Origin: Pseudorhodoferax soli
Lineage (GTDB): Bacteria; Pseudomonadota; Gammaproteobacteria; Burkholderiales; Burkholderiaceae_C
Length of the DNA stretch: 64,000 nucleotides
Direction of reading: 5' to 3'
Assembly (NCBI RefSeq): GCF_003337555.1
Contig: NZ_QPJK01000004.1
Location: 347,320-411,319, forward strand
The translations under genes were made by a program, and so were the position numbers. Below, piece by piece: positions 1 to 64,000 of this stretch. The notes under the pieces were generated by a model, which was given only the letters and a program-made list of their open reading frames with translations, made no database searches and was not told the origin of the DNA. How positions within the stretch are numbered: position 1 is the stretch's first letter; every line of letters begins with the position of its first letter.

Positions 1-219
1 CACGAGCAGCTGGCGGCGCGGGCCGGGCCGGATCTCGCTGCCGACCACCGTGGCGGCGATCTGCACGACATCGCCATCGTGCGTGTCGGCCAGCGCCGTG
101 ATGCGGGTCTCGTCCTCGTAGCGCAGCGGCAGGTGCAGCGCCAGGTCGATCGGGCGCCGCAGGCCCAGCTTGCGCAGCGCACGCTGCGCCGGACTCTCGC
201 GCGATCGGTCGACAGCCAC
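1..219 (-). CDS. recG: ATP-dependent DNA helicase RecG, 5' end only
   Basis: Partial gene; it runs off the left edge of the window, so only about 73 N-terminal residues are visible. The translation contains [20 protein letters not shown] followed by LRYEDETRI, the characteristic N-terminal wedge-domain opening of RecG, the branch-migration helicase that remodels stalled forks and Holliday junctions. I chose the GTG at 219-217. No ATG lies nearby and a TTG at 228-226 is the alternative. Either way the start sits at or over the stop codon of the upstream epimerase gene, suggesting the two are co-transcribed. No helicase motif is inside the window, so the identification rests on the N-terminal match alone. 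Confidence 0.82.
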
Positions 220-221
220 GC

Positions 222-1190
222 TCAGCAAAGGTCTGCGAGCGCGGCGCCGACGTCCGGGAAACGGAACGCGAAGCCGCTGGCCAGCAGCTGGCGTGGCACC
301 ACGCGCTGGCCCTCGGTCAGCAGCTCGGCCTGCTCGCCCAGCGCCAGGCGCAGCGGCAAACCCGGCGTGGGCAACCAGCTGGGCCGACCCAGTTGCCGGG
401 CCGCGGCACGGCTGAACTCGGCCTGGCGCAGTGCGCCGGGCGCGGTGACGTTGTAGACCGGCGTGGCCGGCGGCTGGCCTGCGGCCCGCGCGGCATCCGC
501 CAGCGTCCAGGTGTGGGCGATGGCGCGCAGCAGGTCGTGCACATGCACCCAGCTGAACCATTGCCGCCCGCCGGCCAGCGGACCGCCCAGCCCCAGGCGG
601 ACCGGCAGCAGCATCTGCGGCAACGCGCCCTCGCGCCCCAGCACCACGCCGAAGCGCAGCCGCACGACGGCCAGGCCGAACTCTGCGGCACGCAAGGCCG
701 CCTGCTCCCAGCGCTGGCACAGCTCGGACATGAACATCGGCTGCGGTGGCGCCGTCTCGTCCAGGGCCGCGTCGTTGCCGGCCGGCTGCACGCCGTAGTA
801 GCCGATGGCCGACGCCGACAGCAGCAGCCAGGGCCTGTGCGGCTGCGCGGCGATCCAGTCGACCAGTTGGCGCGTGAGCCCTTCGCGGCTGGCCAGCAGT
901 GTGGCGCGGCGCGACGCCGTCCACGGCCAGCCCAGGATGCGCGCACCGGCCAGGTTGACGACCACGTCGCACGGCGCGAGCTGCTGCAAGGTGGCCACGC
1001 AGGCCACGCCGTCGCCGAAGCGGCGCGCCGAGGCCGCCGGGTCGCGCGTCCACACGCTCACGCGGTGCCCGTCCTGCACAAGGGCCCGCACCAGCAGGCG
1101 GCCGATGAAGCCGGTGCCCCCGGTCACCAGCACGTGCTGCGGACCGGAGCCGAAGCGGATGGGAGTGCTGGCAGAGGACATGGAAGGCAT
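222..1190 (-). CDS. TIGR01777-family NAD(P)-dependent epimerase (YfcH-like)
   Basis: 322-residue short-chain dehydrogenase/reductase-like protein. The Rossmann nucleotide-binding motif VTGGTGFIG is at residues 22-30. [10 protein letters not shown] segment near residue 120 carries the family's serine/tyrosine pair. The C-terminal [20 protein letters not shown] stretch matches the DUF1731 tail of the TIGR01777 (YfcH) group. The substrate is unknown; the family is annotated as a nucleoside-diphosphate-sugar epimerase by fold only. Start ATG 1190 has GGAGG eleven bases upstream; a second ATG at 1181 is possible. The gene is divergent from queA with 72 bp between them, and its stop is followed within a few bases by recG. 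Confidence 0.85.
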
Positions 1191-2291
1191 TGTGCCCGCC
1201 GCCTCCGGGGCCATGGGAGAATCCCGCCCCTTCTTGGAACGGGCCTGTCCGGCCCTCAAGCCATGCGCTCCTACACCCTGTCCGATTTCGATTTCTCGCT
1301 GCCTCCCGAACTGGTGGCGCAACACCCGGCCTGCGAACGCAGCGCCTCGCGCCTGCTCGATGGCCGCAGTTCCCCCGCCACCGATCGCGTGTTCCGCGAG
1401 CTGCCCGGCCTGCTCCAGGCCGGCGACCTGCTGGTGTTCAACGACACCCAGGTGATCAAGGCCCGACTGTTCGGCGAGAAGCCCAGCGGCGGCAAGCTCG
1501 AACTGCTGGTCGAGCGCGTGCTCGTGGGCAACCAGGTCGTGGCCCACATGAAGGTCAGCAAGAAGCCGCCGGTCGGCACGGTGCTGCACATGGCGGGCGG
1601 CTTCACGGCGCAACTGCTGGGCCGCTGGCCCGAGGACGACGGCCCGCTGTTCCGCCTGGCGTTCACCGGCCCGGCCGGCGAGACGCCGCACGACCTGATG
1701 GCAGCACACGGCCACGTGCCGCTGCCGCCCTACATCACGCACACCGATTCGGCCGAGGACGCCCAGCGCTACCAGACCGTGTTCGCGCGTGCGCCCGGCG
1801 CGGTGGCTGCGCCGACGGCCGCGCTGCACTTCGACGAAGCCGTGCTGGCAGCACTGGACGCCCGGGGCGTGGGGCGCGCCAGCGTCACGCTGCACGTGGG
1901 CGCAGGCACGTTCCAACCCGTCAAGACCGAGGACCTGGACGACCACCGCATGCACAGCGAGTGGTACGCGATCCCGCCCGCCACGCTGGCGGCGCTGGAG
2001 CGCACGCGCACCAACGGCGGCCGCATCCTGGCCGTGGGCACGACCACGGTGCGCACGCTGGAGTCCTGGGCCCAGAGCGGCCAGACCGAGGGCGAGACCA
2101 GCATCTTCATCCGCCCGGGCCACCGCTTCCAGGTGGTGGACCTGCTGCTGACCAACTTCCACCTGCCCAAGTCCACGCTCATGATGCTGGTCTCCGCCTT
2201 CGCGGGCTACGAGCACATCATGGGCCTGTACCGCCACGCCATAGCCCAGGGCTACCGCTTCTTCAGCTATGGCGACGCCATGCTGCTTGAA

Positions 2292-3734
<1,443 letters not shown>

Positions 3735-3768
3735 GGTCTGGCAGGTGGCTGCACGGCCTGCGCGCGCG

Positions 3769-3793
3769 ATGTATATACTCAATGTAGATACAT
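3769..3793. promoter_or_regulatory. Inverted-repeat operator upstream of vapBC
   Basis: Ten-base arms ATGTATATAC and GTAGATACAT flank a 5-base spacer and are inverted repeats with one mismatch. The left arm contains TATACT (3774-3779), a good -10 hexamer, so a bound repressor would block the promoter. The block is strikingly AT-rich against its GC-rich surroundings and lies 16 bp before the vapB start. VapB or the VapBC complex normally binds such palindromes to repress its own operon. Confidence 0.65.
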
Positions 3794-3809
3794 ACCGCAG
3801 GAGCCGCCC

Positions 3810-4040
3810 ATGACCTTCGCCCGCGTCTTTCAGTCCGGCAACAGCCAGGCCGTCCGGCTGCCCAGGGAGTTCCGCCTGGATGTGGACCAGGTGGAGATCT
3901 TCCGCCAGGGCGATGACATCGTGCTGCGCCAGACACCGCCACCCGCCACCGCGGTGTTCGACCTGCTGGCCAGCCTGCCGCCGGACTTCATGGCAGAGGG
4001 TCGGGACGATGCCCCGCCGCAGGAGCGCGACGCGTTCTGA
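3810..4040 (+). CDS. vapB: VapB-type antitoxin (AbrB/MazE-fold)
   Basis: 76-residue antitoxin. The N-terminal MTFARVFQSGNSQAVRLPRE is the swapped-hairpin AbrB/MazE DNA-binding signature with the SGNSQAVRLP core. The C-terminal part, DLLASLPPDFMAEGRDD, is the region expected to wrap the toxin. AGGAG lies about eight bases before the ATG. It is followed by the PIN-domain toxin with a 12-bp gap, so the pair is translated from one transcript. The inverted repeat at 3769-3793 is the probable autoregulatory operator. The family identification is firm; its cognate toxin is inferred from adjacency. Confidence 0.88.
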   Translation: MTFARVFQSGNSQAVRLPREFRLDVDQVEIFRQGDDIVLRQTPPPATAVFDLLASLPPDFMAEGRDDAPPQERDAF

Positions 4041-4052
4041 GCCAGCTGCTCC

Positions 4053-4484
4053 ATGGCCCGCGCCGCCGTCCGCTACCTGCTGGACACCAACATCTGCATC
4101 TATATCGCCAAGAGCCAGCCGCCTGCGGTGCGCCGGCATTTCGAGCGGCATGCCCTGGGCAGCCTGGCCATGTCCGCGATCACGGTGGGCGAACTGCGCT
4201 TCGGCGCCGAGAAAAGCCAGGCCCGGGACCGTGCGCTGGCCACCATCGCGCAGCTGGTCCTGACCATCCAGCCCTGCCCCCTCCCGGTGGCAGCCGCCGA
4301 GCACTACGGCGACATCCGCGCATGCCTGCAGCGGCTCGGCCAGCCGATCGGCAACAACGACCTCTGGCTGGCAGCGCACGCGCGTGCCGAGGGCTGGGTG
4401 CTGGTGACGCACAACACCCGGGAGTTAACGCGCGTACCGGGCCTGCGGCTGGAGGATTGGGCCGAAGCGCCGGCCGGCGGCTGA
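4053..4484 (+). CDS. vapC: VapC-type PIN-domain ribonuclease toxin
   Basis: 143-residue PIN-domain protein, expected to cleave RNA (often initiator tRNA or rRNA loops in this family) when freed from VapB. The acidic metal-binding residues are present: Asp11 in YLLDTNIC, Glu47 in TVGELRFG and Asp103 in NNDLWLAAHA, with Asn121 in VTHNTREL at the fourth position. Length is normal for the family. The toxin is therefore probably catalytically intact. It is convergent with the downstream LysR gene, with 6 bp between the stops. Confidence 0.9.
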   Translation: MARAAVRYLLDTNICIYIAKSQPPAVRRHFERHALGSLAMSAITVGELRFGAEKSQARDRALATIAQLVLTIQPCPLPVAAAEHYGDIRACLQRLGQPIGNNDLWLAAHARAEGWVLVTHNTRELTRVPGLRLEDWAEAPAGG

Positions 4485-4490
4485 TCTTGC

Positions 4491-5441
4491 TCAGTTCGCG
4501 AAGGCCTGCAAGCGCAGTGCATGCTGCGTGTCGAAGCGGCCGCGGATGGTGTTGATCTCCACGTCCAGCGCTTCGAGGAACAGGCCCATCGCCACCGCCG
4601 TGGAATAGCCCGAGCGCTGGTAGATGCAGCTGTGCAGCGCGGCGCCCTGGTCTTCCAGGCCCACCCACACCAGCCGGCCGGCCTCCACGTCCTCGGCCAC
4701 GTTGTCGGGCACCAGGAAGCTCACGGCCTGGCTGCCGGCCACCAGCCGCCGCACCATCGGCACCGAGCTCGTCTCCACCAGCGGCCGGCCCAGCCGCGTG
4801 AGCCGCGGGTCCACCCGCTCGAGCAGGCTGCGCAGCTCCATCTCGGGTGACAGCATGATCAGCGAATGGTCCAGACAGTCGCGCAGGCGCAGCAGGCGTG
4901 GCGCGGCCGTGAGGGGGTGGCCGGGCGCCGTGACCACGCCCAGCGGCTGCGCGTAGGCGCGCACCTCCTCCACGCCGGGCGGCGGCTTGCGGCGCAGGCA
5001 GAAGGCGACGTCGATCTCGCCGTTGGCCACCCAGCGCTGCAGCGCCTCGCCGTTGCCCGAACGCACACTGAACGTGATGTCGGGATGGCTCTTCTGCACG
5101 TTCTCGATCACCTGCGGCAAGAGGTGCTCGGCCGTGGCATAGGGCACGCCCACGTTGACATGGCCGCGCCGCACCTGGCGCAGGTCTTCCACCTGCGACA
5201 GCGCGTTGTCGAAGTCGCGCTGGCTGCGGCGCACGGCCGCGATCATGAGTTCGCCGGCCGTCGTCAACTGCATGCCGCGCGGCAGGCGGTCGAACAGCGG
5301 CACGCCCACGGTGGCTTCCAGGTTCAGCACCTGCTGGTTCACGGCGGCGGCCGTGAGGTGCAGCGTCTCGGCCGCCTTGCGCACCGAGCCGCGGCGCGCG
5401 ACCTCGTCGAAGCAGCGGAAGGCCTGGGAGATCGCGGGCAT
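4491..5441 (-). CDS. LysR-family transcriptional regulator
   Basis: 316 residues. The N-terminal winged helix is clear: FRCFDEVARRGSVRKAAETL, then HLTAAAVNQQVLNLEATVG and PLFDRLPRGMQLTTAG. A substrate-binding domain of the periplasmic-binding fold follows (HVNVGVPYATAEHLLPQVIE onward). I start at ATG 5441 (MPAISQAF); the open frame extends 30 codons further but that part lacks LysR character. It is divergent from the arylsulfotransferase-like gene with 110 bp between them, the usual arrangement for a LysR controlling its neighbour. Its likely targets are therefore the propeller gene and the Bug receptor. The inducer is unknown. Confidence 0.88.
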   Translation of the reverse strand: MPAISQAFRCFDEVARRGSVRKAAETLHLTAAAVNQQVLNLEATVGVPLFDRLPRGMQLTTAGELMIAAVRRSQRDFDNALSQVEDLRQVRRGHVNVGVPYATAEHLLPQVIENVQKSHPDITFSVRSGNGEALQRWVANGEIDVAFCLRRKPPPGVEEVRAYAQPLGVVTAPGHPLTAAPRLLRLRDCLDHSLIMLSPEMELRSLLERVDPRLTRLGRPLVETSSVPMVRRLVAGSQAVSFLVPDNVAEDVEAGRLVWVGLEDQGAALHSCIYQRSGYSTAVAMGLFLEALDVEINTIRGRFDTQHALRLQAFAN

Positions 5442-5551
5442 CGGCCGAGTGTAAGAAAAAAGTTGACGCCCATGCAAAAACGTTTCGCTATTCCAGACGC
5501 AAGGCGGTCCCCAGAATTCGCTCCATCGCAACCCCTTGCAGGAGCAATCCC

Positions 5552-6667
5552 ATGGCCACCACCGTCGACCAGATCACCCAACGCCGCCGCGGCGTCGGCC
5601 TCATTGCCCACGACCCCGCCGCCAGCGCCGGCGGCTACACGCTGATCGCGCCGCAGACGGCTGGCGGCAAGGTCTACCTGATCGACATCGAAGGCCGGGT
5701 GGCGCATGAGTGGCAGATGCCCGTGCGCGCGGGCCGCCATGCCGTGATCCTGCCCAATGGCAACCTGGGCTACAACGGCAACCACGCCGATTCGCCCGAC
5801 CGCTATGCACCCTGGTCGATGTGGCACGGCGGTGATTTCTACGAGGTCACGCCGGCCGGCGAAACCGTCTGGCGCTACCAGGATCCGGCCCACCACCACG
5901 ACGCGCAGTGGCTGCCCAACGGCAACCTGCTTTACGCGGCCTGCGCGCCGGTGCCAGAGGGCTTCGCCGCGCGCGTGCCTGGCGGCACCGCCCACGGCGA
6001 GAACGAGACGATGTACGGCGACGTCATCCGCGAGGTCGATCGCGCCGGCAAGCTGGTCTGGGAGTGGAAGGCCTGGGAGCATCTGAACCCCGAGGACTTC
6101 CCGATCCATCCCGGCTTCGGCCGCTACCACTGGCCGCTGGTCAACGGCCTGGGCGTGCAGGCCGACGGCACGGTGCTCATGAGCCTGCGCACCACGGCCG
6201 GCATCATCGGCGTGGACAAGGCCAGCGGCGCTGTGCAGCAGCACATCCCGCCCTCGGTGGTCTCGCACCAGCATGCGCCGGTGCCGCTGCCCAACGGCAA
6301 TGTGCTGGCCTTCGACAACGGCAACTTCCGCGAGGGCGCGCACGTGGGCTTTTCGCGCGTGGTCGAGGTCGACCCGCGCAGCAACGCCGTCGTCTGGAGC
6401 TACCAGGACGAGATGGTCAACGCGTTCTACACGGCCTTCATGGGCAACGCCCAGCGGCTGTGGAACGGCAACACCCACATCACCGAATCGGCCACGGGCC
6501 GGCTGTTCGAGGTCAATCCCCAGGGCGAGGTGGTCTGGGAATTCATCCTGCCCTGGTTTGCCGAATACCCCGACGCGGCCGCGCGCAAGACCGGCCCGGG
6601 CCGGCTCAACAGCGTGTTCCAGACCTTCCGCTATCCGGCCTCGGCGCTGCCCTGGCTCAAGGCGTGA
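5552..6667 (+). CDS. Arylsulfotransferase (ASST)-like beta-propeller protein
   Basis: 371 residues resembling the arylsulfotransferase family (PF05935/PF14269). Repeated propeller-blade motifs are visible: VILPNGNLGYNGN, QWLPNGNLLYAA, PLPNGNVLAFDNGN and RLWNGNTHITES, each followed by a W-x-Y/W-x strand. Histidines in DPAHHHDAQW and VVSHQHAPV are candidates for the catalytic site. Classical ASSTs are periplasmic with signal peptides, whereas this protein begins MATTVDQITQRRRG with no signal, so a cytoplasmic role is likelier. AGGAG lies about seven bases before ATG 5552. It is divergent from a LysR gene and followed 26 bp later by a Bug receptor, suggesting a small uptake-and-use locus. The substrate is unknown. 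Confidence 0.7.
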   Translation: MATTVDQITQRRRGVGLIAHDPAASAGGYTLIAPQTAGGKVYLIDIEGRVAHEWQMPVRAGRHAVILPNGNLGYNGNHADSPDRYAPWSMWHGGDFYEVTPAGETVWRYQDPAHHHDAQWLPNGNLLYAACAPVPEGFAARVPGGTAHGENETMYGDVIREVDRAGKLVWEWKAWEHLNPEDFPIHPGFGRYHWPLVNGLGVQADGTVLMSLRTTAGIIGVDKASGAVQQHIPPSVVSHQHAPVPLPNGNVLAFDNGNFREGAHVGFSRVVEVDPRSNAVVWSYQDEMVNAFYTAFMGNAQRLWNGNTHITESATGRLFEVNPQGEVVWEFILPWFAEYPDAAARKTGPGRLNSVFQTFRYPASALPWLKA

Positions 6668-6693
6668 TTCCTGCTTTCCACGAGATGCCCACC

Positions 6694-7671
6694 ATGCCCA
6701 TCACCCGTCGCCTCGCATCCGCCCTGATGCTCACTCTGCCGCTGCTGGCCCAGGCCCAGGGCGGCTCCTGGCCGAGCCAGCCCATCGTCGCCGTCGTGCC
6801 GTTCTCGGCCGGCGGCAGCGTGGACGTGGCCGCCCGCGTCGTCATGCCCCGGCTGGCCGAACGCCTGGGCCAGCCCGTGGTGGTCGAGAACACCGTGGGC
6901 GCCTCCGGCACCATCGCCACGCAGCGCGTGATCAAGGCCAAGGCCGATGGCTACACCCTGCTGTTCGGCGTGGCCAGCCCGGTCACGGTGGCGCCGCTGG
7001 TTTCGCCCGGCCGCTTCAAGTACGACGGGCTCAAGGAGCTGCTGCCCGTGGTGCCCGTTGCGGCCTCGGCCTTCGTGCTGGTCGGCCGGCCGGACCTGCC
7101 TGCGGCCAACGCGGCTGAACTCGTCAAACTCGTGCGCAGCCAGCCCGGCAAGTTCAACTTCGGCACCGACGGTGTGGGTACCAGCCTGCACGTGACGGCC
7201 GAGATGCTCAAGCAGAAGGCCGCGCTCGACATGGTCCACGTGCCCTACAAGTCCGGCCCGCAGGTGCTGACCGAACTGGCCGGTGGCCAGATCGATCTGG
7301 CGGTGCTGCCCGTGGCGCTGGCCCAGGGCATGGTGCGCGAGGGCAAGGTCAAGGGCTACGGCGTCACCTCGCGCCAGCGCGCCGCCACCTTGCCGGACAC
7401 GCCCAGCCTGTCGGAGACGGCCGCATTCGCGGGCCTGGACGTGCTGGCCTGGCAGGGCCTGCTGCTGCCGGCCGGCACCGATGCCGCCATCGCGGCCCGG
7501 CTGGCGCGCGAGACCGCCGCCGTGCTGGCCGAGCCGGACACGCAGCGCCGCCTGGCCGACGCCGGCTTTGCGCCGATGGCCATGACGCAGGCCCAGTTCG
7601 CCGACTACCTCGCGCAGGAGAAGAAGGAACTGGCAGCAACCATCGCCGCGGCCCGGATCACCGTGGATTGA
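6694..7671 (+). CDS. Bug/TctC-family tripartite tricarboxylate transporter receptor
   Basis: 325-residue secreted solute-binding protein. The signal peptide is RRLASALMLTLPLLAQAQ. The mature start WPSQPIVAVVPFSAGGSVDV is the diagnostic Bug ligand-loop region, and GTDGVGTSLHVTAEMLKQ plus HVPYKSGPQVLTELAGGQID are the second half of the fold. Bug proteins bind carboxylates, amides and aromatic acids for TctAB-type transporters, but no tctA/tctB is in this window, as is common for orphan Bug genes in Burkholderiales. I prefer ATG 6694, which has ACGAG at a suitable distance; ATG 6685 in frame is possible. It belongs with the upstream propeller gene. Confidence 0.88.
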   Translation: MPITRRLASALMLTLPLLAQAQGGSWPSQPIVAVVPFSAGGSVDVAARVVMPRLAERLGQPVVVENTVGASGTIATQRVIKAKADGYTLLFGVASPVTVAPLVSPGRFKYDGLKELLPVVPVAASAFVLVGRPDLPAANAAELVKLVRSQPGKFNFGTDGVGTSLHVTAEMLKQKAALDMVHVPYKSGPQVLTELAGGQIDLAVLPVALAQGMVREGKVKGYGVTSRQRAATLPDTPSLSETAAFAGLDVLAWQGLLLPAGTDAAIAARLARETAAVLAEPDTQRRLADAGFAPMAMTQAQFADYLAQEKKELAATIAAARITVD

Positions 7672-7723
7672 CGCATGGCCGTCGGGGCCGAAAGGGCTCC
7701 GGAGTCGCGCTACGGCGGGTGTC

Positions 7724-7729
7724 TATACT
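7724..7729 (+). promoter_or_regulatory. Possible -10 element before the AI-2E-family gene
   Basis: TATACT stands out in a GC-rich 127-bp intergenic region 70 bp before the permease start. No convincing -35 hexamer lies 16-18 bp upstream, so this is a weak call. Confidence 0.3.
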
Positions 7730-7798
7730 TTTCAGCTCCGCCCTATCCCGAGCCCGCGTGCGCTGACCGGCCGCACCGCTCACCCCGAGACACCGCCC

Positions 7799-8902
7799 AT
7801 GCGCCCGGTCCTGCAAGCCCCCCTGATCGCCCGCGTGCTGCTGCTGCTGGTGCTGGCCGCCGGCGTCTACTTCTTCAGCGGTTTCCTGGTGCCGGTGCTG
7901 GCGGCGCTGATCATCGGCTTCGCCAGTTGGCCGCTGTACGAACGGCTGGTGCAGCGCTGCGGTGGGCGCACCGCGCTGGCCGCCAGCCTGGCCACGCTGG
8001 TGGTCGTGGTGGGCCTGGTGGTGCCGCTGTCGCTGGCGCTGCACTACGCCTTGCAGGAAGCCGTCACCTTCGTGCAATGGCTGCTCAAGGCCAACCGCGT
8101 GGGCGCGGTGGTGCCGCGCTGGGTGCAGGAGTTCCCGATGGTCGGCCAGCGCATGGCGCAGTGGTGGGTCGAGCACCTGGGCGCGCCGGGCGCCCTGGGC
8201 GAATGGGTCGAACTGCTGAGCGGCCAGCACATCGGCAACATCTATCGGCTGGCGCTGGCCACCACGGGCAATCTGTTGCAGCTGGCGCTCACGCTGCTGT
8301 TCATGCTGATCACGCTGTTCTTCATCTACAAGGACGGCGCGCGCTTGGCGGCCCAGCTCGACGTGGTGGGCGAGCGCACGCTGCCGCAGCGCTGGCAGCG
8401 TTTCTCGCGCGTGGTGCCGGCCACGGTCAGCTCCACCGTCACGGGCATGGGCCTGATCGCGCTGGGCGAGGGCCTGGTGCTGGGCGTGGCCTACTGGGTG
8501 GCGGGCGTGCCCTCGCCAGTGCTGCTGGGCGTGGTCACGGGCTTCATGGCGCTGATCCCGGGCGGCGCGCCGCTGTCGTTCACGCTGGTCTCGCTGTACC
8601 TGGTGGGCGCCGGGCATCTCGCGGCGGGCGTGGGCCTGTTCCTGTGGGGTTCGGTCGAGCTCTTCATCGTCGACAAGACGCTGCGCCCGCACCTGGTGGG
8701 CGGGCCGGTCAAGCTGCCCTTCCTGCCGACCTTCTTCGGGCTGGTGGGCGGCGTCAAGACCATGGGCTTCGTCGGCCTGTTCGTCGGCCCGGTGCTGATG
8801 GCGCTGCTGGTGGCGGTCTGGCGCGAATGGGTGCTGAGCATCCGCACCGAGCAGGCTCAGCCACCAGCCGCCGGGCGCGCGGCCGACGTGCCGCACGCGT
8901 AG
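7799..8902 (+). CDS. AI-2E family transporter (PerM-like permease)
   Basis: 367-residue polytopic membrane protein of the AI-2E/PerM family. Hydrophobic segments include VLLLLVLAAGVYFFSGF, LATLVVVVGLVVPLSLAL, LLQLALTLLFMLITLFFIY and two C-terminal blocks around VLLGVVTGFMALIPGG and FFGLVGGVKTMGFVGLFVGP. The ALIPGGAP and P-rich VDKTLRPHLVGG segments are typical. Substrates vary within the family (quorum signals, Na+/H+ exchange, unassigned), so no substrate is claimed. The last 46 bp overlap the 3' end of the convergent zinc-ribbon gene. Confidence 0.85.
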   Translation: MRPVLQAPLIARVLLLLVLAAGVYFFSGFLVPVLAALIIGFASWPLYERLVQRCGGRTALAASLATLVVVVGLVVPLSLALHYALQEAVTFVQWLLKANRVGAVVPRWVQEFPMVGQRMAQWWVEHLGAPGALGEWVELLSGQHIGNIYRLALATTGNLLQLALTLLFMLITLFFIYKDGARLAAQLDVVGERTLPQRWQRFSRVVPATVSSTVTGMGLIALGEGLVLGVAYWVAGVPSPVLLGVVTGFMALIPGGAPLSFTLVSLYLVGAGHLAAGVGLFLWGSVELFIVDKTLRPHLVGGPVKLPFLPTFFGLVGGVKTMGFVGLFVGPVLMALLVAVWREWVLSIRTEQAQPPAAGRAADVPHA

Positions 8903-9918
8903 CAGAACTTCGAGAACGCGCTCTTGCGTGCCTGGCATGCCGCGCAGCGGTCGAACAGGTGGATGCCGCAGTGCGGGCAGTAGTCGATCGCCGGGTCCTT
9001 CAGATCGACCCCGCGCTCGCAACCGGGGCACACCCCCTTGGCCAGCCGCGTCAGCGCGGTGTCGTAGCTGAGCTCGTTGCGGCGCACCGCGTCGGGCTGG
9101 TCTTCGGCGAGCCGCTGGCGCGCCAGGTAGCGGTTCAACGCCACGATGGCGTAGCGGCCGGCCAGCACCGTCAGCACGATGCCCACGATGTAGCGCACAT
9201 AGCCACCATAGCTCGGCAGGTAGGGCACCAGCTCGACGAAGAACGCAAACAGCGCGAAGAAGATGAAGCCCCAGACGAAGGGCCACCAGGTGCTCTTGCG
9301 CTTCCTGGCGAAGAGCCAGCCGGCCAGCGCGAGCAGGGGCAGCGTCAGCGCAAGGCGGTAGCCGAACACGCGCAGCTCCATGCGGCGCTGCTCCGCCTGC
9401 AGCAGCTCGTGCGCTGCGGACTCCAGTTCGTTCAGCTGGGCGCGCACGCCGTCCAGCTGCTGGGCCTGGTCCAGCTCGGCCTGCCGCAGCGTGTCGATGC
9501 GGCGCTGTGCCTCGCCTTCCCTTGCCTTCAGCGCGTCCAGGGCCTGGGTGCGCGCGATCAGCTCCGCATCCTGGTCGGGCTGCGCGGTGGCGCGCCGCGT
9601 CGCCAGCCAGTTGGTGAAGGTCTCGCGCGCAGCGGCCGTGGCCTGCTGCGCCACCTGCAAGGCCAGCTCGGCCTGTTCGCGCGCGGCCTCCGACGCCTGC
9701 TGCGCACGCTCGCCCTCGCGCAGCTGGGTGCGCAGCGGTTCGGCGGCCGTGCGGTCGATGAAGTCGTCCAGCTGCAGGCTGCGCTCGACCTGCGGCAGGT
9801 CGCCCACGATGCTGCCGCCCAAGCCGATCAGGAAGCTGGCGAACACGAAGGCCACGAGCCACAGGCCGCGGCGAAACCACTTTTCAGACAGACGCAGTGC
9901 ATTGGCCATGGCGCTCAT
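8857..9918 (-). CDS. Membrane protein with coiled coil and C-terminal zinc ribbons
   Basis: 353 residues. An N-terminal hydrophobic helix (WLVAFVFASFLIGLGG) is followed by a long charged helical stretch rich in Q, A, E and R (roughly residues 45-175), likely coiled coil. Two or three membrane segments come next (LTLPLLALAGWLF, FVWGFIFFALFAFFVELV, YIVGIVLTVLAG). The tail carries CPGCERG, YCPHCGIH, CAACQARK and CYACGT, a double zinc ribbon. Function is unknown to me. Start ATG 9918 overlaps the upstream gene's stop as ATGA, so translational coupling with the acyltransferase fusion is likely. The last CxxC lies in the 46-bp region shared with the convergent permease gene. Confidence 0.75.
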   Translation of the reverse strand: MSAMANALRLSEKWFRRGLWLVAFVFASFLIGLGGSIVGDLPQVERSLQLDDFIDRTAAEPLRTQLREGERAQQASEAAREQAELALQVAQQATAAARETFTNWLATRRATAQPDQDAELIARTQALDALKAREGEAQRRIDTLRQAELDQAQQLDGVRAQLNELESAAHELLQAEQRRMELRVFGYRLALTLPLLALAGWLFARKRKSTWWPFVWGFIFFALFAFFVELVPYLPSYGGYVRYIVGIVLTVLAGRYAIVALNRYLARQRLAEDQPDAVRRNELSYDTALTRLAKGVCPGCERGVDLKDPAIDYCPHCGIHLFDRCAACQARKSAFSKFCYACGTSAARPAAGG

Positions 9919-11846
9919 TGTCCCGGTTGCTGGGCCAGCAAGGCGGCCACCGCGCCCTGCAGCGCCTCGGGTGTCGCCGCCTGGGCCGCCAGCGCGGGCC
10001 CCACGTTCAGGCCCACGCGGCTGAAGGCACCGCGCCGGAACGGCCGCACCATCGCCCCGCCGGACTCGATGCGGCTGAAGTACGAGCCCCACAGGTTGGT
10101 CAGCGCCATCGGCACCACGGGCACGGCCAGGCCGTCAGCGCGGGCCTGGGCCAGGATCTTGGCCACGCCGCCCTTGAAGGCCTGCAGGCTGCCGTCGCGC
10201 GTGATGGCGCCCTCGGGAAAGATGCCCAGCAGGTCGCCCTCTCGCAGCACCTGGCCCGCGGCGGCCATGGCGCTGGCGTACGCCGCTGGATCTTCCTTCT
10301 GCGGCGCGATCGGGATCGCCTTGGCCAGCCGGAACAGCCAACCCAGCACCGGCACGCGGAAGATGCGGTGGTCCATCACGAAGCGGATCGGCCGCGGGCT
10401 GGCGGCCATGAGCAGGATGGCGTCGACGAAGCTCACGTGGTTGCACACCAGCACGGCCGGGCCGCCCAGCGGGATGTGGGCGTCGCCGCGCACGCGGAAG
10501 CGGTAGACGAAGTGCGACAGCACCCAGGCGATGAAGCGCAGCAGGTACTCGGGCACCAGCAGGAAGATGTACAGCCCCACGGCGGCATTGGCCAGGGCCA
10601 CGAACAGGAACACCTGCGGCACCGTGAAGCCGGCGCCCAGCAGGCTGCCTGCGATCAGGCTGCTGGCGATCATGAACAGCGCGTTGAGGATGTTGTTGGC
10701 CGCGATGATGCGCGCCCGGTGCGTGGCCGGGCTGCGCAGCTGGATCAGCGCGTACATGGGCACGCTGTACAGGCCGGCCGACAGCGCGAGCAGCACCAGG
10801 TCGGCCATCACGCGCCAGTGCGCGGGCCGGGCCAGGAACTCCGAGAGGCCCAGAAGGCTGGAGGCCGGCAGGCCGCGCAGCGCAAAGTACAGGTCCACGC
10901 CGAAGACACTCATGCCAATGGCGCCCAGCGGCACCAGGCCGATCTCCACCTGGCGCCTGCTCAGCACCTCGCACAGCAACGAACCGGTGGCGATGCCGAT
11001 GGAGAACACCACCAGCAGCAGCGAGGCCACGTGCTCGTCGCCGTGCAGCACCTCCTTGGCCAGGCTGGGGAACTGGCTCAGGAACACCGCCCCGAAGAAC
11101 CACATCCAGCTGATGCCCAGCAGCGAGCGGAACACCACGGTGTTGCCGTGCGCGAGCTTCAAGTTGCGCCAGGTCTCGCTGACCGGGTTCCAGTTGATGC
11201 GCAGCTGCGGGTCGGTGGCCGGCAGTTGCGGGATGCCCTGCGCCGCCAGGCGGCCCAGCAGCGCCAGGGCCACGCAACCTACGGCCACGTAAGTGCGGCC
11301 GACGCCCGGCAGCGCGATCAACAGCCCGCCCACGATGTTGCCCAGCAGGATGGCGACGAAGGTGCCCATCTCCACCATGCCGTTGCCGCCCGTCAATTCG
11401 CGCTCGTGCAGCACCTGCGGCAGGTAGGCGAACTTCACCGGCCCGAACAGCGTGGAGTGCAGGCCCATGAGAAAGGTGCAGGCCAGCAGCAGCGGCACCT
11501 GCAGGCCCACGTCGTCGGTGAGGAAACCCAGCGCCGCCACGGCCATGATGGCGATCTCCAGGTTCTTGACGAAGCGGATCACCTGCGTCTTGGGCAGCTT
11601 GTCCGTCAGCTGCCCGCTGGTGGCCGAGAACAGCAGGAACGGCAGGATGAACAGCGCGCCGATCACCAGCCCCGCCATGGCCGGCGGCAGCCAGGCCACG
11701 CTCAGCTGGTAGGTCACCATCACCGTGAAGGCGAACTTGAAGAGGTTGTCGTTGGCCGCGCCCGAGAACTGCGTCCAGAAGAACGGCGCGAAACGGCGCT
11801 GGCGCAGCAGGGCGAACTGGTTGGGGTGTTCGTTGTGGTCGGTCAT
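9915..11846 (-). CDS. LplT-like MFS transporter fused to PlsC-type acyltransferase
   Basis: 643 residues in two parts. Residues 1 to about 420 form a major-facilitator domain like the lysophospholipid flippase LplT (PFFWTQFSGAANDNLFKFAF, LLACTFLMGLHSTLFGPVK). The rest is a 1-acyl-glycerol-3-phosphate acyltransferase domain with the catalytic CNHVSFVD (H-x4-D) and the FPEGAIT substrate motif. This matches the first two modules of the transporter-acyltransferase-ligase proteins used for lysophospholipid re-acylation, but the acyl-ACP synthetase module is absent. An inner-membrane role in lysophospholipid import and re-acylation is inferred. It is followed by the zinc-ribbon gene with a 4-bp overlap. 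Confidence 0.85.
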   Translation of the reverse strand: MTDHNEHPNQFALLRQRRFAPFFWTQFSGAANDNLFKFAFTVMVTYQLSVAWLPPAMAGLVIGALFILPFLLFSATSGQLTDKLPKTQVIRFVKNLEIAIMAVAALGFLTDDVGLQVPLLLACTFLMGLHSTLFGPVKFAYLPQVLHERELTGGNGMVEMGTFVAILLGNIVGGLLIALPGVGRTYVAVGCVALALLGRLAAQGIPQLPATDPQLRINWNPVSETWRNLKLAHGNTVVFRSLLGISWMWFFGAVFLSQFPSLAKEVLHGDEHVASLLLVVFSIGIATGSLLCEVLSRRQVEIGLVPLGAIGMSVFGVDLYFALRGLPASSLLGLSEFLARPAHWRVMADLVLLALSAGLYSVPMYALIQLRSPATHRARIIAANNILNALFMIASSLIAGSLLGAGFTVPQVFLFVALANAAVGLYIFLLVPEYLLRFIAWVLSHFVYRFRVRGDAHIPLGGPAVLVCNHVSFVDAILLMAASPRPIRFVMDHRIFRVPVLGWLFRLAKAIPIAPQKEDPAAYASAMAAAGQVLREGDLLGIFPEGAITRDGSLQAFKGGVAKILAQARADGLAVPVVPMALTNLWGSYFSRIESGGAMVRPFRRGAFSRVGLNVGPALAAQAATPEALQGAVAALLAQQPGQ

Positions 11847-11894
11847 GGCGGCGGCGATTGTCGATGCCGCGCCATGACGCCGCTGCGGCGGCCC

Positions 11895-13163
11895 TCAGGC
11901 GGGCGCGGTGAACACCGTCAGCACGCCGGTATAGCCGTACAGGTGGTGGCGGGCGATCTCGCCGCCCGCGAAGAAGCCGACCAGCGGCACGTCGCCGAGC
12001 GCGTGGCGCACGATCTGCAGCTCCGCGCTGGGACCGCCGAAGTGCGCGCCGCCGCGGCTCGCGCAGCTCACGTAGATGGCACCGGCCATGCGCCGCGCCG
12101 GGTGCGGCGCCGAGGCCGCCAGGTTGCTCGACAGCGCGAGCGCGGCCTCGGCCGGCATGTCCTCGGGCTCCAGTTCCTCGCGGATCTCGGCGCAGACGCG
12201 GACCAGGTCGGCCCGCGCCGCCTGGGCATTGCGCTGGCAGAAGGACAGACGCATGCCGACCTCCAGCGCCTCGGCGACCGCCACGCCCTCGCGCGCAGGA
12301 TCCAGGCCGATGATGTGGCGCACGCGCACATCGGGGCCGAAGCTGCCGGGCCGGCGCACGGCGTCGCTGCCGGCCGCACCCGGTGCGGCACGCAGGCCGG
12401 CCAGCGTGGCACGCACGCGCCCCAGGGCCTCGCGCGGTTCGTCCAGGGAGACGCCGAGGTCGCCGAGCAGCACTTGCAGCGCGGGTTCGCCATCGAGCGC
12501 AGTGACCACGTTGCCCTCGCAGGCCGTCACGCTGCGTTCGGGCGCGATGGGCTGGCAGCCCTGGGTCACGCGTGAGCTCAGGGCCACGTCCTGCGTGAAG
12601 GCCACGCCCGACAGCCCGCCATGGAACACGCCGCGCGCGCCGCCCTGGCCCTTGATGTTGCCGTTGCCGCCGGTGGCGAATTGCACGGTGCTGGAGCGGC
12701 TGGAGGCCAGGCCGCCGAACAGGTAGCCCGTGTCGGTGCGGCCGGCCATCTCGGCCACGAGCTCGGACAGATCCTGGGTATTGCCGTCGGCATGGACCAG
12801 GGCGGTGTGCGCCTCGAAGGCCATGCCCAGCGGCGCCACGCCCGAGAACACGCGGTACTGGTGCGCGGGCAGGCCCAGCAGCATGACAGCCATGGCGGGC
12901 TCGTCGAAGTACTCGACGTTGTTGGCGGCGATGCCCACGCCGACAGTGCCGGACCAGTCGGTCACCTCGGGCAGTTCGGCACTCAGATGGTCCAGGATGT
13001 CCTGGGCCGCGCTGGCGTAGTGGTCGGTGATGTAGAGCAGCGCCAGCGAGGGCGCGCTGGCGTAGTCCGGCAAGGCCAGCTGCGCGCGCAGTTGCGCCAG
13101 CACCAGGCCGGCGGCCATGCGCCACTGCGGGTGGGTCGCGTGGGCGTAGGGAAAAAGCTTCAT
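11895..13163 (-). CDS. FIST-domain sensory protein
   Basis: 422 residues matching FIST N and FIST C domains, a putative small-ligand (amino-acid) sensor module. N-terminal features are LALLYITDHYASAAQDILDH and WSGTVGVGIAANNVEYFDEPA. The C-terminal half contains the GAIYVSCASRGGAHFGGPSA segment and ends VPLVGFFAGGEIARHHLYGY, which is highly characteristic of FIST_C. No output domain is attached, so it probably works with a partner. It lies in a minus-strand run with phaM upstream and the acyltransferase fusion downstream. Confidence 0.85.
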   Translation of the reverse strand: MKLFPYAHATHPQWRMAAGLVLAQLRAQLALPDYASAPSLALLYITDHYASAAQDILDHLSAELPEVTDWSGTVGVGIAANNVEYFDEPAMAVMLLGLPAHQYRVFSGVAPLGMAFEAHTALVHADGNTQDLSELVAEMAGRTDTGYLFGGLASSRSSTVQFATGGNGNIKGQGGARGVFHGGLSGVAFTQDVALSSRVTQGCQPIAPERSVTACEGNVVTALDGEPALQVLLGDLGVSLDEPREALGRVRATLAGLRAAPGAAGSDAVRRPGSFGPDVRVRHIIGLDPAREGVAVAEALEVGMRLSFCQRNAQAARADLVRVCAEIREELEPEDMPAEAALALSSNLAASAPHPARRMAGAIYVSCASRGGAHFGGPSAELQIVRHALGDVPLVGFFAGGEIARHHLYGYTGVLTVFTAPA

Positions 13164-13238
13164 GGGGTCATCCTGCCACGGGTCGCGCAGACCGCGGCAC
13201 TTGGCCCCATGGCAGGCATGGGCGCGCCGCGCCGCGCG

Positions 13239-13898
13239 TCAAGTGGCACGCTTGCGCGGTGCCGCCTTCTTGGTGGGTGCAGCCTTCTTGGAGGGCGCAG
13301 CGGCCGTCTTGCTGGCGCCGCGTGGGCGCGCCGCTGCGGGGGCCGCGCCAGGCTCAGGCTTGGCGTGGGCCGCGGCCTCCTTCATGGCGGTGGCGGCGAT
13401 CTGCTGGAACTGCTGGGTCAGCGCGCCCCACCATTGCATGGCGTCGATCACGCCGGGCCGTGCGGCATCGGCATCTGCATCGGCGGCTTCCTCGGCCTGC
13501 GGAGCGGCAGCGGGCGCGGGCTCGGCTGCGGCCCGGGCCGCGGGCGGCGGCGCGGGTGCGCGCGGCTCGGCGGCTTCGGTCGGCTGCACGGTGAAGGCCT
13601 TCGCCACCTCGGCCATGCTCACGTTCATGCCCTTGAGCGTGGCCAGCGTCATCTTCTGCACTTCGAGCGCCTGGATCGTGGCCTTGAGCGCCATGGCGTT
13701 CTGGTCCAGCCAGAACTGCACGGCCTTGAGTTCGGTGATGCGCTTGTCCAGGTCTTCCACGCTCAGCGTGGGGGCGACCCAACCGCCCAGGCCGGGCATC
13801 TGGGGCATGCTCTGCGCCGCCCCCTTGGCCAGGCTTTGCAGGAAGTCGAAGCCGGGGACGAACTTGCCGAAGCCGGCGCCGGGTGTCTCGTTGCTCAT
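13239..13898 (-). CDS. phaM: PhaM-family polyhydroxyalkanoate granule regulator
   Basis: 219 residues. The N-terminal half (FVPGFDFLQSLAKGA, WVAPTLSVEDLDKRITELKA, VQFWLDQNAMALKATIQALE, VQKMTLATLKGMN) is the conserved PhaM region that contacts PHA synthase and granules. A proline/alanine-rich linker follows, then a second conserved helix (VIDAMQWWGALTQQFQQI). The tail (KTAAAPSKKAAPTKKAAPRK) resembles histone H1 and is expected to bind DNA, as described for PhaM of Ralstonia (Cupriavidus) eutropha, which tethers granules to the nucleoid. A strong AGGAGGAG precedes ATG 13898. No phaC or phaP is in the window. Confidence 0.9.
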   Translation of the reverse strand: MSNETPGAGFGKFVPGFDFLQSLAKGAAQSMPQMPGLGGWVAPTLSVEDLDKRITELKAVQFWLDQNAMALKATIQALEVQKMTLATLKGMNVSMAEVAKAFTVQPTEAAEPRAPAPPPAARAAAEPAPAAAPQAEEAADADADAARPGVIDAMQWWGALTQQFQQIAATAMKEAAAHAKPEPGAAPAAARPRGASKTAAAPSKKAAPTKKAAPRKRAT

Positions 13899-13940
13899 GG
13901 GTCTCCTCCTGGATCGGGGGTCTTTGGATACGCGTGCAGC

Positions 13941-14933
13941 TTACTGCACCGGCGCGAAGCCGCTGGTCGATGTGTCGGCACGGTCCAGCGCCACCACCTC
14001 CTGCTCGATCGCGCCGAACAGGCTGTGGCCCGCGCCGTCTTTCATCTCGGTGCGCACCGTGTCGCCCAGCCGCAAGAAGGCGGTGCGGGCCTCGCCGTCC
14101 TGCGCCTGCTCGAAGGCGCGCTTGTCGGCGATCGCGTGATAGCCCTTGGGCCAGTCCCGGCGCTTGCCGTTGTCGACACCGCGCTGGCGCACCGTGCCAG
14201 CGCCCACGATGCTGCCGGCACGCAGGCTGCGCGTGGCGCAGAGGTGGGCGATCAGCTCGCCGAAAGACCAGCGCATGTCTTCGTCGGCATCGGCAATGCC
14301 CACGCGCCGGCCGTTCCAGCTGGTTTGCAGCGCCAGGCCCACGCGGCCCTGGGCCCAGGTCTCGCCGAGTTCGTCTGGCGTCACCGCCACCGGGCCGAAG
14401 GCGGTGGCAGGCAGGCGCTGCACGGCCGACAGGCCGCCCGCCTGCAGTTGCACGGCATTGGCCAGCAGCAGCAGGCGCACGCCCTCCAATGCCTGGGCCG
14501 GGCTCGCGCGCTGTGGCAGGTCGCCGGTGACGACGGCCAGGCCGGCGCCGAAGTCCATCTCCAGCTGTTCAGCAGCCAGCACCAGCGGATCACAGGGGCC
14601 ACACAGGCTGTCGCCTGCGGCCAGGCGGAAGCCGGGATCGGCCGCGTCGGCGGGCTCCAGTCCGTGCTCCCAGGCCTGGGCCAGCGCCCAGTGGCTGGCG
14701 CGCGGCAGCGGCGCCATGCACTGGCGCGGATCGAACGGAAAGGCGTGGCGCGCGCGCTCGGCGTTCAGCGCGTCGTACAAGTCCTGCAGCTGCGGGGCGA
14801 TGAAATTCCAGTCGTCCAGCGCCTGCTGCAGGCGGTGGGCGGCGTGGGTGGCGTAGTGCGCACTGGCCAGGTCGCGCGAGACGACGACCAGCTGGCCGTC
14901 GCGCGAGCCGTCCTTGTAGGTGGCAAGTTTCAT
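13941..14933 (-). CDS. Fumarylacetoacetate hydrolase-family protein
   Basis: 330-residue FAH-superfamily protein opening MKLATYKDGSRDGQLVVVSR, typical of the group often labelled fumarylacetoacetase or 2-keto-4-pentenoate hydratase. Metal-binding acidic residues sit in LEMDFGAGLAVVTGD, and the C-terminal core has MRWSFGELIAHLCATRSLRAG. The substrate cannot be set from sequence, and no tyrosine or homogentisate genes are nearby. The open frame extends 52 codons upstream of the chosen ATG 14933, but those codons lack family features and overlap the divergent DUF3108 gene. Confidence 0.85.
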   Translation of the reverse strand: MKLATYKDGSRDGQLVVVSRDLASAHYATHAAHRLQQALDDWNFIAPQLQDLYDALNAERARHAFPFDPRQCMAPLPRASHWALAQAWEHGLEPADAADPGFRLAAGDSLCGPCDPLVLAAEQLEMDFGAGLAVVTGDLPQRASPAQALEGVRLLLLANAVQLQAGGLSAVQRLPATAFGPVAVTPDELGETWAQGRVGLALQTSWNGRRVGIADADEDMRWSFGELIAHLCATRSLRAGSIVGAGTVRQRGVDNGKRRDWPKGYHAIADKRAFEQAQDGEARTAFLRLGDTVRTEMKDGAGHSLFGAIEQEVVALDRADTSTSGFAPVQ

Positions 14934-15004
14934 GGGGTGATCGGTGGGGCTCGATGGCGCCGGGCCAGCGCCCGGCAGACAATCCGGGCGTGCAAGCAGA
15001 TCGC

Positions 15005-16141
15005 ATGGCGGCCGGTGGCGCGCAGGATACAAGCAATTCGCACAGCAGCCGGCCGCTGCTGGCGCTGGGCGTGGCCGTGGTCCTGGCACACCTGGTGGCC
15101 CTGCAGCAGTTGCCGGCCGTGCTGGCGCCCCCAGATCTCGCGCAGACGCGGGCCTTCACCACACGCAGCATCGTGGTGCAACCGCCGCAAGCGCCCGTGG
15201 CCGCGGCACCGGAACCTGCGCCGCCGCCGCCCCCACCGCCGCCGCGCAGGAGGCCGCGGCCCGCCCCAGCTGCAGAACCACCACCCGCGCCCGCGGCAGA
15301 GGCGCCCATCGCCATGGCGGCACCGGAACCAGCAGCGGCTCAGCCCGATCCGGCTGCTGCCCCTGCAGAAGAAGCCGCCTCACAGCCCGAGCCGCCAGCG
15401 CCGGCCGCCTCTGCGCCAGAAGCGGGACCGGCGCCTGCCCCAGCCCCAGCCCCAGCGCCAGAGCCGGCTGCGCCACCCGCCCCCGCCACCGCGCTGGCCC
15501 TGGGCATCCCGGGCTCGGTGCGGCTCAAGTACACGCTGACGGGTGAGGCCAAGCAGCAGACCTACCATGCCCTGGGCGAGTTGCTGTGGCTGCAGGATGG
15601 CAAGACCTACGACGCGCGGCTGGAGTACAGCGCCTTCCTGATCGGCTCGCGCGTGCGCACCAGCAGCGGCAAGCTCAGCGAACGCGGCCTGGAACCAGCG
15701 CGCTTCTCCGACAAATGGCGCAAGCGCGACCTGGCCGCGCATTTCGAGCGCGACAAGGGCATCGTCAGCTTCAGCGCCAACACGCCCAGCGCCCCATTGC
15801 TGCCCGATGCGCAGGACCAGCTCAGCGTGCTGCTGCAGCTTTCCAGCATGGTGGCGGGAGACCCGGCCCGCTTCGGGGCCGGCGCCAGCATCACCCTGCC
15901 CGTGGTCGGCCCGCGCGACGCCGATGTCTGGACCTTCACGATGCAGGGCGAGGAGCTGTCTTATCTGCCCTACGACAACCTGCAGACGTGGAAGCTCATG
16001 CGCAACCCGCGCAAGGAGTTCGACCAGAAGGTCGAGGCCTGGCTGGCCCCGAGCCTGGCCTACATGCCGGTGCGGGTGCGCATCACCCAGCCCAACGGCG
16101 ACTTCGTGGATCAGCTGCTGCGCAGCGTGGACAGCCCCTGA
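15005..16141 (+). CDS. DUF3108 protein with TonB-like N-terminal architecture
   Basis: 378 residues. The N-terminal membrane segment (LLALGVAVVLAHLVALQQL) is followed by about 120 residues of proline/alanine-rich spacer with a seven-proline run and a basic RRRPRP patch, then a C-terminal DUF3108 domain from about residue 175 (LGIPGSVRLKYTLTG through RITQPNGDFVDQLL). The layout recalls TonB, but the terminal domain is not TonB_C; DUF3108 proteins are thought to be envelope-associated and their role is unknown. The start is uncertain: ATG 15005 is preferred, with GTG 14990 and ATG 14954 also in frame and no clear ribosome site for any. It is divergent from the FAH-family gene. Confidence 0.72.
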   Translation: MAAGGAQDTSNSHSSRPLLALGVAVVLAHLVALQQLPAVLAPPDLAQTRAFTTRSIVVQPPQAPVAAAPEPAPPPPPPPPRRRPRPAPAAEPPPAPAAEAPIAMAAPEPAAAQPDPAAAPAEEAASQPEPPAPAASAPEAGPAPAPAPAPAPEPAAPPAPATALALGIPGSVRLKYTLTGEAKQQTYHALGELLWLQDGKTYDARLEYSAFLIGSRVRTSSGKLSERGLEPARFSDKWRKRDLAAHFERDKGIVSFSANTPSAPLLPDAQDQLSVLLQLSSMVAGDPARFGAGASITLPVVGPRDADVWTFTMQGEELSYLPYDNLQTWKLMRNPRKEFDQKVEAWLAPSLAYMPVRVRITQPNGDFVDQLLRSVDSP

Positions 16142-16159
16142 ACGGCGTTTTTCTGGCAA

Positions 16160-16175
16160 GTAGTCGCAGGACTAC
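16160..16175. promoter_or_regulatory. Short perfect hairpin in the DUF3567 leader
   Basis: GTAGTC and GACTAC, separated by GCAG, form a perfect 6-bp inverted repeat 76 bp before the DUF3567 start. It has no U-tract and could be an operator or leader hairpin. Confidence 0.3.
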
Positions 16176-16251
16176 CACAGTCCGGCCTTGAAACCGGCCC
16201 GGAAGTTGCAATGTAGGGAGCAAGATAGCGCCAATTGGAAAGGGCACCGAC

Positions 16252-16584
16252 ATGAACATGCTGTATGACTCCGACTCCTTCGTGGTGGTCCACATGGAGC
16301 CGCACGCCGGTGACATCGACGTGCAGATGCAGGATGGCGTGGGCCTGGTCGCGCGCGCGAAGGAGACGGACGCGGAGCCTGCCGCCCATCCGGCCCTGGA
16401 GCGCCACGGCTTCGAGATCGTCGACAAGCGCTCCGGCAAGGAGGTCTACCTGGACGGCTCGTGGGCCGAACTGTTCCAGCAACAGATCGCCGCCTGGCGG
16501 GCCCATACCCCGACCCAGGAAGAGGTCGAGGACACGCTGGACCGCTATGCCGAACTAGCGCAGAACCCGGTCGTGATGCATTGA
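16252..16584 (+). CDS. DUF3567 family protein
   Basis: 110-residue small soluble protein opening MNMLYDSDSFVVVHMEP, the hallmark start of the Burkholderiales-restricted DUF3567 family; the interior has HGFEIVDKRSGKEVYLDGSW. Function is not known. GAAAGG precedes ATG 16252 by about ten bases. A perfect 11-bp stem-loop begins four bases after the stop, indicating that transcription or mRNA processing ends here and that the gene is its own unit. Confidence 0.88.
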   Translation: MNMLYDSDSFVVVHMEPHAGDIDVQMQDGVGLVARAKETDAEPAAHPALERHGFEIVDKRSGKEVYLDGSWAELFQQQIAAWRAHTPTQEEVEDTLDRYAELAQNPVVMH

Positions 16585-16587
16585 CCC

Positions 16588-16613
16588 ACCGGGCCGGCCA
16601 TCGCCGGCCCGGT
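16588..16613 (+). terminator. Stem-loop after the DUF3567 gene
   Basis: Perfect 11-bp arms ACCGGGCCGGC and GCCGGCCCGGT enclose a CATC loop. There is no U-tract after it, so it may be a Rho-dependent pause or 3'-end-protecting hairpin rather than a classical intrinsic terminator. It also covers a GTG at 16612 that would otherwise be a start for the next gene. Confidence 0.5.
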
Positions 16614-16626
16614 GCATCATCGGGGC

Positions 16627-17430
16627 ATGCAAGCGGCCCCGCGCATTTTTGTCATCCTGGCCACCGTTCTGGTGGCCTTTTTGTTGGGCGGTTGCGCCAG
16701 CGGGCGCCCAGAGGACGGGATTTCAGCCCTGCTGCCGGCCGACGCCATCCTGCTGGGCGAGCAACACGACGCTCCCGAACACCAACAGGCCCATGCCCGC
16801 GTCGTGCGCCAGGTGTCCGGCCGCGGCCTGCTCGCGGCCCTGGTCGTCGAAATGGCCGACGCCGGCCGGACCACAGCCGGCCTGTCGCCGCAGGCGGACG
16901 AAGCGGCCGTGCGCCAGGCGCTGCAATGGAACGACCAGGCTTGGCCCTGGGCCGCCTACGGCCCGGCGGTGATGGCGGCCGTGCAGGCAGGCGTTCCGGT
17001 GCTGGGTGGCAACCTGCCACGTGCGCGCTTTGCCGCTGTCATGCAGGACGAGACGCTGGACGCAGCACTGGCGCCACCCGCCCTTTTCGCGCAGCGGGAG
17101 GCCATCCGCGTCGGCCATTGCGGGCTGCTGCCCGCGACCCAACTGGCGCCCATGGCCCGCATCCAGATCGCGCGCGACCAGTCCATGGCCCGCGCACTGC
17201 AGGCCGCAGCCCGGACTGGCCAAGTGGTGGTGATGCTGGCTGGCAGCGGGCATGTCGACCGGCAGCTCGGCGTGCCGCAGCACCTGCCGCCCGGCTTCAC
17301 GGCGCGCGCCGTGCGTCTGCAGGCCGGCGGCTCGGCCGCCGCATCACCGGCCTTCGACACGGTGTGGACCACACCCGCGCTGCCGGCCCGGGACCACTGC
17401 GCGGCCCTGCGCCAGCGCCTGGGCGGGTGA
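16627..17430 (+). CDS. ChaN-like haem-binding-type lipoprotein
   Basis: 267 residues. The lipoprotein signal is RIFVILATVLVAFLLGGC, with Cys23 as the acylation site. The domain starts ADAILLGEQHDAPEHQQAHA, the LLGEQHD motif of the ChaN/Tiki-like haem-binding-uptake superfamily; later GPAVMAAVQAGVPVLGGNLP and VVVMLAGSGHVDRQLGVPQH match as well. Members such as Campylobacter ChaN are iron-regulated outer-membrane lipoproteins that bind haem; a haem role here is by homology only. ATG 16627 is used because the alternative GTG 16612 is buried in the preceding stem-loop. purU follows after 28 bp. Confidence 0.8.
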   Translation: MQAAPRIFVILATVLVAFLLGGCASGRPEDGISALLPADAILLGEQHDAPEHQQAHARVVRQVSGRGLLAALVVEMADAGRTTAGLSPQADEAAVRQALQWNDQAWPWAAYGPAVMAAVQAGVPVLGGNLPRARFAAVMQDETLDAALAPPALFAQREAIRVGHCGLLPATQLAPMARIQIARDQSMARALQAAARTGQVVVMLAGSGHVDRQLGVPQHLPPGFTARAVRLQAGGSAAASPAFDTVWTTPALPARDHCAALRQRLGG

Positions 17431-17458
17431 AGCGAGGGGCTGCGACAATCGCGCCCCT

Positions 17459-18313
17459 ATGACGACGACCAGCGCCTCCTACATCCTGACTCTGTCCTGC
17501 CCCGACCGCACCGGCATCGTCCACGCCGTCTCTGGTTTCCTGTTCGAGCGCGGCGCCAACATCGAAGAGGCGGCCCAGTACAACGACCACGCCACCGGCC
17601 TGTTCTTCATGCGCGTGCGTTTCGCCAGTGTGGACGACCACGCCACGCTGCAGGCCCAGCTGACCCCGTTCGCCGAGGGCTTCCAGATGCGCTGGAGCCT
17701 GCATGCCACGGCCGAACCCATGCGCACCGTCATCATGGTCAGTAAGGAAGGCCATTGCCTGAACGACCTGCTGTTCCGCTGGAAGAGCGGCCTGTTGCCG
17801 GTGGACATCCGCGCCATCGTCTCCAACCACCGCGATTTCTACCAGCTGGCGGCCAGCTACAACGTGCCGTTCCACCACATCCCGGTGACCGGCGCCACCA
17901 AGGCCCAGGCCGAGGCCCGCGCGCACGAGGTGATCCAGGGCGAGAACGCCGAGCTGGTGGTGCTGGCGCGCTACATGCAGATCCTGTCGGACGACCTGTG
18001 CCGCAAGCTGTCCGGCCGGGCCATCAACATCCACCACTCGTTCCTGCCCAGCTTCAAGGGTGCCAAGCCCTACTACCAGGCGCACGACCGCGGCGTGAAA
18101 TTGATCGGCGCCACGGCGCACTACGTGACAGCCGATCTGGACGAAGGTCCCATCATCGAGCAGGACGTGGCCCGTGCCGACCACAGCAAGACCGTGGAAG
18201 ACCTGACGGCCATGGGCCGCGACACCGAGAGCCAGGTGCTGGCGCGCGCGGTCAAGTGGCACAGCGAGCACCGCGTGCTGCTGAACGGCCACAAGACCGT
18301 GATCTTCAAGTAG
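17459..18313 (+). CDS. purU: Formyltetrahydrofolate deformylase
   Basis: Hydrolyses 10-formyltetrahydrofolate to formate and tetrahydrofolate, balancing one-carbon pools and supplying formate for PurT-type steps. The 284-residue protein has an N-terminal ACT domain (YILTLSCPDRTGIVHAVSGF) and a C-terminal formyltransferase-fold domain with INIHHSFLPSFKGAKPY, then GATAHYVTADLDEGPIIEQD, which carries the catalytic His/Asp. Length is normal. Its last 8 bp overlap the convergent psd gene. Confidence 0.95.
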   Translation: MTTTSASYILTLSCPDRTGIVHAVSGFLFERGANIEEAAQYNDHATGLFFMRVRFASVDDHATLQAQLTPFAEGFQMRWSLHATAEPMRTVIMVSKEGHCLNDLLFRWKSGLLPVDIRAIVSNHRDFYQLAASYNVPFHHIPVTGATKAQAEARAHEVIQGENAELVVLARYMQILSDDLCRKLSGRAINIHHSFLPSFKGAKPYYQAHDRGVKLIGATAHYVTADLDEGPIIEQDVARADHSKTVEDLTAMGRDTESQVLARAVKWHSEHRVLLNGHKTVIFK

Positions 18314-19166
18314 CGGGGGAACCCCAGTCGGCCATGCGCTCGCCCAGGCGGACCGCGCGGGCCGGCGCCCAGTCAGCGTTGAAGGCCAGCGGCCCCTGTG
18401 GGAACAGCATGACCACGGTGGATCCGAGCAGGAAGCGCCCCATCTCCTCGCCCTGGCGCAGCGTGACGGACTCTCTGCCCTCGTAGCGCCATTCGCGCAA
18501 CTCGCCCAGGCGCGGTGGGTTCACCACCCCGTGCCACACCGTCGCCATGCTGCCGACGATGGTGGCACCCACCAGCGTCAGCACGAACGGGCCATGGGCC
18601 GTCTCGAACACGCAGACGACGCGCTCGTTGCGCGCGAACAGGCCCGGCACGCCGCGCGCCGTCGTCGGATTGACGGAGAACAGCTCGCCCGGCACGTAGA
18701 CCATGCGTGTGAGCCGCCCGTCGCAGGGCATGTGGATGCGGTGGTAGTCGCGCGGGCTCAGGTACAGCGTGGCGAAACTGCCATGGCGGAAATACTCGGC
18801 CAGCGCCGCATCACCCCCGACCAGCGCACGCGTGGAATAGGCATGCCCCTTGGCCTGGAAGATCTGGTCGTCCTCGATGCGGCCGAACTGGCTGATGGCG
18901 CCATCGACCGGGCAGACCAGATCGGCCTGCGCCAGCGGCCGCACGCCGTCCTTGAGCGCCCGCGTGAAGAACTCGTTGAAGCTGAGGTAGGACGCGATGT
19001 CTGGATCGGCCGCCTCGGCCATGTCGACGCCGTACTTGTTGACGAACCAGCGGATCAGCGCCGTGGTGCGCGCGCCGCGCCGGGCCGATGCGACCCGCCC
19101 TGCGAACCGCGTCAGACGGTGCTTGGGCAGCAGGTATTGCGGCAGGACGGCAAGGCGATCGGACAA
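18306..19166 (-). CDS. psd: Phosphatidylserine decarboxylase proenzyme
   Basis: Makes phosphatidylethanolamine at the inner membrane. The 286-residue proenzyme includes YLSFNEFFTRALKDGVRPLA, VCPVDGAISQFG, SPRDYHRIHMPCDGRL and the self-cleavage LGST motif at residues 247-250, where Ser249 becomes the pyruvoyl group. There is no in-frame ATG near the family start. The protein begins at TTG 19166-19164 with GAGAG about six bases upstream, giving (M)SDRLAVLPQYLLPKH, which is where the family begins. It overlaps the convergent purU by 8 bp. Confidence 0.93.
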   Translation of the reverse strand: MSDRLAVLPQYLLPKHRLTRFAGRVASARRGARTTALIRWFVNKYGVDMAEAADPDIASYLSFNEFFTRALKDGVRPLAQADLVCPVDGAISQFGRIEDDQIFQAKGHAYSTRALVGGDAALAEYFRHGSFATLYLSPRDYHRIHMPCDGRLTRMVYVPGELFSVNPTTARGVPGLFARNERVVCVFETAHGPFVLTLVGATIVGSMATVWHGVVNPPRLGELREWRYEGRESVTLRQGEEMGRFLLGSTVVMLFPQGPLAFNADWAPARAVRLGERMADWGSPAT

Positions 19167-19253
19167 GTGGGCACTCTCTTTGGCGTGGGTCTTCGAGTGT
19201 AGCTGGGGCACCTGGGCACCACGTAGGCCGGCGGCTGCAACGACAATCGGACG

Positions 19254-20147
19254 ATGGCTGCCACCGCCCGCATTCCGCCGATCCAGTGCCTGCTGACCTT
19301 CGAGGCGTTGGCGCGCCTGCGCAGCGTGACACTGGCGGCCGACGAGTTGTGCGTCACGCCCAGCGCCGTCAGCCACCGCGTGCGCCAGCTGGAGCAAAGC
19401 ATCGGTACCAAGCTGTTCGGCCGCGCCGACTTCTCGCTGACCACAGAGGGCAGCGAGTACCTCGCCCATGTGCGCGAGGGCCTGGCCATGCTGGGCCGCT
19501 TCCCGGGCGCCCAGCCGGCGCCGGGCAAGCGCAAGCTGCGCCTGGCCGTGACGCCGACCTTCGCGCGCGCCATCCTGATCCCGCGGCTGCGCCAGTTCAC
19601 CGAGGCCTACCCCGAGATCGACCTGCTGTTGCAGGTCAGCATCCCGCTGCTGGACGTGGTGGCCGAGGATGCCGACCTGATGGTGCGCTTCGGCGCCGGC
19701 CGCTATGCCGATGTCGAGCACTTGCTGCTCGCGCGCGACGAGGTCACGCCGCTGGCCGCACCGAGCTACCTGCGCGAAGCCGGCGGCCCCTTCACCCAGG
19801 CTGAAGACCTGGAAGGCCAGCGCCTGCTGCGTTCGGCATTGGACCCTTGGCGCACCTGGTTCGCGGCCCGCAAGCTGGACTGGCCCGAGCCCGGCGAAGG
19901 TTCGCAGTTCAACGACGTGGGCCTCATGTGCGATGCCGCCGCCGCGGGCATGGGCATCGCTCTGGTGCGGCTGAAGCTGGCCGCGCCCTGGCTCGACAGC
20001 GGCGCGCTGGTGCGCCTGGGCACCACGCCCGCCTTCACCGACAGCGTGCCCAGCCCGCACGCGCACTACCTGTGCTGGCGCACCGGCACGATGGACCGCT
20101 GGGAGTGCGCGGCCTTCTCCGACTGGCTGCGCCAGGCGCTGGCCTGA
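19254..20147 (+). CDS. LysR-family regulator, GcvA-like
   Basis: 297 residues. The N-terminal DNA-binding helix-turn-helix is LLTFEALARLRSVTLAADEL then CVTPSAVSHRVRQLEQSIG, followed by LFGRADFSLTTEG, the GcvA/AmpR-like subgroup pattern. The effector domain ends LCWRTGTMDRWECAAFSDWL. It precedes glcD by 83 bp on the same strand and is divergent from psd with 87 bp between. It could control glcD, but LysR genes more often regulate divergent neighbours, so the target is open. Confidence 0.87.
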   Translation: MAATARIPPIQCLLTFEALARLRSVTLAADELCVTPSAVSHRVRQLEQSIGTKLFGRADFSLTTEGSEYLAHVREGLAMLGRFPGAQPAPGKRKLRLAVTPTFARAILIPRLRQFTEAYPEIDLLLQVSIPLLDVVAEDADLMVRFGAGRYADVEHLLLARDEVTPLAAPSYLREAGGPFTQAEDLEGQRLLRSALDPWRTWFAARKLDWPEPGEGSQFNDVGLMCDAAAAGMGIALVRLKLAAPWLDSGALVRLGTTPAFTDSVPSPHAHYLCWRTGTMDRWECAAFSDWLRQALA

Positions 20148-20230
20148 AGCCGCTTCACGCGGCGCTTGAACATTCCTCAGCCTGGCCGCGAGCGGCTGGC
20201 TTAAAGTCTGCCGGCCCCACGAAAGACACC

Positions 20231-21700
20231 ATGGCCGCCACTGCCCCGCCCCCTGCCGATACCCTGGCCGCACTGCGCCGCGTGCTGCCCGCGCACGCGC
20301 TGCTGTCGCAGCCCGAAGACACCACGCCCTACGAATGCGACGGCCTCACGGCCTACCGCCAGCGCCCCATGGCCGTGGCGCTGCCCGAAACGTATGAACA
20401 AGTGCAGGCCGTGCTCAAGACCTGCCACGCGCTGGGCGTGCCCGTGGTCGCGCGCGGCGCCGGCACCGGCCTGTCCGGCGGCGCCATGCCGCACGCCCAG
20501 GGTGTGACGCTCTCCATGGCCAAGTTCAACCGCATCCTCAAGATGGACGCGGTGAGCCGCACGGCCGTCGTGCAATGCGGCGTGCGCAACCTGGCCATCA
20601 GCGAAGCGGCGGCGCCGCACGGCCTGTACTACGCGCCCGACCCCTCCAGCCAGATCGCTTGCACCATCGGCGGCAACGTGGCCGAGAACTCGGGCGGCGT
20701 GCATTGCCTGAAGTACGGTCTCACGGTGCACAACGTGCTGCAGATCAGCGGCTTCACCGCCGAGGGCGAGCCCGTCACCTTCGGCAGCGCAGCGCTGGAC
20801 ACGCCTGGCCTGGACCTGCTGGCGCTGGCCATCGGCTCCGAAGGCATGCTGGCCGTGGCCACCGAGGTCACCGTCAAGCTGGTGCCCAAGCCGCAACTGG
20901 CGCGCTGCATCATGGCCAGCTTCGACGACATGCGCAAAGCCGGTGACGCGGTCGCCGCCGTGATCGCGGCCGGCATCATCCCGGCCGGGCTGGAAATGAT
21001 GGACAAGCCCATGACCGCTGCTGTGGAAGACTTCGTGCGCGCCGGCTACGACCTCACGGCCGAGGCCATCCTGCTGTGCGAGAGCGACGGAACGCCCGAG
21101 GAGGTCGAGGAAGAGATCGGCCGCATGAGCGCGGTGCTGCGCGAATGCGGCGCAACCGCCATCACGGTGAGCCAGAACGAGGCCGAGCGCCTGCGCTTTT
21201 GGAGCGGCCGCAAGAACGCCTTCCCCGCTTCGGGCCGCATCAGCCCCGACTACATGTGCATGGACTCGACCATCCCGCGCAAGCGGCTGGCCGACATCCT
21301 GCTGGCGATCGCCGAGATGGAGAAGAAGTACGGCCTGCGCTGCGCCAACGTGTTCCACGCGGGCGACGGCAACCTGCACCCGTTGATCCTGTTCGATGCC
21401 AACGACCCGGACCAGCTGCACCGCTGCGAGCTGTTCGGCGCCGACATCCTGGAGACCAGCGTGGCCATGGGCGGCACCGTGACCGGCGAGCACGGCGTGG
21501 GCGTGGAGAAGCTCAACAGCATGTGCGTGCAGTTCTCCGCCGAGGAGAACGCGCAGATGTTCGGCATCAAGCACGCCTTCGACCCCAAGGGCCTGCTGAA
21601 CCCCGGCAAGGTGATCCCCACGCTGAACCGCTGCGCCGAGTACGGAAAGATGCTGGTGCGCGGCGGCAAGATCGCGCATCCGGATCTGCCGCGCTTCTGA
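20231..21700 (+). CDS. glcD: FAD-linked (S)-2-hydroxy-acid oxidase, GlcD type
   Basis: 489-residue flavoprotein of the glycolate-oxidase subunit D/D-lactate dehydrogenase family. FAD-binding motifs are PVVARGAGTGLSGGAMP and CTIGGNVAENSGGVHCLKYG; the C-terminal cap has FHAGDGNLHPLILFD and GTVTGEHGVGVEK. It probably oxidises glycolate or a related 2-hydroxy acid and passes electrons to the respiratory chain. In the canonical locus glcE and glcF follow, but here the next gene is a DUF4143 ATPase and then lrgAB. The partner subunits must be elsewhere or the enzyme acts alone. Confidence 0.88.
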   Translation: MAATAPPPADTLAALRRVLPAHALLSQPEDTTPYECDGLTAYRQRPMAVALPETYEQVQAVLKTCHALGVPVVARGAGTGLSGGAMPHAQGVTLSMAKFNRILKMDAVSRTAVVQCGVRNLAISEAAAPHGLYYAPDPSSQIACTIGGNVAENSGGVHCLKYGLTVHNVLQISGFTAEGEPVTFGSAALDTPGLDLLALAIGSEGMLAVATEVTVKLVPKPQLARCIMASFDDMRKAGDAVAAVIAAGIIPAGLEMMDKPMTAAVEDFVRAGYDLTAEAILLCESDGTPEEVEEEIGRMSAVLRECGATAITVSQNEAERLRFWSGRKNAFPASGRISPDYMCMDSTIPRKRLADILLAIAEMEKKYGLRCANVFHAGDGNLHPLILFDANDPDQLHRCELFGADILETSVAMGGTVTGEHGVGVEKLNSMCVQFSAEENAQMFGIKHAFDPKGLLNPGKVIPTLNRCAEYGKMLVRGGKIAHPDLPRF

Positions 21701-21704
21701 TCTG

Positions 21705-21770
21705 CTCAATGCGTTGAGTTAAATTACTCAGTCCATTGAGTAAATCATCTCAATGCATTGAGTAATTTCA
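21705..21770. promoter_or_regulatory. Three 22-bp tandem repeats, each with a palindrome, before the DUF4143 ATPase gene
   Basis: Three palindromes stand at exactly 22-bp centre-to-centre spacing: CTCAATGCGTTGAG (21705-21718), TTACTCAGTCCATTGAGTAA (21724-21743, 7-bp arms) and the perfect CTCAATGCATTGAG (21749-21762). The repeats run as direct 22-bp units almost up to the ATG at 21772, leaving no room for a ribosome site. Two helical turns of spacing puts all three on one DNA face. The block is AT-rich in a GC-rich genome. It looks like a cooperative operator; the binding protein is unknown. Confidence 0.75.
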
Positions 21771-21771
21771 G

Positions 21772-22974
21772 ATGCCCCTTCAAATCCAGCGCGCAGCACT
21801 GCCCGCTTTTGTCGAACGCCTGCGCGAGCCGCGCCGTCTGCTGCAGGTACTGGCCGGCCCACGCCAGGTGGGCAAGACCACGCTGGTGCGCCAGGCACTG
21901 GCCGCACTGGCAGACGAGCGCATCGCGCAGCACAGCGTCAGCGCCGACAGCCCGGGCCTGCAAGGCGCCAGCTGGCTGGCCACGCAATGGGAAACCGCGC
22001 GCGGCTTGGCTGCACAGGCCGGTGCCTGCGTGCTGGTGCTCGACGAAGTGCAGAAGCTCCCCGGGTGGACCGAGGAGGTCAAGCGTCTGTGGGACGAAGA
22101 CACGGCCGCCGGCCGCGACGTGCGCGCCGTGGTGCTCGGCTCGGCCCCGCTGCTCATCGCGCGCGGCCTCACCGAGAGCATGGCCGGCCGCTTCGAGATC
22201 ACCCGCCTGGGCCACTGGCGCTACACAGAGATGCGCGAGGCCTTCGATTTCACGCTGGAGCAATACATCTTCTTCGGCGGCTACCCGGGTGCGGCGCCAC
22301 TGGTGCACGACGAGACCCGCTGGGCCGCCTACATCCGCGACGCGCTGATCGAGACCACCATCAGCAAGGACGTGCTGCTCATGGCCCCGGTGCAAAAGCC
22401 CGCGCTGCTGCGCCGGCTGTTCGACCTGGCCTGCCGCTACAGTGGCCAGATGCTCAGCTACCAGAAGATGATGGGCCAGCTGGCCGATGCCGGCAACACC
22501 ACCACGCTGGCGCACTACCTGCAGCTGCTGGAAGGCGCCGGCATGGTCTGCGGACTGCAGAAATACTCCGGCCAGGCGCTGCGCCAGCGCGCCTCCAGCC
22601 CGAAGCTGCAGGTCTACAACACGGCGCTGATGGGCGCGCTGGCCGTGGCCGAAGGCTGGGGTTTCGCGCAGCTGCGCGCCACGCCCGAGCAGTGGGGCCG
22701 CCTGGTGGAAAGCGCCGTCGGCGCCGAACTGCTGGCGCGCCGGCTCACGCACAGCAGCACGCAGCCTGCGCTGTACTACTGGCACGAGGCCGGCCGTGAG
22801 GTCGACTACGTGCTGCCCGATGGGCGGGAACTGTTCGCGCTGGAGGTCAAGAGCGGCCGGCAACGCGGCAACGTGTCCGGGCTCGACGCGTTCCGCACGG
22901 CGTATCCGGCAGCCAGGCCGCTGGTCGTCGGTACTGGCGGCCTCGACCTCCACCACTGGTTCACCACACCATGA
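21772..22974 (+). CDS. AAA-family ATPase with DUF4143 domain
   Basis: 400 residues. Walker A is GPRQVGKT at residues 29-36 and Walker B is VLVLDEVQKL with Asp91-Glu92. After the AAA_14 core come the winged-helix-like region (LLRRLFDLACRYSGQMLSYQ, then KMMGQLADAGNTTTLAHYLQ) and the C-terminal DUF4143 nuclease-like segment with EVDYVLPDGRELFALEVKSG, which has a PD-(D/E)xK-like D...E-x-K pattern. Members are widespread accessory genes of uncertain function. No ribosome site is visible; the three 22-bp repeats end at the start, so translation may be leaderless. Its stop overlaps the lrgA start as ATGA. The AT-rich leader and the position between glcD and lrgA suggest later insertion. Confidence 0.85.
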   Translation: MPLQIQRAALPAFVERLREPRRLLQVLAGPRQVGKTTLVRQALAALADERIAQHSVSADSPGLQGASWLATQWETARGLAAQAGACVLVLDEVQKLPGWTEEVKRLWDEDTAAGRDVRAVVLGSAPLLIARGLTESMAGRFEITRLGHWRYTEMREAFDFTLEQYIFFGGYPGAAPLVHDETRWAAYIRDALIETTISKDVLLMAPVQKPALLRRLFDLACRYSGQMLSYQKMMGQLADAGNTTTLAHYLQLLEGAGMVCGLQKYSGQALRQRASSPKLQVYNTALMGALAVAEGWGFAQLRATPEQWGRLVESAVGAELLARRLTHSSTQPALYYWHEAGREVDYVLPDGRELFALEVKSGRQRGNVSGLDAFRTAYPAARPLVVGTGGLDLHHWFTTP

Positions 22975-23318
22975 TCCCCCTGCGCGGTCTCGCCTGGCTG
23001 CTGGCGCTGCAATCGCTGGGCGAGCTGCTGGCGCGCGGCCTGCACCTGCCGTTTCCCGGCCCCGTCATCGGCATGGTGCTGCTGCTCGTGGCCCTGCGCT
23101 GGGAACCGGTGCGCACGCCGGTCGCGGCCTGCGCCGATTTCCTGCTGTCGCACCTGTCGCTGCTGTTCGTGCCGGTCGGCGTCGGCGTGATCGTGCACCT
23201 GCCGTTGCTGGCGCAGTACGGCGGCCGCATGCTGGTCGTGCTGGTGCTGTCGACCTGGGTGGGCCTGGCCGTCACGGCGCTGGTGCTGTACGTCGGGCGC
23301 CAGCGCCCGCCGAAGTGA
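22971..23318 (+). CDS. lrgA: LrgA/CidA family membrane protein
   Basis: 115 residues with four hydrophobic segments and the family signature LHLPFPGPVIGMVLLLVALRW near the N-terminus, followed by LLSHLSLLFVPVGVGVIVHL. LrgA/CidA proteins partner LrgB/CidB. They were first described as holin-like murein-hydrolase modulators, and more recent work links LrgAB-type proteins to pyruvate and glycolate/glycerate transport. The ATG overlaps the ATPase stop by 4 bp, implying coupled translation; lrgB starts 9 bp after its stop. Confidence 0.88.
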   Translation: MIPLRGLAWLLALQSLGELLARGLHLPFPGPVIGMVLLLVALRWEPVRTPVAACADFLLSHLSLLFVPVGVGVIVHLPLLAQYGGRMLVVLVLSTWVGLAVTALVLYVGRQRPPK

Positions 23319-23327
23319 GGAAACGCC

Positions 23328-24053
23328 ATGGCGCAGTTCGTCGAACTCTGGGTCTACCTCTCCGCCTCGCCGCTGTTCGGGCTGACGGCCACGCTCGTGG
23401 TGTATGTGCTGGCGCAGGCCGCCTATGCCCGCCTCGGCCATGCGCCCTGGGCCAATCCGGTGCTGTGGAGCGTGGTGTGCATCGGCGCCGTGCTGCTGGC
23501 CACGCGCCTGCCCTACCCCACCTATTTCGCGGGGGCGCAGTTCATCCACTTCCTGCTGGGGCCGGCCGTGGTGGCGCTGGGCTGGCCGCTGTGGCAGCGC
23601 CGCGCCGAACTGCGCGCGCGCTGGGGCCGGCTGCTGCTGGCCGCATTGGCTGGGGGTGGGGCGGCCAGCGCCACGGCCGTGGCGCTGGGCCGTGCGCTCG
23701 ACCTGCCGGCCGATGTGGTGCTGTCGATGGCGCCCAAGTCGGTCACCGCGCCGGTGGCCATGGGGGTGGCACAGGCCATCGGCGGCATTCCGGCGCTGGC
23801 GGCGGTGTTCGCGGTGCTGACCGGGCTGGTCGGTGCGTTGAGCGGCAAGTACCTGTTCGACGGGCTGCGCATCGCGCGCGACCCGACCGGCTGGCGTGCG
23901 CGCGGCTTTGCGCTCGGCACCGCGGCCCACGGCATCGGCGCGGCCCGGGCGCTGCAGGTCGATGCCGATGCGGGCGCCTACGCCGGCTTGGCGCTGGGCC
24001 TGCAGGTGGTGCTGGCCTCGCTGCTGATTCCGCTGGCGTTCCGCTGGTTGTGA
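23328..24053 (+). CDS. lrgB: LrgB/CidB family membrane protein
   Basis: 241-residue polytopic membrane protein with the LrgB signature regions: PTYFAGAQFIHFLLGPAVVA, LPADVVLSMAPKSVTAPVAM and AHGIGAARALQ. Each lies in a predicted membrane or re-entrant segment. It is encoded directly after lrgA and is presumed to work with it. The neighbouring glcD suggests a hydroxy-acid transport role as in the plastid glycolate/glycerate transporter PLGG1, which is an LrgA-LrgB fusion. It is convergent with pyrF, 3 bp apart. Confidence 0.9.
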   Translation: MAQFVELWVYLSASPLFGLTATLVVYVLAQAAYARLGHAPWANPVLWSVVCIGAVLLATRLPYPTYFAGAQFIHFLLGPAVVALGWPLWQRRAELRARWGRLLLAALAGGGAASATAVALGRALDLPADVVLSMAPKSVTAPVAMGVAQAIGGIPALAAVFAVLTGLVGALSGKYLFDGLRIARDPTGWRARGFALGTAAHGIGAARALQVDADAGAYAGLALGLQVVLASLLIPLAFRWL

Positions 24054-24056
24054 GCG

Positions 24057-24899
24057 TCAGGCGGCGCGCGCCGCGTGCAGCACGTCGCGCGTGCGCAGCG
24101 CTTCCTGCCGCGCAGCGGCGGCGAAGTCGTCGCCAGACGACGCATAGAGGATCGCGCGCGAAGAGCTGACCACCACCGGCCCCGTGGTGTGCGTGGCGTC
24201 GCCACGCCAGGCGGCACGCACCGTGGCCACGGCATCGCCGCCCTGTGCGCCCACGCCCGGGATCAGCAGCGGCAGCGTGGGCGCCAGCGCACGCACGCGC
24301 TCCAGTTCCGACGGATAGGTCGCGCCGACCACCAGGCCCAGCTGCCCGTTGCGGTTCCACGGGCCCTGTGCCAGTTGCGCGATGTGCTCGTACAGGCGCG
24401 GCTGGCCATCGACGCTGGCCAGGCTCTGGTTCTGCAGGTCGTCGCCGCCGGGGTTGGAGGTGCGGCACAGCAGGAAGGCGCCCTTGCCCTCGCGCCGCAG
24501 GTAGGGCTCGACCGAGTCGAATCCCATGAAGGGCGACAGCGTGACCGCGTCGGCGCCGTAGCGCTCGAAGGCTTCGATGGCGTACTGCTCTGCCGTGGAG
24601 CCGATGTCGCCGCGCTTGGCGTCCAGGATCACGGGCACGTGCGGCGCGGCGCGGCGGATGTGGGCGATCAGGCGTTCGAGCTGGTCCTCGGCGCGGTGCG
24701 CAGCGAAGTAGGCGATCTGTGGCTTGAAGGCGATGGCCAGGTCGGCCGTGGCGTCGACGATGGCGGCGCAGAAATCGTGGATGCGGCTGGCGTCGCCGCG
24801 CAGCGCGGCGGGGAAACGGGCTGGGTCGGGGTCCAGGCCCACGCAGAGCAGCGAGCCATTGCGCTGCTCGGCACCGCGCAGCATGTCGAGGAAAGTCAT
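24057..24899 (-). CDS. pyrF: Orotidine 5'-phosphate decarboxylase
   Basis: Catalyses the last step of UMP synthesis, decarboxylating OMP. The 280-residue length fits the longer (subtype 2) enzymes. [14 protein letters not shown] opens the barrel; the catalytic Asp-Lys-Asp array is in [18 protein letters not shown]; the phosphate-binding loop is [19 protein letters not shown]. It is monocistronic here, convergent with lrgB and divergent from the EamA gene with 41 bp between. Confidence 0.95.
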
Positions 24900-24940
24900 G
24901 CGGCGATTCTACGAACCGGGCCCGCTACCATCGACCGCCT

Positions 24941-25834
24941 ATGCAAGCATTGAGCACGAGACAAGCCGCCATGCTGGTGGCGCTCACCCTCGTCTGGGGG
25001 CTGAACTGGCCGGTCATGAAGATCGGCGTGACGGGCTACCCGGCGATCACCTTCCGCGTCATCTCGCTATGGATCGGCGCGCCGCTGCTGGGGCTGGGCC
25101 TGCTCGCGCTGCGCACGCCGCTGGCGGTTCCGCGCAAGTACTGGGGCGAGCTGTTCTGGCTCGGCGTGACCAACATGTTCGTCTGGCACGCACTGATGGT
25201 GCTGGCGGTGCAGGCGCTGTCCAGCGGGCGCGCGGCCATCCTGGGCTATTCGATGCCGATCTTCTCGGCCGTGTTCGGCGCGCTGTTCTTCGGCGAGCGG
25301 CTGCGCGCCCGCGCCTGGGCTGGTGTGGCTGCGGCCGCGCTGGGGGTGCTGCTGCTGCTCTGGCATGAACTGTCCAACATGGCGGGCCGGCCGCTGGGCG
25401 TGCTGCTGGCCCTGGTGGGCGCAGCGACCTGGGCCATCGGCACGCAGAAGATGCGGCGCCACACCATCCCGGTCTCCACGCCCGCGCTGGTGTTCTGGAT
25501 GACCGCCATGAGCATGGTCATCATGACCGTGCTGGCCTGGCTGTTCGAGCGCGAGCGCTGGACCGCGCCGACACCGCCGGTCTGGGGCGCCATCCTCTAC
25601 AACGGCGTGCTGATCTTCGCGCTGGCGCAGGTGGTCTGGTTCTCGCTGGCACGCGCACTGCCGCCCGTGGCCTCCACGCTGGGGGTGATGCTGATCCCCA
25701 TCCTCGGCGTGTTCAGCGGCGCCTGGTGGCTGGGCGAAGCGCTGCACTGGCAGGACTGGGCCGCGATGGGCCTCATGGTGGTGGCGATCGCCTCGGTGCT
25801 GTGGCCAGCCCGGCGCGCCCTTACAGAGACTTGA
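24941..25834 (+). CDS. EamA/DMT-superfamily permease
   Basis: 297 residues with ten predicted membrane segments in two EamA repeats. The first opens AAMLVALTLVWGLNWPVMKI and includes SSGRAAILGYSMPIFSAVFG; the second ends ASTLGVMLIPILGVFSGAWW with LGEALHWQDWAAMGLMVVAI. Drug/metabolite exporters of this family move amino acids, nucleosides or other metabolites; the substrate is not predictable. Its last 14 bp overlap the convergent uracil-DNA glycosylase gene. Confidence 0.88.
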   Translation: MQALSTRQAAMLVALTLVWGLNWPVMKIGVTGYPAITFRVISLWIGAPLLGLGLLALRTPLAVPRKYWGELFWLGVTNMFVWHALMVLAVQALSSGRAAILGYSMPIFSAVFGALFFGERLRARAWAGVAAAALGVLLLLWHELSNMAGRPLGVLLALVGAATWAIGTQKMRRHTIPVSTPALVFWMTAMSMVIMTVLAWLFERERWTAPTPPVWGAILYNGVLIFALAQVVWFSLARALPPVASTLGVMLIPILGVFSGAWWLGEALHWQDWAAMGLMVVAIASVLWPARRALTET

Positions 25835-26687
25835 TCGTCTCCATGGCCAGGCACAGGTCGGCCCAGGCCTTGGCCTTCTCGGGCAGGCTGCGCAGCAGAT
25901 AGGCCGGGTGGTAGCTCACGACCACGGGCACGCCCTCGTAGCGGTAGACCTTGCCGCGCAGCCGGCCCAACGGCTGGGTCTGCACGTCCGGCACGCTGCC
26001 GGCCAGCAGCGACTGCACGGCGAAGCGGCCCACGGCCAGGATGATCTTGGGCTGCAGCAGCGCGATCTGGCGCTTGAGGAAGGGCTCGCACTGCGCGACC
26101 TCGTCGAGCGCCGGATTGCGGTTGCCGGGCGGGCGGCACTTGAGCACGTTGACGATGAAGGCCGCCTGCGCGCCCTGCACCTCGCCATGGCGGCTCACGC
26201 CGACGGCGCGCAGCATGTTGTCCAGCAGCTTGCCGGCCTGGCCGACGAAGGGCTCGCCGCGCAGGTCTTCCTGCTCGCCGGGCGCCTCGCCGACGATGAG
26301 CCAGTCGACGCGCGGCGGCGCATCGGCCTGGGGCGCGGCGGGGCCGACGCCGAACACGGTGTTCTTGCGCGTGTCACAGAGCTTGCAGGCCACGCAGCCG
26401 GCCACGGACTGCTGCAACGTGGCCCAGTCCATGGCGGCGATGGCGGCGGCGCGGCCGTCGTCGACCTGGGCCGCAGCGGGCCGCGGCGCTGCTGCCGCAG
26501 GGGCGGCCGCAGCCACGGCAGGCGCCGGCCGCGCGACCACGGGCGGCGGCGCGACGGGCGCGGCAAGGGGTGCAGCCTGGGCCGCAAGCGGCGCTGCGGC
26601 CACCGCCTGCGGCGCCTGCGGCCACCAGACGCGCACATGCATCTCTTCCAGCATGGCGCGCTGGCGCGCATCGAGTTCGAGGGCCAT
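25821..26687 (-). CDS. Family 4-type uracil-DNA glycosylase (iron-sulphur)
   Basis: 288 residues. Cysteines 98, 101 and 104 (CVACKLC) plus a later Cys form the 4Fe-4S site; GEAPGEQED (133-141) is the catalytic motif A region and HPAYLLR near residue 258 is the second active-site motif. It removes uracil from DNA. An unusual alanine/proline-rich linker (about residues 24-74) separates a short N-terminal helix from the catalytic core, as in many Burkholderiales homologues. It starts 13 bp after rimI and is the last gene of a tsaB-rimI-udg operon. Confidence 0.88.
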   Translation of the reverse strand: MALELDARQRAMLEEMHVRVWWPQAPQAVAAAPLAAQAAPLAAPVAPPPVVARPAPAVAAAAPAAAAPRPAAAQVDDGRAAAIAAMDWATLQQSVAGCVACKLCDTRKNTVFGVGPAAPQADAPPRVDWLIVGEAPGEQEDLRGEPFVGQAGKLLDNMLRAVGVSRHGEVQGAQAAFIVNVLKCRPPGNRNPALDEVAQCEPFLKRQIALLQPKIILAVGRFAVQSLLAGSVPDVQTQPLGRLRGKVYRYEGVPVVVSYHPAYLLRSLPEKAKAWADLCLAMETIKSL

Positions 26688-26700
26688 CAGCAGCGCGCGC

Positions 26701-27171
26701 TCACAGTGGCAGACTCATGACGATGGCGTCTTCGCGCTTGAACGCCGACTCCGGGTAGTAGCCCTTGCGCTGGCCCACGCGCCGAAAGCCGTAGGCCGCG
26801 TAGATCTGGAATGCGCGCAGGTTGCTCACGCGCACCTCCAGCCAGAGCCACTGCGCGCGCTGGCCGCGCGACCACAGGCACAGCGCATCGAGCATCAAGC
26901 GGGCCCAGCCGCGGCGCTGGTGCGTGGGCGCCACGGTGATGTTGAGCAGGTGCACCTCGTCCACGCCCTTCATGGCGATGAAGTAGCCCAGCACCTCGTT
27001 GTCGCCGAGCAGCACCTGGGCCTGGTAGCCGGACGCCAGTGCGTCTTGGAAGTTGCGGCGCGTCCACGGGTGGGTGTAGGCCTGCTGTTCGATGGCGACC
27101 ACTGCCGACAGCCAATGTTCGGTCATGGGCTCGAAACGGGCCTCGCCCGTCAGTTCCGGCAATGCGCTCAT
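26701..27171 (-). CDS. rimI: Ribosomal protein S18-alanine N-acetyltransferase
   Basis: 156-residue GNAT acetyltransferase. The acetyl-CoA binding motif is in LLNITVAPTHQRRGWARLML; the second half has LEVRVSNLRAFQIYAAYGFR and GQRKGYYPE, which are RimI-typical. It acetylates the N-terminal alanine of ribosomal protein bS18. ATG 27171 overlaps the tsaB stop as ATGA, so the two are translationally coupled, a frequent arrangement. The uracil-DNA glycosylase gene follows. Confidence 0.92.
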   Translation of the reverse strand: MSALPELTGEARFEPMTEHWLSAVVAIEQQAYTHPWTRRNFQDALASGYQAQVLLGDNEVLGYFIAMKGVDEVHLLNITVAPTHQRRGWARLMLDALCLWSRGQRAQWLWLEVRVSNLRAFQIYAAYGFRRVGQRKGYYPESAFKREDAIVMSLPL

Positions 27172-27887
27172 GGGGCAGCCGCCTTCTCGGCCATGCGCTC
27201 CGCGGTGGTCTTGGCCACCTTGTTGCGCACATAGCGGGGCAGCGCCTGCTCGGCCGGCACGGCAAGGCCTGCGGCCAGCAACTGTGGCGCCACCCGCAGC
27301 ATGGCGGTGGCCAGTGGCAACACCGCCACGCCCGGCGCACCGGCCAGCCGCGCGCCGTAGGCTGCACCCGCATTGCCGGCCAGCGTCCAGCCGTCGGGCA
27401 CGGCCAGCGCCTCGGGCGCCAGCAGGTCGAAATCGCCTTCCTGCAGCCAATGGCCGTCCACGAAGCGGTAGTGGCCGGCGTAGACCTCGTTCATGCGGGC
27501 GTCCAGCGCCGCCACGACCTGGGTCAGGCCGGCCACATGCCGCGCCTCGTCGGCCACGGCCAGCAGCGTATCGACCGGCAGCAGCGGCACGCCTTCCGGG
27601 CGCGTGGCCCGTGTGCCGAACGCCAGACCCTGGGCCACCGAACAGGCGGTGCGCAAGCCCGTGAATGAGCCCGGCCCGCAGCCGAATGCGATGGCATCGA
27701 GCTGCGCCAGCGCCAGGCCAGCCTGGTGCAGCAGGTCCAGAACCATCGGCAGCAGCGTGGAGGACGCCTGCGCACCGCCGGGGCCGCTGCTCTCCAGCAC
27801 GCGCGCGCCGTCGCAAACGGCGACCGACAGGCTTTCGGTGCTGGTGTCGAATGCCAGCAGGCGCAGGCTGGGAGAAACGGAAAGCAT
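27168..27887 (-). CDS. tsaB: tRNA threonylcarbamoyladenosine synthesis protein TsaB
   Basis: 239 residues of the ASKHA fold. LLAFDTSTESLSVAV and FGCGPGSFTGLRTACSVAQG are the family signatures, and the C-terminal tail is shorter than TsaD. TsaB scaffolds TsaD and TsaE for t6A37 formation in ANN-decoding tRNAs. The same window encodes TsaC at 31.8-32.8 kb, which supplies threonylcarbamoyl-AMP. The gene leads the tsaB-rimI-udg operon and is divergent from dacB with 41 bp between. Confidence 0.93.
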   Translation of the reverse strand: MLSVSPSLRLLAFDTSTESLSVAVCDGARVLESSGPGGAQASSTLLPMVLDLLHQAGLALAQLDAIAFGCGPGSFTGLRTACSVAQGLAFGTRATRPEGVPLLPVDTLLAVADEARHVAGLTQVVAALDARMNEVYAGHYRFVDGHWLQEGDFDLLAPEALAVPDGWTLAGNAGAAYGARLAGAPGVAVLPLATAMLRVAPQLLAAGLAVPAEQALPRYVRNKVAKTTAERMAEKAAAP

Positions 27888-27928
27888 GGGCAGGATTATC
27901 CGATGGGCCGCCGGTAGACTCGCCCGCC

Positions 27929-29371
27929 ATGCGCTTGCCCCTGTCCCGGCTGGTCCCGCTGCTGGCGGGTTGGATGTTGAGCCTGCCGGGCGGGGCCGCC
28001 GCGCCTGGTGCCGAACGCCCGTTGCCGCCGGCGGTGGCCACAGCGCTGGCCCAGGCCAAGGTGCCGCGCGACGCCGTCGCCTTCCTCGTGCAACCACTGG
28101 ACGGTGCCGCCCCGCGGCTGGCCCACCGCGTGGACGCGCCCATGAACCCGGCCTCGGTCATGAAGATGGTCACCACGCTGGCCGCCCTGGACCAACTGGG
28201 CCCGGCCTTCACCTGGAAGACACGCTTCTATGCCGATGGCGCCGTGGCCGATGGCGTGCTGCATGGCAACCTGTACATCGAGGGCGGCGGCGATCCCAAG
28301 CTCGTGCTCGAACGCGTGGACAGTGCCTTCCGCGCGCTGCAGGCGGCCGGCGTGCGCCAGGTGCGCGGCGACATGGTGCTGGACAACGGCATCTTCGAGG
28401 TGCCGGCGCACGACCCGGCCGCCTTCGACAACGAGCCCCTGCGCCCCTACAACGTCGCGCCCGACGGGCTGCTGGTCAACTTCAAGGCATTGATCCTGCG
28501 CTTCACGCCGCAGGCCGACGGCACCGCACTGGTGACGAGCGAGCCGCCGCTGACCGGGGTGGCCGTGCCGGACGCCGTACCGTTGGCCCGCGGCCAGGCC
28601 TGCGGCGACTGGCGCAGCGCCCTGCAAGCCGATTTCTCCGATCCCAACGCCGTGCACCTGCAGGGCAGCTTCCCCGCCCGCTGCGGCGAGCGCGACTGGG
28701 CCGTGGCCTACGTGGAGCCGTCCAGCTATGCGCAGCGCGCGCTGCTCGCCTTGTTCCGCGCGGCTGGCGGCCAACTGGACGGCGGCGCCCGCCAGGGCCG
28801 CCGGCCGGCCAGCGCCCGCCTGCTGCTGGAAGCGCCCTCGCTGCCGCTGGCCGAGGTCATTGCCGATGTGAACAAGCGCAGCAACAACGTGATGGCCCAG
28901 CAACTGCTGCTGACGCTGGCGGCCCAGCGGCGGCTGCCAGCGCGCATGGAGGACGGACGCGAAGCCATCGCCGCCTGGTGGCTCCGATTCGTCGGCAGCG
29001 CCACGCCAGGGCCCGTGCTGGAGAACGGCGCAGGCCTGAGCCGCGACGAGCGCATCAGCGCAAGCGCGCTGGCGCGCATGCTGGCGCGTGCCAGCCGGCA
29101 TGCCGAGGCCACCACCTACCTGCAGTCGCTGTCGCTGGCCGGCGTCGACGGCACGACCGAACGCATGCGCGAGCGCGGACTGACCAACGTGGTCGGAAAT
29201 GCCTGGCTCAAGACCGGCTCGCTGCGCGACGTGGCATCCGTTGCAGGTTACGTGCGGGGCCGCAGCGGGCAGCGTTACGTGGTCGTGGCCATGGTCAACC
29301 ATGCCAGTGCGCCGGCCGCGCGGCCGGCGCTGGATGCCTTGCTGGAATGGGCTGCCGACGACGACCGGTGA
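27929..29371 (+). CDS. dacB: D-alanyl-D-alanine carboxypeptidase/endopeptidase PBP4
   Basis: 480-residue class C penicillin-binding protein with an N-terminal signal (SRLVPLLAGWMLSLPGGAAA). Catalytic motifs are SVMK at 76-79 (nucleophile Ser76), SNN at 318-320 and KTG at 428-430. The long insert between the first two motifs, with LYIEGGGDPKLV, is typical of PBP4. It works in the periplasm, trimming or cleaving peptidoglycan cross-links. The start ATG 27929 places the signal peptide at the N-terminus; a further-upstream extension of the frame overlaps tsaB and is rejected. Confidence 0.92.
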   Translation: MRLPLSRLVPLLAGWMLSLPGGAAAPGAERPLPPAVATALAQAKVPRDAVAFLVQPLDGAAPRLAHRVDAPMNPASVMKMVTTLAALDQLGPAFTWKTRFYADGAVADGVLHGNLYIEGGGDPKLVLERVDSAFRALQAAGVRQVRGDMVLDNGIFEVPAHDPAAFDNEPLRPYNVAPDGLLVNFKALILRFTPQADGTALVTSEPPLTGVAVPDAVPLARGQACGDWRSALQADFSDPNAVHLQGSFPARCGERDWAVAYVEPSSYAQRALLALFRAAGGQLDGGARQGRRPASARLLLEAPSLPLAEVIADVNKRSNNVMAQQLLLTLAAQRRLPARMEDGREAIAAWWLRFVGSATPGPVLENGAGLSRDERISASALARMLARASRHAEATTYLQSLSLAGVDGTTERMRERGLTNVVGNAWLKTGSLRDVASVAGYVRGRSGQRYVVVAMVNHASAPAARPALDALLEWAADDDR

Positions 29372-29544
29372 CGGCCTAATGCATGCAAACGCCCGATGAC
29401 AAGGGAATTTGCACATCTTCTTTGGTCGACTTGCATGCTCTTTCGTTCAAAAATCGCCCGCGAAAGCGTGTCTGGCTGTAAATTTTGTGAGCGGGTCCGC
29501 GCACATGCACTGGCCGCTTGCATCAAGCCGTTGAAAGGAATTCC

Positions 29545-30702
29545 ATGCAATTGAAGAAGACTTGCCTCGCCGTGCTCGCGGCCCTTGCGCTGGCCGCCTG
29601 CGGCGGTGGTGATGACGGTCCGACCTACAGCCGGCTGGTGTCGTTCGGCGACAGCCTGTCCGACGTGGGCAGCTACAAGACGCCGGGCATCGCAGCCCTG
29701 GGCGGCGGCAAGTACACGGTGAATGGCGGGGGGAACGAGATCTGGATCGAGCAGTTGTCGGTGCAACTGGGGCTGGCAGCACCCTGCGCAGCGCAGACCG
29801 GTCTCGAAGCCACCGGCATCTTCGCGGCACTCGCGGCGGCGATCACCAACCATGCGGGCTGCACCGCCTATGGCCAAGGTGGCTCGCGCGTCACCAATCC
29901 AGTCGGCCCCTGGAACAAGGCATTGCTGACGATTCCAGGCGAACAGACCCAGTTCCAGGGTCAACTGGGCCAGCTGACGGTTCCTGTGGTCCAGCAGATC
30001 GCAAACCACCTGGCGGCCTCTGGCGGCAGCTTCACGGGCAAGGAACTCGTGACGGTGCTGGCGGGCGCCAACGATGTTTTCGTCGCGACCGATGAACTCG
30101 CTGCCGTTGGCGCTGCTGCTGCAGCAGCAGCGACGCCGACCGCTACGTCGCCCGCACAGGTGGCTGCGGCAGTCCAGGCGGCCGTGCAGTCCGCCGCCCC
30201 CACGGCGATCGCCGCAATGGCCCAAGCCGGCACCGAACTCGCGGTGCAGATCAAGACCCAGATCGTCGCCAAAGGCGCCAAACGCGTCATAGTGTTGAAC
30301 CTGCCCAACATCAGCAAGACGCCTGCAACGCTGGAAGCCGAAGAAGCCCTGCCGGGTTCGCAACAACTGGTCGATCTGATGACCACGACCTTCAATGCCG
30401 CGCTCAAGGCCGGGCTCGACGGCACGGCCGAGGTGTTGCAGATCGACTTCTATGCCCAGAACTCCCAGCACTCTGTCACGCCAGCCGCATTTGGACTCAC
30501 CAATGCGAACACCCCCGCCTGCACCAACACCTTCCCTGACGCACCGGGCTTCCTCGCCCCTTCGCTGACCTGCACCACCGCCACGACGCTGGTCAACTCC
30601 TCGCGCTACCTGTTCGCCGACACCGTGCACCCGACGCCGTACGGGCACACCCTGGTGCGCGACATGGCCTTCGAAGCGCTGAAGGCCAAGGACTGGCTCT
30701 GA
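29545..30702 (+). CDS. SGNH/GDSL-family lipoprotein hydrolase (intact active site)
   Basis: 385 residues. The lipoprotein signal is LKKTCLAVLAALALAAC with Cys19. SGNH blocks are present: RLVSFGDSLSDVG with nucleophile Ser37, the block II glycine in AYGQGGSRV, block III VLAGANDVF with Asn176, and block V FADTVHPTPYGH with Asp359 and His362. An alanine-rich insert follows block III. It should be an envelope-attached esterase or lipase; the substrate is unknown. AAAGGA precedes ATG 29545. It converges on a paralogue with a degenerate active site, with a shared terminator between them. Confidence 0.85.
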   Translation: MQLKKTCLAVLAALALAACGGGDDGPTYSRLVSFGDSLSDVGSYKTPGIAALGGGKYTVNGGGNEIWIEQLSVQLGLAAPCAAQTGLEATGIFAALAAAITNHAGCTAYGQGGSRVTNPVGPWNKALLTIPGEQTQFQGQLGQLTVPVVQQIANHLAASGGSFTGKELVTVLAGANDVFVATDELAAVGAAAAAAATPTATSPAQVAAAVQAAVQSAAPTAIAAMAQAGTELAVQIKTQIVAKGAKRVIVLNLPNISKTPATLEAEEALPGSQQLVDLMTTTFNAALKAGLDGTAEVLQIDFYAQNSQHSVTPAAFGLTNANTPACTNTFPDAPGFLAPSLTCTTATTLVNSSRYLFADTVHPTPYGHTLVRDMAFEALKAKDWL

Positions 30703-30722
30703 ACCTCCAGCCAGCCCAAAAC

Positions 30723-30747
30723 AAAAGAGCCCCGCGGGGCTCTTTTT
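30723..30747. terminator. Bidirectional intrinsic terminator between the SGNH genes
   Basis: AAAAGAGCCCC and GGGGCTCTTTT, either side of a GC centre, form a palindromic stem with an A-run before it and a T-run after it. It can stop transcription from both convergent SGNH genes. Confidence 0.9.
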
Positions 30748-30766
30748 CATTCTTGTCCTGGCGTAC

Positions 30767-31735
30767 TCACCAGCGGTTGTTGATCCGACCGTAGGCGTAC
30801 GTGCCGAACTGGCGCTGCAGATTCGGCGTGGTGTACAGCTTGTCCGCGAACATGTAGCTGTTGTACGTGACGCCGGAAGCGATGGTGCCGGTCGTGCACA
30901 GCGACGAGTTGATCTCGTTGCTGCCGATGCCGATGCCTGCACCCGCATCCGCCGACGTGCAGGCGACGTTGACCGAATTGTTCAGGCCAAAGCTCGAAAT
31001 GGTGTCCTTGTCGGCCGCGAGGTTGAAGTAGTAGGCCGCGTCCACGTACAGCACGGTTTCACCCAGGTCGACCACGGAAACCAGGAATGCAGAGTTGAAG
31101 GCCTGGCTGGCGCTTTCGATGGCAGAGGCCTGGCCAGAAGCCTGGGCCCAGGGCGTGATGCCGAGGTTCATGGTGCCGACCACCACCACGTGTTTTGCGC
31201 CGGATGCGACCAGGTTCCGCGCCACGGTGCCGAGCGCCTTGCCCGCCGTGTCCGCGTTCTTCACGAACTCGTCCTGCGTCTGGGTGCCGGCCAGGAAGGC
31301 CTTGGCCTGCGCCAGCACATCGGCCATGCCGCCGTTGACGATGACCAGGTCGCTCTCCGCATAGGTGTTGCCTGCGGCCAGGAAGGCGGCGGCCTGTTCG
31401 GTCACGGTCAAGGTGTCGGAACTGCCCAGCAGGTCGGGCTTTTCCACCACGCGGGCACCGTTCCTGGCGTAGCCGGTTCCGCCAGCGTTCGAGGCGGTGA
31501 TGGTGATGCCGTACTCCGCGGCCACCTGCGCCAGCCAGTGGTTGGTCGTGCCGTCGTTGACGGTGTACCTGTTGCCGCTGGATTGCCCCACATCGGAGAA
31601 GGCGTCGCCAAAGGAAATCAGACGGCTGGGCTTCAGCTCCGACTCGGTGGTGCTCGATCCGCAGGCGCTCAGCAACACGGCCGAGGCACCCAGGGCCACG
31701 GCGGCCAGGGCGCGCCGCCAGGAAATTCGACTCAT
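30767..31735 (-). CDS. SGNH-fold lipoprotein, predicted pseudoenzyme
   Basis: 322 residues, a paralogue of the convergent gene. The lipoprotein signal ends LGASAVLLSAC (Cys25). The SGNH blocks are recognisable but catalytically broken: block I reads LISFGDAFSDVG, so the nucleophile position is Ala45. In block III NGGMADV the oxyanion Asn is Ala138. In block V FADKLYTTP the catalytic His is Tyr301, while Asp298 remains. The frame is open with no stops, so the protein is probably made and has a binding, structural or regulatory role. I start at ATG 31735 (MSRISWRRAL) with GGAGA upstream. Confidence 0.8.
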   Translation of the reverse strand: MSRISWRRALAAVALGASAVLLSACGSSTTESELKPSRLISFGDAFSDVGQSSGNRYTVNDGTTNHWLAQVAAEYGITITASNAGGTGYARNGARVVEKPDLLGSSDTLTVTEQAAAFLAAGNTYAESDLVIVNGGMADVLAQAKAFLAGTQTQDEFVKNADTAGKALGTVARNLVASGAKHVVVVGTMNLGITPWAQASGQASAIESASQAFNSAFLVSVVDLGETVLYVDAAYYFNLAADKDTISSFGLNNSVNVACTSADAGAGIGIGSNEINSSLCTTGTIASGVTYNSYMFADKLYTTPNLQRQFGTYAYGRINNRW

Positions 31736-31775
31736 CGGTCTCTCCAGAAAAAGTTGCGGGAGTGTACGACCGCGG

Positions 31776-32801
31776 TCAGGCAGCTGCCGCACGTTGCAAA
31801 CGGTCACGTATACCCGCCCACGCGTCATCGGACGGGGGCATTTCCACCCAGATCAGGCGCACGCCTGTCGCGTCGAGCTCGCGCAGCACGGCGAACAGTT
31901 CGCGCGCCGCACCGGCCGCGTCGGCCGGCATGCGCCGCACCAGAACGCGGCGCGAAGGACTGCGCAGGGCGGTGCGCGCATAGACCGCCACGGTGGGCGT
32001 GGCATCCACGGCCGCATCCAGCTCCGTGCCCAGCACCTGCAGCGCGGCCTGCAAGGCGGCAGCGTCCATCAGGCGCACGCTGGCCTGCGGCGCGTAGTGC
32101 GCAGCCAGGGTGCCCGAAGCGCGCGGGTCGGCCGCCAGCTCGTCCTTGCCGCGCACGGGCTGGCCGCAGACGGCCTCGATCTGCTCGCGGCTGATGCCGC
32201 CGGGGCGCAGCAACACCGGCACGCCGCGCGTCGCGTCGACGATGGTCGATTCGATGCCGACATCGCAGGCGCCACCGTCCAGCACCAGCAGGCCCTCGCC
32301 GAACTCCGAGGCCACGTGTGCCGCCGTGGTCGGGCTCACGCGGCCGAACTGGTTGGCGCTTGGCGCCGCCACGCCGGCCACACCCAGCTCGGCGGCGGCG
32401 CGGAACACGGCCTGGGCCACGGGATGGGAGGGGCAGCGCAGGCCGATGGAGTCCTGTCCGCCGGCCGCCTTGGCGCCCACGGCGCCGCGCCGCGGCAGGA
32501 TCAGCGTGAGCGGACCGGGCCAGAAGCGCCGGATCAGCGCTTCGGCCCATGCCGGCCAGTCCTGCGCGAAGTGCGCGAGCGCGGGCGGCAGGCCGCCGGC
32601 ATCGCCAGGCGCGACGTGCACGATCAGCGGGTGGTCGGCCGGGCGGCCCTTGGCGACGTAGATCTTGTCCACGGCCGCGTCGTTGCCCGCGTCGGCCGCC
32701 AGGCCGTAGACGGTTTCGGTCGGCAGGCCCAGCAGCTCGCCGGCGGCCAGCGTCTGGGCCGCGCGCGCGATGGCACCCGGTTCGGCAGCAGCAAGGATCA
32801 T
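31776..32801 (-). CDS. tsaC: Threonylcarbamoyl-AMP synthase (Sua5 type)
   Basis: 341 residues: an N-terminal YrdC domain (LGLPTETVYGLAADA, IYVAKGRPADHPLIVHV, GVAAPSANQFGRVSPTTAAH) plus a C-terminal Sua5 domain after about residue 210. It condenses threonine, bicarbonate and ATP to threonylcarbamoyl-AMP for t6A37, working with TsaB (also in this window), TsaD and TsaE. The ATG is 2 bp from the purK stop, making it the third gene of a purE-purK-tsaC operon. Confidence 0.93.
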   Translation of the reverse strand: MILAAAEPGAIARAAQTLAAGELLGLPTETVYGLAADAGNDAAVDKIYVAKGRPADHPLIVHVAPGDAGGLPPALAHFAQDWPAWAEALIRRFWPGPLTLILPRRGAVGAKAAGGQDSIGLRCPSHPVAQAVFRAAAELGVAGVAAPSANQFGRVSPTTAAHVASEFGEGLLVLDGGACDVGIESTIVDATRGVPVLLRPGGISREQIEAVCGQPVRGKDELAADPRASGTLAAHYAPQASVRLMDAAALQAALQVLGTELDAAVDATPTVAVYARTALRSPSRRVLVRRMPADAAGAARELFAVLRELDATGVRLIWVEMPPSDDAWAGIRDRLQRAAAA

Positions 32802-32803
32802 GG

Positions 32804-33988
32804 TCAGAACGGCGCGATGCCCAGGATGGCGGCCACCCGCAACGCGGTGGCGCGCACCGCCTCGGGCGTGGCGCCCGTCACGTTCAGGTGGCCCATCTTG
32901 CGGGCGCGCGCGGCCTTGAGCTTGCCGTACAGGTGCAGGTGCACCCCAGGCAGGGCCAGCACGGCATCCCAGGGCGGCGTGACAGCCTCTGCGCTCACCT
33001 GAGCCCGCTGCCCATTGGCGTCGAACCACAGGTCGCCGAGCAGGTTCAACATGACGGAGGGGCTGTGCAGGCGCGGCGCGACCAGCGGCAGGCCGGCCAG
33101 CGTGCGCACCTGCAGATCGAACTGCGAGACGTCGCAGGCGTCGATGCTGTAGTGGCCGCTGTTGTGCGGGCGCGGCGCGATCTCGTTCACGACGAGGCGG
33201 CCGTCCTGCAGCACGAAGAACTCCACGCACAGCACGCCCACGTAGGCCAGGCCCTCGGCCACGGCGCGCGCGGCGGCGACGGCCTTCTCGCAGATGGCGG
33301 CCGGCAGCACACCCTCGTGCACGGTGGTCACGGCCAGGATGCCATCGCGGTGCAGGTTGTGCTGCACCGGAAAGTTCACCATGGCACCGTCACGGCCACG
33401 CGCCACGATGACCGAGCATTCGTCGGCCAGCGGCAGCATCTGCTCGAGCACGCAGGGCACGCGCTGCAGGCGCGCCCAGGCGGCCGCCAGCTCTTCGCGC
33501 GTGCGCACCCGCGCCTGGCCCTTGCCGTCGTAGCCCATGCGCGCGGTCTTGAGAATGCCTGGCAGGAGCTGGGCACCGACCCGCTCGAGCGAGGCCTGGT
33601 CCGTGATCTCGGCATAGGGCGCGCAGGGCACGCCGATGCGCGTGAAGTGCGCCTTCTCGGCGCTGCGGTCCTGGGCGATGGCCACGGCTTCGGCCGCGGG
33701 GGCCACGGGCCGCTGCGCCGCCAGCTGCGCCAGTGCGGGCGCAGGCACGTTCTCGAACTCGGTGGTCACGGCATCGCACAGGCGCGCCAATTCGGCCAGA
33801 CCCTGGGCATCCAGGTAATCGGTCTGCACATGGTGGTGGCTCACGCGCCCCGCGGGGCTGGACGCATCCGGGTCCAGCACGGCCGTGAAGTAGCCCATGC
33901 TCTGCGCCGCGTGCACGAACATGCGGCCCAGCTGGCCGCCGCCCATCACGCCCAGCGTGGCGCCGGGCAACAAGGGGGGCTGCGTCAT
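32804..33988 (-). CDS. purK: 5-(carboxyamino)imidazole ribonucleotide synthase
   Basis: 394-residue ATP-grasp enzyme converting AIR, ATP and bicarbonate to N5-[24 protein letters not shown] is the N-terminal pre-ATP-grasp motif; [17 protein letters not shown] is the ATP-binding loop; [20 protein letters not shown] then [11 protein letters not shown] is the active-site region. Its ATG overlaps the purE stop by 4 bp (33985-33988) and tsaC follows after 2 bp, so all three are co-translated. Confidence 0.95.
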
Positions 33989-34476
33989 ACCGGGGGCAGC
34001 GTCATGGCCTGGGCGGCCGCGGTCTGCTCGGCGCGGAAGGCATCGAGCCTGGCGCGCAAGGCCGGGTCGTTCACGGCCAGCATGGCGACGGCGAACAGCG
34101 CCGCATTGGCGGCCCCGGCCACCCCGATCGCGAAAGTGGCCACCGGGATGCCCTTGGGCATCTGCACGATGCTGTGCAGTGAATCCACACCCTGCAGGTG
34201 CCGGCTGGCCACGGGCACGCCCAGCACGGGCACCGTGGTCTTGGCCGCCAGCATGCCGGGCAGGTGGGCAGCACCGCCCGCGCCCGCGATGATGGCCGCC
34301 AGGCCGCGGCCGGCGGCGGCCTCGGCGTAGGCGAACATCTCGTCCGGCATGCGGTGGGCGGAGACCACCCGTGCTTCGTGTGCGATACCGAATTGCTGGA
34401 GAATCCCCACCGCATGCTGCATGGTGTCCCAGTCGCTGCTGGAGCCCATGACAATTCCAATTTGAACTGCGCTCAT
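33985..34476 (-). CDS. purE: 5-(carboxyamino)imidazole ribonucleotide mutase
   Basis: 163-residue class I PurE. The substrate loop is [11 protein letters not shown], catalytic His41 is in [12 protein letters not shown], and [16 protein letters not shown] is the second loop. It converts N5-CAIR to CAIR in de novo purine synthesis. It heads the purE-purK-tsaC operon and is divergent from the cnoX-like gene with 35 bp between, which must hold both promoters or leaders. Confidence 0.95.
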
Positions 34477-34511
34477 CGCGCAATTTTACTTTTCACCCCC
34501 AGGTTCTCCCG

Positions 34512-35480
34512 ATGATTGACATCACTCTCGACAATTTCCAGGCCGACCTGATCGAAGCCTCCCTCCAGCAGCCGGTGTTGCTGGACATCTGGGCAGAATG
34601 GTGCGGCCCCTGCAAACAGCTGGGCCCGGTGCTGGAAAAGCTCGAGCGCGACTACGACGGCCGCTTCCTGCTGGCCAAGCTCGACGCCGACAAGGTGCCG
34701 CAGATCGCCCAGCAGCTGAGCCAGATGTTCGGCGTGCGCAGCATCCCGTTCTGTGTGATGTTCTCGGGCGGCCAGCCGGTGGACGGCTTCGTCGGGGCGG
34801 TGCCGGAGTCGCAGATCCGCGAGTTCCTGGACAAGCACGTGCCGGGCGAGGAGGAACTGGCCAGCGCCGACGAGGCCGAGGCCGCGCAAGAGCTGCTGGA
34901 AGCCGGCGATGCCGACGCCGCGCTGGTCAAGCTGCAGGAAGCGCTGGCCGTGAACCCGGCCAACGACGATGCCCGCTACGACTATGTGAAGCTGCTGATC
35001 TCCGCCGGCCACTTCGAGGATGCAGGCGCTGCGCTGCAGCCGGCGCTGGTGCAGATCCCGGTGCAGCTGCGCTTCGAGGCGCTGGCGCAATGGCGCGCGG
35101 CACTGGAGGCGGTGGCTGCCGACCCGCGCCGGGACTGGAGCGTGGAGCAGTTCGACGCCAAGATCGCCGAGAACAAGCGCGACTTCGACCTGCGCCTGGC
35201 CAAGAGCCGCGTGCTGCTGGCGCGTGGCGAACCCACCGCCGCCATGGAGGAGCTGCTGGAGATCGTCATGCGCGACAAGAAGTGGAGCGACGAGCTGCCG
35301 CGCAAGACCTACATCGCCATCCTGGAGCTGCTGACGCCGCCCAAGCCCAAGGCGGCGGCCGAGGCCGGCGGCAAGAGCGCCGGCGGCATCGAGCTGACCG
35401 GCAAGGCCGCCATGGCGGAAGACCCGCAGGCGGCGCTGGTCTCCAGCTACCGCCGCAAGCTCAGCATGGCGCTGAACTGA
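34512..35480 (+). CDS. Thioredoxin-fold chaperone (CnoX/YbbN-like) with TPR region
   Basis: 322 residues. The N-terminal thioredoxin domain carries an intact WCGPC motif (Cys31 and Cys34), followed by TPR-like helices (AEAAQELLEAGDADAALVKL, QEALAVNPANDDARYDYVKL). The Escherichia coli CnoX/YbbN protein has lost one of these cysteines and acts as a holdase, whereas this protein keeps both and may also be redox active, as in Caulobacter. It lies between purE (divergent) and purC (convergent, stops abutting). Confidence 0.87.
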   Translation: MIDITLDNFQADLIEASLQQPVLLDIWAEWCGPCKQLGPVLEKLERDYDGRFLLAKLDADKVPQIAQQLSQMFGVRSIPFCVMFSGGQPVDGFVGAVPESQIREFLDKHVPGEEELASADEAEAAQELLEAGDADAALVKLQEALAVNPANDDARYDYVKLLISAGHFEDAGAALQPALVQIPVQLRFEALAQWRAALEAVAADPRRDWSVEQFDAKIAENKRDFDLRLAKSRVLLARGEPTAAMEELLEIVMRDKKWSDELPRKTYIAILELLTPPKPKAAAEAGGKSAGGIELTGKAAMAEDPQAALVSSYRRKLSMALN

Positions 35481-36377
35481 TCAGCCGTTGAGGCGCTGCC
35501 AGGCTTCCTGGTACTTGGCAGCGGTCTTGTCGATCACCTCGCGCGGCAGCCGCGGCGCCGGTGGGGTCTTGTCCCAGGGCTTGCCGTTGATGCGCACCGA
35601 TTCGAGCCAGTCGCGCACGAACTGCTTGTCGTAGCTGGGCGGATTGCTGCCTTCCTGCCAGCTCTCGGCCGGCCAGAAGCGCGAGGAATCCGGCGTCAGC
35701 ACCTCGTCCATCAGGTGCAACGTGCCGGCATCGTCCAGGCCGAATTCGAACTTGGTGTCGGCGATGATGATGCCCTTGGTCCGGGCGATGGCACAGGCGG
35801 CCTCGTAGATCGCGATGCTGGTGTCACGGATCTTTGCGGCCAGTTCCGGGCCGACGATCTCGACCACCTTCTCGAACGTGATGTTCTCGTCGTGCGCCCC
35901 GGCCTCGGCCTTGTAGGCCGGCGTGAAGATCGGCGCGGGCAGCCGGCTCGCGTTCTGCAGGCCTGCCGGCAGCGGCACGCCGCAGACGGCCTGGCCTTCC
36001 TGGTATTCCTTCCAGCCGCTGCCGGCCAGGTACCCGCGCACCACGGCCTCCACGGGAATGGGCTTCAAGCGCTTGACCAGCATGGCGCGGCCCTGCACCT
36101 GCTCCACCTCGTCGGGCGCCACCACACTCTCGGGTGCATCACCGGTCAGGTGGTTGGGGCACAGGTGGCCGAGCTGGTCGAACCAGTACAACGCCATCTG
36201 CGTCAAGAGCGCGCCCTTGCCGGGGATGGGCTCGCCCATGATCACGTCGAAGGCGCTGATGCGGTCGCTGGCCACCATCAGGATGCGGTCGGTGCCGACA
36301 GCGTAGTTGTCGCGCACCTTGCCGCGGGCCAGCAGCGGCAGGGAAGTCAGCTTGGAGGTGTGCAGGGCAGAGGTCAT
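35481..36377 (-). CDS. purC: SAICAR synthetase
   Basis: 298 residues. [20 protein letters not shown] is the ATP-binding start, [19 protein letters not shown] the substrate region, and [17 protein letters not shown] and IADTKFEFG complete the family pattern. It joins aspartate to CAIR in purine synthesis, right after PurE/PurK, which are encoded 1.5 kb away. It follows the class I aldolase gene on the minus strand, but a strong terminator separates the two, so it has its own promoter. Confidence 0.95.
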
Positions 36378-36448
36378 GGTGCGGGCCGCAAGGCGTCGGA
36401 GAGTCGGGAAACGGGTCGTCGGCGATTGTCCACGACGGCGGCCGCCCA

Positions 36449-36476
36449 GAAAAAAGGCCGCGGATTCCGCGGCCTT
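36449..36476 (-). terminator. Intrinsic terminator of the class I aldolase gene
   Basis: Read on the minus strand, AAGGCCGCGG and CCGCGGCCTT pair around a 3-base loop and are followed by a run of six or seven T. The stem is perfect over 10 bp and lies 22 bp after the aldolase stop. Confidence 0.92.
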
Positions 36477-36498
36477 GGCCTGGCGTGGTCGCCAGGGC

Positions 36499-37386
36499 TC
36501 AGGTGATCGATGCCTGGTAGATCGATTCGATGGCGCCGTCCAGCGCGCTGTTGTACTCGGCGTCGGACTGCTGGGCGGTCAGGCCTTCGGTCAGCGCGCG
36601 GCTGAAGCTGGCGATCACGCCGGGGTTCTTGGCCAGCATGGCGTTCGAGTCGGCACGGCTGTAGCCGCCCGACAGCGCCACCACGCGCACAACTTTGGGG
36701 TGCTTGACCAGGTCGCTGTAGAAGCCGTCCACAGTGGGGATGGTCAGCTTGAGCATGACCTTGGCATCGCCCGGCAGCGCGTCCAGGCGCTGGATGAAGC
36801 CGGCCTTGAGCAGCGCCTCGGCTTCCTTCTTGTCGGTGGCCTTGATGTTGACTTCGGGCTCGATGATGGGCATCAGGCCGCCCTTGAGGATCTGCAGGCC
36901 CACGGCGAACTGCTGGTCCAGCACAGCGGCGATGCCCTTGGCATTGGCGCTGTTGATGACCGAACGCATCTTGGTGCCGAAGATGCCCTTCTTGACCGCA
37001 CGCGCCACCAGGGCGTCGAGCTCGGGCATGGGCTTCATGAGTTGCACGCCGTCGGCTTCGTCGGCCAGGCCCTTGTCGACCTTCAGGAAGGGCACGACCT
37101 GCTTCTTCTCCCACAGGTACTGGGCGGCGTCCATGCCGTCGAACTGGCGGTCCATCGTCATCTCGAACAGGATGGCGCCCAGCACGCGGCGGCCGTCGAA
37201 GGCCGGGCTGGTAACGATGCGGTTACGCATGGCATGCACCAGGTCGAACATCTGCGCGTCGCCGCTGTAGGTGGATTCATCCACGCCGTAAAGCTTGAGC
37301 GCCTTGGGCGTGCTGCCGCCGCTCTGGTCCAGAGCGGCGATGAAACCGTTGCCGGTGGAGACTTTGTTCAGCTGTTCCTGATTCAC
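36499..37386 (-). CDS. Class I fructose-1,6-bisphosphate aldolase (FdaA/FdaB type)
   Basis: 295 residues and strongly like the class I aldolases of Staphylococcus and other Firmicutes: [60 protein letters not shown] and [17 protein letters not shown]. Lys213 in VMLKLTIPT aligns with the Schiff-base lysine of the S. aureus enzyme. It cleaves or forms fructose 1,6-bisphosphate without metal. The start is GTG 37386-37384 with GAAGG upstream; the frame continues further but without family sequence. Many Burkholderiales have a class II aldolase in this purC-pyk neighbourhood, so a class I enzyme here is noteworthy. Confidence 0.9.
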
Positions 37387-37573
37387 TGGTGACACCTTCT
37401 TGGGATGGGGGCCGGGGCGGCGGGGATGCACAAAACCGCGGAATTGTAGGGGGATGGCCGGCGAAATCCGGTGAAACCCGAGTGCCGCGGCTGGTAACCA
37501 GCCCGTAACCAACATCGGGGACGGACAGGACGCTGCGGCGCTGTCGGACAAGGGCGCGACCCGGCGCCGGTCT

Positions 37574-37601
37574 CAGCAATTTCTCCAAAGCCCAATTGCT
37601 G
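37574..37601. promoter_or_regulatory. Inverted repeat in the aldolase/DUF481 intergenic region
   Basis: Perfect 8-bp arms CAGCAATT and AATTGCTG, 12 bases apart, lie 65 bp before the DUF481 start in a 279-bp divergent region. It may be an operator or a leader hairpin. I see nothing else definite in this intergenic stretch beyond a near-palindrome around 37489-37503. Confidence 0.35.
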
Positions 37602-37665
37602 CACCGCACACCATTACGGACCCGAGCGCGCCCAGCGCTTTTTCTTTGCCAGGAGGATCCATCCG

Positions 37666-38436
37666 ATGCCGTCGACCCGTCTCTCGCTCCGCCATGCCGC
37701 CATGGCCACCCTGCTCGCAGCACCGCTGCTGGCGTCGGCCCAGGTCACGCTCAAGCCCGACAACAAGTGGCGTTACCTCTTCACCGCCGGCGCCAATGCC
37801 GCCACCGGCAACAACGAATCGGTCGCCCTGAACCTGACCGGCGAGGCCGCGCGGGTGAGCGCGATCGACAAGTGGACCTTCCTGGGCCAGGGCGCCTACG
37901 CCCACAGCGATGGTGAGACGCAGACCGAGCGCTTCGCGCTGGGCACGCAGTACACGCGCGACCTGACGCCGGTGTGGTTCGGCTTCGGCTCGGCCGATGC
38001 CCTGCGCGACAAGCTGGCCAACCTCTCCTCGCGCATGTCGGTGGCCTCCGGTGTGGGCTACCACGTCATCAAGAACGAGCAGACCACCTTCGACGTGTCG
38101 GGCGGCCTGGGTTACAGCCGCGACCGCTTCATCGAGCCGACCGAGATCGACGGCAGCGTGAGCGACGGCTACGGCCGCCTGGAGCTGGTGCTGGCCGAAG
38201 AGTCCAACCACAAGCTGACGCAGACCACCAGCCTGCGCCAGCGTCTGGCGCTCTACCCCAACCTGCGCGACACAGGTGAATACCGCGCCAGCTTCGACAC
38301 CAACGTCACGGTGGCGATGACCCAGTCCATGAACCTCACGGCCGGCCTCAGCGTGCGCTACAACAGCGACCCAGGCTCGGGCGTGAAGAAGACCGACGCG
38401 ATGTTCGTGACCGGCGTGTCGTTCCGCTTCGACTGA
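37666..38436 (+). CDS. DUF481 (YdiY-like) outer-membrane beta-barrel protein
   Basis: 256 residues. The signal peptide is MAATLLAAPLLASAQ-like (AAMATLLAAPLLASAQ, cleavage after about residue 26). The mature part consists of alternating amphipathic strands such as FLGQGAYAHSDGETQTERFA, VASGVGYHVIKNEQTTFDVS and GGLGYSRDRF, and ends in VSFRFD with the C-terminal Phe-x-Phe expected for BAM substrates. It matches the DUF481 family (YdiY), whose function is undefined. AGGAGG lies nine bases before ATG 37666. It is convergent with pyk. Confidence 0.87.
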   Translation: MPSTRLSLRHAAMATLLAAPLLASAQVTLKPDNKWRYLFTAGANAATGNNESVALNLTGEAARVSAIDKWTFLGQGAYAHSDGETQTERFALGTQYTRDLTPVWFGFGSADALRDKLANLSSRMSVASGVGYHVIKNEQTTFDVSGGLGYSRDRFIEPTEIDGSVSDGYGRLELVLAEESNHKLTQTTSLRQRLALYPNLRDTGEYRASFDTNVTVAMTQSMNLTAGLSVRYNSDPGSGVKKTDAMFVTGVSFRFD

Positions 38437-38442
38437 GGCGCC

Positions 38443-39891
38443 TCAGCGCACCACGCAGATCTTGAGCATGTTGGTGCCGCCCGGGGCACCCATGGGCTCG
38501 CCGCAGGTGATGGTGTAGACGTCGCCGGTCTGCACGATGCCGCGCTTCTTGAGGTGGGACTCGGCCTGCTCGAGGGCCGTGTCGCGGTCGGTGTGGGAGT
38601 CCATCAGCAACGGACGCACATTGCGGTACAGCGCCAGCTTGCGCTGCGTGGCCAGGCGCGAGGTCAGCGCGTACATGGCGATGTGGGCGCGGTGCCGGCT
38701 CATCCAGAGCATGGTCGAGCCGGAATCGGTCAGCGCCACGATGGCCTTGGCGCCCACGTGGTGCGCGGTGAACAGCGCGCCCATGGCGATGGACTGGTCG
38801 ATGCGCGCGTAGTGGCGCCCGCTGAAGTCGGCGTCCAGGTTCTTGTCCTCGGCGCCTTCGGCGGCTTCGCAGATGCGGCTCATCTCCTGCACGGTTTCCA
38901 GCGGGTAGCGGCCCGAGGCCGTCTCGGCCGACAGCATGACCGCGTCGGTGCCGTCCAGCACGGCGTTGGCCACGTCGCTGACCTCGGCGCGCGTGGGCAC
39001 CGGGTTGGTGATCATGGACTCCATCATCTGCGTGGCCGTGATGGCCACCTTGTCCATGTCACGCGCCATGCGGATCATCTTCTTCTGCAGCGCCGGCACA
39101 GCCGCGTTGCCGACTTCCACGGCCAGGTCGCCGCGCGCGACCATGATGCCGTCGCTGGCACGCAGGATCTCCTCGAGCTTGGGGATCGCCTCGGCGCGTT
39201 CGATCTTGGCGATCATGCCGGGCTTGTGGCCGCTCTCGGCGCCCGCCACGTTGCACAGCTGGCGTGCCATCTCCATGTCGGTGGCGTTCTTGGGAAAGCT
39301 CACAGCCACGTAGTCGGCCTGGAAGCTCATGGCGGTCTTGATGTCCTCCATGTCCTTGGCCGTCAGCGCCGGCGCAGTCAGGCCGCCGCCTTCCTTGTTG
39401 ATGCCCTTGTTGTTGGACAGCTCACCGCCGAGCTTGACCGTGGTGAGCACCTGGTCGCCCTTGACGGCATCGACGACCAGCACGATCAGCCCGTCGTTGA
39501 GCAGCAGCCGGTCGCCAGCCTTCACGTCGCGCGGCAGGTCCTTGTAGTCCAGGCCCACGCCGTCGATGTCGCCCGGCTCGGTGCGCGCAGCGTCGAGGAC
39601 GAACTTCTCGCCCGGCACCAGCAGCACCTTGCCTTCGGCGAACTTGCCGACGCGGATCTTGGGGCCTTGCAGGTCGGCCATGATCGCCACTTCGCGGCCA
39701 GCCTTGCGGGCGGCCTCGCGCACCATGGCGGCACGCGCGATGTGGTCCTGCGCCGTGCCGTGGCTGAAGTTGAGGCGGACCACGCTGACCTTGTGGATGA
39801 TCATCTGCTCCAGCATCTCGGGCGTGCTGGAAGCCGGGCCCAGGGTGGCGACGATCTTGGTGGCGTGGCGGGGAAGTCGGGTCGTGCTCAT
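38443..39891 (-). CDS. pyk: Pyruvate kinase
   Basis: 482 residues. TKIVATLGPASSTPEMLEQM is the N-terminal signature, VVRLNFSHGTAQDH and ADLQGPKIRVG follow, and IAKIERAEAIPKLEEIL contains the catalytic Lys-Glu pair. MVARGDLAVEVG and TATQMMESMI complete the barrel. It converts phosphoenolpyruvate and ADP to pyruvate and ATP. AAGGAG lies nine bases before ATG 39891. It is convergent with the DUF481 gene (6 bp between stops) and divergent from the desaturase gene. Confidence 0.96.
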   Translation of the reverse strand: MSTTRLPRHATKIVATLGPASSTPEMLEQMIIHKVSVVRLNFSHGTAQDHIARAAMVREAARKAGREVAIMADLQGPKIRVGKFAEGKVLLVPGEKFVLDAARTEPGDIDGVGLDYKDLPRDVKAGDRLLLNDGLIVLVVDAVKGDQVLTTVKLGGELSNNKGINKEGGGLTAPALTAKDMEDIKTAMSFQADYVAVSFPKNATDMEMARQLCNVAGAESGHKPGMIAKIERAEAIPKLEEILRASDGIMVARGDLAVEVGNAAVPALQKKMIRMARDMDKVAITATQMMESMITNPVPTRAEVSDVANAVLDGTDAVMLSAETASGRYPLETVQEMSRICEAAEGAEDKNLDADFSGRHYARIDQSIAMGALFTAHHVGAKAIVALTDSGSTMLWMSRHRAHIAMYALTSRLATQRKLALYRNVRPLLMDSHTDRDTALEQAESHLKKRGIVQTGDVYTITCGEPMGAPGGTNMLKICVVR

Positions 39892-40024
39892 GCTTGAGTC
39901 TCCTTGTCCCGGCCATTCTCACATGGCAGTGCGACAGATCACGCAGGCTTTGACCTCCGTCACGACACCGGCCCGGCCGCTGGGCTACGGTGCCGGTCCT
40001 TCCTTCGCACGCACTGTTTCCGCC

Positions 40025-41125
40025 ATGTACCGCTCTCCCGCTCCGGCCCGGCCGGAACTGCCCGCGCCGCTCGCGCCCCAAGCGCCCTTGCCGCACCGCA
40101 AGACCATCCGCTCCTGGCTGGTGCCGATCGCCCAGCGCAGCACGCTGCGCGCCTGCGTGCTGCTGGCCTTCGACCTGGTGCTGTTCGCCGCGCTGGTCGT
40201 CGGCACCGTGCTGATGCCGGCCTGGTGGCTGCAGCTGGCCTGCGCGCTGGCCGCCGGCTTCGTGGTCGGCCGGCTCTTCGTCATCGGCCACGACGCCTGC
40301 CACCAGAGCCTGACGCCGCACCGGCGCCTGAACCGCTGGCTCGGCCGCATCGCCTTCCTGCCCTCGCTGACGGCCTACAGCCTGTGGGACATGGGGCACA
40401 ACGTGGTGCACCACGGTTTCACCAACCTCAAGGGCGTGGACTTCGTCTGGGCCCCGGCCACGCAGGCCGAATACCGCGCCATGCCGCCGCTGCGCCGGCT
40501 GTGCGAGCGCATCTACCGCAGCGGCTGGGGGCCGGGCCTGTACTACATGGTGGAGATCTGGTGGAAGAAGATGATGTTCCCGCGCCGCAGCGGCATGGGC
40601 AACAGCTACCGCCCGGTCTTCACGCGCGACTGCCTGCTGGTGACCGGCTTCGCCGCGCTGTGGATCGCCGCGCTGGTCGCCGCCGCGCTGGCCACCGACC
40701 AGGCGGTGTGGCTCGTGCTGCTGCTGGGCTTCGGTGTGCCCATGGTGTTCTGGTTTCACATGATGGGCTTCGTGATCTATGGCCACCACACCCACGTCAA
40801 GGTGAAGTGGCACGACGACAAGGCCGCCTGGCAGCGCGCCCAGCCCTTCGTCTCGACCACCGTGCACCTGACCTTCCCGCTGCAGATCGGCGCGCTGATC
40901 CACCACATCATGGAGCACACGGCGCACCACGTGGACATGAGCATCCCGCTGTACAAGCTCAAGGAGGCCCAGGCCGTGCTCGAGCAATTGCTGCCCGAAC
41001 GCATCATCGTCCAGCGGTTCTCGTGGAGGTGGTACTTCGCCACCGCGCGCGCCTGCAAGCTCTACGACTTCTCGCGCCAGTGCTGGACCGACTTCCAGGG
41101 CCGCCCCACCCTCGAGATGGCTTGA
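40025..41125 (+). CDS. Membrane fatty-acid desaturase
   Basis: 366 residues with the three histidine boxes of acyl-lipid/acyl-CoA desaturases: HDACHQS (89-95), HNVVHH (125-130) and HTAHH near residue 297, plus GHHTHVKVKWH. Membrane segments flank them (VLLAFDLVLFAALVVGTVLM, AALWIAALVAAALA, LVLLLGFGVPMVFWF). A di-iron enzyme introducing a double bond in membrane lipid acyl chains is likely; regiospecificity is unknown. I start at ATG 40025 (MYRSPAPARP), since the longer frame runs into the pyk gene on the other strand. Confidence 0.88.
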   Translation: MYRSPAPARPELPAPLAPQAPLPHRKTIRSWLVPIAQRSTLRACVLLAFDLVLFAALVVGTVLMPAWWLQLACALAAGFVVGRLFVIGHDACHQSLTPHRRLNRWLGRIAFLPSLTAYSLWDMGHNVVHHGFTNLKGVDFVWAPATQAEYRAMPPLRRLCERIYRSGWGPGLYYMVEIWWKKMMFPRRSGMGNSYRPVFTRDCLLVTGFAALWIAALVAAALATDQAVWLVLLLGFGVPMVFWFHMMGFVIYGHHTHVKVKWHDDKAAWQRAQPFVSTTVHLTFPLQIGALIHHIMEHTAHHVDMSIPLYKLKEAQAVLEQLLPERIIVQRFSWRWYFATARACKLYDFSRQCWTDFQGRPTLEMA

Positions 41126-41195
41126 CCCCAGGCCGCGCAGGGGGAACGCGCGGGCCATGCGAGGATCACACGGCCACACACTGAAAGGAGACCGC

Positions 41196-42131
41196 ATGCC
41201 CGCATCCGACCACCGCGACCTGCACCCGCCCCGCGCATCGGGCGCGTCCTGGATGCTGGGGCTGCTGGCCGTCGCGCTGGCAGCGGGCGGTGCCTGGTGG
41301 TTCTGGGGCCGGCCCGCCGAGCCTGCACCACCCGCCCCGCCGCCCGTGGTGGCGGCACCGCCCGCGCCCGCCGCTGCAGCCAGCGCGCCACCACCGCAGG
41401 TGGCGGCCTCCGGGCCGGAGCATCCGATCGAGGTGCCGCCGGCCCAGGGCCAGGCCCTGCCGGCGCTGGCCGAGGCCGATGGCCCGGTCACCGATGCACT
41501 GGTCGAGCTGCTCGGCCGCGGCCCCGTGCAGGCCCTGCTGCTGACAGACGGCTTCGTGCGCCGCGTGGTCGCCACCGTCGACAACCTGCCGCGCGCCAGC
41601 GCGCCGGCGCGGCTGTGGCCAGTGCAGCCCACGCCGCAGCGCTTCCTGGTACAGGGAGAGGGAGACAAGGCCCAGATCGCGCCGACGAACGCCGGCCGCT
41701 ATGGCGCCCTGCTGTCGTTCGCCGAGGCCATTCCGCTCGAGCGTGCGGTGCAGCTCTACGGCCGGCTCTACCCGTTGTTCCAGCAGAGCTATGAGGAGCT
41801 GGGCTACCCGGGCCGCTACTTCAACGACCGCCTGGTGGCGGTGCTCGACCACCTGCTGCAGGCGCCCGAACCGCAGGGCCCGCTGGCGCTGCAACTTCTG
41901 GAGGTGCGCGGCGAGGTGGCCGATCCGCGCCCCTGGGTCCGTTGGGAGTTCACCGATCCGCAGCTGCAATCGCTGTCGGCCGGCCAGAAGATGCTGGTGC
42001 GCATGGGCCCGGCCAATGCAAAGCGTGCCAAGACGCTGCTGACCAAGCTGCGCCGCCTGGTGGCCGCTGGCGCAGCCACCGCACCCGCGATCGGAGCGCC
42101 GGTGGCACCGGCGGCCTCGGCGCCGCGCTGA
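41196..42131 (+). CDS. DUF3014 membrane-anchored protein
   Basis: 311 residues. One N-terminal membrane helix (ASWMLGLLAVALAAGGAWWF) is followed by a proline/alanine-rich linker and then a DUF3014 domain (VTDALVELLGRGPVQALLLT through YPLFQQSYEELGYPGRYFND). The family is proteobacterial and of unknown function; the topology suggests a periplasmic domain. AAGGAG lies seven bases before ATG 41196. Its stop directly abuts the stop of convergent pgk. Confidence 0.82.
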   Translation: MPASDHRDLHPPRASGASWMLGLLAVALAAGGAWWFWGRPAEPAPPAPPPVVAAPPAPAAAASAPPPQVAASGPEHPIEVPPAQGQALPALAEADGPVTDALVELLGRGPVQALLLTDGFVRRVVATVDNLPRASAPARLWPVQPTPQRFLVQGEGDKAQIAPTNAGRYGALLSFAEAIPLERAVQLYGRLYPLFQQSYEELGYPGRYFNDRLVAVLDHLLQAPEPQGPLALQLLEVRGEVADPRPWVRWEFTDPQLQSLSAGQKMLVRMGPANAKRAKTLLTKLRRLVAAGAATAPAIGAPVAPAASAPR

Positions 42132-43325
42132 TCAGCCGGCGGCGCGCTTGGACAGGATCTCGAAGGCCGGCAGGGTCTTGCCCTCCAGCACCTCGAGGAA
42201 GGCGCCGCCACCCGTGGAGATGTAGCCCACGTCCTTCTCGATGCCGTACTTGGCGATGGCGGCCAGCGTGTCGCCGCCACCGGCGATGCTGAAGGCGCTG
42301 CTCTCGGCCACGGCGCGTGCGATGGCTTGCGTGCCCTTGGCGAAGGCGTCGAACTCGAACACGCCGACCGGGCCGTTCCAGACGATGGTGCCGGCCGCCT
42401 TGAGCTGGGCCGCCAGCCGGGCCGCGGTCTTGGGACCGATGTCCAGGATCAGGTCGTCCGCCGCCACGTCGGCTGCGGCCTTGACCGTGGCCGGCGCGTC
42501 GGCCGCGAAGGCCTTGGCCGTGACCACATCCTCGGGAATGGGCACCTCGGCGCCGCGTGCCTTCATGGCCTCGATCACGGCCTTGGCCTCGCCGACCAGG
42601 TCGGTCTCGGCCAGGCTCTTGCCGATCGGCATGCCGGCGGCGAGGAGGAAGGTGTTGGCGATGCCGCCGCCGACGATGAGGCCGTCCACGTTCTTGGCCA
42701 GCGACTGCAGGATGGTCAGCTTGGTGCTGACCTTGGAGCCGGCCACGATGGCGATCAGCGGGCGCTTCGGCGCCGCCAGCGCCTTGGTGATGGCATCGAT
42801 CTCGGCCGCCAGCAGCGGGCCCGCGCTGGCGGTCTTGGCGAACTGGGCAATGCCGTAGGTCGTGGCCTCGGCGCGGTGGGCCGTGCCGAAGGCATCGTTC
42901 ACATAGATGTCGCACAGCGCGGCGAGTTTCCTGGCCAGCGCCTCGTCGTTCTTCTTCTCGCCCTTGTTGACACGGCAGTTCTCCAGCAGCACGACCTGGC
43001 CGGGCTGCACCTGCACGCCGTCGACCCAGTTCGCAACCAGCGGAACCTCGCGGCCCAGCAGTTCACCCAGGCGCTTGGCCACCGGGGCCAGCGAGTCCTC
43101 GGGCTTGAACGCACCCTCGGTCGGGCGGCCCAGGTGCGAGGTCACCATCACGGCCGCGCCGGCGTCCAGCGCCATGCGGATGCAGGGCACGGAGGCGCGC
43201 ACGCGCGTGTCCTCGGTGATGTTGCCGGCATCGTCCTGCGGCACGTTGAGGTCGGCGCGGATGAAGACGCGCTGGCCGGCGGCCTTGCCTTGGGCACACA
43301 GGTCGGAGAAGCGGAGAACGTTCAT
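42132..43325 (-). CDS. pgk: Phosphoglycerate kinase
   Basis: 397 residues. [20 protein letters not shown] and [12 protein letters not shown] are the substrate-binding start, [16 protein letters not shown] lies in the hinge region, and [17 protein letters not shown] forms the nucleotide-binding loop. It transfers phosphate from 1,3-bisphosphoglycerate to ADP. With the class I aldolase and pyk it groups lower-glycolysis genes within about 7 kb, though in separate units. Confidence 0.96.
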
Positions 43326-43394
43326 GGTGTGGTGGTAGAGGATGGTGGACGACAGCCGACCATTGTAGAAAGCGCCCTACCGCTGCTCCTACCC

Positions 43395-43733
43395 CTACCA
43401 GCCCAGCCCCAGGTGCAATGGCAGGTAGACGGCCATGCCCACCAGCATGGTGCCCAGTACGCCGCCCCGCCAGAAGTACCAGGCGGCGCCGGCCAAGGCA
43501 GCGTACAGGCGCGCGTCCTGCCAGGTGGAGATGACATGGCCGTCGGTCATCACCACCTCGGGCAGCACCACCGCCGCCAACGCCGCCACCGGCGCGTAGT
43601 GCAGCGCGCGGTGCGCCCAGTCGGGCAGGCCCCAGGGCCGGTCGAGGATGAAGAAGAAGCAGCGGGTGAACACCGTCACGCCCGCCAGCCCGACGATGAC
43701 GGCCAAGGTCCACAAGTCGGTCGTGCCGCTCAC
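43395..43733 (-). CDS. azlD: AzlD family branched-chain amino acid exporter subunit
   Basis: 112-residue, four-helix membrane protein with the AzlD pattern GVTVFTRCFFFILDRPWGLP followed by ALHYAPVAALAAVVLPEVVM. It pairs with AzlC to export branched-chain amino acids. The start is GTG 43733-43731, overlapping the azlC stop as GTGA, so the subunits are translationally coupled. Confidence 0.88.
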   Translation of the reverse strand: MSGTTDLWTLAVIVGLAGVTVFTRCFFFILDRPWGLPDWAHRALHYAPVAALAAVVLPEVVMTDGHVISTWQDARLYAALAGAAWYFWRGGVLGTMLVGMAVYLPLHLGLGW

Positions 43734-44470
43734 CTCTCGTCTTCCTCGTCCGGGTTCAGGCCCAGTTGCTTCTCCAGCCAGAAGCAGACCAGCACGGCCG
43801 TGCCGATGCCAGCGACGATGTTGAGCCTGAGCGGCAGCGCATAGGCCGCCACGGCGGTGGCAGCGGCGATCAGCGCGGCCAGGATGCGCAGCCGCGTGGT
43901 GGCCATCGAGCAGACGATGGCCAACAGGCTCAGCACGCCGGCAAAACCCAGGCCCCAGTGCGAAGGGATGAAGTTGGCCAGCGCGATGCCGACCAGGCTC
44001 ATGCCCATCCACGCCATCCAGGTCACGCAGTAGCCACCGGTGAGGAAGGCCTCCTGCGCCTGCAACTCGGCTGGCGTGTTCCCGGGCGTCGCATAGCGGC
44101 GCGTGAACATGGCGTAGCTCATGTCGGCCGTGAGGTAGCCGTGCAGCAGCCGGCGCCAGCGCGGCATGTGCAGCAGGTAGGGCCGCAGATGCAGGCTGAA
44201 CACCACGAAGCGCAGGTTCACGCAGAAGCCCGTGGCCAGGATGACCCAGAACGGCGCGCCCGCGATCAACAGGGGCAGCGCCGCCAGCTGCGAGCTGCCC
44301 GCGTAGACCAGCAGCGTCATGGCCACGGCCTCGACCACCGACAGGCCGGACTTGAGCATGGCCACGCCCGTCATGAGGCCCCAGGCGCCGATGCCCATGG
44401 CCACCGGCAGCATCTCGCGCCAGGCTTCGCCGAACGCCGGCCGGCGCCGGATCTCCGACGACCAGAACAT
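43730..44470 (-). CDS. azlC: AzlC family branched-chain amino acid exporter subunit
   Basis: 246-residue polytopic membrane protein with AzlC signatures: EMLPVAMGIGAWGLMTGVAM, TLLVYAGSSQLAALPLL and TGFCVNLRFVVFSLHLRPYL. It is the large subunit of the AzlCD exporter. ATG 44470 shares its A with the last base of the fmt stop (TGATG), so it is read by ribosomes finishing fmt. Confidence 0.9.
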   Translation of the reverse strand: MFWSSEIRRRPAFGEAWREMLPVAMGIGAWGLMTGVAMLKSGLSVVEAVAMTLLVYAGSSQLAALPLLIAGAPFWVILATGFCVNLRFVVFSLHLRPYLLHMPRWRRLLHGYLTADMSYAMFTRRYATPGNTPAELQAQEAFLTGGYCVTWMAWMGMSLVGIALANFIPSHWGLGFAGVLSLLAIVCSMATTRLRILAALIAAATAVAAYALPLRLNIVAGIGTAVLVCFWLEKQLGLNPDEEDER

Positions 44471-45420
44471 CAGCCCAGCACCTGGCCGGGCTGGATGGCG
44501 AAGCCTGCCAGCACAGCCGCAGCCGGCAGGCGCTTGCCGCCGGCACGCTGCAACTCGGTCAGCAGCAGCACGCCGTCGCCGGTGGCCACGGCGAGGCCGG
44601 CAGCGTCGGCCGCCAGCACGGTGCCTGGCGGCAGGCCGCAGGCGCCGGGCAGCACGCGGCCGGCCCAGCACTTGAGCGTCTCGCCGCCCAGCTGCGTGGT
44701 CGCGCCCGGGAACGGGTCGAAGGCGCGCAGCCGGCGTGCGATGGCGGTGGCCGGCAGCGTCCAGTCGATGGGCGCCTCGGACTTCTCGATCTTGTGGGCG
44801 TAGGTGATGCCTTCGGCCGGCTGGGGCCGGGGCTGCAGGCGGCCGGCTTCGGCCTGGCGCAGCGTCTCGACGATCAGGCGCCCGCCCTGTTCGGCCAGGC
44901 GGTCGTGCAGCTGGGCGGTGCTGTCCTCGCCGATGGCCAGGCACTCCTCCACGAGCATGTCGCCGGTGTCCAGGCCGGCGTCCATCTGCATGATGGTCAC
45001 GCCGGTCTTTTGGTCGCCAGCCTCGATGGCGCGGTGGATCGGCGCGGCGCCGCGCCAGCGCGGCAGCAGGCTGGCGTGGATGTTCAGGCACCCCAGGCGC
45101 GGCAGGTCCAGCACCCATTGCGGCAGGATCAGCCCGTAAGCGGCGACCACCATGGCGTCCGGCCGCGCAGCCAGCAGGGCCTCGCGCGCGGCGGCCGCGT
45201 CCTCGGGGTACTTGCCGTCCAGACGCAGGCTGCGCGGCTGGGCCACGGGCCAGCCGTTCTCCAGCGCGAACTGCTTGACCGGAGAGGCCTGCAGCTTCAT
45301 GCCGCGGCCGGCGGGCCGGTCGGGCTGGGTCAGGACGAGGGGGATCTCGAAACCGTCGGCGTGCAGGGCCGCCAGGGCCACCCGCGCGAACTCGGGCGTG
45401 CCCGCGAAAACAATGCGCAT
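44470..45420 (-). CDS. fmt: Methionyl-tRNA formyltransferase
   Basis: 316 residues. [18 protein letters not shown] opens the Rossmann fold, [20 protein letters not shown] carries the catalytic Asn/His/Asp region, and the C-terminal OB-like domain starts near residue 210. It formylates initiator Met-tRNA. It lies in the def-lipoprotein-fmt-azlC-azlD run; def removes the formyl group that Fmt adds, a common pairing. The gap to the lipoprotein gene is 3 bp. Confidence 0.95.
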
Positions 45421-45423
45421 GGA

Positions 45424-45894
45424 TCAGTTGATGGTGTGCCGCATGTTGCGCCAGTCCACGCCCTCATGGGCACGGCGCACCACACCGGCGGGGTCCAGGT
45501 AGACCCAGTAGTACAAGTCGATCATGCCTTCGCGCCAGCGGTAGCTCAGGATGGGACCGTCCCAGCTGCTGACGCGCTCGTTGTCGGGCGCCGGGCCGAA
45601 CTCGCGCTCGACATCGGCGCGCGTCCACGAGCCATCGGTGGCGATGCGCGCGAAGTCGCTGCGCGTCATGACCTGGCGCACGCTGCGCACCTTGCCGCCG
45701 GCATCCAGGTCGACCATGAAGACCCGCTGGCCAGAAGGCTGCTGCGAATACTGCAGCCGCTGGCCGCCCGGCAGGGCCACGGTGCGCGTGGGCTGGCCCC
45801 AGGACGACAGCACCTGCTCTCGCGCCATGCCGGGTTGCACGCTGGCGCAGGCCGCCAGCAGCAGGGGCAGCGCGGCGGCAATCAGGCGCAGCAT
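45424..45894 (-). CDS. SmpA/OmlA (BamE)-like lipoprotein
   Basis: 156 residues. The signal is MLRLIAAALPLLLAAC with the lipobox at the Cys. The mature part has two BamE-like repeats: VQPGMAREQVLSSWGQPTRT and then TDGSWTRADVEREFGPAPDN, the G-M-x-x-x-x-V-x-x-x-x-G-x-P pattern. It is likely attached to the outer membrane. It is longer than typical BamE and has two such units, so I do not name it bamE. It is squeezed between def (5-bp gap) and fmt (3-bp gap). Confidence 0.75.
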   Translation of the reverse strand: MLRLIAAALPLLLAACASVQPGMAREQVLSSWGQPTRTVALPGGQRLQYSQQPSGQRVFMVDLDAGGKVRSVRQVMTRSDFARIATDGSWTRADVEREFGPAPDNERVSSWDGPILSYRWREGMIDLYYWVYLDPAGVVRRAHEGVDWRNMRHTIN

Positions 45895-45899
45895 GGGAA

Positions 45900-46418
45900 T
45901 CAGGCGGCGTCGCGGGCCAGGTCGCGCTGGGCCTTGAGCATCTTGGTCTTGATGCGGTTGCGCTTGAGCGGCGACAAGTACTCGACGAACACCTTGCCCA
46001 GCAAATGGTCCATCTCGTGCTGGATGCAGATGGCCAACAGCCCCTCGGCCTCGACGCTGCGCGACTGGCCCTCGCCATCGAGCGCCTGCACGCGGATGCG
46101 GCTGGCGCGCTCGACACCGTCGTAGATGCCGGGTACGGACAGGCAGCCTTCGTCGCCGAGCTCGCGCTCGGGGCTGGACCAGGTGATCTCGGGGTTGATG
46201 AGGACCAGCGGTGTATCGCGCTCTTCGGACACGTCGATGACGATCACGCGCTCGTGCACGTCGACCTGTGTGGCGGCCAGGCCGATGCCCTTGGCGTCGT
46301 ACATGGTTTCCAGCATGTCGGCCACGAGGGCCTTGATGCGGTCGTCCACGGCGGCCACCGGCTTGGCCACCTTGTGCAGCCTGGCGTCAGGGTATTGAAG
46401 AATCGGAAGCAGAGCCAT
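45900..46418 (-). CDS. def: Peptide deformylase
   Basis: 172 residues with all three metal-site motifs: GIGLAATQ (44-51), EGCLS with Cys92, and HEMDH with His134, Glu135 and His138. It removes the N-formyl group from nascent proteins. I start at ATG 46418 ([11 protein letters not shown]), the family start; the 23 upstream codons are not family-like. It is divergent from the LysM-dprA-smg cluster. Confidence 0.95.
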
Positions 46419-46601
46419 GGGAACGCGAAGATCGGAGTTGTGGCTATTTTCGCCACTTTTGGCCGACCGCCTGGGCGGCCAGGGCAATAATCGTTGTCCG
46501 ATCAGGGGCTCACGCGCACAATTGCCAGCGATCTTTCGCGCGATTTCCGAACGGCGCGGCCACCATCACGCTTCGCTCAAAGGATGTTTCTGGTGCAACG
46601 C

Positions 46602-47807
46602 ATGACGACCAACCACAGCCTGGGGATCGCCGCGCTGGCCGCCGCGACCGCCCTGCTGGCCGCCCCTGCGCAGGCCCAGAACCACCCGATCACGCCCAGC
46701 CAGCGCGACACCGCCACCCAGGTGGCTCAGCGCGGCGTGCCCCTGTCGGAGCTGGCGCCCAGCGCGCCGGACAGTTACACGGTCAAGAGCGGTGACACGC
46801 TGTGGGGCATTTCCGGCCTGTTTTTGGCCCGGCCCTGGCGCTGGCCCGAGCTGTGGGGCATGAATCTGCAGGACATCCGCAACCCGCACCTGATCTACCC
46901 GGGCCAGCAGCTGTTCCTGCACAAGGACGGCGACCGCGCACGGCTCAGCACGCGGGCCCCCGGCGCCGATGGCCTGGCCACGGTGCGCGTGTCGCCACGC
47001 GTGCGCTCCACATCGCTGGCCGACAGCGCCTTGCCCACGCTGTCGCCCAGCGCCATCGAACCCTTCCTCACCGAATCGCTGGTCGTCGAAGAGAACGCGC
47101 TGCAAAACGCGCCGCGCATCGTCGCCACGCGCGAGCAGCGCGTGATGCTGGCCAAGGGCGACCGCGCCTACGCCCGCGGCTCGGTGGAATTCCCGCTGGC
47201 GCCCGTGCCGGGCAGCCAGCCGGCCGCCTTCCGCGTGGTGCGCAACGCCGTGCCGCTCAAGGACCCGGTGTCCGGCGAGGTGCTGGGCTACGAGGCCTAC
47301 TACCTGGGCAAGGCACAGCTGCTGCAGGGCGAGGGCACGCGCGACATCACCGACAAGGACGGCAAGACCACCGTGGAGGTGGTGCCCGCGTCCATGGACA
47401 TCCTGGTGTCCAAGGAAGACATCCGCGTGGGCGACCGGCTGCTGCCCGAGCCACCGCCCGAACTGACGCGCTACGTGCCGCATGCGCCTTCCGGCCCCGT
47501 CGACGGCCGCGTGGTGTCGATCTACGGCAGCAATGGCATCTCCAATACCAACGCGGCCCAGAGCCAGGTGGTGGCGATCAACAAGGGCACGCGCGACGGC
47601 CTGGAACGCGGCCACGTGCTGACCCTGCTCAGCGATGGCGGGCGCCTGCCGGACAGCACCGATCCCGCCAAGGCCATGCTCAAGCTGCCCGACGAGACCA
47701 ACGGCATGCTGATGGTGTTCCGCACCTTCGAGCGTGTGTCCTATGGGTTGATCCTGGACATCCAGAGCGGCGTGAAGGTCGGCGACCGGCTGGTCGCCCC
47801 GCGCTGA
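46602..47807 (+). CDS. Secreted LysM-domain protein
   Basis: 401 residues. The signal peptide is NHSLGIAALAAATALLAAPA then QAQ. The LysM repeat near residues 55-105 (YTVKSGDTLWGISGLFLARP, NPHLIYPGQQLFL) should bind peptidoglycan. The remaining 290 residues form a domain common in Burkholderiales LysM proteins next to dprA, of unknown role. The start is uncertain: ATG 46602 is preferred for the signal peptide, while ATG 46584 overlaps its own AAAGGA. Confidence 0.85.
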   Translation: MTTNHSLGIAALAAATALLAAPAQAQNHPITPSQRDTATQVAQRGVPLSELAPSAPDSYTVKSGDTLWGISGLFLARPWRWPELWGMNLQDIRNPHLIYPGQQLFLHKDGDRARLSTRAPGADGLATVRVSPRVRSTSLADSALPTLSPSAIEPFLTESLVVEENALQNAPRIVATREQRVMLAKGDRAYARGSVEFPLAPVPGSQPAAFRVVRNAVPLKDPVSGEVLGYEAYYLGKAQLLQGEGTRDITDKDGKTTVEVVPASMDILVSKEDIRVGDRLLPEPPPELTRYVPHAPSGPVDGRVVSIYGSNGISNTNAAQSQVVAINKGTRDGLERGHVLTLLSDGGRLPDSTDPAKAMLKLPDETNGMLMVFRTFERVSYGLILDIQSGVKVGDRLVAPR

Positions 47808-47831
47808 GGCCCATCCCGCGAGGGGCCGCCC

Positions 47832-48962
47832 ATGGAGCGCAGCGACCTCAGCCACTGGCTCCGGCTGCTGGGCACGCCGGACATCGGCAACGATGGCGCG
47901 CGCCGCCTGCTGACGGCCTTCGGTTCGCCGCATGCGGTGTTCGATCAGAGCGCCGCGGCGCTGGCCCAGGTCGTGCACGCGCGCCAACTGCGTCAATTGG
48001 CCGAGCCACCGGCCGGGCATGCGGATCTGCTCGACAAGACCTGGCAGTGGCTGCAACAACGGCCCGAGCAGCGCGCTGTTCTGGTGCCCGGCCAGGACGA
48101 CTATCCCGCCACGCTGCTGCACATGGCCGACCCACCGCTGCTGCTGTACGCGACGGGCGACCTGGCGCGCTGGCGCGCCTTCGCCGCAGATGCGGGGCGC
48201 GGCCTGGCCATCGTGGGCAGCCGCAAGCCCACGCCCCAGGGCTTGGCCCATGCACGGCAGTTCGCGCGCGGGGCAGCCTCGGCCGGCTGGACCATCGTCT
48301 CCGGCCTGGCACTGGGCGTGGACGGGGCGGCGCACGAAGGCGCACTGGAAGGCACGGCCGACGACGCCTCCCAGCCGGCCACCGTGGCGGTGGTCGGCAC
48401 CGGGCTGGACAGCGTCTATCCCAAGGCCCACCTCGCGCTGGCCCGCGTCATCGCTGCGCGCGGCATGCTGCTCTCCGAGTACCCGCTCGGAACGCCGCCG
48501 CTGGCCGCCAACTTTCCGCGCCGCAACCGCCTCATCGCAGGGCTCAGCCGCGGCACGCTGGTGGTGGAGGCGGCGCTGCGTTCGGGATCGTTGATCACCG
48601 CGCGGCTGGCAGCGGAACAAGGCAAGGAGGTGTTCGCCATCCCCGGCTCCATCCATGCGCCACAGGCGGGCGGCTGCCACCAGCTGATCCAGCAAGGGGC
48701 CAAGCTGGTCACGCGGATCGAAGACGTGCTCGAGGAATTCGACCCGGCGACCGCAGCGCGCCCCACGGCTGCGCCGCCCGAGCCGCCGCCCGACGACGAC
48801 GTGCTGGCCCATATCGGCTTCGACCCCATGGGCCTGGATGCACTGGCGGCCCGCACCGGTCTGCCGACCGCAGTCCTGCAGGCGCGCCTGCTGGAGTTGG
48901 AGCTGGACGGCCACATCGTGCGCCTCCCCGGCGCGCTGTTCCAACGCTTCGCGGCAGCCTGA
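47832..48962 (+). CDS. dprA: DNA-processing protein DprA
   Basis: 376 residues: an N-terminal SAM-like region, the Rossmann-fold core (GLAIVGSRKPTPQGLAHARQ, IVSGLALGVDGAAHEGALEG, PRRNRLIAGLSRGTLVVEAA) and a C-terminal winged helix (HIGFDPMGLDALAARTGLPT). It binds incoming single-stranded DNA and loads RecA during natural transformation. It follows the LysM gene by 24 bp and precedes smg by 35 bp. Confidence 0.93.
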   Translation: MERSDLSHWLRLLGTPDIGNDGARRLLTAFGSPHAVFDQSAAALAQVVHARQLRQLAEPPAGHADLLDKTWQWLQQRPEQRAVLVPGQDDYPATLLHMADPPLLLYATGDLARWRAFAADAGRGLAIVGSRKPTPQGLAHARQFARGAASAGWTIVSGLALGVDGAAHEGALEGTADDASQPATVAVVGTGLDSVYPKAHLALARVIAARGMLLSEYPLGTPPLAANFPRRNRLIAGLSRGTLVVEAALRSGSLITARLAAEQGKEVFAIPGSIHAPQAGGCHQLIQQGAKLVTRIEDVLEEFDPATAARPTAAPPEPPPDDDVLAHIGFDPMGLDALAARTGLPTAVLQARLLELELDGHIVRLPGALFQRFAAA

Positions 48963-48997
48963 ACAAGGCAGCCGGGCGGCTGCGCTATATTGGGCCC

Positions 48998-49447
48998 ATG
49001 TTCGAAGTGCTCGCTTACGTCTACGAAAACTACTGGCGCGGCGATGCCTGCCCCGAGCCGCAGCAGCTGGGCCGCAAGCTCAGCGCCGTGGGTTTCGAGG
49101 CCGAGGAAATCAGCCAGGCGCTGGACTGGCTGAGCGGTCTGCGCATCGGCACGGTGCACGAGGCACTGCCGCCGAGCACGGCCATGCGGGTCTACACGCC
49201 CGCCGAGCGCGAGCACCTGGGCCCGGAATGCCTGGGCTTCGTGCACCTGCTCGAGGGCGCCGGCGTGCTGCCGCCCGCGCAGCGCGAACTCGTGGTGGAC
49301 CGGGCCATGGCCGCGCCCGGTGCGCCCGTGGCGCTGTCCGAGTTCAAGATGATCGTGCTGATGGTCTACTGGAGCAGCGGCACCGAGCCCGATGCGCTGG
49401 TGCTGGACGAACTCTCGCAGGACACCTCGGCACGCACGGCCCACTAA
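48998..49447 (+). CDS. smg: Smg family protein (DUF494)
   Basis: 149 residues opening MFEVLAYVYENYWRGDACPE, the DUF494/Smg family start, with AVGFEAEEISQALDWLSGL and a conserved C-terminal EFKMIVLMVYW. Function is not established; the gene commonly accompanies dprA. A topoisomerase gene often follows in betaproteobacteria, but here the stop is directly overlapped by the left arm of a palindromic repeat and the next gene is convergent DUF1631. Confidence 0.9.
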   Translation: MFEVLAYVYENYWRGDACPEPQQLGRKLSAVGFEAEEISQALDWLSGLRIGTVHEALPPSTAMRVYTPAEREHLGPECLGFVHLLEGAGVLPPAQRELVVDRAMAAPGAPVALSEFKMIVLMVYWSSGTEPDALVLDELSQDTSARTAH

Positions 49448-49667
49448 GAAGCTGTGAACGAATCGCTCACGACCACGCAAGGCCCGATGACTGCCGGCGC
49501 CCATCGCCTTCGTCGCGTCCTGCGCCTCGCCCTTCCGGCCGGGGCACGCCAGGCCACATGCGGGCGTTGCAGTCCTTGCCCGGGCACAAGCCCGCGCGGC
49601 GGCCTGCGCCTACGCCTGCGGCCCGGCGCACCCCGTCGCGGCCGCGACCGATTCATTCACAGCTTCT
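49447..49667. repeat. Palindromic element after smg (repeat family copy B)
   Basis: Outer arms AGAAGCTGTGAACGAATCG (49447-49465) and CGATTCATTCACAGCTTCT (49649-49667) are inverted repeats with one mismatch. Between them a perfect palindrome GTCGCGGCCGCGAC lies at 49635-49648. The core 49557-49619 is roughly 80% identical to 2449-2510 in copy A, in the same orientation. A short open frame crossing the element (antisense, 49444-49656) is almost all arginine-rich low-complexity sequence and is not credible as a gene. The element fills the whole smg-DUF1631 intergenic region. Confidence 0.8.
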
Positions 49668-49678
49668 GAGCCGGCAGC

Positions 49679-52042
49679 TCAGACCGCCAGCAGCCGCCCC
49701 GGGTTGGCGTCCAGCTTCTCGAGCGCCTGGCGCGTGGCGCGCAACGTGAGTGCCTCTTCCTCCTGCGGGATCAGCAGGCCGGCCTGCAGGTAGGCCGCCA
49801 GGCGCTTGGCCTGGATCAAGGTGCTGCGCCCATCCATGGCCGCGAACAGGAACAGCTGCCTGCGCTCGCTGCGCCAGGCCAGCTGCACCTGGCTGATCTT
49901 CTGGTTGTGGTCCAGCGTGAACCAGTGGCCCAGCTGCAACTCGTGCGCCCAGGCCAGCATGGCCTCGCTGGGCTTGGCGCCGGCGTCGGGGATCACGTCG
50001 ATGGACGAGGCGTCGATGCCCAGCATCAGTTCGATGCTGTCGGCGTCCAGCGGCAGGTCGCCCATGCTCTCGTCGCTGACGAAGTCCTCCAGGTTGGCCA
50101 GGCGCTGGGCCATCATGTCGATGCGGGCCTGCGGGATGGCTTCGGTCTTGGACATGAAGGCGTCGGCCAGCGTGTCGCTGATGCGCTTGATGTGGCCTTC
50201 CTGCACGGGCGAGGACAAGCCCAGCAACGTCATGCCCTGGCGCAAGCGCTGCAGCAGCGCCGGCAGGCTCTGGATCACGCGCGCGCGGTCGGCCCGGTTG
50301 GGCTTGGCACTGGCGGCCCACACCAGGTCGGCAGCCGAGCGCTTGAAGGCCACCGTCTCCTCATCCTGCGGCCCCTTGCGCACGGCGGCCATGGCCAGCA
50401 CCTCGGCCCAGACCTTGAACAGGAACTCGCGCACCTCGTCGCGCACCGGCATGTCCTTGAGCATGTTGCGCAGCTCGATCGTGTACTGGATCGCGAGCGT
50501 CTCTTTCTGCTCGACCTGCTGCGCCACGCTGACCACCTTGGAGGCCGCGCCCTTTTCCGTCAGGTACTTGGAGAGGAATTTCTGGAACTCGTCGTAGACC
50601 AGCTGGAACACGCGCCGGCCGGTCTCGGGGTACTGCTCGATGACCTGCACCACGCGCCGGATCTCGGCCTCCAGTGCACTGCCGCTGATGGCATGGGCGT
50701 CGAAGCCCAATGCGCACGAGCCCATGCGGTCGATCAGCTGGCGCGCCGGGTGGTTCAGCGTGCCGAAGAACTCGGGTTCGGCCAGCGCCACGCGCAGCAC
50801 CGGCAGCTGCAGCCGGGCGAACCAGACACGCACCGCCGCCGGGATGCGCTCTTCGGCCAGGATGCTCTGGAACATCAGCGCCACGATCTCGATCGTGGCC
50901 TTCTCGCCGTCCGTGGACGCCTTCTTCTTGAGCTCGTTGGAGCGCTCGCGCAGCACGCCGGCCACGCGGACCACGCTGGCCTGGGTGTAGGCCGCGCCGC
51001 TGCCCAACTCGGTGTCGCCGATCAGCATGTCCGGATCGACCAGGCTTTGGCTCTGGTGCAGCGCATTGGCCAGCGTCGGCGTGATCTCCTGCTTGGCGGT
51101 GGCCTCGAAGATGCCGGCGGTCTGCTCGCTCAGCACGCGGCGCAGCTGGCCCAACACGCCCTGGGCGCGGCGGCGGGCGCGCGCCAGCGGCGACATGGCG
51201 GCCACCATCTGGCCGTCGGCCAGGTGGCGGTTGCGCTGGCCGTCGTCCCGCGCGAGCGGTTGCGCGGTGTCGGGGCCGCGGCGCGCGGCACCCGACGACC
51301 CGTTGTCCAGCGCGTCCTGGCCGGTCGGCACATCGCGCTGCGCCTGGGCCTGGGCCTGGGCCGCAGGCTGCCCCGGCGACGCCGAAGACATCTGCGTCAG
51401 GCGCACGCGGTACTTGGTTTCGCCGTCGGTCTGCACGCCCGAAGACACCAGCAGGGCTTCGCAGGACTTGCAGGCGTCCAGCAGATGCGCCGCCAGTTCG
51501 CGCTGCAGGGCCTCGACGACAAGCAACAGGCTCGCGCGCGGCAGGCGGGTCGCCAGCCATTGTTCGATCAGCAAGCGCATCAGCGTCTCGGGCCGCAACA
51601 CATCGTCCGGCGCGAGCTCGTCGCTCTTTTCCAGTTGCTGCACCCGCACCCGCAGTTCGGACAGCGGCCCGCCGACGCGCTCCAGCAAGGCCAGCGCCAA
51701 CCGCGAGGCCAGGATCTTGTTCTCCACCACGTCGTCACCGACCAGCGAGAGCTCGAGCACCGGCGGCACCGGCTTGGACGGCACGGCCGCCGGATCGGCC
51801 CGGGCCGCGCGCTGCCAGGCGGCCGCCACGGCCTCTTCCCAGGCGCGGCCATGGCTCTGGAACAGCGTCCAGGCGTCGCGCCGTTCCTGCATCTCGCGCA
51901 CCGAACTGACCTGCTCCAGCGCCTGGGTCAGGCGCTCCTTGACCGCAACACCGACCTCGCCCAGGCGCCGGCTGAGTTCGGCCACGAAATGCTGGCGCGT
52001 GCGCCGGGCCAGCGGATGGTCGGGTGTGGCGGTGGTAGGCAT
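49679..52042 (-). CDS. DUF1631 family protein
   Basis: 787 residues, largely helical, cytoplasmic, matching the proteobacterial DUF1631 family. Recognisable stretches are VRVWFARLQLPVLRVALAEP, EFFGTLNHPARQLIDRMG, YDEFQKFLSKYL and the C-terminal LQLGHWFTLDHNQKISQVQL with AWRSERRQLFLFAAMDGRS, which resembles a PilZ-like or RNA-binding beta fold. Function is unknown; some DUF1631 proteins have been linked to c-di-GMP signalling. It lies 21 bp after secF on the same strand and may share its transcript. Confidence 0.85.
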   Translation of the reverse strand: MPTTATPDHPLARRTRQHFVAELSRRLGEVGVAVKERLTQALEQVSSVREMQERRDAWTLFQSHGRAWEEAVAAAWQRAARADPAAVPSKPVPPVLELSLVGDDVVENKILASRLALALLERVGGPLSELRVRVQQLEKSDELAPDDVLRPETLMRLLIEQWLATRLPRASLLLVVEALQRELAAHLLDACKSCEALLVSSGVQTDGETKYRVRLTQMSSASPGQPAAQAQAQAQRDVPTGQDALDNGSSGAARRGPDTAQPLARDDGQRNRHLADGQMVAAMSPLARARRRAQGVLGQLRRVLSEQTAGIFEATAKQEITPTLANALHQSQSLVDPDMLIGDTELGSGAAYTQASVVRVAGVLRERSNELKKKASTDGEKATIEIVALMFQSILAEERIPAAVRVWFARLQLPVLRVALAEPEFFGTLNHPARQLIDRMGSCALGFDAHAISGSALEAEIRRVVQVIEQYPETGRRVFQLVYDEFQKFLSKYLTEKGAASKVVSVAQQVEQKETLAIQYTIELRNMLKDMPVRDEVREFLFKVWAEVLAMAAVRKGPQDEETVAFKRSAADLVWAASAKPNRADRARVIQSLPALLQRLRQGMTLLGLSSPVQEGHIKRISDTLADAFMSKTEAIPQARIDMMAQRLANLEDFVSDESMGDLPLDADSIELMLGIDASSIDVIPDAGAKPSEAMLAWAHELQLGHWFTLDHNQKISQVQLAWRSERRQLFLFAAMDGRSTLIQAKRLAAYLQAGLLIPQEEEALTLRATRQALEKLDANPGRLLAV

Positions 52043-52063
52043 GGACGTTCGGTGGCTGTCCTT

Positions 52064-53014
52064 CTAGACGACGGCGCCCGAATTCGGGTCGTTCGGGTCT
52101 TCGTCCTTCTTGGTGGCCTTCACCAGGTCCTCCCGCTTGACGCCCAGCCACATCGCGATCGCCGCGGCGACGAAGCACGACGAGTAGATGCCGAAGCAGA
52201 TGCCGATGGTCAGCGCGAGCGCGAAGTAGTGCAGCGTGGGGCCGCCGAAGAAGAACATGGACAGCACCACCAGCTGCGTCGAGCCGTGGGTGATGATGGT
52301 CCGGCTGATGGTGCTGGTGATGGCCGAGTCGATGACCTCCTGCGTGCTGAGCTTGCGGTAGCGCCGGAAGTTCTCGCGCACACGGTCGAAGATCACGACC
52401 GACTCGTTGACCGAATAGCCCAGCACGGCCAGCACCGCCGCCAGCACCGCCAGCGAGAACTCCCACTGGAAGAAGGCGAAGAAGCCCAGGATGATGACCA
52501 CGTCGTGCAGGTTGGCGAGCACCGTGGACACGGCGAACTTCCACTCGAAGCGGAAGGCCAGGTAGACCATGATGCCGACCACCACCATGGCCAGCGCCTT
52601 CAGGCCATTGGTGGTGAGCTCCTCACCGACCTGCGGCCCGACGAATTCCACGCCACGCAGCGTGACGCCGGGGTCCACCGCCTTGAGCGCATCCACGACC
52701 TGGGTGGACTGCTGGGTGGCGTTCATGTCCTTGCGCGCAGGCAGGCGGATCTGCACGTCGCGCGAGGAGCCGTAGGCCTGCACCAGCACCTCGGAGTAGC
52801 CGAGCGTGCCGATGGTCTCGCGCACCTTGCCGATGTCGGCCGATTGTTCGTAGGCCACTTCCATCACGGTGCCGCCCGTGAACTCCACCGACAGGTGCAG
52901 TCCGCGGTGGAACAGGAAGAACACGGCCAGCGCAAAGGTCAGGAACGAGATCGCGTTCAGCACCAGCGCGTGGCGCATGAACGGGATGGTCTTGCGGATC
53001 CGGAAGAATTCCAT
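52064..53014 (-). CDS. secF: Protein translocase subunit SecF
   Basis: 316 residues. VEFTGGTVMEVAY and YIMVYLAFRFEWKFAVSTVL-type core (VGIMVYLAFRFEWKFAVSTV), SVNESVVIFDRVREN and the C-terminal helices FALALTIGICFGIYSSCFVA are SecF hallmarks. With SecD it uses the proton gradient to help release exported proteins from SecYEG. It follows secD by 15 bp. Confidence 0.95.
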   Translation of the reverse strand: MEFFRIRKTIPFMRHALVLNAISFLTFALAVFFLFHRGLHLSVEFTGGTVMEVAYEQSADIGKVRETIGTLGYSEVLVQAYGSSRDVQIRLPARKDMNATQQSTQVVDALKAVDPGVTLRGVEFVGPQVGEELTTNGLKALAMVVVGIMVYLAFRFEWKFAVSTVLANLHDVVIILGFFAFFQWEFSLAVLAAVLAVLGYSVNESVVIFDRVRENFRRYRKLSTQEVIDSAITSTISRTIITHGSTQLVVLSMFFFGGPTLHYFALALTIGICFGIYSSCFVAAAIAMWLGVKREDLVKATKKDEDPNDPNSGAVV

Positions 53015-53029
53015 GTCGTGCTCCTGCGC

Positions 53030-54913
53030 TTACTTGGCGGGGACCGCCAGCGCGTCCTGCTCGGGCCGCCAGACCGTGCCGATGGACACGCTCTTGAGCT
53101 TCTTCTGCCGGCCATACCAGAGGTTCACCAGCGCGCGTGAGAAGAACACGGCCGAGAACATGGAGGTGACGATGCCCAGGCAGTGCACCACGGCGAAGCC
53201 GCGGATCGGGCCGGAGCCGAAAGCCAGCAGCGCCACGCCGGCGATGAGCGTGGTCACGTTGGAGTCCAGGATGGTGCCCCAGGCGCGGTCGTAGCCGGCA
53301 TGGATGGCCGCCTGCGGCGAGGCCCCGGTGCGCAGCTCCTCGCGCACGCGCTCGTTGATCAGCACGTTCGAATCGATCGCCACGCCGATGGCCAGGGCCA
53401 TGGCCGCGATGCCGGGCAGCGTCAGCGTGGCCTGCAGCATCGACAGCACGGCCACCAGCAGCAGCAGGTTGAAGGCCAGCGCGATCGACGAGAACACGCC
53501 GAACAGCGCGTAGTAGGCGCACATGAACACCATGATGGCGACGAAGCCGTACAGCACGCTGTTGAAGCCCTTGCTGATGTTGTCGGCGCCCAGGCTCGGG
53601 CCGATGGTGCGCTCCTGGATGATCTCCATGGGCGCGGCCAGCGAGCCGGCGCGCAGCAGCAGCGCCGTGTCGTTGGCCTCGGTGGTGGTCATGCTGCCGG
53701 AGATCTGCACGCGGCCGCCAGCGATCTCGGTGCGGATCACGGGCGCCGTGACGACTTCCCCGCGGCCCTTCTCGAACAGGATGATGGCCATGCGCTTGTT
53801 GATGTTCTCGCGCGTGACGTCCTTGAAGATGCGGGCGCCCTTGGCGTCCAGCGTCAGGTTGACGGTGGGCTGCTGGGTCTGGCTGTCAAAGCCGGGCTGG
53901 GCGTCGGTCAGGTTCTCGCCGGTCAGCACCACCTGGCGCTTCACGATGACGGCCTGGCCGGCGCGGTCCAGGTAGCGCTCGGAGCCGAACGGCACGGTGC
54001 CGGTGCCGGTCTCGGCGCTGCGGGCCTCGGTGCTCTCGTCCACCAGGCGCACCTCCAGCGTGGCGGTGCGGCCCAGGATGTCCTTGGCCTTGGCCGTGTC
54101 CTGCACGCCGGGCAGCTGGACCACGATGCGCTCCAGGCCCTGCTGCTGGATCACCGGCTCGGCCACGCCGAGTTCGTTGATCCGGTTGTGCAGCGTGGTG
54201 ATGTTCTGCTTGAGCGCAGCGTCCTGCAGGCGGCGGGCGGCCTCCGGCTTGATGCTGGCGACCAGCTTCCAGGTGTTGCCTTCCTGGCTGTCGGTAGACG
54301 ACAGGTCGGGGAACTGGTCCTGGATCACATTCCTGGCGGCGGCCAGCGCCTGGGCGTCGCGGAAAGTGATTTCCACGTTCTGGCCACTGCGGTTGACCGA
54401 GGCACCGCGGATGTTCTTGTCCCGCAGCGCCGTGCGCAGGTCGCCGGCGAACGATTCGGCGCGCTTGTCGATGGCGCCCTTCATGTCCACCTGCAGCAGG
54501 AAGTCCACGCCGCCGCGCAGGTCCAGGCCGAGGTACATGGGATGGGCGTTCAGTGCGGCCAGCCAGGCCGGCGAGCGCGGCACCAGGTTCAGCGCGACCA
54601 CGTAAGAGGGGTCGGCCGTGTCCGGCACCAGCGCGCGCTGCAGGGCGTCGCGCGCCTTGAGCTGCCCGTCCGGCGTCGCGAAGCGCGCGCGCACGGAGCC
54701 GCCGTCCAGCGACACCAGATCGGGCGTGGCGCCCGCCTCTTTCAGGATCTGCTCGACACGCTCACGCGTGGTGGCGTCCACCTTCACACTGGCCTTGCCG
54801 GCAGACACCTGCACGGCCGGCGCTTCGCCATAGAAATTGGGCAGGGCATAGATCAGCCCCAGAAGCAGCACGACCACGATGGTCACGTACTTCCATACCG
54901 GATAACGGTTCAT
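53030..54913 (-). CDS. secD: Protein translocase subunit SecD
   Basis: 627 residues with an N-terminal membrane helix (YVTIVVVLLGLIYALPNFYG), the periplasmic P1 domain with LGLDLRGGVDFLLQVDM, the P4 segment, and the conserved membrane helices starting with a GPSLGADNISKGFNSVLYG approach and ALAIGVAIDSNVLINERVRE. It forms the SecDF complex with the next gene. yajC lies 42 bp upstream in the same orientation, giving the canonical yajC-secD-secF order, here without queA-tgt in front. Confidence 0.95.
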   Translation of the reverse strand: MNRYPVWKYVTIVVVLLLGLIYALPNFYGEAPAVQVSAGKASVKVDATTRERVEQILKEAGATPDLVSLDGGSVRARFATPDGQLKARDALQRALVPDTADPSYVVALNLVPRSPAWLAALNAHPMYLGLDLRGGVDFLLQVDMKGAIDKRAESFAGDLRTALRDKNIRGASVNRSGQNVEITFRDAQALAAARNVIQDQFPDLSSTDSQEGNTWKLVASIKPEAARRLQDAALKQNITTLHNRINELGVAEPVIQQQGLERIVVQLPGVQDTAKAKDILGRTATLEVRLVDESTEARSAETGTGTVPFGSERYLDRAGQAVIVKRQVVLTGENLTDAQPGFDSQTQQPTVNLTLDAKGARIFKDVTRENINKRMAIILFEKGRGEVVTAPVIRTEIAGGRVQISGSMTTTEANDTALLLRAGSLAAPMEIIQERTIGPSLGADNISKGFNSVLYGFVAIMVFMCAYYALFGVFSSIALAFNLLLLVAVLSMLQATLTLPGIAAMALAIGVAIDSNVLINERVREELRTGASPQAAIHAGYDRAWGTILDSNVTTLIAGVALLAFGSGPIRGFAVVHCLGIVTSMFSAVFFSRALVNLWYGRQKKLKSVSIGTVWRPEQDALAVPAK

Positions 54914-54955
54914 GATCGGCCGCGCCCCGCAAGGCGCCTCTCCACGGGAAACGAC

Positions 54956-55291
54956 TTACTTGACGGTGCCCTTGGGCAGAACCTGCACGACAGCGTGGCG
55001 CTGCAGTTGCACCTCGACGCCATTGGCGATCTCCACGCTCAGCGAACCTTCGCCGATCTTGGTGACCTTGCCGATCAGGCCGCCAGCCGTGGCGATCTCG
55101 TCGCCCCTGGCCAGCGCGTCGATCATGGCGCGGTGCTCCTTCTGCTTCTTCATCTGTGGACGGATCATGATGAAGTACAGCACCACGAACATCAGCAGCA
55201 GCGGCAGCATGCTGCCCAGCGACGACATCAGGTCACCGCCACCGGAAGCTGCAGCAGGCGCGGTTTGGGCAAAAGCGGAAGAAATCAGCAC
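54956..55291 (-). CDS. yajC: Preprotein translocase subunit YajC
   Basis: 111 residues. LISSAFAQTAPAAASGGG precedes one membrane helix (LGSMLPLLLMFVVLYFIMIR), then PQMKKQKEHRAMIDALARGD and EIATAGGLIGKVTKIGEGSL, the YajC signature. No ATG is near the family start. The GTG at 55291-55289 has GGAG eight bases upstream and gives the usual (M)LISSAFAQ, so I prefer it to the ATG 27 codons upstream. It heads the yajC-secD-secF run. Confidence 0.92.
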   Translation of the reverse strand: MLISSAFAQTAPAAASGGGDLMSSLGSMLPLLLMFVVLYFIMIRPQMKKQKEHRAMIDALARGDEIATAGGLIGKVTKIGEGSLSVEIANGVEVQLQRHAVVQVLPKGTVK

Positions 55292-55419
55292 GAAGCGTCT
55301 CCAGACGAGGATGCAAAGATCGAAAAGCGCGCGAATGCGCGCAACGCCGCGCGCGGTAAACGCACGAAGCAAGCGAAAAACAGGCGATTGTATGCCGCTG
55401 GCCTTGACGGGTCGCGGAG

Positions 55420-55449
55420 GCCCCAGCCGGCATAAGGCCGGGCTGGGGC
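55420..55449 (-). terminator. Hairpin after the indolepyruvate oxidoreductase gene
   Basis: GCCCCAGCC and GGCTGGGGC pair with extra inner pairs around a short loop, five bases after the stop codon (minus strand). There is no U-run, so it may work with Rho or as a 3' stabiliser. It separates this gene from yajC. Confidence 0.5.
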
Positions 55450-55453
55450 AAGG

Positions 55454-58400
55454 TCAGGCGGCGCGCGCCTGGCTGGCCGGGTCGCGGAAAGCGGCCTGCA
55501 GCTGCACCCACTTCTGGCGGGCAGCTGCCAGGTTGCGCTCCTTCACATGGCCGTAGCCTTTGATCTGCTCGGGGATGCGCGCGATGTCCAGCGCCACGGG
55601 ATGGTTGGCGGCGTTCAGGCCGGCCAGCACCTCGTCGATGCTGGCGCGGTACTCGCCGATCAGCGCGCGCTCGGTCCGGCGCTCCTCGGTGCGGCCGAAC
55701 ACGTCGAGCGCCGTGCCGCGCAGGCCCTTCAGCTTCGCCAGGATCTTGAAGCCCGTCAGCATGGACGGGCCGAACTTGGTCTTTTGGAGTTCGCCCTTGG
55801 CGTTCTTCTTGGCCGTCATGGGCGGCGCCAGGTGGTAGTTGATGGTGTAGTCGCCCTCGAACATGCCGTGCACGCGGGCCAGGAAGGCCGGGTCGCTGTG
55901 CAGCCGCGCCACCTCGTACTCGTCCTTGTAGGCCATCAGCTTGAACAGGTAGCGCGCCACGGCCTCGCTGAGGGGCAGGTGCTTGGGCGCGCCCATCGCC
56001 TGCTCGCGTGCGCGCACCTTCTCGACGAAGGCCTGGTATTCACCTGCGTAAGCGGCGTTCTGGTAGCCGGTCAGGAACTCCACGCGGCGGGCGACCATTT
56101 GCTCCAGCGTCTCGCGCTTCTTGAAGTCGATGACCTGCACCTTGCCGCCCGCGCCGGCCAGCAGCTGCTCCATGGCCGCGGGCTCGGCCGCCGCGCGGCG
56201 GCCCCAGGCGAAGGCCGCCTTGTTCTGCTCCACGGCCACGGCGTTGAGTTCGATCGCGCGCATCAACGAGTCGAACGCCAGCGGGATCCACCCCTTCTGC
56301 CAGGCGTAACCCAGCATCATGGGGTTGACGTAGATGGTGTCGCCCATCAGCTTGGTGGCGGCCGCATCGGCATCGAAGCGGCCCAGGCCAACGTCGCCGA
56401 CGATCTGCGCGAGTTCGGCGGCACAGGCGTCGGCCGGGTTCTGCCATTCGATGTTCTTGACGAAGGCCGCCGTCGGCGCGCCGTGCACGTTCAGCGCCAC
56501 ATGCGTGCGACCCTCGCGCATGCGCATCGTGGATTCCTCGTTCGCCGCCACCAGCGGGTCGCAGCCCAGGATCAGGTCGGCCGCTGCCATGGAGACGCGC
56601 GTGGTGCGGATGTCGTCCTGGTGGTTGCCGATCAGCACGTGGCTCCAGGTGGCGCCGCCCTTCTGCGCCAGGCCAGCCGCGTCCTGCGTGACGATGCCCT
56701 TGCCTTCCAGGTGCGCGGCCACGCCCAGCAGCTGGCCGATGGTGATGACGCCCGTGCCGCCGACGCCGGCCACCACGATGCCCCAGGTGCCGTTGAGGGC
56801 GGGCAGCGCCGGCTCAGGCAGCGCGCCGAGCTCGAAAGGCGACGGCGCCTGCGCCTTGGACTTGCCCTTGAGCTTGCCGCCCTCCACCGTCACGAAGCTC
56901 GGGCAAAAACCCTTGAGGCAACTCATGTCCTTGTTGCAGGTGCTCTGGTTGATGGTGCGCTTGCGACCGAACTCGGTCTCCAGCGGCTCCACCGACAGGC
57001 AGTTGGACTGCACGCTGCAGTCGCCGCAGCCCTCGCAGACCAGGTCGTTGATGACCACGCGCTTGGCCGGGTCCACGGCCGTGCCGCGCTTGCGGCGCCG
57101 GCGCTTCTCGGTGGCGCAGGTCTGGTCGTAGATGATGGCCGTGGTGCCGGGCATCTCGCGGAACTGCCGCTGGATCTCGTCCAGCTGGTCGCGGTGGTGC
57201 ACCGTCACGTGGTCGCCCGGAATGGCCACACCCTGGTACTTCTCGGGCTCGTCGGTCACGACGACGACCTTCTTGGCGCCCTCGGCATGCAGGCTCTCGG
57301 CGATCTGCAGCACCGAGTGGCCTTCGGGCCGCTCACCGACCTGCTGGCCGCCGGTCATCGCGACCGCGTCGTTGTAGAGGATCTTGTAGGTGATGTTGAC
57401 GCCCGCCGCGATGCTCTGGCGGATCGCCAGCAGCCCGCTGTGGAAGTAGGTGCCGTCGCCCAGGTTGGCAAAGATGTGCTGGTCGGTGGTGAAGGGCTGC
57501 TGGCCGACCCAGGGCACGCCCTCGCCGCCCATCTGCGTGAAGCCGATGGTGGAGCGGTCCATCCAGGTCGCCATGAAGTGGCAGCCGATGCCCCCCATGG
57601 CGCGCGAGCCGTCCGGCACCTTGGTGCTGGTGTTGTGCGGGCAGCCCGAGCAGAACCAGGGCAGGCGGTCCGCACCCTGCACGCCGCCGACTTCCAGCAC
57701 CTGCATGGAGCGCTCCTTGGCCTCCAGGATGGCCAGCTGTGCATCCACGCGCGCCACCATGTCGGCGCCGCCTGCGGCCAGCACGCCGGTCTTGTGCAGG
57801 CGCTGGGCCAGCGCCTTGGCGATCAGCGCGGGCGACAGGTCGGCATTGGCGCGCAGCAGCGTGTTGGCCGTGGGGTTGGCCATGGACCATTCGCCGCCCG
57901 AGAAATCGCCCCCGACTTCGTTGAACTTGCCCAGCACGTTGGGGCGCACATCCGAGCGCCAGTTGTACAGCTCTTCCTTGAGCTGGTACTCGATGACCTG
58001 GCGCTTCTCCTCGACCACCAGGATCTCCTGCATGCCGGTGGCGAAGTCGCGCGTGAGCTGGGCCTCCAGCGGCCAGACCACGCCGACCTTGTGCAGCCGG
58101 ATGCCGAGCTGGCGGCAGGTGGCGTCGTCCAGCCCCAGGTCGAGCAACGCTTGGCGCGTGTCGTTGTAGGCCTTGCCGCTGGCGATCAGGCCGTAGCGGT
58201 CGTTCGCACCCTCGATGGCGTTGTAGTTGAGCTTGTTCGCGCGGATGTAGGCCAGCGCGGCGTACCACTTGTAGTGGAACAGGCGGGCCTCCTGCTCGAG
58301 CGCGTGGTCGGGCCAGCGGATGTGCACGCCGCCCTCGGGCATCTGGAAATCGGTGGGAATCTGGATCTGCACCCGGTCCGGATCGATCATCGCGGTCGCG

Positions 58401-59062
58401 CTGGATTCGACGATTTCCTGGATGGTCTTCATGCCGGCCCACACGCCGGAGAAACGGCTCATCGCGAAGGCGTGGATGCCCAGGTCCAGGATCTCCTGCA
58501 CGTTGGCCGGGAAGAACACCGGCAGGCCGCAGGCCTTGAAGATGTGGTCGCTCTGGTGCGCGGCGGTCGAGCTCTTGGAGATGTGGTCGTCGCCGGCCAC
58601 CGCGATCACGCCGCCCCAGGGCGTGGTGCCCGCCATGTTGGCGTGCTTGAACACGTCCGAGCAACGGTCCACGCCCGGGCCCTTGCCGTACCAGATGCCG
58701 AACACGCCATCGAACTTGTTGGTGCCCGGCGGCGAGAAGCCCAGCTGCTGCGTGCCCCACAGGGCGGTGGCAGCCAGTTCCTCGTTCACGCCGGGCTGGA
58801 ACACGATGTTCTGCGCCTTGAGGAACTTGCTGGCCTTCCACAGGGCCTGGTCGTAGCCCCCGAGTGGCGAGCCGCGGTAGCCGCTGATGAAGCCGGCGGT
58901 GTTCTTGCCCACTTGGGCATCGCGCAGCCGCTGCAGCATCGGCAGCTTGACCAGCGCCTGCACGCCGCTCATGAAGGCGCGGCCGTAGTCCAGGCTGTAC
59001 TTGTCGTCGAGCGTGACGGTTTCTAGCGCCTTGCGGATGTGCTCGGGCAGCGGTGCGTTCAT
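55454..59062 (-). CDS. Indolepyruvate:ferredoxin oxidoreductase, fused subunits
   Basis: 1202 residues. The thiamine-diphosphate parts lead (GYRGSPLGGYDQALWKASKF, CSGCPHNTSTKVPDGSRAMG, GGEGVPWVGQQPF, NLGDGTYFHSGLLAIRQSI). A ferredoxin-like cysteine segment follows (CEGCGDCSVQSNCLSVEPLE, CLKGFCPSF), then the gamma domain (VVAGVGGTGVITIGQLLG). It oxidatively decarboxylates aryl- or branched 2-oxoacids to acyl-CoA, in aromatic amino-acid catabolism. AGGAG precedes ATG 59062. It is divergent from an Lrp-family regulator with 151 bp between, probably its regulator. Confidence 0.92.
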   Translation of the reverse strand: MNAPLPEHIRKALETVTLDDKYSLDYGRAFMSGVQALVKLPMLQRLRDAQVGKNTAGFISGYRGSPLGGYDQALWKASKFLKAQNIVFQPGVNEELAATALWGTQQLGFSPPGTNKFDGVFGIWYGKGPGVDRCSDVFKHANMAGTTPWGGVIAVAGDDHISKSSTAAHQSDHIFKACGLPVFFPANVQEILDLGIHAFAMSRFSGVWAGMKTIQEIVESSATAMIDPDRVQIQIPTDFQMPEGGVHIRWPDHALEQEARLFHYKWYAALAYIRANKLNYNAIEGANDRYGLIASGKAYNDTRQALLDLGLDDATCRQLGIRLHKVGVVWPLEAQLTRDFATGMQEILVVEEKRQVIEYQLKEELYNWRSDVRPNVLGKFNEVGGDFSGGEWSMANPTANTLLRANADLSPALIAKALAQRLHKTGVLAAGGADMVARVDAQLAILEAKERSMQVLEVGGVQGADRLPWFCSGCPHNTSTKVPDGSRAMGGIGCHFMATWMDRSTIGFTQMGGEGVPWVGQQPFTTDQHIFANLGDGTYFHSGLLAIRQSIAAGVNITYKILYNDAVAMTGGQQVGERPEGHSVLQIAESLHAEGAKKVVVVTDEPEKYQGVAIPGDHVTVHHRDQLDEIQRQFREMPGTTAIIYDQTCATEKRRRRKRGTAVDPAKRVVINDLVCEGCGDCSVQSNCLSVEPLETEFGRKRTINQSTCNKDMSCLKGFCPSFVTVEGGKLKGKSKAQAPSPFELGALPEPALPALNGTWGIVVAGVGGTGVITIGQLLGVAAHLEGKGIVTQDAAGLAQKGGATWSHVLIGNHQDDIRTTRVSMAAADLILGCDPLVAANEESTMRMREGRTHVALNVHGAPTAAFVKNIEWQNPADACAAELAQIVGDVGLGRFDADAAATKLMGDTIYVNPMMLGYAWQKGWIPLAFDSLMRAIELNAVAVEQNKAAFAWGRRAAAEPAAMEQLLAGAGGKVQVIDFKKRETLEQMVARRVEFLTGYQNAAYAGEYQAFVEKVRAREQAMGAPKHLPLSEAVARYLFKLMAYKDEYEVARLHSDPAFLARVHGMFEGDYTINYHLAPPMTAKKNAKGELQKTKFGPSMLTGFKILAKLKGLRGTALDVFGRTEERRTERALIGEYRASIDEVLAGLNAANHPVALDIARIPEQIKGYGHVKERNLAAARQKWVQLQAAFRDPASQARAA

Positions 59063-59177
59063 CGTGGGGGTCTCCTGAAAGTAGGGCTTGCGCGTCGTGG
59101 GCGCTGGCGACGGTTTCTGCGGGCCAGTGTATTGAGATGGCGCAGATATGTCCTTTCTTTTGATTCCCTAATTTCGA

Positions 59178-59208
59178 CCAATTCAGAAAGCTTCTTGCTG
59201 TAAATTGG
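59178..59208. promoter_or_regulatory. Inverted repeat before the Lrp-family gene
   Basis: CCAATT (59178-59183) and AATTGG (59203-59208) flank an AT-rich centre that itself contains AGAAAGCTTCTT. The site ends six bases before the regulator's ATG and is AT-rich in GC-rich surroundings, as expected for autoregulatory Lrp-type operators. Confidence 0.4.
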
Positions 59209-59213
59209 CTGTT

Positions 59214-59693
59214 ATGGAAACGCTCGACAAGTTCGACTTGGCAATCCTGCAAGAACTGCAGGCCGACGGCCGGCTCAGCAACGCCGAGCTTGCGCAGCGC
59301 GTGGGCCTGTCGGCCGCGCCCTGCTGGCGCCGCGTGAAGGCGCTGGAAGACACCGGCTTCATCAAGGGCTACCACGCCGAGATCGACCGGCGCCGCATCG
59401 GCCTGGGGGTGCTGGCCTTCGTGCGGCTGGACGCCGACCGCAACAACGGCAACGTCACGCGCGAGCTGGAAGACGCGATCCGCAAGCTGCCCGAAGTCGT
59501 CTCGTGCCACTACATCAGCGGCGCCGGCACCTTCGAGCTGCAGGTGGTCTCGCGCGACCTGGACAGCTTTGCGCAGTTCGCGCGCGAGGTGCTGATCAAC
59601 CTGCCCAACGTGAAGGACCTGCACACCAGCTTTTCGCTGGGCGAGGTCAAGGAGAGCAGTGCGCTGCCGCTCGGCCACCTGCAGCCGCGCTGA
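59214..59693 (+). CDS. Lrp/AsnC family transcriptional regulator
   Basis: 159 residues. The N-terminal helix-turn-helix is KFDLAILQELQADGRLSNAE then LAQRVGLSAAPCWRRVKALE, followed by the RAM ligand domain (LGVLAFVRLDADRNNGNVTR, VVSCHYISGAGTFELQVVSR). Divergent from the indolepyruvate oxidoreductase gene, it likely controls that gene in response to aromatic or branched amino acids. ATG 59214 is chosen over a TTG at 59205. Confidence 0.9.
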   Translation: METLDKFDLAILQELQADGRLSNAELAQRVGLSAAPCWRRVKALEDTGFIKGYHAEIDRRRIGLGVLAFVRLDADRNNGNVTRELEDAIRKLPEVVSCHYISGAGTFELQVVSRDLDSFAQFAREVLINLPNVKDLHTSFSLGEVKESSALPLGHLQPR

Positions 59694-59774
59694 CACCCAA
59701 AGCCGGCAAGAGCCAGGCTTTTCCCTGCTTGCCGGGCGATTTGAAGGGGTGGGCCATTTCTAGAATCGAGCGCC

Positions 59775-60230
59775 ATGGATTCGCCCCTGCTGCAACACGA
59801 AAGCCCCTGGAACACCGAGCTGCTGCTGCCGCGGATCACCCAGGATGCCGGGCTCACGCAGATGCAGATCGCCGCAGGCGGCCTGTCGCTGGTATTGAGC
59901 CGTCTGAGCCCCGAGTTCGCCCGCAGCCGGTTCCTGCCGACGCGCCGCGTGGTGCAGCGGCTCACGCGGGCGCTGGAATACCGCAACCCGGCCAAGGCCC
60001 ACCTGGTCGCCGAAGACGTGGCGCAAACCCTGCGCGAGTGCGAACGTGCACTCGACCCCGGCACCGCCATGGCATTGAAATCGCTGCTGGCCCAGACCCA
60101 GCGCCGCGAAGCCGAGGCCGCGCAGAACGAACGTGCCGACGACTACAGCCTGAGCGACTTCATGGCCGAACAGGAACTGGCGTTCGGCAGCGGCGTCGAG
60201 ACACGGCCGCACTCCCTGACAGCAAACTGA
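59775..60230 (+). CDS. Unassigned protein, 151 residues
   Basis: I do not recognise this protein. It is soluble, mostly helical, and has a basic middle (FARSRFLPTRRVVQRLTRAL) and acidic ends (EAEAAQNERADDYSLSDFMA, EQELAF). No cysteine cluster, signal peptide or membrane segment is present. Codon use matches the neighbours and the frame is long relative to its antisense, supporting a real gene. It is followed by 158 bp and then a strong plus-strand terminator, so it may have a long 3' untranslated region or be followed by a separate small RNA. Confidence 0.6.
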   Translation: MDSPLLQHESPWNTELLLPRITQDAGLTQMQIAAGGLSLVLSRLSPEFARSRFLPTRRVVQRLTRALEYRNPAKAHLVAEDVAQTLRECERALDPGTAMALKSLLAQTQRREAEAAQNERADDYSLSDFMAEQELAFGSGVETRPHSLTAN

Positions 60231-60239
60231 CGCAGGGTA

Positions 60240-60414
60240 AATCCCGAGGCCAGCAACGAACAAATTGTCCTAAAGTCCTTTGTGTTGTCCGGCGGCCCTG
60301 CCGACCGGATACGAGAGGTCCGAGGAGACATTCCAACCAAGTCCAAGACATCACTCAGACATCCGTACGAGATGTTCCAAACTTCAAGACGCCGCTTCTG
60401 CGGCGTTTTTTTTT
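60240..60414 (+). ncRNA. Possible small RNA or long 3' UTR ending at a strong terminator
   Basis: The stretch between the 151-residue gene and mrdA has no credible reading frame but has RNA-like structure. A hairpin of CCGGCGG with CCGACCGG lies at 60289-60308 (one bulge), ACATC pairs with GATGT at 60359-60375, and an intrinsic terminator ends it. The 5' end is not defined; a weak TTGTCC...GATACG pair at 60285-60313 is the best promoter I can see. mrdA is on the other strand, so the terminator cannot belong to it. Confidence 0.4.
60387..60414 (+). terminator. Intrinsic terminator, plus strand
   Basis: ACGCCGC and GCGGCGT (60389-60395 and 60400-60406) pair perfectly around TTCT and are followed by a run of nine T. 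There is no T-run in the reverse direction, so it serves plus-strand transcription. Confidence 0.9.
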
Positions 60415-60439
60415 GCCTGCGCAGAACGGGGAGCCAGGC

Positions 60440-62470
60440 TCAGCGGGCAACGGCCGGCGTTGGCGTCTGCGCCACCTGCACCGGTCCCGGTGCCGCCGCC
60501 TCGGCCATGGACGCGCCCACGACGGGCGGTGCCGGCAGGTCGGGCACCTCGGCGATCGGCCGTGGCTTGCCCACCGGTGGCCCGCCCTTGCCGGCGCGCA
60601 CATGGGCCAGGTCGGCTTCGTTGGGATACACGCCGGCCACCCAGAAATCGAAGACCCGGCGCGCGATCGGCGCGGCGGCCTCGGCGCCCCAGCCCGCGTT
60701 CTCGACGATGAGCGCCAGCGCGATGGTGGGCTTGTCGGCCGGTGCGAAGGCCATGTACAGCGCGTGGTCGCGCTGGTACTCGGCCAGCGCGGCGGCGTTG
60801 TACTTGCTCTTCTGGCCGATGGTGACGGCCTGGGCCGTGCCGGTCTTGCCGCCCGACAGGTAGGCCGCACCGGAGAACACGCGCGTGGCCGTGCCCTCCT
60901 GCGTCACGCCGACCAGCGCACGCCGGATCGCCGCCACGTTCTCGGGCTTGTAGTTGAGGCTCACGCCGGGCTCGCGCACCACCGGGCGCCGCTCGCCCGT
61001 CACGCTGTCTTCCACGGCCAGGGCCAGGTGCGGCTGGTGCTTGACGCCGCTGCTCGCCAGGATGGATGTGGCCTGCGCCAGCTGCAGCATGGTGAAGGTG
61101 TTGTAGCCCTGGCCGATGCCGAGCGAAATCGTCTCGCCCGCATACCACTTCTGGTGCTCGGGCCGGCGGTAGGCCTTGCGCTTCCAGGCCTGGCTGGGCA
61201 GCACGCCACGCACCTCACCCTGAAGGTCCAGCCCCGTGAGCTGGCCGAAGGTCAGCGGTGCCATGAAATCGTGGATGGCGTCCACGCCCATGTCGTTGGC
61301 CAGGGAGTAGTAGTAGACGTTGCTGGACTTGACGATGCTGCGGTGCAGGTCCACCGCGCCCAGGCCGCCGTCGCCGTGGCTGCGGTAAGTGTGGCCACCG
61401 AAGGTCCAGGAGCCGCCGTCGCTGGTGATGTCGCCGGGCCGGCGCTTGCCGGTCTCCAGCGCGGCCAGCCCCATGAAGGGCTTGTAGGTCGAGCCCGGCG
61501 GGTAGGTGCCACGCAGCGCACGGTTCAGCAGCGGCCGGGCCATGGACTCGCTGAGCGCGGCCCAGCTCTCCTGGTCGATGCCCTCGACGAACAGGTTGGG
61601 GTCGTAGGTCGGCTTGCTGACGAAAGCCAGCACCTCGCCGGTCTGGGGATCCAGCGCCACCAACGCACCGCGGCGCTCGCCGTACAGGTCCTCGACCAGC
61701 TTTTGCAGCCGCGCATCGATCGACAGCACCACGGTGTTGCCCGGCGTGGCCTTGCTGCTGGCCAGGCGCCGCACCGCACGGCCGCCGGCCGAGGTCTCGA
61801 TCTGCTCCACGCCAGCCTTGCCGTGCAGTTCGGTCTCGTAGCTCTGCTCGATGCCCAGCTTGCCGATGTACTCCGTGCCCTTGTAGTTACCCTCGTCGTC
61901 GGTCTCTTCCAGCCGCGCCTTCTCGGCCGCGTTGATGCGGCCGATGTAGCCGACCACATGGGCGCCGAGTTCGCCCTGTGGGTAGTGGCGAAACAGCCGC
62001 GCCTTGATGTCCATGCCCGGGAAGCGGTAGCGCTGGGCCGCAAAGCGTGCCACCTCCTCGTCCGAGAGCCGCGTGCGGATCGGCAGCGACTCGAAGTTGC
62101 GCGACTCGTCCAGCAGCTTGCGAAAGCGCCGGCGGTCGCGCGGCGTGACCTCGATGACCTCGGACAGCGCATCGATGGCCGGCTCCAGCGGCCCGACCTT
62201 GGACGGTGTGATCTCCAGCGTGTAGGCCGAGTAGTTGCTGGCCAGCACCACGCCGTTGCGGTCCAGGATGTGGCCCCGCGTGGGTGCCACCGGCACGATG
62301 GCCGTGCGGTTGCGCTCGGCCTGGGCGCGCAGGTCTTCGTGGCGCCCCACCTGCAGAACCACCAGCCGCGCGAAAAGGCCGGCGAAGGCCAGCAGCACGA
62401 CCAGGCCGATCACGACCATCCGGCGCCGAAAGCCGGCGAGCTCGCGTTCGACGTCCTTGAACTCGGTCAT
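60440..62470 (-). CDS. mrdA: Peptidoglycan D,D-transpeptidase PBP2
   Basis: 676-residue class B penicillin-binding protein: an N-terminal membrane helix (MVVIGLVVLLAFAGLFARLV), the pedestal domain with APTRGHILDRNGVVLASN, and the transpeptidase domain with nucleophile Ser327 in GSTYKP, SSN at 382-384 and KTG at 542-544. It cross-links the lateral wall with the MreBCD/RodA elongation machinery. It follows mreD by 25 bp. rodA, usually next, is absent; a convergent transcript follows instead. Confidence 0.95.
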   Translation of the reverse strand: MTEFKDVERELAGFRRRMVVIGLVVLLAFAGLFARLVVLQVGRHEDLRAQAERNRTAIVPVAPTRGHILDRNGVVLASNYSAYTLEITPSKVGPLEPAIDALSEVIEVTPRDRRRFRKLLDESRNFESLPIRTRLSDEEVARFAAQRYRFPGMDIKARLFRHYPQGELGAHVVGYIGRINAAEKARLEETDDEGNYKGTEYIGKLGIEQSYETELHGKAGVEQIETSAGGRAVRRLASSKATPGNTVVLSIDARLQKLVEDLYGERRGALVALDPQTGEVLAFVSKPTYDPNLFVEGIDQESWAALSESMARPLLNRALRGTYPPGSTYKPFMGLAALETGKRRPGDITSDGGSWTFGGHTYRSHGDGGLGAVDLHRSIVKSSNVYYYSLANDMGVDAIHDFMAPLTFGQLTGLDLQGEVRGVLPSQAWKRKAYRRPEHQKWYAGETISLGIGQGYNTFTMLQLAQATSILASSGVKHQPHLALAVEDSVTGERRPVVREPGVSLNYKPENVAAIRRALVGVTQEGTATRVFSGAAYLSGGKTGTAQAVTIGQKSKYNAAALAEYQRDHALYMAFAPADKPTIALALIVENAGWGAEAAAPIARRVFDFWVAGVYPNEADLAHVRAGKGGPPVGKPRPIAEVPDLPAPPVVGASMAEAAAPGPVQVAQTPTPAVAR

Positions 62471-62495
62471 GCGGGTGGCGCGCGGAGGGCTGGCC

Positions 62496-63026
62496 TCAAA
62501 GCGGCCGATTGTCGTCCGGATCGGGCGCGCGCCGCTGCGGCAGCAGCAAGGCCACGCTGACCACCGGCCACAGCGCGGCCTCCACCACCGGCGTCAACAG
62601 CATGCACCAGCCGGGAAAGATGCCGCCGCCCAGGAGGCGCAGCACCCATTCGATGGCATGGGCGACCACGAAGAGCGGCAGCACCTGCATGGCCTGCGAA
62701 GGCACGCTGAACCACAGCAGCCGCCGGTGGATGGCGATGGCCAGGTAGCTCAGCACCGTGTAGGCCAGTGCATGCTGGCCCAGCCAGGAGGCCTGGTGCA
62801 CGTCCATGCACAGGCCGAACACGAAGGCCGTGCCCACGCCCACGCGCAGCGGCTGGTGCACGGTCCAGAACACCAGCACCACGGCCACGAGGTCGGGCGT
62901 CCAGGCCGCGCGGCCCCACAGGCCCATGTTCTGGACCATGTTGAGCAGCAGCGCGACGACCAGGCTGCTCCAGATGAAGACCGGGCTGGCCGGCAGCAGC
63001 AGCTGCTGGCCTGGGCGCATGATCAT
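62496..63026 (-). CDS. mreD: Rod shape-determining protein MreD
   Basis: 176 residues, about five membrane segments: FIWSSLVVALLLNMVQNMGL, LVAVVLVFWTVHQPL, VGVGTAFVFGLCMDVHQASW, ALAYTVLSYLAIAIHRRLLW and VVEAALWPVVSVALLLPQ. GLCMDVHQASWLGQHAL is the MreD signature. ATG 63026 overlaps the mreC stop as ATGA, indicating coupling; another ATG lies two codons in at 63020. Confidence 0.93.
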   Translation of the reverse strand: MIMRPGQQLLLPASPVFIWSSLVVALLLNMVQNMGLWGRAAWTPDLVAVVLVFWTVHQPLRVGVGTAFVFGLCMDVHQASWLGQHALAYTVLSYLAIAIHRRLLWFSVPSQAMQVLPLFVVAHAIEWVLRLLGGGIFPGWCMLLTPVVEAALWPVVSVALLLPQRRAPDPDDNRPL

Positions 63027-63967
63027 TTCGTGGCCCCCCGGGCTGCGGATGCCTTCGCCGCCGGCGCCGAAGCCTTGGCCGCCGGCGCCTCGGCCCCGGC
63101 CATCTCGGCGGCCGGGCGCAGCGGCTCCAGCACCATCACATGGCGCACGCCGGCCAGCTGCGCGAGCGGCCGGCAGTAGATGCGCGCAAAGGTCGAATCG
63201 GCCTGGCGCTCCACGGCTTCCACCACGGCCACGCGCAGGCCGCCCGGGTAGACGCCGTCGACGCCGCTGGTGGTGAGCAGGTCGCCGACCTGCACATCGG
63301 AATTGCCGGCCATGAAGCGCAGCTCCAGAACGCCGCCCAGGTAGCCGGGGTTGCCATAGGCCACGCTGCGCGCGCCCGTGCGCGCATTGAGCACGGGGAT
63401 CGCCTGGTCCCGGTCGATCAGCAGCGTGACCTCGCTGACCAGCGGCAGCACGCGCGTGACCTGGCCCAGCACGCCCCCGGCATCGAGCACGGGCGCGCCG
63501 GCCGCCACGCCATGCGTGAGACCGCGGTCGATGACGACCTTGCGCACATAGGGATCGGCCGCGTCGTAGAGCACCTCGGCCGCCTGGCCCGGCACCGTGA
63601 GCCGCTCGCGCAGGCCCAGCAGGCTGCGCAGCTGCTGGTTTTCCAGCTGCAGCAGGTCGGACTGGCCGGCACGCTGCGACTGTTCGGCCATGCGCCGCTC
63701 GGCCGCGTCGGCACGGGCCTGCACCGCGGTCAGGCTGTCCACGTAGACGCTACCGCCCTGCACCAGGCGCACCGGCCCGAGCGCCGCCCACTGCACGGGA
63801 TAGAGCACGGTCGCCACGGCCGCGCGCAACGGCCGCATCAGCGCGAAACGCGCATCGGCCACCATCAGGAACAGGGCCACCGCGCTGAACACCATGAGCT
63901 TGGTGAGCGCGGAAGGGCCCTGCTTGAAGAACGGTGGCGGGGTTCTGTCCAGCGTACCGAGTGGCAT
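63023..63967 (-). CDS. mreC: Rod shape-determining protein MreC
   Basis: 314 residues: a membrane helix (TKLMVFSAVALFLMVADARF), a coiled coil (VQARADAAERRMAEQSQRAG), and the beta domain (VVIDRGLTHGVAAGAPVLDA, GGVLGQVTRVLPLVSEVTLL, GDLLTTSGVDGVYPGGLRVA). An Ala/Lys-rich tail (APAAKASAPAAKASA) is a late extension. It is a periplasmic scaffold of the elongasome, placed between mreB and mreD. Confidence 0.94.
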   Translation of the reverse strand: MPLGTLDRTPPPFFKQGPSALTKLMVFSAVALFLMVADARFALMRPLRAAVATVLYPVQWAALGPVRLVQGGSVYVDSLTAVQARADAAERRMAEQSQRAGQSDLLQLENQQLRSLLGLRERLTVPGQAAEVLYDAADPYVRKVVIDRGLTHGVAAGAPVLDAGGVLGQVTRVLPLVSEVTLLIDRDQAIPVLNARTGARSVAYGNPGYLGGVLELRFMAGNSDVQVGDLLTTSGVDGVYPGGLRVAVVEAVERQADSTFARIYCRPLAQLAGVRHVMVLEPLRPAAEMAGAEAPAAKASAPAAKASAARGATK

Positions 63968-63983
63968 CGCCTACCCCTGGGAC

Positions 63984-64000
63984 TTACTCGCTGGTGAAGA
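63984..64000 (-). CDS. mreB: Last codons of MreB (gene runs off the right edge)
   Basis: Only four complete codons (Phe-Thr-Ser-Glu) and the TAA stop are inside the window. Their position 16 bp upstream of mreC, in the same frame direction, and the short acidic end agree with MreB, which normally heads this operon. The call rests on synteny. Confidence 0.6.

Follow-up and report, generated by a model that had tools for sequence, protein, structure and literature searches.

Known autoregulatory operators and the PDC-S01 family

The C proteins of type II restriction-modification (R-M) systems regulate their own expression by way of two palindromic operators situated before the regulator gene, and the PvuII transcript is leaderless, according to the available text of PMC2997769. 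For Csp231I, paired palindromes with A/T-rich stretches are described in the available part of PMC3115060. These C-protein/C-box operators are the nearest in working to the repeats described here, which precede a DUF4143 ATPase gene in a stretch of 64,000 nucleotides from Pseudorhodoferax soli (hereafter the window). The two would have in common an association with defence genes, paired palindromes and autoregulation, and a leaderless transcript is predicted for part of the ATPase subfamily. However, C proteins are small separate regulators encoded beside the R and M genes, whereas the ATPase gene has no R or M partner and its product, an ATPase/nuclease-like protein, would itself be the regulator. 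An R-M C-protein operator was rejected, as the ATPase gene is flanked by glcD upstream and by lrgA and then lrgB downstream, with no controller, restriction or methylase genes among these neighbours. A type II toxin-antitoxin operator was also rejected, as no small partner gene occurs beside the operator; the 71 nucleotides between the glcD stop (21700) and the ATG at 21772, together with the overlap of the ATPase stop with the lrgA start, leave no room for one.

PDC-S01, the family of the ATPase, ranks high in frequency among the candidate defence genes of prokaryotes; in the available text of PMC12988326 it is placed fourth among prokaryotic defences, and most candidates of its kind still await validation. 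A rumen survey found it more often than any other individual locus, as given in the available part of PMC13356809. No described mechanism was found for PDC-S01, and no operator or autoregulation was found for the PDC-S01/DUF4143 family in the literature searched, with most subscription journals falling outside the search. This accords with the initial annotation of the window, which knew of no operator of such form for DUF4143 genes. Comparative sequence analysis suggests that the repeats probably constitute an autoregulatory operator of the ATPase's own gene, which is bound by the ATPase and lies over its own promoter.

The ATPase gene and its upstream palindromes

The ATPase gene (21772-22974, plus strand) encodes a protein of 400 amino acids, and was classified as an AAA_14-DUF4143 ATPase (PADLOC PDC-S01) on the basis of family-model matches. 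The product matches PF13635 with 91.8 bits (cut-off 28.1), PF13173 with 70.9 bits (cut-off 27) and the PADLOC model PDLC04791 with 538.6 bits (E 1.8e-162), which places it in the PDC-S01/DUF4143 family. An NCBIfam search returned no family, and comparison of its sequence with the PDB gave no match at E ≤ 0.01. The stop codon of the ATPase gene and the start codon of lrgA share the sequence ATGA (22971-22974), and lrgAB may thus be translationally coupled to the ATPase gene.

Three palindromes, none with an assigned strand, lie in the 71-nucleotide gap. Palindrome 1 (CTCAATGCGTTGAG, 21705-21718) begins 4 nucleotides past the glcD stop, and is followed by palindrome 2 (CTCAGTCCATTGAG, 21727-21740) and by the perfect palindrome 3 (CTCAATGCATTGAG, 21749-21762). 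They share the common form CTCAnnnnnnTGAG, with complementarity in 6/7, 5/7 and 7/7 arm pairs, respectively. Several features listed in the initial annotation were borne out. The spacing is exactly 22 bp (start-to-start distances of 22 and 22), and nine bases (21763-21771) separate palindrome 3 from the ATG. The AT content of 21705-21771 is 65.7 %, as opposed to 30.5 % for the whole window, a level reached by 16 of 63,933 segments of 67 bp, of which the first five listed start at 21700-21704. No separate Shine-Dalgarno site was discernible by eye in the space before the start codon, where only GAG (21760-21762, within palindrome 3) is found. No intrinsic terminator was found at the locus, and the sole Rfam match, which was sub-threshold and on the minus strand (22.8 bits; cut-off 70), was taken to represent folding of the palindromes.

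Palindrome symmetry alone is weak evidence and is not exceptional for a 64-kb window. Three palindromes of 18/21 spaced exactly 22 bp apart occurred in 5/300 dinucleotide shuffles of the whole window, and at any equal spacing between 15 and 30 in 42/300, while the real window contains a second 18/21 triple, with a spacing of 23, at 47903. The single-palindrome pattern with two mismatches is not over-represented in the window (7 observed; 5.2 expected). What sets the repeats above chance is their common sequence, their richness in AT and, most of all, their conservation with the gene. A chance origin is thus ruled out by the comparative data only, as symmetry alone would not suffice.

Distribution of the operator and its gene

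The proposal in the initial annotation depended on homologous genes also carrying the repeats, and these were found to accompany the gene across phyla. Relatives have two or three such palindromes with 22-bp spacing directly before the start codon, even where the upstream sequence differs. When anchored on the linker, the core TGAG-8-CTCA was found near the start codon with at least six of its eight bases in 29/34 subfamily upstream regions, while five regions (L009, L030, L045, L046 and L146) have a poor core. The 34 regions include L028, which has a stop, and L032, a near-copy, and L103, L112 and L113 were recognised as subfamily members only from the tree. Left out of the 34 were L035 and L042, for which upstream sequence is missing, L025, which has lost its N-terminus, L051, where the N-terminal part is not clear, and L053, on a phage scaffold. 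Two GCGTAAAA repeats spaced 22 bp apart are visible by eye on the L053 scaffold. The palindromes are retained at 50-60 % protein identity in other Burkholderiales, and the core is found before the plasmid-encoded ATPases of Thermus oshimai, Bacteroides finegoldii and Collinsella aerofaciens, which are 55 %, 46 % and 45 % identical to that of the window, respectively; the left palindrome of T. oshimai has diverged.

The pattern ACTCAN6TGAGTN6ACTCAN6TGAGT, with up to two mismatches, was run over 398 Burkholderiales genomes without regard to proteins and matched eleven separate loci in ten genomes. Nine of the eleven (8/10 without the window) have the gene (five intact, including that of the window) or a remnant thereof (four) in the right orientation. 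The remnants are N-terminal in G054 and G090, and C-terminal in G167 and at the second site of G100, while the loci in G135 and G172 have no DUF4143 gene. The reversed pattern, used as control, matched in G000, G135 and G167, with at least the G000 and G167 matches stemming from three-unit arrays. Within the window's own genome (8.16 Mb), the single palindrome with one mismatch matched only at the three known sites and at one further, weaker single site. In these searches, the operator occurs with its gene and rarely elsewhere.

The ATPase gene is patchily distributed, being found in 20/399 genomes (E ≤ 1e-60; own genome included), and its relatives sit on plasmids. At the glcD-lrgA site of a strain of the same genus (G005; L161) there is a C-terminal remnant only and, by eye, the operator has decayed too; this site was therefore rejected as an empty one. 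At the same site in G002 (L025) the operator and N-terminus have been deleted, and in G003 (L028) the ATPase gene has one internal stop. From these sequences, the ATPase gene is in the process of decay within the genus. In L139 (G167) and L143 (second site of G100) the operator is followed directly by the C-terminal remnant, with the ATPase part missing, which reads as two separate deletions that spared the operator. The DNA downstream of the ATPase gene in L035 (G198) resembles a type I restriction subunit by eye, and this neighbourhood possibly represents a defence-island context.

Operator structure, promoter and leader

The subfamily consensus is TTGATT - CTCAn6TGAG - TAAAWTTA - CTCAn6TGAG - TAA, with TTGATT located 16 nucleotides upstream of TAAAWT. 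Conservation is strong for the inner half-sites and linker (TAAAWT), moderate for the outer left half-site and weak for TTGATT. The inner half-sites are fixed in sequence, beyond pairing alone. With successive half-sites approximately 10-12 bp apart, the four would lie on the same side of the helix. Covariation was determined for the 29 core-bearing regions, reduced to 27, with kinship ignored in all z scores. On this basis, symmetry around the linker centre was pronounced for both the outer half-sites (145/216 pairs; z = 7.2) and the spacers (88/162 pairs; z = 6.0), weaker within palindrome 1 (z 2.8-3.0) and absent between the half-sites of palindrome 2 (z 0.4-0.6), while the innermost four linker pairs (1-4) were less complementary than shuffled ones (z = -2.1). 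As covariation is strongest around the linker centre, the unit appears to be one large dyad, to which an additional palindrome is joined in the window. The independent palindromes of the initial annotation are thus better described as four half-sites that form a single large dyad about the linker.

Across the subfamily, the dyad tends to coincide with predicted promoters. Best promoters had p ≤ 0.05 in 12/34 regions, and the best -10 element starts within 22 nucleotides of the dyad centre in 30/34, with the dyad filling much of the region scanned. In many members the best match puts the -10 element on the linker, and in six others (L013, L040, L041, L043, L044 and L145) on the outer left half-site. 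In the window, a -10-like TAAATT (21720-21725, plus strand) in linker 1 sits where the subfamily consensus has its -10, and forms part of a weak promoter (p = 0.54) with a predicted start 39 nucleotides upstream of the ATG. A second -10-like sequence, TAAATC (21741-21746, plus strand), in linker 2 corresponds to the TAAACT of the two-palindrome relative L021, and application of the same start rule by hand places a start 18 nucleotides before the ATG. A stricter promoter scan of 21400-22100 found none. The suggestion in the initial annotation that the gene is leaderless holds by prediction for L010, L011, L032, L033 and L037, in which the second palindrome contains the start codon, at 0-4 nucleotides from the predicted transcription start. 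It does not clearly hold for the window (39 or 18 nucleotides), whose gene is probably short-leadered rather than strictly leaderless. The ATG is more distant in L045 and L050, and is preceded by AGGAGG.

A rival reading has the repeats act in RNA. A glcD read-through transcript could fold into a hairpin ending before the start codon and so block translation, leaving expression to the gene's own promoter. As a replacement for the operator such a hairpin is unlikely, while the two may also act together. The RNA of 21705-21790 folds at -28.5 kcal/mol (z -7.47) and complementarity of the central dyad is retained even in the spacers, but transcripts from 21733 and 21754 reach z -1.89 and -1.06 only, and the inner half-sites are conserved in sequence as well as in pairing. 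Furthermore, the dyad encloses the predicted -10 boxes, whose position differs between two clades, and the gene's own transcript would thus lack the full hairpin. Mismatches of the G-T type outnumber A-C mismatches by 11 to 1 in 22 repeats of other operator types (P = 0.006), whereas their ratio in the central dyad of this subfamily (37 to 27) is not significant (P = 0.26). Given the strong fold of the full repeat and the G-T excess in the other types, a hairpin which silences read-through may coexist with the operator.

Operators in the wider DUF4143 family

Upstream repeats are also found outside the subfamily of the window. Ninety-five DUF4143 matches were obtained in 249 genomes of the phylum, of which 78 were fetched; L088 and L130 were dropped, leaving 76 loci for testing. 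The seventeen that were not fetched comprise the window itself and sixteen which are fragments, lie near a contig end or were not taken. Three of the 76 loci (L103, L112 and L113) belong to the window's own clade. At p ≤ 0.005, an inverted repeat near the start was present in 22/76 DUF4143 loci, as opposed to 9/245 control genes and 0/34 control genes of the window, and at p ≤ 0.05 in 34/76, as opposed to 26/245 and 2/34, respectively; the 245 control genes are from 20 of the sampled genomes and their starts, being taken from the longest frame, are less certain. Some of the 54/76 DUF4143 loci without an inverted repeat at p ≤ 0.005 lack one because they have direct repeats instead. For example, direct repeats around ACAATTGGACG, exactly 23 bp apart, precede the start in L060, L063, L064, L067, L070 and L074. 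The sequence of the repeat varies by subfamily, and includes CCTTGCAA..TTGCAAGG ending in ATG, and GACTATT..AATAGTC.

A tree of 118 proteins accommodates the operator types with 29 changes, compared to a mean of 64.0 for shuffled types (0/200 as low). The clade of the window comprises 27 rows with an SH-aLRT value of 100, and 24 of these have the TACTCA type; types were set by loose patterns, by which L063, L077, L085, L122 and L189 were accidentally placed in the TACTCA type. On contigs classed as viral (L186, L188, L193, L206 and L207), DUF4143 ATPases have repeats at the start codon which, by eye, are of the TTGCAAGG or GACTAT kind. The Bacteroides member, used as query against viral contigs, had no match.

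The ATPase as candidate regulator of its own gene

A first structure model, built with seven close sequences (pLDDT 49.0), was set aside in favour of a second with 27 sequences (pLDDT 89.5). The predicted fold incorporates an AAA core, a winged-helix-like part and a C-terminal end that is PD-(D/E)XK-like. The winged-helix-like part (approximately residues 205-283; 22384-22620, plus strand) was delineated from the secondary structure of the model (block pLDDT 80-96), with helices 210-222, 230-236 and 243-255 and strands 259-264 and 278-281 taken as its elements. Helix 243-255 (TTTLAHYLQLLEG; 22498-22536, plus strand) is the presumed recognition helix in the model. The C-terminal part (approximately residues 305-390; 22684-22941, plus strand), which we take to have the PD-(D/E)XK fold from the model and its invariant residues, includes E313, D345, E358 and K360, all invariant among 22 aligned members. 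Both the winged-helix and PD-(D/E)XK labels are putative, being read from predicted elements and invariant residues. The presumed recognition helix, read from residue 242, has the motif N[TA][TV]T[LV]A[HG]YL in 20/22 aligned members. It deviates only in the sisters L045 and L046, the half-sites of which deviate too; as a single evolutionary event, this is a hint as to binding.

The top Foldseek match of the model is to Cdc6/Orc1 on origin DNA (2qby; E 2.9e-8 but TM 0.32). The top VIA matches are to the archaeal AAA ATPases 2qen (PABY2304; Z 16.8, rmsd 3.2 over 258 residues) and 2fna (SSO1545; Z 16.4), in which the AAA core and the region that follows it align. The archaeal ATPases differ in being 14-16 % identical to that of the window, and their matches, which cover residues 1 to 292 at most, exclude its C-terminal part; the VIA rows in general hardly test residues beyond 333. 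Both proteins are presumably MNS/STAND-like.

The initial annotation proposed the ATPase's own winged-helix region or another repressor as binder; autoregulation by the ATPase itself is the best explanation, as the repeats follow the gene. The reading of the repeats as a self-bound operator draws on operator-gene conservation, the position over predicted promoters, near-uniqueness, joint decay and the fold prediction, as seen in sequence. The ATPase itself as the binder, which we infer mainly from one operator being conserved over four phyla, as well as repression rather than activation and the inducing signal, are the presumptive elements. On one DNA face, the ATPase would bind the TACTCA/TGAGTA half-sites at intervals of approximately 10-12 bp. 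With these half-sites located around and over the -10 region and transcription start, the ATPase would shut off its own transcription. Where it is drawn off or changes state, for instance on encountering foreign DNA, the gene would be derepressed. The conservation of the operator predicts a DNA-binding autorepressor, and supplies defined DNA and reporters with which its release may be studied.

A regulator encoded elsewhere in the host chromosome could also bind here. Host regulators commonly use sites of this kind and none of the adjacent genes (glcD and lrgAB) encodes a regulator, but the core is found in four phyla, before ATPases down to 45 % identical, and the same regulator would be needed everywhere. 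The genome holds just one weaker second site and the operator type tracks the ATPase's own tree, making a host regulator somewhat less likely still than the hairpin. Mobile-element ends or iterons, serving the movement or replication of a small cassette, are very improbable: 22-bp tandem units do resemble plasmid iterons, the gene is patchy with plasmid-borne relatives and the fold resembles Cdc6/Orc1, but no copy of the unit with up to two mismatches occurs 3' of the ATPase gene, the repeats lie at the start codon, mostly over promoter-like sequence, in the regions examined, and the genes adjoining the ATPase gene on either side included no recognisable replication or transposase gene.

The self-bound operator may be extended, tentatively and with considerable doubt, to the DUF4143/PDC-S01 family as a whole. 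Its members could be self-regulating sensor-effectors, the winged helix of each subfamily recognising a private operator over its promoter, where the operator-bound oligomer is the resting form, foreign DNA or infection releases it, and operator and protein have coevolved as a unit transferable across phyla. If so, derepression and nuclease action would be one event. A private operator which stays with its gene across phyla would also provide a handle on what the ATPase recognises.

A more distant DUF4143 ATPase gene, L052 on plasmid pTT27 of Thermus thermophilus, is like that of the window in having a palindrome (TGAATGA-CTA-TCATTCA) just before the ATG, ending 3 nucleotides from it. Inside the palindrome, TATCAT ends 6 nucleotides before the ATG, with TTGTCT 17 nucleotides further up. 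The two differ in that their proteins are approximately 30 % identical and the operator sequence is another. From gene order (approximately the 207th RefSeq tag of pTT27), L052 would correspond to TT_P0211; the record has a second tblastn place. As given in the available text of PMC4406477, TT_P0211 RNA is up 6.6-fold with a plasmid present in wild-type T. thermophilus, a rise that occurred only in the presence of Argonaute. In a strain lacking Argonaute no gene changed more than 4-fold, and the change is connected by the authors with Argonaute. The rise in TT_P0211 RNA is compatible with a derepressible gene.
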